Of a stretch of DNA of 24,318 nucleotides, positions 1 through 24,318 are shown piece by piece. The notes under the pieces were generated by a model. It was not told the DNA's origin. It saw only the letters and a program-made list of their open reading frames with translations, and made no database searches. The translations under genes and the position numbers were made by a program. Numbering within the stretch: position 1 is the first letter of the stretch; each line of letters begins with the position of its first letter. The stretch is from positions 1 to 24,318 of IMG/VR virus record IMGVR_UViG_3300033146_003505. The stretch is one strand, 5' to 3'. Origin of the DNA: a virus.

Positions 1-3
1 AAA

Positions 4-246
4 ATGGAACAATTAGATGAAGAAAAAAAACAAGCAAGAAAGGAAGCATATAATGATGTTAAGATGTATTTGGCAAGTGATTGGTTACTAAAAGAAGAAA
101 CACCTGAATACTTTGTATTAACAAGAAATGAAAGTTCAACACTTGGACATTTAGTAATATTTATGTTTACATTTTGGTTTACTTTTGGTATAGGAAATGT
201 GTTATACTATATTGCTAAACAAAAAAAGAAAAAAATATTAAAATAA
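4..246 (+). CDS. Small single-pass membrane protein, unknown function
   Basis: An 80-residue protein with a charged, probably cytoplasmic N-terminal half (residues 1-45), one hydrophobic segment at about 47-70 rich in Phe, Trp and Gly (TFGIGN), and a very basic tail (KQKKKK) that would sit at the membrane face. The ATG lies in the AAAATGG context used by many genes in this window, but the frame is open to the left edge, so a longer upstream form is possible. It precedes the prohead protease by 70 bases holding a separate promoter, so it is probably the last gene of an upstream unit. No function is recognised. Coding call is fairly sure; function unknown. Confidence 0.7.
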   Translation: MEQLDEEKKQARKEAYNDVKMYLASDWLLKEETPEYFVLTRNESSTLGHLVIFMFTFWFTFGIGNVLYYIAKQKKKKILK

Positions 247-280
247 ATTAACATAATTCTTTTAAATTTAAAAACTAAAC

Positions 281-290
281 ATTTATAAAT
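281..290 (+). promoter_or_regulatory. Archaeal TATA box for the head operon
   Basis: ATTTATAAAT, centre at about 285.5, lies 30 bases before the ATG at 316, giving a near-leaderless transcript if the start site is about 28 bases downstream of the box centre. The same box recurs before other first genes of units in the window. Confidence 0.7.
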
Positions 291-315
291 ATAATTCTCT
301 GTTAATTTTTATCCA

Positions 316-1374
316 ATGGAAAATAACAATAAAGTTCACTTTTGTGATATATCTATTAGTCAAGCAGACTATGAAATTACTGAAGATAATATTATTATTT
401 ACAATGTCCCTATAACTGGCGAGATTGTGCAATATTATGAAGAAGAAGATTTCAAAGGAAATATGTTTAAGCCAATGGAAGAACTGAGTAAGATGAGTAT
501 AAAGAACACTCCTATTACATTTTTACACCCTGATACTTTATTGATGGACTACTCGACTTCTGATGTTGCAAAACTTACAGAAGGTATTTTAAGAGAACCA
601 TCAAAAGAGAGAAAGTCTTTTTTTAATGACAAGAAGATTTATTCAGATATGATTATTAATAAAGGAACACCACAAGCACTACACATAGAAAAGAATTTGC
701 GAGATAATACTCCTATTGATGTTTCTATTGGCTTCCAGTGTGGCTTTGTTGATAAAAAAGGTATTTATGATGGTAAAGAATATGATAGAATACAAATTAA
801 CCACGAAATAGACCATTTAGCAGTGTTAATTGGTAATGATGGAGATATTTATACAGGTCGAGCTCCAGTATCACAAGGTTACGGAATTGGTATGGACCAT
901 AAAAATAAACAAATGACAGATAGCAATAATAAATTGATGGATATTACTACAAAGAGAAATGAAGAATTAGTAGGTGAAAATATTAATTTGAAAAAATCTC
1001 TAAGTGATGCACAAGCAAAACTTTCAGATGTTGATTCTATTAAAAAAGAATTAGCAACTGCAAAAGCAGAATTAAAAGATAGCGAAACAATCAAAGCAGA
1101 ATTAAAAGTTTATAAAGATGCAGAGAAAGAAGTAGTTGGAAAAATGAAAGATGCTTTAAAAAAGAAATTTCCTAATATGAGTAAAATGTTTGATGAAGCA
1201 AGTGATGAAGTTGTGAAAGAACAATATAATGATATGAAAACTGAAGAAGCAGAAGACCCTAAAGGAAACATTGAAGGAACTGAAGGCAAAGATGGTGCTA
1301 AGAAACCATTGAGCGACAGAGATTTATTCGAAATTCAGAATAAAGGAAAAAAAATTGAGGATTTTAAAGAATGA
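316..1374 (+). CDS. Prohead maturation protease with C-terminal scaffold-like domain (DUF2213 type)
   Basis: Protein of 352 residues that probably shapes and then matures the procapsid. Residues 1-190 match the DUF2213 pattern: a VPITGEIVQYY start, TPITFLHPD with His71, DVSIGFQCGF with Ser137, YDGKEYD, and an NHEIDHLAVL block. His71 and Ser137 are the likely catalytic pair. Residues about 205-285 are Lys/Glu/Ala-rich and look like coiled coil, and the remaining tail is acidic; this arrangement suits a scaffold that is cut away during maturation. It is followed directly by decoration and major capsid genes, the usual order. The stop overlaps the next start (ATGA at 1371). Family assignment is from motif pattern and context, not from a search; the protease role is likely, the exact catalytic residues are inferred. 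Confidence 0.82.
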   Translation: MENNNKVHFCDISISQADYEITEDNIIIYNVPITGEIVQYYEEEDFKGNMFKPMEELSKMSIKNTPITFLHPDTLLMDYSTSDVAKLTEGILREPSKERKSFFNDKKIYSDMIINKGTPQALHIEKNLRDNTPIDVSIGFQCGFVDKKGIYDGKEYDRIQINHEIDHLAVLIGNDGDIYTGRAPVSQGYGIGMDHKNKQMTDSNNKLMDITTKRNEELVGENINLKKSLSDAQAKLSDVDSIKKELATAKAELKDSETIKAELKVYKDAEKEVVGKMKDALKKKFPNMSKMFDEASDEVVKEQYNDMKTEEAEDPKGNIEGTEGKDGAKKPLSDRDLFEIQNKGKKIEDFKE

Positions 1375-1763
1375 TATTAATTGAGAATGATAAAAATATT
1401 ACATTAAAAGCAGTAGCACAAACTACTTTTGGTTTGCCTGTTACTTACGCAGGAGTTATTGCAACTGGTGCTAATTATATTGGTTTGGCTGATGTTGATG
1501 AAACAGTATCTGCACAAAATACAGATTTAGGAAATTACTATCCAATTAACTCAACTATGAGAGTTTTACTCAGAAGTGAAATTAGCGGTAAAGTATTAAA
1601 TATGTTGGCTGGTGGAACTTTCGCAGCAGGTGATTATGTTAAATTTACTACTGCTGGTGAATTAATTGAAGAGACAGATGGTGCAGTTTCTACTGTTAAT
1701 ACTGTTGGTATTGCTATGGACGCAGGTGCTGATGGTGTATATAGTGAGGTTTTAATGTTATAA
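1371..1763 (+). CDS. Capsid decoration protein (DUF2190 / gpD-like)
   Basis: A 130-residue protein rich in Gly, Ala, Thr and Val, with the short beta-strand texture of small head-decoration proteins: residues 16-40 (TTFGLPVTYAGVIATGANYIG), an AGDYVKFTTAGELIEE stretch near 83-100, and a VGIAMDAGADG segment close to the C-terminus. Such proteins bind the outside of HK97-fold capsids and stabilise them. Position between protease/scaffold and major capsid gene supports this. It overlaps the protease stop by four bases (ATGA), so it is translationally coupled, and is separated from the next gene by TAA-AA-ATG. The call is based on size, composition and gene order. Confidence 0.7.
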   Translation: MILIENDKNITLKAVAQTTFGLPVTYAGVIATGANYIGLADVDETVSAQNTDLGNYYPINSTMRVLLRSEISGKVLNMLAGGTFAAGDYVKFTTAGELIEETDGAVSTVNTVGIAMDAGADGVYSEVLML

Positions 1764-1765
1764 AA

Positions 1766-2689
1766 ATGAACGGAATGGACGCAACAACAAAATTATTTAA
1801 AGAGAACGTTGAGGAGATAGGAACAAGATTAAATCTTATTAAACCTGATGTAATGCTAACTTATAATGATGTAGTTCCAGCAATCCCTACAAACGATGCT
1901 GATTCTATGTTTTCCAGTTACAATATTATTGAAACTGTTGGACAAGCAAGTGTAGCAGCTAGAAGAGGAGAATATAAAAAGATGGAAATCAACGGAGAAG
2001 AAGTTAATTATAAACTTAGATTCGTTGGAACATCATATAAGCTTGATAAGGCTGATATTAGAATGTCTAATAGAGACAAAGGTATTAAACTAGATAGTAA
2101 TACTGCATTAAGAGCGAGAAATATTGTAGAACAAAAGTTAAATAAATTAGTTTATTTAGGTGATGTTGATTTTGGTTATCAAGGTGTATTAGGCTTAACA
2201 GGCGTTACAACTAAGACTGCAAGTGCTGTATTGAGTGCAACTAATGTTTATACTGTTATTAAAAATGCTATTGAAGCAATTCCTGAAGAGTTCCAAGGAA
2301 TGTCTTACAATTTCGTAATGGCACCAGTAGAATATAATCAATTACTTAACAGAAATGCCAATACTGATAAAATTTGGTTAACTATGCTAAATGAATCTTT
2401 CCCTAATGTTACATTTGTAAAAGAGTCAGATATTAAAGCTGCTAATACTTACTACGATGGTTCAACAACTCAAACAATCGCTGCAGGAACTGCTGTAATT
2501 GTGCCATTTAGTTCAAGTATGTTATGGAGAAAAGTATCTATACCAATTAAGAACACACCAAGTTCTTTAGATTTACTAGAGAACGAAGTGCATAAGCCTG
2601 ATGTTAAATATACTGTTGATAGTAAAACTTCAATGGTTGAAGCAGCTTTCCCTACTGCTGTAGTGTTAGTAACTGGTTTAGCATCATAA
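1766..2689 (+). CDS. Major capsid protein, HK97 fold (encapsulin/DUF2184-like)
   Basis: A 307-residue protein that fits a HK97-fold shell protein. Residues 67-100 (GEYKKMEINGEEVNYKL, then YKLDKADI) resemble the E-loop and following helix region of encapsulin-like capsid proteins, residues 112-133 (ALRARNIVEQKLNKLVYLGD) the long spine helix, and GYQGVLGLTGV near 138-147 the loop that commonly follows. It stands third after protease and decoration protein and is followed by a hairpin with a T-rich tail, which would set its expression apart from downstream genes. No signal peptide or propeptide is obvious; the scaffold appears to be supplied by the protease gene. Confidence is high for capsid protein, lower for the exact family. 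Confidence 0.85.
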   Translation: MNGMDATTKLFKENVEEIGTRLNLIKPDVMLTYNDVVPAIPTNDADSMFSSYNIIETVGQASVAARRGEYKKMEINGEEVNYKLRFVGTSYKLDKADIRMSNRDKGIKLDSNTALRARNIVEQKLNKLVYLGDVDFGYQGVLGLTGVTTKTASAVLSATNVYTVIKNAIEAIPEEFQGMSYNFVMAPVEYNQLLNRNANTDKIWLTMLNESFPNVTFVKESDIKAANTYYDGSTTQTIAAGTAVIVPFSSSMLWRKVSIPIKNTPSSLDLLENEVHKPDVKYTVDSKTSMVEAAFPTAVVLVTGLAS

Positions 2690-2693
2690 TTAT

Positions 2694-2713
2694 AATTAAT
2701 TTAATTATTAATT
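2694..2713 (+). terminator. Hairpin after the capsid gene, possible partial terminator
   Basis: AATTAAT and ATTAATT form a 7-bp stem around a 6-base loop five bases after the capsid stop, followed by TTAATTTTTAT. In such AT-rich DNA chance hairpins are common, so this is a plausible but weak terminator or attenuator. Confidence 0.35.
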
Positions 2714-2740
2714 TTAATTTTTATAATTTTAAATAAAAAA

Positions 2741-3052
2741 ATGGGAAATAAAAATAAATATAATGACAATAATGTTTCTAATGATGAAATGATGAAAGAA
2801 ATCAAAGAAGAAAGTATTGTTATTGATGATGAAAAAAAAACTGAAGAAATTCTCAAGACTGAAGAAGTTACTAAGGAAATTGAAGAAGTAAAACCAACAA
2901 AACTAGAAGATAATCAATATAAAGTTTCTTGTGGTAGATTTGCTGATGAGAAGAACACTATTTATGAATTTGGAGAAGTTGTAACTTTGACTAAAAAACA
3001 AGTTGAAAGATATACTAAATTAAACATTATTGGAAATCAATTAAGAAAGTAA
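2741..3052 (+). CDS. Head-module protein with acidic N-terminus, unknown
   Basis: A 103-residue protein. Residues 1-55 are dominated by Asp, Glu, Asn and Lys with low complexity and are probably disordered. Residues 60-103 (YKVSCGRFADEKNTIYEFGEVVTLTKKQVERYTKLNIIG) look like a compact beta-alpha domain of the kind found in small proteins between capsid and connector genes; the FGEVVTLTKKQVERY stretch suggests a strand then a helix. Nothing more specific is recognised. It joins the next gene by TAA-A-ATG with one base between stop and start. A role in the head or at the portal is inferred only from position. Confidence 0.6.
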   Translation: MGNKNKYNDNNVSNDEMMKEIKEESIVIDDEKKTEEILKTEEVTKEIEEVKPTKLEDNQYKVSCGRFADEKNTIYEFGEVVTLTKKQVERYTKLNIIGNQLRK

Positions 3053-3053
3053 A

Positions 3054-3380
3054 ATGGTTGTAGATATAGAAGATATAAAAACAAGAATGGGTATTAAGGT
3101 TGATACTGAAGATGATATGATAACAGATTGTCTAAGTGATTCTTGTAGTAAATATAATGGATTTTCTGACATTATGGTTAAATTATACGCTTGTTATCTT
3201 GTTGCTATATCTATTAAAGCTGCTAGTCGTGTTCAAAAAGATGATGATGTAACTTATTTTAAATATGACTTATCTTATTGGGAAACATTGTATAACAACC
3301 AATATGAAGAAGAACTTGCTGATATGGATACCATTTCAGATTATGGAGTGTTAAATATAGCAAATGTTAGAGTCGATTAA
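3054..3380 (+). CDS. Head-tail connector / adaptor protein candidate
   Basis: A 108-residue, mostly helical protein located just after the capsid block, where head-tail adaptors (gp6/gp15-like) are found. It begins with a short helix pair (DIKTRMGI, then DDMITDCLSDSCSKYNGF), followed by a helical stretch with AC and KAA small-residue patterns (VKLYACYLVAISIKAASRV) and an aromatic YFKYDLSYWETLYNNQYEEEL helix. This helix layout fits adaptor proteins that dock on the portal ring, but the sequence similarity is not obvious by eye. Its end overlaps the next gene by 17 bases, implying coupled translation and perhaps partnership in the same connector. Confidence 0.6.
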   Translation: MVVDIEDIKTRMGIKVDTEDDMITDCLSDSCSKYNGFSDIMVKLYACYLVAISIKAASRVQKDDDVTYFKYDLSYWETLYNNQYEEELADMDTISDYGVLNIANVRVD

Positions 3381-3723
3381 TGTATTAGGAATATCGCAAG
3401 ATATAAAGTTTGCCAGAAAGACTACTATTACACAAGATTATGATAGTGATACTTCTGTTGCTACTTATGAATTAGTAGTTATTAATTCTAATGTTCACGA
3501 CCAGTCAGATGAAGACAGAGAATACGATAATCCACAATACAAAAGCAAAAAGATTATGAGATTAACAAACAATAACGGAGATGAATATAAGTCTGATGAC
3601 TACTTTGCAGTTAATGGAGTAATTTATTCTATGTTGAGTGTTAAAAATAGATTGACTTTTAATTCTTGTATTGCAGAAGCGGTTGATATTAATAATGCTA
3701 ATGTAACAAGCCTATTAAGTTAA
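3364..3723 (+). CDS. Head closure / neck protein candidate
   Basis: A 119-residue protein starting inside the preceding connector gene. The sequence alternates hydrophobic and polar residues (ATYELVVINSNV, KKIMRLTNNNGDEY, YFAVNGVIYSMLSVKNRLTF) and so is probably beta-rich, as head-closure proteins usually are. It lies between the connector candidate and a gp10-like neck protein, the normal slot for a head-closure or stopper protein. No catalytic motif is visible. The start at 3364 is chosen because it is the first ATG and gives the full-length reading frame; no Shine-Dalgarno sequence is present. Function is inferred from position. Confidence 0.55.
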   Translation: MLESINVLGISQDIKFARKTTITQDYDSDTSVATYELVVINSNVHDQSDEDREYDNPQYKSKKIMRLTNNNGDEYKSDDYFAVNGVIYSMLSVKNRLTFNSCIAEAVDINNANVTSLLS

Positions 3724-3744
3724 TTATTTAATTTTGATATTAAT

Positions 3745-4098
3745 ATGAAGTTTGAAGTAACAATAAAAGGACTAAATGAAGCTATAAAAGCCGAAGAAAA
3801 GAATTCTAAAAGCATTAAGAATGTAGATAAAATTTTAAATAAATATTCTCAAAAAATCAAAGCAGAAGCAAAACAAAACGCTACTAAAAATCCTAAAGTA
3901 AGGACTGGATTTCTAAGAAGAACTATTGGAGCAGAAAAAGCAAGTAAATATAAATATGTAGTTTATTCTGGTGCTAATTATGGACTTTATCAAGAAGAAG
4001 GAACTAAGAATGGAATTAAAGCAAAATACTTTATTAAGAAAGCAGTTATAAATAATGTTGATAAAATACAACGAGATATAAAGAATTTGATTAAATAA
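3745..4098 (+). CDS. HK97 gp10-like neck / tail-completion protein
   Basis: A 117-residue protein that matches the gp10-like pattern well: N-terminal strand KFEVTIKGLNE, a long basic helix about 20-47, the RTGFLRRTIG motif at about 53-62, then YVVYSGANYGLYQEEGT at about 71-87 and AKYFIKKAV at 93-101. In the family these correspond to the tGxLrxSi, YAxyxExGT and pFlxpA blocks. Proteins of this family act in head-tail joining or tail completion. The gene ends the first stretch of plus-strand structural genes; a minus-strand island follows before the tail genes resume. Its 3' half may be overlapped on the other strand by a hydrophobic reading frame. Confidence 0.8.
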   Translation: MKFEVTIKGLNEAIKAEEKNSKSIKNVDKILNKYSQKIKAEAKQNATKNPKVRTGFLRRTIGAEKASKYKYVVYSGANYGLYQEEGTKNGIKAKYFIKKAVINNVDKIQRDIKNLIK

Positions 4099-4260
4099 AT
4101 ATAAATAACATAACATAATTCCATATAAAAATAATATAGTAATATATTCTATAATTATATTATAATTTTCTATCTCATAACTATATTGAAATCTATACAT
4201 ATATCTATAAAAAATTACAAAAGCTAATATAGTAATTATTATTATATTAATTGAAATCAT
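3913..4260 (-). CDS. Possible membrane protein, antisense overlap at its end
   Basis: A reading frame of 115 codons that begins six bases after the stop of the extended zinc-ribbon gene upstream on the same strand, so it could be the last gene of the minus-strand island. Residues 1-58 lie in DNA without another gene and carry two hydrophobic segments (about 4-19 and 36-53) separated by an acidic linker. The remaining 57 codons run antisense to the gp10-like gene for 186 bases. AT-rich non-coding DNA easily yields Ile/Leu/Phe/Tyr-rich frames, so this may be chance. Start context and spacing are the main arguments in favour; the antisense part argues for caution. Confidence 0.3.
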   Translation of the reverse strand: MISINIIIITILAFVIFYRYMYRFQYSYEIENYNIIIEYITILFLYGIMLCYLYLFNQILYISLYFINIIYNCFLNKVFCFNSILSSFFLIKSIISTRINYIFIFTCFFCSNSSS

Positions 4261-4266
4261 TTTATT

Positions 4267-4826
4267 TTATAAATTATCTACCTCATACAATACAATATTA
4301 TTATTACAAATAGGACATATAACCATATGTTCATCATAAGTAGGAGGATTTAACACTTTATCATCATTACTTTTTTTACTAATATTATAATATCTTTTTT
4401 ATCAAAAGTAAATGCACAATTACACTTATCACACTTAGTATTTGCTTGTTCAATTATGTTAGATTGTGGAATATTAAACCGTGGTCTTTCTGTTTGTGTT
4501 TCGATATGTTCTCCAACTGATTTATTAATATTATTAATAATATTATTTGATACTTGTTCTGCATCTTGTTTAGTTTTTATATTTGAAGTGTCGACTGATT
4601 TATTTGGATACATAATTTTAAATATTGTTTGTCTTCCATCCATTAAAATTCCTGCATCATTAAAGTCATCGTGATAATCACTTCTGATTAATATATTAAA
4701 ATCTTCTACTGATAAATATACTACTTCTTTAATTGACTCTTCTGAATTAACATCCCAAACCCACTTATTATCAACTAGTTTATACACTACTTGATTTGTA
4801 TTTATATCTTTAATTTCTGTTTTCAT
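4267..4826 (-). CDS. Zinc-ribbon protein whose two halves lie in different frames
   Basis: The ATG at 4826 opens a frame that stops at 4350 after 158 residues. Residues 1-125 are polar and not recognised, with a likely globular N-terminal part (VYKLVDNKWVWDV, YLSVEDFNILIRSDYHDD). Near the end comes CDKCNC, half of a zinc site. The -1 frame, entered at a run of seven A (4377 down to 4371), continues SNDDKVLNPPTYDEHMV, then CPICNNNIVLYEVDNL, and stops at 4267. The joined product would be about 186 residues with a complete Cys-x2-Cys ... Cys-x2-Cys ribbon. This means programmed -1 frameshifting, a real mutation, or a homopolymer error in the assembly. The start overlaps the small zinc-ribbon gene upstream. 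A GTG five codons upstream is a less likely start. Function unknown; DNA or RNA binding is a guess. Confidence 0.6.
4371..4377 (-). other. A-AAA-AAA slip site in the zinc-ribbon gene
   Basis: Read in the zero frame the codons are GTA-AAA-AAA-GTA. A slip one base back at the A7 run gives AGT-AAT-GAT-GAT and leads into the frame carrying the second zinc knuckle. The ten bases AAAAAAAGTA are identical to those at the tail-chaperone slip site (7379-7388). Confidence 0.45.
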
Positions 4827-4950
4827 CTTCTTTAACCTCACATTTCTTAATATTAACTTTATATGAACATCTAGGACAAGGACAATAATAATCGCTTTTG
4901 CCTTTGTATGTCCATATATAATCGCAATGATGACATTTAATTTTTTTCAT
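4810..4950 (-). CDS. Small zinc-ribbon protein
   Basis: A 46-residue protein, with Cys-His-His-Cys (KCHHCDY) at residues 6-9 and a second knuckle CPCPRC at 23-28, separated by a WTYKGKSDYY segment. This is a compact C-x2-C ... C-x2-C ribbon of a kind common among tiny archaeal proteins; the WxYKGKSxYY linker is characteristic. It probably binds nucleic acid or a protein partner, but no specific role can be given. It begins one base after the stop of the 84-residue gene upstream (TAA-A-ATG) and its end overlaps the start of the next zinc-ribbon gene, so three genes form one minus-strand unit. Confidence 0.75.
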   Translation of the reverse strand: MKKIKCHHCDYIWTYKGKSDYYCPCPRCSYKVNIKKCEVKEDENRN

Positions 4951-4951
4951 T

Positions 4952-5206
4952 TTAATTTGTTGGTCTATTTTCATAATCAATATCATTTAGTAATATTTTT
5001 CTATTTTTAAGTAATAAATACAATATATCTAAATCTTCTGTATTTTCTGATATTAATGTTCTTATATCATCATCAACCAATTGTAATTCAAATTCAAGAG
5101 CAGATTTATAAGTTTCAAATGCTGTTCCATTAATATAATAAATTCCCTTTCTTTTTTTATCTAAATTTAATGATTTTAGTTTTGTGTTTAATTTTCTTTT
5201 ATCCAT
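4952..5206 (-). CDS. Unknown 84-residue protein, first gene of minus-strand island
   Basis: A basic N-terminus (MDKRKLNTKLKSLNLDKKRKG) is followed by IYYINGTAFETYKSALEFEL and a helical, acidic C-terminal half (LVDDDIRTLISENTEDLDILYLLLKNRKILLNDIDYENR). No family is recognised. It opens a unit with two zinc-ribbon genes and is read from its own promoter: GTTTATAAC has its centre 29 bases before the ATG, predicting a leaderless transcript. The unit is inserted against the direction of the head and tail genes, as expected for a moron-type cargo gene set expressed independently of the late genes. Confidence 0.65.
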   Translation of the reverse strand: MDKRKLNTKLKSLNLDKKRKGIYYINGTAFETYKSALEFELQLVDDDIRTLISENTEDLDILYLLLKNRKILLNDIDYENRPTN

Positions 5207-5230
5207 TGTAAATATGTATGTAGGTAGGTA

Positions 5231-5239
5231 GTTATAAAC
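5231..5239 (-). promoter_or_regulatory. TATA box for the minus-strand island
   Basis: On the minus strand GTTTATAAC is centred at 5235, 29 bases upstream of the ATG at 5206. Between box and start are ACCTACCTAC repeats. It is divergent from the tail promoter at 5257-5266, only 17 bases away. Confidence 0.6.
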
Positions 5240-5256
5240 CTAACGAAAATATAAAC

Positions 5257-5266
5257 ATTTATAAAT
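5257..5266 (+). promoter_or_regulatory. TATA box for the tail operon
   Basis: ATTTATAAAT preceded by AAAC, centred at 5261.5, lies 28.5 bases before the GTG at 5290. The distance supports a leaderless transcript starting at that GTG. Confidence 0.7.
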
Positions 5267-5289
5267 ATTTAACACTAAAAATAATTACA

Positions 5290-5814
5290 GTGGCGAATCT
5301 AATATCATCATTTAGTGAAGAGATTGCAAAGTTATATCGTGAGATGTTGCGAGGAGTTACTCCTGATGGAGTAGCAAGCACTAATTTCACTAGTTATATT
5401 ACTCATCCAAACGACACTGATTCTGTTAAAGTAGATAAAAGACAATTTATTCAAATATCTAAAAAACAATTTGACAGAAGCACTAATAGTTCTGGTTATA
5501 ATGGTCCAATGATAAGAATACACTTTGAAGATGGCGAAATGACTAACTTAGGAACAGGAAGTGAGCAAGTATGGAGAGTAAACGGAGCAACTTTTGAAAT
5601 AGTGTTTGATACTACACAAATTAAATCTAAAGAGGAAGAATGGCAAAGAAAGTGGCAGTCCGAAATATTAAAGACTATTACTTATAATATGCCTAAAATG
5701 AAAGAATTAATTTGCTTTATTGATGTAAATTATGCAACAGATAATCTAAATGATACTGATGAGTTCAAGAAAAGAATAAACGTGATACACGATTTATTAG
5801 TAAACAATGGATAA
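5290..5814 (+). CDS. Tail terminator / tail completion protein candidate
   Basis: A 174-residue protein beginning with GTG; this start is chosen because it falls where a leaderless transcript from the upstream TATA box should begin. Residues 1-30 are helical, followed by beta-rich segments (FIQISKKQFDRS, PMIRIHFEDG, RVNGATFEIVFDTTQIKSKEEEWQRKWQSEIL) and a last part with ELICFIDVNYATDNLND. The order strand - EIVFDTT - long helix recalls tail terminator proteins that cap the tail tube and receive the head. It lies between the neck protein (beyond the minus-strand island) and the tail tube gene, the usual place for a terminator. It overlaps the next gene by eight bases. Family membership is inferred. 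Confidence 0.55.
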   Translation: MANLISSFSEEIAKLYREMLRGVTPDGVASTNFTSYITHPNDTDSVKVDKRQFIQISKKQFDRSTNSSGYNGPMIRIHFEDGEMTNLGTGSEQVWRVNGATFEIVFDTTQIKSKEEEWQRKWQSEILKTITYNMPKMKELICFIDVNYATDNLNDTDEFKKRINVIHDLLVNNG

Positions 5815-6049
5815 TAAAATTAAATATACTGGACAAAAAAATATGAAAGATACTTATAGTTTTTCATTATTTGGTAAGCGATGGCAAGATGGACAGGATT
5901 TAACACCTGATGAGGTTAAGTTATTTGCAAATGTGCAACTAGGAGACTGGGAAATAACTAATATTAATAATACAACTAAGGAAGAAGTTAAAACCGAACC
6001 TAAAAAAGAAGAGAAAAAAGAAGAAATTGAAGAGGTTCAAATAAAATAA
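5807..6049 (+). CDS. Small tail-module protein with charged tail
   Basis: An 80-residue protein. Residues 1-50 include KIKYTGQKNMKDTYSFSLFGKRW and a DLTPDEVKLFANVQLGDWEI segment that looks like a small helix and strand; residues 55-80 are almost entirely Lys and Glu with low complexity. It resembles, in layout, the 103-residue head-module protein at 2741, which has its charged part at the other end. The gene starts within the terminator candidate and is joined to the tube gene by TAA-A-ATG. No function is recognised. Confidence 0.55.
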   Translation: MDNKIKYTGQKNMKDTYSFSLFGKRWQDGQDLTPDEVKLFANVQLGDWEITNINNTTKEEVKTEPKKEEKKEEIEEVQIK

Positions 6050-6050
6050 A

Positions 6051-6980
6051 ATGGTAGATACATATTATAAAGGAGCACAATCAGCAGTAGGTTTTGCAGT
6101 AGAAACAACTTGGGGAATTGCCGGAACAGCATTTAGAAAGTTCGGTATTTCAACAGGAACAACAGACCCTAATAAGACAGCAACAGTAGTAATGCTTGGA
6201 GATATGAATTCAAGTAGAGAAGGAACATCGCAAGTAGTTACTGCTAATAAATATGAAATTAAACACTCATTCTATGTTAATGATTATTGGGCATTATTAG
6301 CAATATTAGGAACAGTAGCAAAAGTTGGAGCAACTTCTCCGTTTACTTACACATTCACTCAAAGTTCTTGTATTCCAGCATTTAGTTTTCACCATAAAAT
6401 AGATAACTGTGATGCTGGAAAAAATATTAGTGATGTTTATGTTGGTTGTAAAATTAAACAAGCAGCTTTCACAATGAATGAAGGTTTATTGATGTGCGAA
6501 TTAACATTCTCAGCAAAAGATAGAGAAGAAGACCAAGGAGTTATTGCAGTTACTGAAAACAACGCAGAACCTTATAAATATTCTGACATTATTAACGGAA
6601 ACATTAGTATCAATAGTGCAGCTGTTCAAATGGACGACTGGAATATTTCAGTTGATAATAAGATGGTTGAAAGACAAGCTGGTTTATTAATTGATGAGCA
6701 AAGTGTAACCAATATTGAATACTCTCAAAGCGCTAAAGGACAAATGAACTCGACAGATGTAAGAGATTTAGTTGGTGGTTCAGAAGTTCCAATGGTAGTT
6801 TTATTTAGTAGAGGAACTAACGACACTCTTTCATTTAATACTAATGTTATGATTACTTCAGCACCAAATCCAACAACAAAGTCAGATGTAGTTCAGGTTA
6901 ATATTACACCAAGCACAAGAACACTAGAAATAGTTTATATAACAACAACTGATATCGATGTTGGTGATATTGTATTATAA
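6051..6980 (+). CDS. Tail tube protein
   Basis: A 309-residue protein whose start (YYKGAQSAVGFAVETTWGIAGTAFRKFGIS) is typical of siphovirus tail tube proteins of the Phage_tube_2 type: a GxxxxxGFAxETTWG segment, then alternating beta strands. Middle and C-terminal parts are beta-rich (KYEIKHSFYVNDYWALLAILG, QAAFTMNEGLLMCELTFSAKDR, NWNISV-like hairpins). It would polymerise into hexameric rings forming the inner tail tube. Only one tube-size gene is present and no sheath gene is seen, so the tail is probably long and non-contractile. Placement just before the chaperone and tape measure genes supports the call. Confidence 0.8.
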   Translation: MVDTYYKGAQSAVGFAVETTWGIAGTAFRKFGISTGTTDPNKTATVVMLGDMNSSREGTSQVVTANKYEIKHSFYVNDYWALLAILGTVAKVGATSPFTYTFTQSSCIPAFSFHHKIDNCDAGKNISDVYVGCKIKQAAFTMNEGLLMCELTFSAKDREEDQGVIAVTENNAEPYKYSDIINGNISINSAAVQMDDWNISVDNKMVERQAGLLIDEQSVTNIEYSQSAKGQMNSTDVRDLVGGSEVPMVVLFSRGTNDTLSFNTNVMITSAPNPTTKSDVVQVNITPSTRTLEIVYITTTDIDVGDIVL

Positions 6981-7010
6981 TAATAATTAATACAATTTTA
7001 CTTTATTAAA

Positions 7011-7022
7011 CTTTTAAATATA
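7011..7022 (+). promoter_or_regulatory. Weak TATA-like element before the tail chaperone
   Basis: CTTTTAAATATA in the 111-base gap between tube and chaperone genes could direct a start near 7043, giving a leader of about 48 bases. The leader contains TAAAC and GTTTA arms (7033-7048). This is weaker than the ATTTATAAAT boxes elsewhere. Confidence 0.3.
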
Positions 7023-7091
7023 TTGGAATAGATAAACAGAAGTGTTTAATAATCCTTAAGTTCTCATAATGTTGAGAAAGATAAAAGAACA

Positions 7092-7484
7092 ATGGTTCAA
7101 GAAATAAAAATAGATGACAATTTAACAATCCAGTTTGAAGATATGACAGCAAAAGAATATGTCGAACTAACATTAATGGATAAACCAGATAGAGAAGATT
7201 TTGCTAATAATAATCAATATAATAATGCAAAGATTAAACAGAATTTTGATTATTTAGATGCTATTGCAAATAAAATATTTAAAGTTAATGGAGAAAAATA
7301 TGATACCAATAAAATTAAACCTTATCAGGTTAAATCAATATATAGTTTAATTAATGGTTATGTTTTAGATGTAAACGCAAAAAAAGTATGGGATTTGAAG
7401 GGTGGGGAGACAAAACAAGAAGAGAAAATAGAGAAAGAGAACATCTTGAAAGCCTCACAGAACAAGAAAGAAAAGCAAAATTAA
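7092..7484 (+). CDS. Tail assembly chaperone, short (G-type) product
   Basis: A 130-residue protein expected to bind the tape measure protein during tail assembly. It begins VQEIKIDDNLTIQFEDMTAKEYVELTLMDKPDRE, a strand-helix start common in these chaperones, and ends in a Lys/Glu-rich tail. It sits between tail tube and tape measure genes and overlaps a second frame (7385-7714) reachable by a -1 slip at A-AAA-AAA (7379-7385), the arrangement of lambda G/GT and its many relatives. When ribosomes do not slip, this short product is made; after a slip the first 98 residues are joined to the second frame. Confidence 0.75.
   Translation: MVQEIKIDDNLTIQFEDMTAKEYVELTLMDKPDREDFANNNQYNNAKIKQNFDYLDAIANKIFKVNGEKYDTNKIKPYQVKSIYSLINGYVLDVNAKKVWDLKGGETKQEEKIEKENILKASQNKKEKQN
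7379..7385 (+). other. Programmed -1 frameshift slip site (A-AAA-AAA)
   Basis: Zero-frame codons are GCA-AAA-AAA-GTA. The heptamer A-AAA-AAA fits the X-XXY-YYZ rule for -1 slippage, after which reading continues AGT-ATG-GGA into the second tail-chaperone frame. A G-rich stretch (GGGTGGGGAG at 7400-7409) about 15 bases downstream stands out in this AT-rich DNA and may help the slip, though no clear hairpin is seen. Confidence 0.7.
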
Positions 7485-7714
7485 TAATAAATAAATTCAT
7501 AGATAGAATACATAATAATGCAAAGATGATATATAATTACTATAATATGTTCAATAATGAAATAATAAACACACCAAAAGGACAATCAACATATCATAGT
7601 AATATATTACCTGTTGCGGGTGGTTTTCTTAACCAACCAAGATTATTCATTAAGATGATTGAAGCGAAAAAGAGTTACGAGATGGAGAAAATTGAAACAA
7701 TACAAATAAAATAA
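7385..7714 (+). CDS. Second frame of the tail assembly chaperone (GT-type fusion part)
   Basis: Reading enters this -1 frame at 7385, giving 109 residues that start SMGFEGWGDKTRREN; joined to 98 residues from the upstream frame the fusion is about 207 residues. The segment EHLESLTEQERKAKLIINKFIDRIHNNAKMIYNYYNMFNNEI is helical and the rest (ILPVAGGFLNQPRLFIKMIEAKK) ends close to the tape measure start. In known phages the fusion form carries the domain that recruits tail tube subunits to the tape measure. The ATG at 7388 is internal and probably not an independent start. The stop is within a run of TAAAA repeats leading to the next gene. Confidence 0.7.
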   Translation, partial: SMGFEGWGDKTRRENREREHLESLTEQERKAKLIINKFIDRIHNNAKMIYNYYNMFNNEIINTPKGQSTYHSNILPVAGGFLNQPRLFIKMIEAKKSYEMEKIETIQIK

Positions 7715-7736
7715 AATAAAATAAAATAAAATAAAA
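7712..7736 (+). repeat. (TAAAA)5 tandem repeat before the tape measure gene
   Basis: Five uninterrupted TAAAA units end in the start codon region TAAAATGG. Because the unit is five bases long, its TAA triplets fall in all three frames, so ribosomes arriving in any frame stop within a few bases of the next ATG. The last unit keeps the TAA-A-ATG junction used elsewhere in the window. Confidence 0.85.
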
Positions 7737-9328
7737 TGGCGGATAAAATAAAAAGGAGTGTTGAATATAATATTACAGCAAACGACAAAGCATCTAAAGA
7801 GTTTCAAAATATTCACGAATCAGCATCTAAAAATCTTGGTGGAGTTGGAAGTATTGCAGCTATAGCAGGAACAGCATTAATAGGATTTGGAGTAATAGCA
7901 GGAACAGCATCACTTGCAGTTGGTGGATTTGCATTAAAGGCATCCGATGACTTAGAAAAGGGTATGATGAAATATGAAACTCTTTTGGGGTCAACAGAAG
8001 AAGCACAAACTAGAATGTTAGAATTGACAGACTTTGCTTCAACTACTCCTTTTCAATTAGATGAAATTATTAATGCAGATGTGATGTTACAAGGTTTCGG
8101 TATTCGTTCAGAAAAAACACTTGAAACTATTGGTAATGCTGCTGCTATTTCAGGTTCAGGATTTAAAGATTTATCTTTAATTATGGGACAATTATCGCAA
8201 GATAAAAGTTTAGAGAATATTAGACAACTTGTAGATAGAGGAGTTGTGTCATTTAATGAATTATCAGAAGCAGGTATAGAATTTGCAGAAGATAGGAGTA
8301 TTATAAATTCAGTTGAAGAAACTTACGCAACAGTCACTGAAATAATGGAAAATAAATTTGCTGGTGGTATGGATAAACTTTCAAATACTATGTCAGGTAA
8401 AATATCAACATTAAAAGATACTTTCACTTTAGCAATGGCTGGATTTGCAGAAGAAAGTGGATTAACAGATTTTGCAAAAGATTTTCTAGATTTCGCTATT
8501 GATAAATTGCCAAGTGCATTAGAAACAGCAAAAGAATCGTTTAGCGAAATATCTTCAATAGTTCAAGAATTTACAGCACCTTTTATTGATAATATACCTC
8601 AAATTATAGAAAACGTAAAAGAATTATTTGAAGAGAATAAAGCTACAATATTAAATACTTTTGATGATATTAAAGATGTATTTATAACAACTTTTGAAAT
8701 AGCAAGTTCAACAGTTCAAATATTCAAAGATATTTGGGATAATGATTTTTTAGGTATTCAAACAAGCATTAAAACAAATATTGCAAGCTTGACATATTGG
8801 GGAACTGTAACTTTACAAGTATTTGGAGGAATTGTAGATACAATAGCAATTTTAGCAGAAAACTATGAATTTTATTGGAATAGTATGAAATTAACAGTAT
8901 TCGAATTTGTTAATGACACAGTTGATGTAATTGAAGGCTGGGCAGATACAATATTAACTCCAATTAATGCAGTTAGAAGTGTTATGGGTAAATCTGATAT
9001 AACAGCAGACTTTTCAGGTGCTAAGATTGATACTACTTATGAAAAAGCTTATGTTGCACAATTTGCACCAGAAGAAACTATATCTGAAGCTTGGGAAAAG
9101 CGTATGGTAACTGTAAGCAATGCAGCAAAAACTTATGTACAATCATTAAAAAAAATAGAACAAAATCAACAATCAATAGAAGACAAAAAGGAAGCAGAAA
9201 AACAAGTAGTAATAAATAATTACTACAATAATCAACTTAACGATAATTTAACAGTTGATAAGATGATTAGTAGAGCAGACTCACAACAAAGGTCAGCACT
9301 GCAAAGCTACGGGATAAATGTGATTTAA
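7736..9328 (+). CDS. Tail tape measure protein
   Basis: A 530-residue protein that would set tail length and occupy the tube lumen. After a short polar start, residues about 34-68 form a Gly/Ala-rich hydrophobic segment, followed by the tape-measure signature FALKASDDLEKGMMKYETLLGS, TDFASTTPFQLDEIINADVMLQGFG and a GSGFKDLSLIMGQLSQ block. Later parts are helical with several hydrophobic helices (about 350-400), and the C-terminus has a glutamine/asparagine-rich coiled stretch. The protein is short for this class; by the common rule of about 0.15 nm per residue the tail would be near 80 nm. It follows the frameshifted chaperone, as expected, and joins the next gene by TAA-A-ATG. Confidence 0.85.
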   Translation: MADKIKRSVEYNITANDKASKEFQNIHESASKNLGGVGSIAAIAGTALIGFGVIAGTASLAVGGFALKASDDLEKGMMKYETLLGSTEEAQTRMLELTDFASTTPFQLDEIINADVMLQGFGIRSEKTLETIGNAAAISGSGFKDLSLIMGQLSQDKSLENIRQLVDRGVVSFNELSEAGIEFAEDRSIINSVEETYATVTEIMENKFAGGMDKLSNTMSGKISTLKDTFTLAMAGFAEESGLTDFAKDFLDFAIDKLPSALETAKESFSEISSIVQEFTAPFIDNIPQIIENVKELFEENKATILNTFDDIKDVFITTFEIASSTVQIFKDIWDNDFLGIQTSIKTNIASLTYWGTVTLQVFGGIVDTIAILAENYEFYWNSMKLTVFEFVNDTVDVIEGWADTILTPINAVRSVMGKSDITADFSGAKIDTTYEKAYVAQFAPEETISEAWEKRMVTVSNAAKTYVQSLKKIEQNQQSIEDKKEAEKQVVINNYYNNQLNDNLTVDKMISRADSQQRSALQSYGINVI

Positions 9329-9329
9329 A

Positions 9330-9662
9330 ATGGTAACTATGAAACTTGGAACATTAGAAATAACAGGAGATTTAAATACTGCTCCTATTGAAATAAAAAA
9401 GAAAAGTAATGAAATAGCAATGACTGGAAGAGATAGTGTTCATAACTTTGGAGTGCAAAATCGTAGATGGAGTTTAAGTTGTTGGACACAAACAAAGACA
9501 GCGTATAAAACAGTCGAGGACTTCGTTAAAACAGCAGTATCATTTACTTTTACTGATGATGAAGGAACAGAACACGAAAACGTTTCTGTTGATAGCATAA
9601 CGCCAACAAGAGCACCTTATGATTATATTGCTTATAAAATAGAACTTAGCGAGGATTATTAA
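9330..9662 (+). CDS. Small distal tail protein candidate
   Basis: A 110-residue, beta-rich protein: MKLGTLEITGDLNTAPIEIKKKSNEIAMTGRDSVHNFGVQNRRWSLSCW, then FTFTDDEGTEHENVSVDSITPTRAPYDYIAYKIELSEDY. The ITGDL...GRDSVHNFG...RRWSL pattern recalls small baseplate or distal-tail components that follow tape measure genes in siphoviruses. It begins one base after the tape measure stop, so its translation is probably coupled to that gene. No enzymatic motif is seen. A structural role at the tail tip is inferred from position and strand pattern. Confidence 0.55.
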   Translation: MVTMKLGTLEITGDLNTAPIEIKKKSNEIAMTGRDSVHNFGVQNRRWSLSCWTQTKTAYKTVEDFVKTAVSFTFTDDEGTEHENVSVDSITPTRAPYDYIAYKIELSEDY

Positions 9663-9670
9663 ATAAACAA

Positions 9671-11149
9671 ATGACTTATTTAACACAATATTTAATAAAA
9701 ATTACTAATGATGTAGGAACTGTTCTTGAATTTGGCAATTACAGCACTAAACTAAAAAGTATAATTGATTGCAATATTAATAGAGAGAATAAAAATGGTA
9801 TTGGAACTATAAGAATTGACAATAGAGGATTATCTTATGATACTGATTTTTTAACACTTAATAAAATAGAAATATTTATTATTATTGATAGTGTAGAGGT
9901 TAAAAGGTTTTCTGGAACTGTTGAAGAGAACAATCCTAACGCAGACAATACGAGTATAACACTTACTTGTCACGACAATAACGCTATATTATCACATAGA
10001 GCAATAGTAGGAACTTGGGCAAATATTGATTTAGGATTGTTAGTTAAAACTGTTCTTGAAGAAAAATGTCCGGAAATTGATGTTACAGGAATTAATATAA
10101 CAACTGGCGAAACTTTCGATTTAGTTCAAAGTGCATCACTTTATATAAGTGACTTTTTTGATGACATATTTAAAGAAAGCAATTATAATCTATTTATTGA
10201 TGATGATTTGGTTGCTCAATTATACGAAACTAGAGGAAGTAGTGGAATAACTATTATTGACAGTCAAACAACTACTAGCACAACAGAATCACAAGGATTA
10301 TTAATTAGTGGAAGTTTAGACTTAAAAAAATCTAATGTTAGTAATATTAACTCTGTGACTGTTATTGGTGGAAATGAGCAAATACTTGATTTTATTGAAA
10401 ATTTTGTTTATGCCGGAAGCAACAATTTTCCATTAAAATATAGAGTGTTAACAGTATCTCCAGACTATGTAAAAGTTAATGGAACACCTGTTTCACAAGC
10501 GACAGATTATGATTTATCCCAAAAAAGAACATTATTACATTTTACATCAACTCTTACTAATGGAGATTTAATTGAAATAAAATATACTGGTGAAAATCCT
10601 GTATGGTGGAGAGAACAAGACTTGTCAGTAACAAGTGAGAATCTACGAGAATACGTAGTTACCGATAACACAATATTAACACTAGAAAGAGCAACTAAAT
10701 TAGCAAGTTCTTTATTATCAAAGTTTAAAACTATTCAAGAAAAAGGAAGTTTAAAAGCAGTAAATATATTAAAAGAGTTCTTCAAAGGTCAAACAATTAA
10801 TTTAAATATAACTTCATTTAATGACACTTACAAGATTGAAGGTTATTGTGAGTATATTGGAGATACATATATTTGCAACTTTAGTTTAAATCAAATATTA
10901 GATATGAACACAAAGAAGATATATGAGTTAATTAAAGACTTACAAAAGGCACAAAACACCACACAGTCTATTCAAACTATTAGAGATGGTTATACAATTA
11001 CTGATATAATAGAAGAGATTGAAGAATTGGAAGGATACCAAAGTGGAATAGGTAATGTTCTTATAGTTAATAATGCAGTATCAGGAAAAGTTAATAGTGA
11101 TGATTATCAAGTGAACGGAAGTTATGGAACAGAAACACAATTTTTATAA
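9671..11149 (+). CDS. Baseplate hub / tail-tip protein candidate
   Basis: A 492-residue protein in the slot of the distal tail hub. Residues 1-110 are beta strands with VLEFGNYSTKLKSIIDCNINRENKNGIGTIRIDN and a FSGTVEENNPNADNTSITLTCHDNNAILSHR segment similar to the opening domain of gp27/gpD-like hub proteins, which also carry a CxD-type turn. Residues 115-235 include ISDFFDDIFKESNYNLFID, and about 240-330 form another beta domain (VKVNGTPVSQATDYDLSQ). Residues 330-400 again resemble hub domains (RATKLASSLLSKFKTIQEKGSLKAVN), and the end is helical. No lysozyme or peptidase motif is apparent. The fold assignment is by pattern only. Confidence 0.6.
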   Translation: MTYLTQYLIKITNDVGTVLEFGNYSTKLKSIIDCNINRENKNGIGTIRIDNRGLSYDTDFLTLNKIEIFIIIDSVEVKRFSGTVEENNPNADNTSITLTCHDNNAILSHRAIVGTWANIDLGLLVKTVLEEKCPEIDVTGINITTGETFDLVQSASLYISDFFDDIFKESNYNLFIDDDLVAQLYETRGSSGITIIDSQTTTSTTESQGLLISGSLDLKKSNVSNINSVTVIGGNEQILDFIENFVYAGSNNFPLKYRVLTVSPDYVKVNGTPVSQATDYDLSQKRTLLHFTSTLTNGDLIEIKYTGENPVWWREQDLSVTSENLREYVVTDNTILTLERATKLASSLLSKFKTIQEKGSLKAVNILKEFFKGQTINLNITSFNDTYKIEGYCEYIGDTYICNFSLNQILDMNTKKIYELIKDLQKAQNTTQSIQTIRDGYTITDIIEEIEELEGYQSGIGNVLIVNNAVSGKVNSDDYQVNGSYGTETQFL

Positions 11150-11198
11150 CAAGTAAAAAATATAAATTAATAATAAGATAATAATAAATAAAAGAAAT

Positions 11199-11717
11199 AT
11201 GATTAAAGATAAAATAAAATTAATTGGAGAAATTGAAGGTTATGAAAGTTCTGATAATGGTATTAATTGGAAACAGTTCTTATCAAAAAAAAACCTAATA
11301 ACAGCAGTCGGAATAAACAATTTATATGATTTATTTATTGGAAATTCAACAGGTTATAGTGTTGGATTTGTTGCAGTTGGTAATGGAACAAGTACAGCAA
11401 GTAAAACAGATACATTAGTTGAAGGAGAATACGGAAGGTATGCAATAAGCAGTCAAGAAATTAAGTTAATTGGTTCTGATTATTGGATTGAAAATATTAT
11501 TAATTTTGATACTGGAGAAGCAAACGGAACTATTAGAAAGATTGGTATAATAGGGCATAGTTCAACAACAACACTAGCTAATTATGACCCATTATTACCA
11601 GCAAAATCAGGTGCAGAATGGACATTAAGTAATTACAGTGATGTATTATTGCCAAACGGAAAAGTAAAAGATAGCAATTTGATATTAAAATTTATTTGGC
11701 GAATTAAATTAAGTTAA
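11199..11717 (+). CDS. Tail fibre-associated protein candidate
   Basis: A 172-residue protein with GINWKQFLSKKNLITAVGINNLYDLFIGN, then FVAVGNGTSTASKTDTLVEGEYGRYAISS. The vGnGt...DTxLxxExxR arrangement is often found in N-terminal parts of tail fibre or baseplate proteins, where it forms an attachment domain. The rest is beta-rich (EIKLIGSDYWIENIINFDTGEANGTIRKIGIIG) and ends in LILKFIWRIKLS. It lies between the hub and a large fibre-like protein. A role in linking fibre to tail tip is inferred; host receptor binding cannot be read from sequence. Confidence 0.6.
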   Translation: MIKDKIKLIGEIEGYESSDNGINWKQFLSKKNLITAVGINNLYDLFIGNSTGYSVGFVAVGNGTSTASKTDTLVEGEYGRYAISSQEIKLIGSDYWIENIINFDTGEANGTIRKIGIIGHSSTTTLANYDPLLPAKSGAEWTLSNYSDVLLPNGKVKDSNLILKFIWRIKLS

Positions 11718-11738
11718 AATGGAGAAAAATAAATAAAA

Positions 11739-12701
11739 ATGACAGTAAAATTATGGGGAGATAAATACCCAACAAAAGCATCAGGAAGCGAAGAAGATTT
11801 ATTAGGAGATGATTTAAACGACACTTATGAATTATTAGTTAATACTGCAATATTAACAGCAGAAAACGCAGTAAGAGTATTACAAGCAAACAATATATAT
11901 ATTAATGGTCCGAACATTATAGTAGATGAGTTTACAGATGCAGATGGAACACAGGGGACAGTTAATACTGGTAGTTCAACTGCTTATTATAATTCAAATA
12001 GCGATGAATATGCTTTAACTTTAACAAACGCATCGGGTAGCGATACACCTTCAACTACTGGAACTTGGACAAATATCAATAATGCTTTTGATGATAATTA
12101 TTTAACAGAAGCAACAATGCCTAATGAGTCAGGAGATTATTCAATAGGAACAATCTTTACTTCAAAACATATAGGTTATTTATATATAAATTTTGATACA
12201 ATTGTAAATACACCTTGTTTAATTAACTTACAAACTTATAATGGTAGCACTTGGGATGATGTAGAGATATTAACTGTTCCTTTAACAGGTCTAGCAATCT
12301 CTAAGTATTATAATATAAATGCATCGGTTGAGGGGGTTAGATTATTATTTAAGCCAGTTGGCTATATGGGGGCATCGGTTTATCAAATTTCGTATGGAAC
12401 TTTTACATCGGGTCAAACTCTAATAGCAGACACAAACACAACAATACTAGATGGTAACGAATTAGGCTTTGCAGTTAGTGTTCCTGATAGCAATATTCCA
12501 ACAGATACTTCAATAGATGTTGTCGTTAGCGACGGAGTTAATAGCACACCATCACAGACAATAGATTCAATTAGTAAGGGTGTAGTAGTTGGAAATAGTA
12601 ATTTAACAAGTGGGACATTAAAAGTAACATTCATATTAAACACTACAGACACATCAAAAACAGCAACTATTCCAAGTATAGGAATTTGTGTATTAAGATA
12701 A
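11739..12701 (+). CDS. Tail fibre / receptor-binding protein candidate
   Basis: A 320-residue protein, very rich in Thr, Ser, Asn and Asp. Residues 1-50 (VKLWGDKYPTKASGSEEDLLGDDLNDTYELLVNTAIL) resemble the attachment segment of fibre proteins, with an immediate helix. Residues 60-215 look like a jelly-roll or carbohydrate-binding beta domain (WTNINNAFDDNYLTEATMP, HIGYLYINFDTIV, LINLQTYNGSTWDDVEIL); residues 220-320 form another beta domain (DTNTTILDGNELGFAVSVPD and a SGTLKVTFIL strand near the end). This combination suits a receptor-binding protein recognising surface glycans or the S-layer. The call is from composition and location at the end of the tail module. Confidence 0.6.
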   Translation: MTVKLWGDKYPTKASGSEEDLLGDDLNDTYELLVNTAILTAENAVRVLQANNIYINGPNIIVDEFTDADGTQGTVNTGSSTAYYNSNSDEYALTLTNASGSDTPSTTGTWTNINNAFDDNYLTEATMPNESGDYSIGTIFTSKHIGYLYINFDTIVNTPCLINLQTYNGSTWDDVEILTVPLTGLAISKYYNINASVEGVRLLFKPVGYMGASVYQISYGTFTSGQTLIADTNTTILDGNELGFAVSVPDSNIPTDTSIDVVVSDGVNSTPSQTIDSISKGVVVGNSNLTSGTLKVTFILNTTDTSKTATIPSIGICVLR

Positions 12702-12702
12702 A

Positions 12703-12921
12703 ATGGTAAAATCAGAAACAGTAAAAAAAGGAAACAAAATAAGTAAAGAGTTCAGAGGTGCACAATTTGAAGAGATAAGCATACTAAGAAAAGGAATATC
12801 TGCTTTAATGGTTATTAGTAACCCTAATAATTATACATCAGAACAAATAACAGAAGCAGAAAATAATTTAGTAAAGTTTGAAGAATATAACACTAAAGTT
12901 AAAAATTTATTAATACCTTAA
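12703..12921 (+). CDS. Small helical protein after the fibre gene
   Basis: A 72-residue protein of mainly helical character: basic start (VKSETVKKGNKISKEFRG), a hydrophobic middle (ISILRKGISALMVISNPNN), and YTSEQITEAENNLVKFEEYNTKVKNLL. It starts one base after the fibre stop (TAA-A-ATG), so it is probably made together with the fibre and could be a fibre chaperone or small tail accessory protein. No family is recognised. It is the last gene of the tail operon; a separate promoter follows. Confidence 0.55.
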   Translation: MVKSETVKKGNKISKEFRGAQFEEISILRKGISALMVISNPNNYTSEQITEAENNLVKFEEYNTKVKNLLIP

Positions 12922-12930
12922 AATCCATAA

Positions 12931-12940
12931 CTTTATAAAT
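12931..12940 (+). promoter_or_regulatory. TATA box for the sequon-rich membrane protein
   Basis: CTTTATAAAT centred at 12935.5 lies 25.5 bases before the ATG at 12961, predicting a leaderless transcript for this gene alone. Confidence 0.6.
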
Positions 12941-12960
12941 ATTTTTTTCTATAAAATATT

Positions 12961-13245
12961 ATGGATATTTCCAAAGATAAATCCAAAAAGTTCAACTGGA
13001 CTATATTAAATCTAACTCTGACTATTATATTAGTAATATTATTAGTATTATATGTAGGAAGATTATCAGATATAAACACAGTAGAACCACAAGATAATAT
13101 GACATTAACTAATGAAACAGTATTAAATATTTCACTAACAGTTAATGAGAACAAAGTTTTAAATATTAGTAATTTGAATGATACTATTATGATTGATGAG
13201 AATAAAACTTTAGCCGATAATAAGACTTTACTCAATCAATCATAA
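12961..13245 (+). CDS. Single-pass membrane protein with sequon-dense outer segment
   Basis: A 94-residue protein: a basic N-terminus (DISKDKSKK), a hydrophobic segment at about 13-33 (LTLTIILVILLVLYVG) and a 60-residue C-terminal tail. Positive charges before the segment place the tail outside. The tail has eight Asn-x-Ser/Thr sequons, at Asn46, 51, 56, 68, 73, 81, 87 and 92, and is otherwise rich in Leu, Thr and Asp. Such density suggests an N-glycosylated extracellular stalk. Repeats of NKTL and VLNIS are visible. It has its own promoter and is followed by a terminator hairpin, so it may be expressed apart from the tail genes. Possible roles are lysis, superinfection exclusion or surface modification; none can be shown from sequence. 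Confidence 0.65.
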   Translation: MDISKDKSKKFNWTILNLTLTIILVILLVLYVGRLSDINTVEPQDNMTLTNETVLNISLTVNENKVLNISNLNDTIMIDENKTLADNKTLLNQS

Positions 13246-13280
13246 TATACTCATTTTTACAGATATACATAATACATTAA

Positions 13281-13302
13281 AAAAGGATAGTAATATTCTT
13301 TT
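13281..13302 (+). terminator. Hairpin terminator with GTAA loop
   Basis: AAAAGGATA pairs with TATTCTTTT (nine pairs, one G-U) around a GTAA tetraloop, a GNRA-type loop, and is followed by a T-rich stretch. It lies between the membrane protein and the next promoter. Confidence 0.55.
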
Positions 13303-13318
13303 ATTCTATTTTCTAAAC

Positions 13319-13328
13319 ATTTATAAAG
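13319..13328 (+). promoter_or_regulatory. TATA box for the papain-like enzyme gene
   Basis: ATTTATAAAG preceded by AAAC is centred 25.5 bases before the ATG at 13349, directly after the terminator hairpin, giving a leaderless transcript. Confidence 0.65.
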
Positions 13329-13348
13329 TTTTAAATTAATATAATTCT

Positions 13349-13990
13349 ATGGAAGATATAAGAGTTATAAATATAATTTTTTATAAGGGTAAGTCATTCT
13401 TTTCAAGATTGATTAGATGGAAAACATCATCAGAGTATTCACATTGTGAGATAATCAATAATTTTGATGATAATGGTTTTTCAACATTTGGAGCATTGCC
13501 AAACAAAGGAGTTCAGTTTGCAGGTATTAACTGGCACAAGAAAGGGACTGAATACGACATATTCGAAACAGAAGTAACTAAAACACAGTTCGAAGAGTTT
13601 AGGCAATACTTAACCAAGCAATATAAAAAGAAATATGATTATTTAGGTGTATTAGGGTTTATTGATAGTAGAGTTAAACAAGATGATAATAAATGGTTTT
13701 GTAGTGAATTAGTCTACAAGTCACTAAAACATATAGAAATAGAATTGTTCAATAGAGATATTAAATTTCCTAGTCCAAGTCTTGTTTCTATATCACCATT
13801 ATTAAAATTAGTTGAGAGTGGAGTAGTTGAAGATAAACTAACAGAGGAACTAATAAAGCAAAATAATGATATGCAAGATTTATTAAATAAAGTTAAAAAA
13901 AGTTCTATTCAGGGGGATAAGTTAAAGAGTGCAGTAAGTTGCAATGGATTAACTGGCACAAATTTTGATAGAAGATTAAATAATGTATAA
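13349..13990 (+). CDS. Permuted papain-like (YiiX/YycO-type NlpC/P60 superfamily) enzyme
   Basis: A 213-residue protein with the layout of permuted NlpC/P60 enzymes. Residues 8-34 read NIIFYKGKSFFSRLIRWKT, then SEYSHCEI, in which His32 and Glu34 belong to the His-containing motif; residues 115-122 (NKWFCSELV) hold the catalytic Cys118. In the permuted group His precedes Cys in sequence, as here. These enzymes cut or transfer amide or ester bonds; targets vary, and in a virus they may attack cell-envelope material, pseudomurein-like polymers or lipids. Residues 160-213 are an extra helical, basic tail. It has its own promoter and is followed by small genes 2-3 bases apart. Both catalytic residues are present; the substrate is unknown. 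Confidence 0.7.
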   Translation: MEDIRVINIIFYKGKSFFSRLIRWKTSSEYSHCEIINNFDDNGFSTFGALPNKGVQFAGINWHKKGTEYDIFETEVTKTQFEEFRQYLTKQYKKKYDYLGVLGFIDSRVKQDDNKWFCSELVYKSLKHIEIELFNRDIKFPSPSLVSISPLLKLVESGVVEDKLTEELIKQNNDMQDLLNKVKKSSIQGDKLKSAVSCNGLTGTNFDRRLNNV

Positions 13991-13992
13991 AA

Positions 13993-14227
13993 ATGGATAA
14001 TATTATTAATTCTATAACAGGTTTTGATGAAGAGTATTTTATCAAAGAAAAATTAAATGAAATAACAGATGAATGTTATATATTTTCTATTGAGAAAAAA
14101 AAAAGAACTTGAATTAAAATATCCTAACCTAAAGTATTATGAAATTACGCAAAAATTAGATAACTTAATACATAAAAAATTTTATAAAAAAGAAATAATA
14201 TATATAAATCAATTAATGAAATTATAA
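13993..14227 (+). pseudogene. Small gene interrupted at an A10 run
   Basis: ATG at 13993, two bases after the preceding stop, opens a frame that ends at 14112 after 39 codons. Just before that stop is a run of ten A (14095-14104). If one A is removed, the frame continues as KELELKYPNLKYYEITQKLDNLI and on to a stop at 14225-14227, three bases before the next start. The joined protein would have about 78 residues, helical and basic, unknown in function. Sound spacing to both neighbours suggests one gene of which the run length varies, or an assembly error. Slippage of polymerase at A10 could also restore the frame in a fraction of transcripts. Confidence 0.55.
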
Positions 14228-14230
14228 AAA

Positions 14231-14581
14231 ATGGTAACTAAAGGTCAATTAAATAATGCTCTTGACAATCACAGAGCAAAATTAAGAAAAGAAAGAACAG
14301 AAGACTTGCTTATTAGTAATATTAATCAAAACGATTGTATTAAAACTATTACCGGTGATATAGGTGACATAATAAACGATTTTCACTTCAAAGATAGAGA
14401 AGACAAAGAAATACAAGCAAAATTAGAAAAGTCTTGGAAATGGCAATTTAAACAATTATTAAAACCTAAGAAATTATTATTATTACTTGCTTATGCTACT
14501 GCTATTATTACTGCTTCTTATTTTGCAGAAGATATAGAAAATATAAAAATATTATTTGATATCATTAATGTGTTTAATTAA
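14231..14581 (+). CDS. Helical protein with C-terminal membrane segment
   Basis: A 116-residue protein. Residues 1-75 are polar and helical (GQLNNALDNHRAKLRKERTE and EDKEIQAKLEKSWKWQFKQLL), followed by PKK and one hydrophobic segment at about 81-98 (KLLLLLAYATAIITASYF), then a short acidic end. The layout, coiled-coil then membrane anchor, is seen in several phage proteins of the lysis or tail-end region, but no family is recognised. It follows the papain-like enzyme and the interrupted small gene in one unit and is closed by a hairpin terminator. A lysis accessory role is possible from the neighbourhood only. Confidence 0.6.
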   Translation: MVTKGQLNNALDNHRAKLRKERTEDLLISNINQNDCIKTITGDIGDIINDFHFKDREDKEIQAKLEKSWKWQFKQLLKPKKLLLLLAYATAIITASYFAEDIENIKILFDIINVFN

Positions 14582-14593
14582 ATAAACTTTAAC

Positions 14594-14617
14594 TAATATT
14601 TATTAATTAAAATATTA
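14594..14617 (+). terminator. Hairpin terminator
   Basis: TAATATTT and AAATATTA form a perfect 8-bp stem with an 8-base loop, followed by TCTTATTTGTTT. It ends the unit begun at 13349. Confidence 0.5.
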
Positions 14618-14645
14618 TCTTATTTGTTTAATTGTAAATACAAAG

Positions 14646-14655
14646 GTTTATAAAG
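14646..14655 (+). promoter_or_regulatory. TATA box for the 14680 unit
   Basis: GTTTATAAAG centred at 14650.5 lies 29.5 bases before the ATG at 14680; the transcript would be leaderless or nearly so. Confidence 0.6.
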
Positions 14656-14679
14656 AAAGCCGTATATAATATATTTATA

Positions 14680-14865
14680 ATGGAAAAAACAATACTTACA
14701 AAAGAAAATTCAAGAAATGTGTGTGCTATTAGAAATATAAATGATAGTAATTCTGAAATAGAACATTTTTATATTGATGAAAATGGAGAATATATTAGAG
14801 ATAATCAAACTATAATGAATGAATCTGAATTTAAAGATTATGAAATCATATATTATAAAAAATGA
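14680..14865 (+). CDS. Unknown 61-residue acidic protein
   Basis: A small protein with two likely beta segments (SRNVCAIRNIND; EIEHFYIDENGEYIRD) and an acidic C-terminal half ending IIYYKK. No motif is recognised. It is the first gene of a three-gene unit read from a clear TATA box, and its stop overlaps the start of the next gene (ATGA at 14862), implying coupled translation. Confidence 0.55.
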   Translation: MEKTILTKENSRNVCAIRNINDSNSEIEHFYIDENGEYIRDNQTIMNESEFKDYEIIYYKK

Positions 14866-15110
14866 TTTTAACTGCAATTAAATATAATAATTTATTTTTT
14901 AGTCACTTTGAAGAGATTGAAATAAAAAATGGTTATGGCGGTCACGGGATAGGTGTTGGTATTTGGAAAGATTTTGAACCTGTATTTGTTAAAAAACCTA
15001 TATATTTTACAAAAAGAAGTTTAGGAGATAAAATAAATATTATAATTAAATCAATGCAAAATAATATTATATCTTTAAATAATATAGAGTTAATAACAAA
15101 GAGTGCTTAA
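14862..15110 (+). CDS. Unknown 82-residue protein
   Basis: The protein begins MILTAIKYNNLFFSHFEEIEI and has a Gly/His-rich turn, GYGGHGIGVGIW, at residues 24-35, then PVFVKKPIYFTKRSLGDKINIIIKSMQNNII. The glycine-rich part may be a loop of a small alpha/beta domain. No family is recognised. It overlaps the preceding gene by four bases and leads into the next by TAA-A-ATG. Confidence 0.55.
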   Translation: MILTAIKYNNLFFSHFEEIEIKNGYGGHGIGVGIWKDFEPVFVKKPIYFTKRSLGDKINIIIKSMQNNIISLNNIELITKSA

Positions 15111-15111
15111 A

Positions 15112-15279
15112 ATGGTAAAATTATTGCATAAAATATATGAAAAAGAAATTAAAGAAGCTATTGATAATGGTAATTATTTATTTAAATTAGTTCCTGCTAA
15201 AAAAACACATTCAGTTCCTGTATATATTCCTAAAAAGTATGAAGGAAAAAAGATTATGATTTTAATATTAGATATTTAA
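15112..15279 (+). CDS. Small protein resembling archaeal DUF2080-type domains
   Basis: A 55-residue protein: a basic helix (VKLLHKIYEKEIKEAIDNG), then LFKLVPAKKTHSVPVYIPKKYEGKKIMILILDI. The segment VPVYIPKKYEGKKIMILI recalls the swapped-hairpin type pattern (VYxPKxxxGKKVxVxI) of small archaeal DUF2080-like and AbrB-like proteins, which bind DNA. The resemblance is short and therefore weak. It is the third gene of its unit, starting one base after the previous stop, and is followed by a hairpin terminator. Confidence 0.5.
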   Translation: MVKLLHKIYEKEIKEAIDNGNYLFKLVPAKKTHSVPVYIPKKYEGKKIMILILDI

Positions 15280-15331
15280 TTAACTTTATAAATTCTCATA
15301 ATAATATCTATTTTAACCTTATTGGTTGAGT

Positions 15332-15356
15332 AAAATATATAATCTTATATTTTTTT
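15332..15356 (+). terminator. Hairpin terminator with T run
   Basis: AAAATATA and TATATTTT form an 8-bp stem with a 6-base loop (TAATCT), running into a T-only tract. It ends the 14680 unit. A TATA-like CTTTATAAAT at 15283-15292 would start a transcript near 15316 that ends here after some 40 bases; this is noted but not called as an RNA. Confidence 0.55.
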
Positions 15357-15378
15357 AATTCTAAAGTAGTTACTATTG

Positions 15379-15388
15379 TTTATAAATA
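15379..15388 (+). promoter_or_regulatory. TATA box for the 15425 unit
   Basis: GTTTATAAAT centred at 15383.5 should start transcription near 15411, leaving a leader of about 14 bases. The sequence before the ATG, ATAAATAAAAATG, matches the leader end of the three repeated early promoters on the other strand. Confidence 0.55.
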
Positions 15389-15424
15389 TTATGTTATTTA
15401 TATAAGTAATATTAATAAATAAAA

Positions 15425-15709
15425 ATGGAAAATAAAATAAAACAAATAAAGAAAAGCATAAAAAATCTAAGATATAACATACAAGCTAAAAATGTAGAGA
15501 ATAATACACAAACTAATACAGCAGAATTCAAAGAGTTATCAAAACAAGTATTAGAACTAGAAAATATGATGTTTCAAGATAAACTATTTACAGAGAAAAG
15601 CGTTACAAGAATTATTAGAAGGCACGATAAAGCAGGAAAACAAGGAGTATTAGTATTTAGTGGTGATGAGATTAATAAGTGGGTTAAGATTACTGAGGTA
15701 AGACAATGA
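15425..15709 (+). CDS. Unknown 94-residue helical protein
   Basis: The first 60 residues are helical and rich in Lys, Gln and Asn with heptad-like spacing (KIKQIKKSIKNLRYNIQAK; FKELSKQVLELENMMFQ), suggesting a coiled coil. The C-terminal third (TEKSVTRIIRRHDKAGKQGVLVFSGDEINKWVKITEV) is a small mixed domain with a basic IIRRHDKAGKQG patch. No function is recognised. It is the first of two overlapping genes; its stop is within the ATGA of the next start. Confidence 0.55.
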   Translation: MENKIKQIKKSIKNLRYNIQAKNVENNTQTNTAEFKELSKQVLELENMMFQDKLFTEKSVTRIIRRHDKAGKQGVLVFSGDEINKWVKITEVRQ

Positions 15710-15873
15710 ATAAAGAAAAGATAAACTTATTTCAAGAAGATTTTGATAAAATAAATAAACTAATTAATGAGATTTGTCAAGATAGATATTCAGAAACAGC
15801 AGTTATTCCATCAGGAACTAGAACTATGCTAAGAAGTTTAATAATAGAAAACTTAGATAAACTTAACAATTAA
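15706..15873 (+). CDS. Unknown 55-residue protein
   Basis: A small protein starting in the ATGA overlap with the previous gene: MNKEKINLFQEDFDKINKLINEICQ, followed by DRYSETAVIPSGTRTMLRSLIIENLDKLNN. Two helices joined by a PSGTRT turn are likely. It is the last plus-strand gene before the strand switch at about 15,900; beyond it transcription is convergent with the candidate RNA and the minus-strand region. No family is recognised. Confidence 0.55.
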   Translation: MNKEKINLFQEDFDKINKLINEICQDRYSETAVIPSGTRTMLRSLIIENLDKLNN

Positions 15874-15924
15874 TTCTTAGAGTAAAAATAAAGTATTATG
15901 TAATAAATTTTTAAAATGATTTTT

Positions 15925-16080
15925 AAAAAAATCAATAAACAACCTCGCGACACCACATAATAACATATTGCAAATCATTATTAATCGTTGTAACGCGTCT
16001 AAACAATTATGTATTACAAACCATAAAAGTTTATGAGATTGTTTATTGATAACATCATAATCAGAACAAGTCCTTTCTGA
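15925..16080 (-). ncRNA. Candidate structured non-coding RNA
   Basis: An archaeal TATA box at 16104-16113 predicts a minus-strand start near 16080. From there the RNA would open with a hairpin, TCAGAA and TTCTGA around an 8-base loop (16080-16061), then a 16-bp closing stem: 16050-16035 with 15946-15931, perfect except for one G-U pair that exists only on this strand. The stem is followed directly by a U run (15931-15925), as in a terminator. The enclosed 88 bases contain a CATAA/TTATG hairpin, an ACATAAT/ATTATGT pairing and GC-richer patches unusual here. Frames inside are at most 14 codons. Box, 5' hairpin, stem and U run line up on one strand. No known RNA family is recognised. Confidence 0.55.
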
Positions 16081-16103
16081 ATGATAATAATTAAAAGTTC
16101 TGT

Positions 16104-16113
16104 ATTTATAAAT
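16104..16113 (-). promoter_or_regulatory. TATA box for the candidate RNA
   Basis: The palindromic ATTTATAAAT, preceded on the minus strand by AAAC, is the standard box of this genome. It overlaps the stop of the 51-residue gene upstream and lies 28 bases from the first base of the predicted RNA. Confidence 0.55.
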
Positions 16114-16261
16114 GTTTTCTTTTTGGCAGTATTCTTAATATTCGCATAGCAAAATTATTCTTTTCTTCTTCTGTGTCGAACTCATAATAATTAATAAAAG
16201 GTGGTCTGTTCTTTGTTACTCTTTCAACTATTAGAAATATTGTTTGCTTTAATTTAGTCAT
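16106..16261 (-). CDS. Unknown 51-residue basic protein
   Basis: ATG at 16261 opens TKLKQTIFLIVERVTKNRPP, then FINYYEFDTEEEKNNFAMRILRILPKRKHL. The protein is basic, with a likely strand, a turn and a helix; FYEFDTEEEKNNFAMRIL looks like the end of a small alpha/beta domain. A TTAATAAA element centred about 25 bases upstream could drive it as a leaderless gene. Its last codons (Lys-His-Leu-stop) are also the TATA box of the candidate RNA. No family recognised. Confidence 0.5.
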   Translation of the reverse strand: MTKLKQTIFLIVERVTKNRPPFINYYEFDTEEEKNNFAMRILRILPKRKHL

Positions 16262-16336
16262 AATAAAAAGAATTAAATTAATTTTATTAATGTTTGTTAG
16301 AAAAGTTCTTCAGTTTTAGTATAGTTTGCGAGATAT

Positions 16337-16531
16337 TTATTCATACCTTTTAACTAATTCGCCTTTGCAATTAGTATATTCATCACAAATAGACCAGTTT
16401 TTATAATCTTCTTTGATTGTATCAACATTTAATATTTTGCCATACATCTCTGTTAAGTATTTTAAAACTGATTCCTCTCCTGCTTTAAATCCTTTGTTCC
16501 ACGATTCTGTTAGTTCTTTGTTTTTATTCAT
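16337..16531 (-). CDS. Unknown 64-residue protein
   Basis: The protein begins MNKNKELTESWNKGFKAGEESVLKYLTEMYGKI, a start often found in tiny phage early proteins (a WNKGFKAGEE helix), followed by LNVDTIKEDYKNWSICDEYTNCKGELVKRYE with two cysteines. It is the last gene of the operon that starts at 17675 and overlaps the previous gene by four bases (ATGA). Function unknown. Confidence 0.6.
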   Translation of the reverse strand: MNKNKELTESWNKGFKAGEESVLKYLTEMYGKILNVDTIKEDYKNWSICDEYTNCKGELVKRYE

Positions 16532-16659
16532 TTTTTATTTAAATATTCTCCAATCGTTCCATAGACTGCAAATAAATCTTCTTCAGATACTTCTTCAATA
16601 TCTGCACCCCAATTGTTATCTAATATCTCATTTAAATCTTCTCTACCCATATCATTCAT
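16528..16659 (-). CDS. Unknown 43-residue acidic protein
   Basis: A very short acidic protein: MNDMGREDLNEILDNNWGADIEEVSEEDLF and AVYGTIGEYLNKK. Its start lies within the end of the preceding gene and its stop within the start of the next, so it is fixed in a chain of ATGA-type overlaps, which supports a real gene. No family is recognised; small acidic early proteins of viruses are sometimes inhibitors of host enzymes, but nothing here shows that. Confidence 0.6.
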   Translation of the reverse strand: MNDMGREDLNEILDNNWGADIEEVSEEDLFAVYGTIGEYLNKK

Positions 16660-16804
16660 TTTGCTCTTCCTCAAATCTAATTATAGTATTAATCATCACA
16701 CTACCTGCTGCATCTTTTTTAGCAAGTAATCTTTGTCTTAATTCTTGCATCTTCTCTAACCCTCTTGCTTTTAACACTTTTTCTACTTCTCTTAATTTTT
16801 TCAT
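16652..16804 (-). CDS. Unknown 50-residue helical protein
   Basis: A highly charged helix: MKKLREVEKVLKARGLEKMQ, then ELRQRLLAKKDAAGSVMINTIIRFEEEQNE. It could form one long amphipathic helix followed by a short strand. It overlaps the upstream gene by four bases and the downstream gene by eight. The tight overlaps and lack of stops support coding; no function is recognised. Confidence 0.6.
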   Translation of the reverse strand: MKKLREVEKVLKARGLEKMQELRQRLLAKKDAAGSVMINTIIRFEEEQNE

Positions 16805-17031
16805 TTTTCAAATGTTATTAATATATGTTTGTTATAATATTCTATATATACATTATTTATCTTACAAAACTTATTTAGTTTTTGCAAATCAGCTGGTGGA
16901 ACATTGAAATGTATCTCAAAATTATAATATTCTGTTAAATTATCAAAATATTCACTTGTCTGCTCTTTATCATAATATACACAATTTTTTATGACAGTTC
17001 TTATTTTTATTTTTAATATCTTTTTATTCAT
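16801..17031 (-). CDS. Unknown 76-residue protein
   Basis: An alternating strand-helix protein: KKILKIKIRTVIKNCVYYDKE, SEYFDNLTEYYNFEIHFN, VPPADLQKLNKFCKINNVYIEYYNKHILITFEK. The order beta-alpha-beta-beta and the PPADLQKLNKFCKINN helix recall small ferredoxin-like domains, but no family is recognised. It overlaps both neighbours by four bases (ATGA) and follows the nuclease gene, so it may work with it. Confidence 0.6.
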   Translation of the reverse strand: MNKKILKIKIRTVIKNCVYYDKEQTSEYFDNLTEYYNFEIHFNVPPADLQKLNKFCKINNVYIEYYNKHILITFEK

Positions 17032-17357
17032 TTTTTAATATTGTATTCAAACCTCAACTTCTCGCCTTTTGGACTAGCATAATAGCATTTAACATCTTTT
17101 ATACTTAGTTTTGGATGATTGTTAATATATTGCTTTACGAAGTGTTGCTTATGTGTTCTTAGTTGGTGTAGTGCTTTATTCTGATGACCATTACATTTAT
17201 ACTCAAACAAAAATAAAGTATTGTTTTGAACACCTAGTAAATCAACATCGCTATATTTATATTGCACTTCAAGTTCAATATTAGTTAATTCATCTTTTAA
17301 CTTTGCTTCTAATTTCTTTAATCCGTTATAATGCTTTCCATTAGTTACTTTTGTCAT
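17028..17357 (-). CDS. PD-(D/E)XK-type nuclease candidate
   Basis: A 109-residue protein. After a helical start (YNGLKKLEAKLKDELTNIELEVQ) comes YSDVDLLGVQNNTLFLFEYKCN with Asp39, Glu52 and Lys54, the D...ExK core of the restriction-endonuclease-like fold, followed by ALHQLRTHKQHF with Gln65, a frequent fourth residue. The core spacing (13 residues between Asp and Glu) is normal. Such proteins act as Holliday-junction resolvases, restriction-like or repair nucleases; the size suits a resolvase or single-domain nuclease. Neighbouring operons encode a single-strand annealing protein and a helicase, so a role in recombination or replication is likely. It overlaps the next gene by four bases. Confidence 0.65.
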   Translation of the reverse strand: MTKVTNGKHYNGLKKLEAKLKDELTNIELEVQYKYSDVDLLGVQNNTLFLFEYKCNGHQNKALHQLRTHKQHFVKQYINNHPKLSIKDVKCYYASPKGEKLRFEYNIKK

Positions 17358-17458
17358 TATTCTTTCATTAACTCTAATAATTTTTCCATATTACAATAAA
17401 CAATATATCCATTACTTAATCTTATTTTATACTGGTCTAATGTTTTTATAATAGACAT
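17357..17458 (-). CDS. Tiny 33-residue protein
   Basis: MSIIKTLDQYKIRLSNGYIV and YCNMEKLLELMKE. The start is one base after the upstream stop (TAA-A-ATG) and its stop shares a base with the next start (TAATG), so it is locked between two genes. The YKIRLSNGYIVYC stretch looks like a beta hairpin. Function unknown; the exact coupling is the main support. Confidence 0.5.
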   Translation of the reverse strand: MSIIKTLDQYKIRLSNGYIVYCNMEKLLELMKE

Positions 17459-17459
17459 T

Positions 17460-17675
17460 TTAAAATAAAAAAGTAATTCCTCTTCTACTCTCTACGCTTT
17501 TAATCTCTTCTCTATTAATATTAATACTAAGCTTAGTCTTTTTAAATCCTAATCTTTCTCTTAATGTTAATTTAGGTTGCTTGCTAAGAATACTTACTTT
17601 ATCATCACTAATAGTGATTCCTCTCATTGTTTGCACAAAGTCTTTGTTTAATCCTCTTGTTTTATATTTTGTCAT
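17460..17675 (-). CDS. Unknown 71-residue basic protein, first gene of early operon A
   Basis: A basic protein: MTKYKTRGLNKDFVQTMRGI, then TISDDKVSILSKQPKLTLRERLGFKKTKLSININREEIKSVESRRGITFLF. The segment PKLTLRERLGFKKTKLSININREEI is likely a helix and strand; no family recognised. It is the first gene after promoter cassette A and opens an operon reaching at least to 16337, which includes the nuclease candidate. The ATG follows GGATAAATAAAA, identical in the leaders of the other two cassettes. Confidence 0.6.
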   Translation of the reverse strand: MTKYKTRGLNKDFVQTMRGITISDDKVSILSKQPKLTLRERLGFKKTKLSININREEIKSVESRRGITFLF

Positions 17676-17711
17676 TTTTATTTATCCGTTCATCTTTCGA
17701 TGTTAATATAT

Positions 17712-17753
17712 TAATATAACATATTATATATAAATGTTTATAACTATTATATA
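17712..17753 (-). promoter_or_regulatory. Repeated early promoter, copy A
   Basis: A 42-base core identical to copies at 19300-19341 and 20478-20519. On the minus strand it holds two direct-repeat halves, ATATAATAGTTATA and ATATAATATGTTATA, on either side of AAACATTTAT, so box and possible operators overlap. In this copy the leader is longer and includes CATC-GAAA-GATG (17702-17691), a small hairpin with a GAAA tetraloop, before GGATAAATAAAAATG. It serves the gene at 17675. Confidence 0.7.
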
Positions 17754-17817
17754 ATGACAATATAATTAATATATAAAGAAGTGTATCTATTTTAAAGTTA
17801 CGATTAGAGTTAGATGT

Positions 17818-17906
17818 AAAAGGTAAGATAAAGCTTTCAGATTTGGATAAATAAAAAATATAAAATTTAAGTGTGCTTAAAAATAAATTAAATGTTTATC
17901 TTACCT
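17818..17906 (-). ncRNA. Second candidate structured RNA (strand less certain)
   Basis: AGGTAAGATAAA at 17821-17832 and TTTATCTTACCT at 17895-17906 form a perfect 12-bp stem enclosing 62 bases, within which TTTAAG and CTTAAA (17866-17881) make a hairpin with a 4-base loop. A minus-strand TATA box at 17927-17936 predicts a start near 17903, at the outer end of the stem, and the far arm is followed on that strand by TTTT. The plus strand also has a weaker box (17770-17777). No reading frame of note is present. This could be a small RNA, a terminator-like element or an operator. Confidence 0.4.
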
Positions 17907-17926
17907 AAAGAATTATGTATTTATAA

Positions 17927-17936
17927 TTTTATAAAT
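17927..17936 (-). promoter_or_regulatory. TATA box before the second candidate RNA
   Basis: On the minus strand AAACATTTATAAAA matches the boxes used by called genes elsewhere; centre 17931.5. It begins eight bases after the stop of the 30-residue membrane protein gene, and no gene follows on that strand until 17675. Confidence 0.5.
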
Positions 17937-17944
17937 GTTTGTTA

Positions 17945-18037
17945 TTATCCGTGTTTATTAATATCAATAACCATTAATATAAACCATACAAACAAAAGTA
18001 TTGATGCAGTTATTAATATGTGACCTACTAACTCCAT
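17945..18037 (-). CDS. Tiny membrane protein (30 residues)
   Basis: MELVGHILITASILLFVWFI and LMVIDINKHG: a single hydrophobic helix at about 5-25 with a short polar end. The start shares a base with the stop of the upstream 26-residue membrane protein (TGATG), so the two are almost certainly translated together. Such pairs can be complex subunits or regulators of membrane proteins. It is the last gene of the operon read from cassette B. Confidence 0.5.
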   Translation of the reverse strand: MELVGHILITASILLFVWFILMVIDINKHG

Positions 18038-18117
18038 CAGAACATACCTCTAATATAATCAATAACCAAATAAAACGCTATTAGAAAAGCTGTTAATAAT
18101 TTAATTTCTAGTGTCAT
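18037..18117 (-). CDS. Tiny membrane protein (26 residues)
   Basis: MTLEIKLLTAFLIAFYLVID and YIRGMF: one hydrophobic helix flanked by charged residues. It starts in an ATGA overlap with the 106-residue gene upstream and ends in a TGATG overlap with the next, which supports both being real despite their size. Function unknown. Confidence 0.5.
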   Translation of the reverse strand: MTLEIKLLTAFLIAFYLVIDYIRGMF

Positions 18118-18434
18118 TTTTTTACGTTAATTGTTAATTTTTCACTAGTTGTTACTTTCTCATACTTTTCTAATACATTATTCTTAATTAGTAATTGCTT
18201 AACTCTGTGAGTGTCTAATCTCTTACTTTCGTATGACTTCAATACTACAGAATACTTATCATTAATATAATCTCCTTTCTCTTCTACTTGGTCGTGAATA
18301 TGATTTTTTAGAGATTTCATTCTGTTCTCTATCTCTTTCTTCATAGTTTCATATTGCTTATATTCTGCAATGTTCTCATCCATAGATTTAATCTGTGGAT
18401 TCTCAAACTCTGTGACTGCTAATACTTGTTTCAT
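18114..18434 (-). CDS. Recombination-associated coiled-coil protein candidate
   Basis: A 106-residue protein: KQVLAVTEFENPQIKSMDENIAEY, then a helical, heptad-rich middle (KQYETMKKEIENRMKSLKNHIHDQVEEKG), and YSVVLKSYESKRLDTHRVKQLL with an end ILKNNVLEKYEKVTTSEKLTI-like stretch. The final SYESKRLDT...KYEKVTTSEKLTI pattern is similar to small proteins encoded beside phage recombinases or exonucleases. Its start lies one base after the stop of the annealing protein gene (TAA-A-ATG), so they are probably made together. A role as an accessory to single-strand annealing is inferred. Confidence 0.55.
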   Translation of the reverse strand: MKQVLAVTEFENPQIKSMDENIAEYKQYETMKKEIENRMKSLKNHIHDQVEEKGDYINDKYSVVLKSYESKRLDTHRVKQLLIKNNVLEKYEKVTTSEKLTINVKK

Positions 18435-18435
18435 T

Positions 18436-18882
18436 TTATTTTTTTACCTCTTCTTCTTTAAATTCTTCTCCTTCAAATATATTCAATCCTAAACCTTGAA
18501 ATGCTAAAGATTTTACTAATGCCCTCTTAATTGCAGTATTAACTTCAAATACTGTTAGCATATCAGTAGGTATCGCTTTATTATAATTATTAGTTACAGG
18601 ATAGAACTCGATATATTCCTGTTCGTTTATAGTTGTTCCAACCTTAACAAAAACTCCTGAATTCTTTGCTTTACTTACTGCAAATACATTAATACCAGTA
18701 TCATATTTAATACCATCCTTAACATTCTCTTTTGTATATACCTTAAATGATGCATTAGGATAACACTTTTTTACTTCTTTCCAAGCAGTTGCCCAACTTG
18801 CATAGTCAAATCGTCCTTTCTTCTCTGTCTTTAATTTTACACCACTTAATGTTTCAAATACACTCTTTTCTTTCTGTTCCAT
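18436..18882 (-). CDS. Single-strand annealing protein (Sak/DUF1071 type)
   Basis: A 148-residue protein that promotes annealing of complementary DNA strands in viral recombination and repair. It shows the DUF1071 pattern: SVFETLSGVKLK at the start, FDYASWATAWKEVKKCYPNASFKVY at 25-49, a GVFVKVGTTINEQEYIEFYPV beta part at 76-96, NKAIPTDMLT at 101-110 and NTAIKRALVKSLAFQGLGLNIFEGEE at 115-140. The YxSWAxAW and KALAxxGLGLxIxxGE elements are the strongest markers; here ALVKSLAFQGLGLNIFEGEE is nearly complete. Rad52-like folds are known for the Sak group. The gene stands between a zinc-finger gene and a coiled-coil accessory gene in the operon from cassette B. Confidence 0.82.
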   Translation of the reverse strand: MEQKEKSVFETLSGVKLKTEKKGRFDYASWATAWKEVKKCYPNASFKVYTKENVKDGIKYDTGINVFAVSKAKNSGVFVKVGTTINEQEYIEFYPVTNNYNKAIPTDMLTVFEVNTAIKRALVKSLAFQGLGLNIFEGEEFKEEEVKK

Positions 18883-18885
18883 CTT

Positions 18886-19086
18886 CTAATCCTCATCATA
18901 CTCTTCTAAATCTTGCTCTACTACTATTTCTTTAATACTTTCAATAGTTTCAGTATAGCAATTAATTAGACACTTTTCGGCTTCTGCTAGTTCTTCGTGC
19001 AGTTCTCCACATATAGGACATTTAAACATTACTGTTTTCATTTCACTATTGCCATCTCTGCTAGTGCATACTTCTAATCTTGTCAT
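18886..19086 (-). CDS. Small zinc-finger protein
   Basis: ATG at 19086 is chosen because it follows the upstream stop as TAA-A-ATG; an earlier in-frame ATG would overlap that gene. The 66-residue protein begins MTRLEVCTSRDGNSEMKT and holds CPICGELHEELAEAEKCLINC at about 22-42, a Cys-x2-Cys-x12-Cys-x3-Cys set suited to one zinc ion, then a very acidic end (EQDLEEYDED). It may bind nucleic acid or a protein. It lies three bases before the annealing protein gene, suggesting a role in the same process. Confidence 0.65.
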   Translation of the reverse strand: MTRLEVCTSRDGNSEMKTVMFKCPICGELHEELAEAEKCLINCYTETIESIKEIVVEQDLEEYDED

Positions 19087-19087
19087 T

Positions 19088-19276
19088 TTAAGCACTCTCC
19101 ATAACTCTATGATAAGTTTCATAAATATCTTTTGTTTTCTCATTTAAAAAACTATGAATTCTTCTTGCATTTTTCTTTTTGCTTTTGTAATTCTCATTAA
19201 AATCTATGCTATCTTGACCAGATAACATTCCTGTTTTTGCTTTATTATTTAGTGTTGAGTTTTTTTTACTTACCAT
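19088..19276 (-). CDS. Unknown 62-residue basic protein, first gene of early operon B
   Basis: A basic, Asn/Lys/Ser-rich protein: MVSKKNSTLNNKAKTGMLSG, then QDSIDFNENYKSKKKNARRI, then HSFLNEKTKDIYETYHRVMESA. The final HSFLNEKTKDIYETYHRVM is probably helical. It is the first gene behind promoter cassette B and is joined to the zinc-finger gene by TAA-A-ATG. No family is recognised. Confidence 0.6.
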   Translation of the reverse strand: MVSKKNSTLNNKAKTGMLSGQDSIDFNENYKSKKKNARRIHSFLNEKTKDIYETYHRVMESA

Positions 19277-19351
19277 TTTTATTTATCCTTGTTAATAACT
19301 AATATAACATATTATATATAAATGTTTATAACTATTATATAGTTAATAAAT
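19274..19351 (-). promoter_or_regulatory. Repeated early promoter, copy B (78 bases identical to copy C)
   Basis: Seventy-eight bases are identical to 20452-20529. The copy includes the start codon of the gene at 19276, the leader with GGATAAATAAAA, the 42-base core, and on its far side the last three codons and stop of the upstream gene at 19335-19550. A TATATAAA-type box centred near 19318.5 would start transcription at about 19290, leaving a 14-base leader; a second box, GTTATAAAC, is 10 bases further up. Confidence 0.75.
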
Positions 19352-19550
19352 TTTTTAATACTACTAATCTATTCTTTTCTTGTTCAAACAATCTTTTAGT
19401 AATTATTTGCCTTTTTGTTATCCTTTCGCCTCGCATTCTTGCTTTATAGTGGTTGTATTTCAAGTCTGACTTTCCATTCTCTAGTCTGAAATATATATCT
19501 TTGCCGTTACTTAATGATATATTTACTTGGTTTGAGATTATGCTTTTCAT
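19335..19550 (-). CDS. Unknown 71-residue basic protein
   Basis: A protein with a beta-rich start (MKSIISNQVNISLSNGKDIYFRLE) and a strongly basic, helical rest (YNHYKARMRGERITKRQIITKRLFEQEKNRLVVLKNLLTI). The basic RMRGERITKRQIITKR stretch suggests nucleic acid binding. The last codons (Leu-Thr-Ile-stop) lie inside promoter cassette B. It overlaps the upstream gene by four bases and ends the operon read from cassette C. No family is recognised. Confidence 0.6.
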   Translation of the reverse strand: MKSIISNQVNISLSNGKDIYFRLENGKSDLKYNHYKARMRGERITKRQIITKRLFEQEKNRLVVLKNLLTI

Positions 19551-19774
19551 TCTTCTACCTCTGGCAAATTATCACCTGCAACATAACTATATACTACTGA
19601 TTTGTTATCAAGTTTCTTTATCCAACACTTGCTTATCCAGTCTAATATCTTGCTTTTTGTTCCTGCAACTGATAACATATATATCCTTTCAAAATCTATA
19701 AAGTGAAGTTCTCCTCGCTTATTCAAAAGGTTTATAACCTTTTTATCATTAATATTTATTATCTCGCTTGTCAT
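19547..19774 (-). CDS. Unknown 75-residue protein, possibly winged-helix-like
   Basis: The sequence runs TSEIININDKKVINLLNKRGELHFIDFERIYMLSVAGTKSKILDWISKCWIKKLDNKSVVYSYVAGDNLPEVEE. Helix-helix-helix then a beta hairpin (CWIKKLDNKSVVYSYV) is the order of small winged-helix domains, so DNA binding is possible, but no family motif is clear. It lies 13 bases downstream of the zinc-ribbon gene and overlaps the next gene by four bases. Length and charge are ordinary for an early regulatory protein. Confidence 0.55.
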   Translation of the reverse strand: MTSEIININDKKVINLLNKRGELHFIDFERIYMLSVAGTKSKILDWISKCWIKKLDNKSVVYSYVAGDNLPEVEE

Positions 19775-19787
19775 TTTAATTCTATAA

Positions 19788-20282
19788 TTATTTCACCTCA
19801 AACACTCTACTACACTTCAAGCATTTATATTTTCTTACTTCGTGCATTGATGAGCCGTATATTTTTACATCATTATTACCACAAATATCGCAAACTATGT
19901 TTATATTATTTTCGACTTTTAGCTCTATCTTTTGTAATAACTGTTTGAATGTTCTGTAAATTATTAGTTCTGTTTTATCTTGCATAGTATAATCAACAAT
20001 GCTAGATGACCAACTTCTTCTAGTTCCGTTTCTATAATCGAAAAACAGAGCAGTATCTTTTTCTAAGAATTTAAATATATTCTTTGATATTTCTTGAAAT
20101 CCTAGTTTATGAACTATATCCAACTCTTCTTTTAGTTGATTTCGCTTATTAGATTGCTCTAATTGAAGAGATTTTATCTCGCTTATCAAAGTATCAACAT
20201 CAACTGACTTTCGTTCGCCTTTGGCTGTTGTAGTTGTGTATTCGTTCTTTTTTATTATTTTGATTATTTGACTTAGTTTCAT
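19788..20282 (-). CDS. Helical protein with C-terminal zinc ribbon
   Basis: ATG at 20282 (TAA-A-ATG with the upstream stop) gives 164 residues. The N-terminal part is helical with coiled-coil character (LSQIIKIIKKNEYTTTT; DVDTLISEIKSLQLEQSNKRNQLKEELDIVHKLG). The middle (KNIFKFLEKDTALFFDYRNGTRRSWSSSIVDYT) is mixed. The C-terminus is a clear zinc ribbon: VCDICGNNDVKIYGSSMHEVRKYKC with a following LKCSRVFEVK, i.e. Cys-x2-Cys ... Cys-x2-Cys. Proteins of this layout often bind nucleic acid or recruit a partner. An in-frame GTG five codons upstream is a less likely start. Function unknown. Confidence 0.65.
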   Translation of the reverse strand: MKLSQIIKIIKKNEYTTTTAKGERKSVDVDTLISEIKSLQLEQSNKRNQLKEELDIVHKLGFQEISKNIFKFLEKDTALFFDYRNGTRRSWSSSIVDYTMQDKTELIIYRTFKQLLQKIELKVENNINIVCDICGNNDVKIYGSSMHEVRKYKCLKCSRVFEVK

Positions 20283-20283
20283 T

Positions 20284-20454
20284 TTATAATTCCTCAACTA
20301 AATCAACATCACAATCTTGTCTATCGCAAAATTTGCCGTCAATAGAATAACAAACTTTGTTGCTTCCAAGAAATGTTTGTTTATCATACTTTGACACAAT
20401 CTTTACTTTATCTCCTGCTCTTGTTTTATATGTTTTTCTTAATTGTATAATCAT
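20284..20454 (-). CDS. Unknown 56-residue protein, first gene of early operon C
   Basis: A small beta-rich protein: MIIQLRKTYKTRAGDKVKIV, SKYDKQTFLGSNKVCYSIDG, KFCDRQDCDVDLVEEL. The sequence RAGDKVKIVSKYD...FLGSNKVCYSIDGKF resembles small barrel-like domains of phage proteins that carry a KV-loop and a final acidic DLVEEL. Three cysteines are present. It is the first gene behind promoter cassette C, with ATG in the cassette itself. No specific function is recognised. Confidence 0.6.
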   Translation of the reverse strand: MIIQLRKTYKTRAGDKVKIVSKYDKQTFLGSNKVCYSIDGKFCDRQDCDVDLVEEL

Positions 20455-20529
20455 TTTTATTTATCCTTGTTAATAACTAATATAACATATTATATATAAA
20501 TGTTTATAACTATTATATAGTTAATAAAT
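20452..20529 (-). promoter_or_regulatory. Repeated early promoter, copy C
   Basis: Identical over 78 bases to copy B (19274-19351), including the start codon of the gene at 20454 and the GGATAAATAAAA leader. The far end touches the stop of the 45-residue gene at 20529. It separates the helicase operon from the operon that ends at 19335. Confidence 0.75.
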
Positions 20530-20666
20530 CATTCTTCATCACTATAAACAAATTGCTCTAATTGCTCTAATCTCTCTTCTGTGTCATCTAGTTTCTTCTC
20601 TATTCCGTTTGCTATCTCGAATATTAAGTCTATCTTTTGCGTGTTTGTTAGTTCTGTTTCTTTCAT
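20529..20666 (-). CDS. Unknown 45-residue coiled-coil protein
   Basis: MKETELTNTQKIDLIFEIAN and GIEKKLDDTEERLEQLEQFVYSDEE: an amphipathic helix with heptad-like Leu/Ile spacing and an acidic end. It overlaps the upstream gene by four bases (ATGA), so it belongs to the helicase operon and is its last gene. Likely oligomeric; function unknown. Confidence 0.55.
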   Translation of the reverse strand: MKETELTNTQKIDLIFEIANGIEKKLDDTEERLEQLEQFVYSDEE

Positions 20667-20812
20667 TTTTCTCTTTTTATTTTAAATAATTTGTCTACTA
20701 CTGCATCAAATCTTCCTTGTCCGTAACCTGCACTATATGAGCGTGCAGTCATTTGTTCTATTCTTCTTTTTAGTTCTCTTTTGTTTGGAAATCTTAATTT
20801 TATCTTTATCAT
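20663..20812 (-). CDS. Unknown 49-residue basic protein
   Basis: MIKIKLRFPNKRELKRRIEQ, MTARSYSAGYGQGRFDAVVDKLFKIKREK. A short strand, a basic helix (NKRELKRRIEQMTARS), and a SYSAGYGQGRFDAVVDKLF helix with a GYGQG turn; this kind of small protein with YxxGYxxG followed by a helix is common in phages. It follows the winged-helix candidate by two bases; AAGGAG nine bases before its ATG resembles a Shine-Dalgarno site but is inside the upstream coding sequence. Function unknown. Confidence 0.55.
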   Translation of the reverse strand: MIKIKLRFPNKRELKRRIEQMTARSYSAGYGQGRFDAVVDKLFKIKREK

Positions 20813-20814
20813 TT

Positions 20815-21099
20815 TTATGTCTCCTTATAACAATATTTAGTTATTCTAATCTTGTGCTTTTTTTGATACATTTCTCTAAATGTTGCTATTTCTATAATTC
20901 CTATCTTATTTAATAATTTGAGAATAATTAATACATTTGAATCTAAACCATTAAAGCGTATATTATCTCTTAATTCTGTTATTGTAATCCATTTATTTTT
21001 ATTATCTTTCATATAATTAATTATTCTTATTATATCTAAATTATATTTTTCTATATCTTTTTGTTTTTCTATTAATATTTTATTTTGCTTTATACTCAT
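20815..21099 (-). CDS. Winged-helix-like protein candidate
   Basis: ATG at 21099 (94 residues) follows the upstream stop by four bases; ATG at 21123, eight codons earlier, would overlap the upstream gene and is also possible. After a helical start (SIKQNKILIEKQKDIEKY) the sequence NLDIIRIINYMKDNKNKWITITELRDNIRFNGLDSNVLIILKLLNKIGIIEIATF has the helix-helix-turn-helix order of winged-helix DNA-binding domains (WITITELRDNI ... VLIILKLLNKIGIIEI), followed by KKHKIRITKY as wing. It may be a transcription or replication regulator. It belongs to the helicase operon. Confidence 0.6.
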   Translation of the reverse strand: MSIKQNKILIEKQKDIEKYNLDIIRIINYMKDNKNKWITITELRDNIRFNGLDSNVLIILKLLNKIGIIEIATFREMYQKKHKIRITKYCYKET

Positions 21100-21103
21100 T
21101 TTT

Positions 21104-21538
21104 CTATAAATTATAAAACTCATCTCTCATTATTTCTAATTCTAAATTGTCTTTATTTTTTTGTGATTTTTCTTTTTGTTTTTTTAAAAATTCCTTTGCT
21201 CTATGTTCTCTTAAAAATTCTTCTGTAAGGTTATTGTATTTTTTTGATAAAACATTATATAAACCATCTAATGTTAATAATCCTCCTTCTTCAACCTGTG
21301 ATTTTATTTCTTTTAATGTATTTGAAACTCTATCATCTTTTCTTATTAAATAATTTATATATTCTGTTGATTCTTTTTTATTCTTTAATATTATTTTTAA
21401 ATCCTTTTGCCACAATGTAATAAAATGATTGTTTGATTCAATTTGTTTCTTTAATCTTTCAATTCTTTTATTAAATAATTCATAAATAATAAAATCTAAA
21501 ATATAAATATTTTTATCATCTTTAGATATTAACTCCAT
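21104..21538 (-). CDS. Unknown 144-residue coiled-coil protein
   Basis: A highly charged helical protein: the first part DKNIYILDFIIYELFNKRIERLKKQIE is helical with hydrophobic positions, the middle (IKSQVEEGGLLTLDGLYNVLSKKYNNLT) is a small domain, and residues 105-144 (EEFLREHRAKEFLKKQKEKSQKNKDNLELEIMRDEF) are mostly charged. Its start shares a base with the stop of the helicase gene (TAATG), so the two are coupled and the protein may be a helicase partner or loader. No family is recognised. Confidence 0.6.
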   Translation of the reverse strand: MELISKDDKNIYILDFIIYELFNKRIERLKKQIESNNHFITLWQKDLKIILKNKKESTEYINYLIRKDDRVSNTLKEIKSQVEEGGLLTLDGLYNVLSKKYNNLTEEFLREHRAKEFLKKQKEKSQKNKDNLELEIMRDEFYNL

Positions 21539-23001
21539 TATTCAATATCCTCTTTTTCTAATAAATTATATTGTTCTTTAATATGAGCATTTATTTTTAA
21601 TAAATTTATGTGGTCTATTTTTCTACCACTATTTAGAGTTATTCGCTTTGGTGTTTCATCTGCCATATTAAAAAGTGACCATAATTGAACTAAATCTTTA
21701 TTGTGTGTTATTAAGTTTGATTTAAAACCTGATGATTTACAAAAGTTATTATATGATTCTCTTATTATATCTTTAGAAATATAAATATTATTTTTAATAG
21801 TTTTTAGGTTTAAATTTAAATCTGATACTCCAAATCTTTCATAATATAAATCTGTTAAACTGTTCTCTAATGTTGGGAACGATAATAGCCTATCATAAAA
21901 TAATTCTAACGGTGATTTGTTTAAATCGTTTACATTATCTTTAGCTTCTGTTTGGAATGGTAATAAAGCGTCCTGATGTTCAAAGTCTAAACTGTATAAA
22001 TATTTAATAAAATCTTGTGTTTCATTTGGTAAATTATTAACGAGTTCTTTTCCTTTTTCTTGACACTTATCCCAATTATTACCTAATGGTTTACAAATAT
22101 GATAACTCCCACGACTCTTTCCTAGGTCAATAGGATTCATATTATTAGAAAATACAAAAGATAAAAAATATATTTGTTCTTGTCTTTGATTCTTTCCTTT
22201 TTCATTAATTAGTATTGTGCTTTCTGTTGTTGCTTCTTTTAATGTTTCAATTAAATCTGCATCTCTTTTACCTTCTTCAAGAACTAATATTAATGTTTCT
22301 GTTAGAAAAGCGTTAAAGTCTGAATTAAGTTTACTCATTAATGTTTTTTTTGCATATTTCTCAAATATTGGTTGTAATACATATTTAAAAAATATTCCTT
22401 TACCTGCTCTTTCTCCTGGATAAAAAATAATAATATCTTGTGCTTTTTTATCTGGGTATTTTAATTTGTCTGAAATCTTCATTAATGTATCTGCAACTGC
22501 AAGTTCATTATTGCTGTGTAAATTCATTAATAATTTATAATGATAAGAACAATTATTTTTAAACCAATCAAATTTATTATCAAAAGTATTATCTATCTTA
22601 GAATTAATTAACTTGAATGAGTTTGGTGCTTTAAATGTGTTAAAATATGTTTTTTTATCTATATTATCAATAAATAGAATGTCATCAATAGGTTTAAATT
22701 TAATTCCATCAATTAATATACATTCTTTATTTATTAATTCTGCAAGTTTTTTATTTGGATTAATTAATAATTGTTTGTCTTCTGTGTCAAGTTTTACTAT
22801 GTCTTCTCCATATACTATTTTGAATAAATCATATAATGATACATTTACATTTTCTAGTTCTTTAACTAAAAATCCCTTAATTCTTTTTTCAGAATATTGG
22901 TTATATGAATTCCTTTTTTTATCATATAATATATATTCGTTTTCTGCTGATGATTCACGATTTTTAAAAATCATAAATCCTAGTGTTTCTAATACTCCCA
23001 T
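21538..23001 (-). CDS. SF3-type replicative helicase (DUF5906/D5-like)
   Basis: A 487-residue protein for viral DNA replication. Residues 186-300 carry the superfamily 3 ATPase: IIIFYPGERAGKGIFF (191-206) as Walker A with Lys201, LILVLEEGKRD (237-247) as Walker B with Glu242 and Glu243, and SFVFSNNMNPI (281-291) as motif C with Asn286/287, then KSRGSYHI where Arg298 may act as sensor or finger. The first glycine of the Walker A is Pro195, a departure from the consensus. The N-terminal 185 residues lack a recognisable primase motif; the C-terminal 180 may bind DNA. The gene is first in its operon, beside the iteron region, as replication initiators often are. The leader is about 25 bases. Confidence 0.8.
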   Translation of the reverse strand: MGVLETLGFMIFKNRESSAENEYILYDKKRNSYNQYSEKRIKGFLVKELENVNVSLYDLFKIVYGEDIVKLDTEDKQLLINPNKKLAELINKECILIDGIKFKPIDDILFIDNIDKKTYFNTFKAPNSFKLINSKIDNTFDNKFDWFKNNCSYHYKLLMNLHSNNELAVADTLMKISDKLKYPDKKAQDIIIFYPGERAGKGIFFKYVLQPIFEKYAKKTLMSKLNSDFNAFLTETLILVLEEGKRDADLIETLKEATTESTILINEKGKNQRQEQIYFLSFVFSNNMNPIDLGKSRGSYHICKPLGNNWDKCQEKGKELVNNLPNETQDFIKYLYSLDFEHQDALLPFQTEAKDNVNDLNKSPLELFYDRLLSFPTLENSLTDLYYERFGVSDLNLNLKTIKNNIYISKDIIRESYNNFCKSSGFKSNLITHNKDLVQLWSLFNMADETPKRITLNSGRKIDHINLLKINAHIKEQYNLLEKEDIE

Positions 23002-23049
23002 TTTATTTTTTATATAAGAATTAAGGAGTTAATCAAACAAAAACGATAT

Positions 23050-23059
23050 ATTTATAAAT
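23050..23059 (-). promoter_or_regulatory. TATA box for the helicase operon
   Basis: Minus-strand ATTTATAAAT, centre 23054.5, would start transcription near 23026, about 25 bases before the ATG at 23001; this is one of the longer leaders in the window. Confidence 0.6.
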
Positions 23060-23282
23060 AAATAAAAACTATTATTTGTATAGTTCTACACTATCTAAGT
23101 CTGAGAACTCCATATTCTCTAACTTTTAAATTAATCAAATACTCTTTATAATTAATTAAATCTAAAAGTCTAATTCATAAAACTCTTAATTTATTTATAA
23201 TTATTTCTTATTATTTAATAGTGGTTACTAAATATTTTTGATATTTATTTTTTTTATATTTTATAAAAATAAACTATAATAT

Positions 23283-23616
23283 AATTGGACTTTAGACTTA
23301 ATATATTTCAATTGTCCTTTCAATTGTCCTTTTATTTGTCTTTTAATTTTGATACTATACTATACTATACTACTATTATATATACTTTAGACTATTGGAC
23401 AATTCAAATATATAATATATTAAGATAAACTAAAATATAGTATAAAAAAATATAAGTGTAAAAAAAAAAGAAATAGAATAGGGAATTTCAATTGTCCAAA
23501 TGTCCAAAAAAAATATACATATTACAATAGACAGTCTGTATTGTTAATATATTGCATTTAAATTTTAGACATTTGAAGGACAATTGAAATGTGATGAACT
23601 GTCCTTTTTAGCTGTC
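23283..23616. repeat. Iteron-like repeat cluster, candidate replication origin
   Basis: TTTCAATTGTCC occurs head-to-tail at 23306-23317 and 23318-23329 and again at 23486-23497; its exact reverse complement is at 23578-23589 and a near copy at 23397-23408. Partial copies lie at 23330-23340, 23498-23505, 23567-23577 and 23598-23604. ACTTTAGACT is repeated at 23289-23298 and 23384-23393, next to ATTGGAC. Between the clusters are (ACTAT)n and AT-only stretches that would melt easily, and AGACAGTCT sits in a dyad near 23530. Repeats plus AT-rich DNA beside the helicase gene suit an origin bound by an initiator. Confidence 0.6.
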
Positions 23617-23719
23617 TAGTTGTTTTTATTATATATATTTTGGTTTTATTGTTAGTAGTAACATATTTTTTTAGCATTTTTTTAGTAAGATTTTAACATT
23701 ATTACTACTTTTTGCAAAG

Positions 23720-23729
23720 ATTTATAAAG
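23720..23729 (+). promoter_or_regulatory. TATA box for the ParB-methyltransferase gene
   Basis: ATTTATAAAG centred at 23724.5 predicts a start near 23753, the first base of the tandem 11-base repeat, and a leader of about 24 bases before the ATG at 23777. Confidence 0.6.
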
Positions 23730-23752
23730 TCAAAGAGTTAAATGTTAGTATA

Positions 23753-23774
23753 ATTAATCGGTCATTAATCGGTC
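23753..23774 (+). repeat. Tandem 11-base repeat in the leader, possible operator
   Basis: ATTAATCGGTC is repeated twice without a gap and ends two bases before the ATG at 23777. Its location at the predicted transcription start would let a bound protein block the gene. The CGGTC part is GC-richer than its surroundings. Confidence 0.6.
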
Positions 23775-23776
23775 TT

Positions 23777-24318
23777 ATGGTTTTTCAGATGGTAAATATA
23801 AGAAACAAAATAGTAATAAAGGAGCTTTCTAGCTTATCAGAACACGAAAAGAACAATAAATCTCATCCTCAGGAGCAGGTAGATATATTGAAGCAAAATA
23901 TACTCAAATTTGGCTTTACATCGCCTTTTTTAATTTCTGAAGATTGTAAGATTATTGCAGGTCACGGAAGAAAATTGGCTTGTGATGAATTAGGTATAAA
24001 AAAAGTGCCTTGTATTATTATTGATGATTTATCAGAAGATGAAATTAAGGCTTTGAGAATTGCTGATAATAGAATAGGAGAACTTGGAGAAACTAACTGG
24101 GCTTTCGTAAAAGAAGAGTGGGAAGAATTAAAAGATAGTGGTTTAGACTTCTTAACAGGGTATAAAGAAGAAGATTTCTTAGATATGATAGAAGAACAAG
24201 GAGAAGTAGAAGAAGATGACTTTGAAGCTCCTGATGATATTAATGAGATTGAAACTGATATAAAACTTGGTGATGTATTTAAACTTGGAGAACATAGGTT
24301 AATGTGTGGGAGTTCTAC
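23777..24318 (+). CDS. ParB-like domain fused to DNA methyltransferase, cut by window end
   Basis: The frame is open to the right edge and gives 180 residues of a longer protein. Residues about 12-100 form a ParB/Srx-like domain: ELSSLSEHEKNNKSHPQEQV, LKQNILKFGFTSPFLISEDC, KIIAGHGRKLACDELGIKKV with the GHGR core, and ALRIADNRIGEL. After an acidic linker comes LGDVFKLGEHRLMCGSS, the standard opening of the adenine or cytosine-N4 methyltransferases found behind such ParB domains. The catalytic part is beyond the window. ATG at 23777 and one at 23789 are both in frame. Such fusions are frequent in mobile elements and viruses and may methylate viral DNA against restriction or affect gene expression. 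Confidence 0.8.
   Translation, partial: MVFQMVNIRNKIVIKELSSLSEHEKNNKSHPQEQVDILKQNILKFGFTSPFLISEDCKIIAGHGRKLACDELGIKKVPCIIIDDLSEDEIKALRIADNRIGELGETNWAFVKEEWEELKDSGLDFLTGYKEEDFLDMIEEQGEVEEDDFEAPDDINEIETDIKLGDVFKLGEHRLMCGSS

Follow-up and report, generated by a model that had tools for sequence, protein, structure and literature searches.

The locus at the junction of the two main gene blocks of this virus, where the late and early units converge, raises the question of whether the DNA between them encodes an RNA of its own. The window, that is the whole stretch of DNA analysed, is the complete virus record of 24,318 bases. The record encodes tailed-virus proteins (major head protein, head maturation protease, tape measure, tail and neck), together with a Sak-like annealing protein and a DUF5906/primase helicase. 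The host seems to be an archaeon. The viral promoters are archaeal in type, with an A[AT]A[CA]ATTTATA motif and the TATA spacing of leaderless genes, and sigma-70-like sites are no commoner in the genome than in shuffles (63 versus 66.4). An initial annotation proposed that the locus gives rise to a separate small RNA from the minus strand. This is the best reading of the promoter, stem, composition, lack of ORFs and a parallel second unit, although the detailed internal fold that was proposed with it is not upheld. That the element, referred to here as RNA1, is a separate noncoding transcript of an archaeal tailed virus is considered moderately probable. The features of the locus are as follows.

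15706-15873, plus strand: 55-aa ORF, the last gene of the late unit, convergent with RNA1.
15925-15931, minus strand: run of seven U (U7), the likely terminator of RNA1.
15931-15946, minus strand: 3' arm of the RNA1 closing stem.
15947-16034, minus strand: RNA1 interior of 88 nt with 28% G+C, part of a 120-mer with 5 CpG; internal fold not significant.
16035-16050, minus strand: 5' arm of the 16-bp RNA1 closing stem.
16061-16080, minus strand: RNA1 5' hairpin, UCAGAA and UUCUGA separated by 8 nt.
16080-16084, minus strand: predicted RNA1 transcription start, at about 16082, placed by the TATA-to-start spacing of leaderless genes.
16104-16117, minus strand: RNA1 promoter (BRE/TATA-type), AAACATTTATAAAT, matching the genome-specific motif.
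16106-16261, minus strand: 51-aa ORF, the last gene of the early unit, with its stop codon within the RNA1 promoter.

The TATA box (16113-16104), the hairpin from 16080, the stem arms (16050-16035 with 15946-15931), the 88 nt between them and the U run all lie where the initial annotation had put them. The RNA1 promoter fits the genome's own archaeal consensus (AAAACATTTATAAATA) and has a PWM score of 9.0 versus a mean of -14.8. The motif A[AT]A[CA]ATTTATA is found at 8 sites in the genome versus 1.9 in shuffles, and the motif [AT]A[AC]ATTTATAAA at 5 sites versus 0.62. For leaderless genes of this virus, the distance from the start codon back to the first T of the TATA box is 28-34 nt. Because of this spacing, the start of RNA1 is placed at 16082 +/-2; it had been assigned exactly to 16080, a precision of one base that the spacing does not allow. 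RNA1 therefore has, as read from its sequence, the promoter of its own at correct spacing that characterizes an independent archaeal small RNA. The stop codon of the 51-aa ORF (AAA CAT TTA TAA) falls in the TATA box, part of whose sequence may therefore be coding. A promoter-like site also precedes the 51-aa ORF itself, at a distance of 29 nt.

The closing stem consists of 15 Watson-Crick pairs and one G-U pair, and the first U of U7 (15931) doubles as its last base. RNAfold gave -38.2 kcal/mol for the minus strand versus -27.1 for the plus strand. The comparison with shuffled controls that had been suggested earlier yielded a z of -3.43 for the whole of RNA1, which is due to the closing stem, and -3.71 for the stem-loop part. 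Only the closing stem is significant, because shuffles fold as well as the interior alone (z -0.14) or the 5' hairpin (z -0.87). The TCAGAA/TTCTGA hairpin is thus present but folds no better than expected, and the additional hairpins once read into the interior are unsupported. The argument for the minus strand, that U16038-G15943 becomes a C/A mismatch on the plus strand, is correct but concerns a single site. In a count restricted to stems that span no more than 160 nt, have 15 or more Watson-Crick pairs and lead into a T run, the window contained one versus 0.005 expected per dinucleotide-shuffled genome; the RNA1 stem is the strongest such stem-plus-T-run within the 24 kb.

Composition also sets the element apart. 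The RNA1 stem-loop has 28% G+C and 5 CpG per 120 nt, versus a mean of 17.7% G+C (maximum 26.7%) and at most 3 CpG in other noncoding 120-mers, and 5 CpG are reached in only 0.6% of the genome's 120-nt windows. A noncoding RNA gene classically stands out as an island of higher G+C amid AT-rich intergenic DNA. No ORF within RNA1 exceeds 33 codons and the longest one extends beyond the U run, in line with the earlier statement that no gene of useful size lies inside; a gene for a short protein was rejected on these grounds.

The strong promoters of the genome number eight, and six of them are 29-59 nt upstream of a gene start. The remaining two are orphans with no gene downstream, located at 16112 (RNA1) and 17935, the latter belonging to a second unit, RNA2. 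Both orphan promoters, and 0 of the 6 gene promoters, are accompanied by a stem with 12 or more Watson-Crick pairs whose 5' arm begins between -3 and +40 nt relative to the predicted start. On the minus strand, stems with this many pairs occur at 0.0005 per nt, which corresponds to approximately 0.02 expected per promoter, a number that overstates the weight of the comparison because it was made after both stems had been seen. This pairing of promoter and stem, although post hoc, is the strongest argument that the orphan sites are noncoding transcription units and not chance. A further TATA box without a gene was observed at 15284-15357 (plus strand), where two hairpins and U7 follow at approximately +1 (z -2.76). 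This element could be a very short transcript, and is likely a terminator of the upstream late genes; the promoter at 15285 with its double hairpin was set aside as a third unit for that reason. The features of the second unit are as follows.

17821-17906, minus strand: RNA2, a perfect 12-bp stem (17906-17895 with 17832-17821) closing 62 nt.
17845-17857, minus strand: RNA2 loop segment UUUUUAUUUAUCC, a perfect 13-nt complement of GGATAAATAAAAA.
17930-17940, minus strand: RNA2 promoter AAACATTTATA, the second orphan promoter.

The 5' arm of the RNA2 stem begins at the predicted +1, and the fold has a z of -3.47. The 3' end is less certain than the start, because only four U are present on the 3' side of the stem. 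The sequence GGATAAATAAAAA directly precedes the ATG of three early genes on the minus strand (starts 20454, 19276 and 17675), and the start-codon leader that would face the RNA2 loop is GGAUAAAUAAAAAUG. In the regions ahead of these genes (20505-20454, 19327-19276 and 17739-17675, minus strand), the promoters are nearly identical (AACATTTATATATAATATGTTATATTA), and the leaders are similar and share the end GGATAAATAAAAATG. The three leaders count as one target, because they are copies. A leader match as good was found for 2 of 1000 RNA2 shuffles, and the matches to the RNA2 segment listed elsewhere in the genome are the opposite strands of such leaders. When duplex energies were compared across all gene starts, two of the three leaders took the first ranks, a result that none of 100 shuffles equalled; the third was among the top five and was equalled by 2 of 100. 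The match is to be read with caution, being A/U-rich and the outcome of a search over many sites. RNA2 would most likely cover the start codons of the three early mRNAs. The evidence for a role in early-gene control pertains to RNA2 and not to RNA1. Neither viral leaders nor RNA2 were more complementary to RNA1 than controls, and RNA1 as an antisense RNA to either was rejected; a host RNA or a protein is therefore a possible partner. The roles that the initial annotation suggested for RNA1, in replication, host defence or late gene control, are conjectural.

The main rival to a separate transcript is that the early mRNA ending in the 51-aa gene simply continues to the U run, such that the element is a 3'-UTR with its terminator, the long stem guards the 3' end of the mRNA, and the TATA-like string is nothing other than the codons K-H-L-stop. 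The placement is favorable to this explanation, since the element lies on the same strand, 25-180 nt past the stop codon of this last early gene (16261-16106), with the U run located where the convergent units meet; the promoter motif is also expected approximately 2 times by chance per shuffled genome. It is less consistent with the 88-nt loop, which is far from that of a terminator hairpin, a structure that archaeal terminators do not need (PMC8716108). Moreover, the match to the consensus extends beyond the TATA core into the promoter context, and the orphan promoter of RNA2 has the same layout of promoter followed by stem where there is no stop codon to account for it. A 3'-UTR is regarded as unlikely, although more likely than the other rivals.

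Two further explanations place the signal in the DNA or in chance. The arms could be inverted repeats at the termini of a small mobile element (MITE); alternatively, the strand switch could hold a cruciform or a replication-terminus site. A 120-bp unit with inverted ends of 16 bp and a GC skew that changes sign at approximately 16 kb might suggest a DNA-level element of this sort. The skew, however, tracks gene orientation, and the promoter and U run stand immediately outside the arms at positions appropriate for an RNA. A MITE would be expected to have further copies with matching inverted ends; no second element with exact 12-nt arms at such spacing turned up in the viral contigs, and the genome collection gave only two unrelated AT-rich matches with dissimilar interiors. 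A DNA-level element is accordingly quite improbable. Least probable is a chance inverted repeat in AT-rich intergenic DNA beside a chance TATA string. Long stems do arise in such a genome: another 16-bp stem, without a U run, is present in coding DNA at 7603-7536, and 21% of shuffled genomes contain stems of at least 15 Watson-Crick pairs when no T run is required. Adding the T run reduces the expectation to the 0.005 given above, and coincidence is also disfavored by the promoter, the composition and the parallel RNA2.

A separate noncoding RNA1 resembles several known RNAs, and matched none of the families searched for. In Rfam 15, nothing in the window matched at the gathering threshold, including RNA2; the only match to the RNA1 region, snR69, had 17.5 bits versus a gathering threshold of 50 (E 1.7) and was dismissed as chance. 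ARAGORN found 0 tRNA or tmRNA genes in the window. Archaeal box C/D and H/ACA guide RNAs are, like RNA1, small, archaeal and noncoding with a terminal stem. Box C/D sRNAs are defined by an RUGAUGA C box and a CUGA D box flanking the terminal stem, whereas on reading the sequences neither RNA1 nor RNA2 has a C box within its closing stem. The RNA1 stem is followed by UUUUUU, with no ACA/ANA box just 3' of it, unlike in H/ACA sRNAs. A classical hairpin terminator was also rejected, as the loop is 88 nt and not the short loop of a G+C-rich hairpin; a terminator scan of 12000-20000 found none. Adenovirus VA RNA, EBER (Pol III-type) and Y RNAs are approximately 100-160 nt, with a long stem clamping the ends, a U run at the 3' end and no ORF. 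The resemblance is one of layout only; in RNA1 the clamp is preceded by a 5' hairpin and a linker, and the interior is only weakly folded.

The description of the element as new holds as far as the Rfam, phage, plasmid, viral-contig and genome collections reach. Proteins and DNA patterns used as queries against viral contigs, 85k genomes, phages and plasmids, collections from which near relatives may have been left out, yielded no relatives. The capsid protein, a 76-aa early protein and the primase retrieved no relatives from the viral contigs, and the primase and C92 peptidase have only distant phage matches (21-31% identity). Sak is the only gene that matches well, and it is common to Lactococcus phages and to contigs that share nothing else. 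The 80 loci of a Sak-alignment scan were rejected as relatives, with only Sak shared; the SD-poor Sak loci inspected resemble Bacteroidetes-type phages. DNA patterns for the promoter-leader, stem pair, RNA2 and RNA1 core retrieved nothing related. Matches in Mycoplasma and Bacteroidota shared only the arms, the match in locus L089 looks like coding DNA, and blastn against phages and plasmids gave chance matches only.

The separate-transcript reading suggests how RNA1 could be made. The host archaeal polymerase would start at the TATA promoter, at approximately 16082 on the minus strand, and stop at the U run near 15925 to give an RNA of approximately 155 nt; both ends are predicted from promoter and U-tract rules. 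Archaeal termination relies on U-tracts of 4-7 U, and a classical hairpin is not strictly needed (PMC8716108). The 16-bp stem would clamp the 3' end to the body of the RNA, which should protect it, and would present an open, largely unstructured and relatively G+C-rich loop of 88 nt to another RNA or a protein. From this layout we infer a stable RNA with a regulatory role. Action by base pairing is a tentative suggestion, and doubtful for RNA1.

RNA1 and RNA2 may form a pair of clamped-loop regulatory RNAs. The transcriptome of HFTV1, an archaeal tailed virus, features prominent antisense RNAs with a reported use in the timing of late genes (PMC12542753), and RNA control is therefore plausible for a virus of this kind. 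Both viruses are tailed and, in the present case apparently, archaeal, with noncoding transcripts that have their own starts (predicted here), and expression timing is the role proposed in HFTV1 (PMC12542753). The HFTV1 antisense RNAs lie opposite their would-be partner genes (PMC12542753), whereas RNA1 is intergenic with a long closing stem and the three mRNAs would be reached by RNA2 in trans. In the fullest scenario, RNA2 would be a trans-antisense RNA that shuts three early operons through their shared leader, and RNA1 its counterpart on a host or late viral target, the two promoter-driven RNAs together forming an RNA-based switch from early to late expression. This scenario is speculative and regarded as unlikely. 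Few noncoding RNAs of archaeal viruses have been catalogued, and an RNA pair with its own promoters, one member having specific predicted targets, would offer a directly testable case in which an archaeal tailed virus times its early genes through RNA.

Several observations concern the record as a whole. It is probably a fragment; terminase and portal were not seen in it. A ParB_N-like protein (23777-24316, plus strand; Pfam E 1.2e-4, below cut-off) runs past the record end and apparently starts the late unit. The adjacent 768-nt noncoding divergent region (23002-23769) contains ATTTCAATTGTCC / GGACAATTGAAAT repeat units in both orientations and a TATACTATACTATA run, and is likely the replication origin. 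Within the late block, three small reverse-oriented ORFs (4350-5206, minus strand) coincide with a local reversal of GC skew, and this group is possibly an inserted cargo module.
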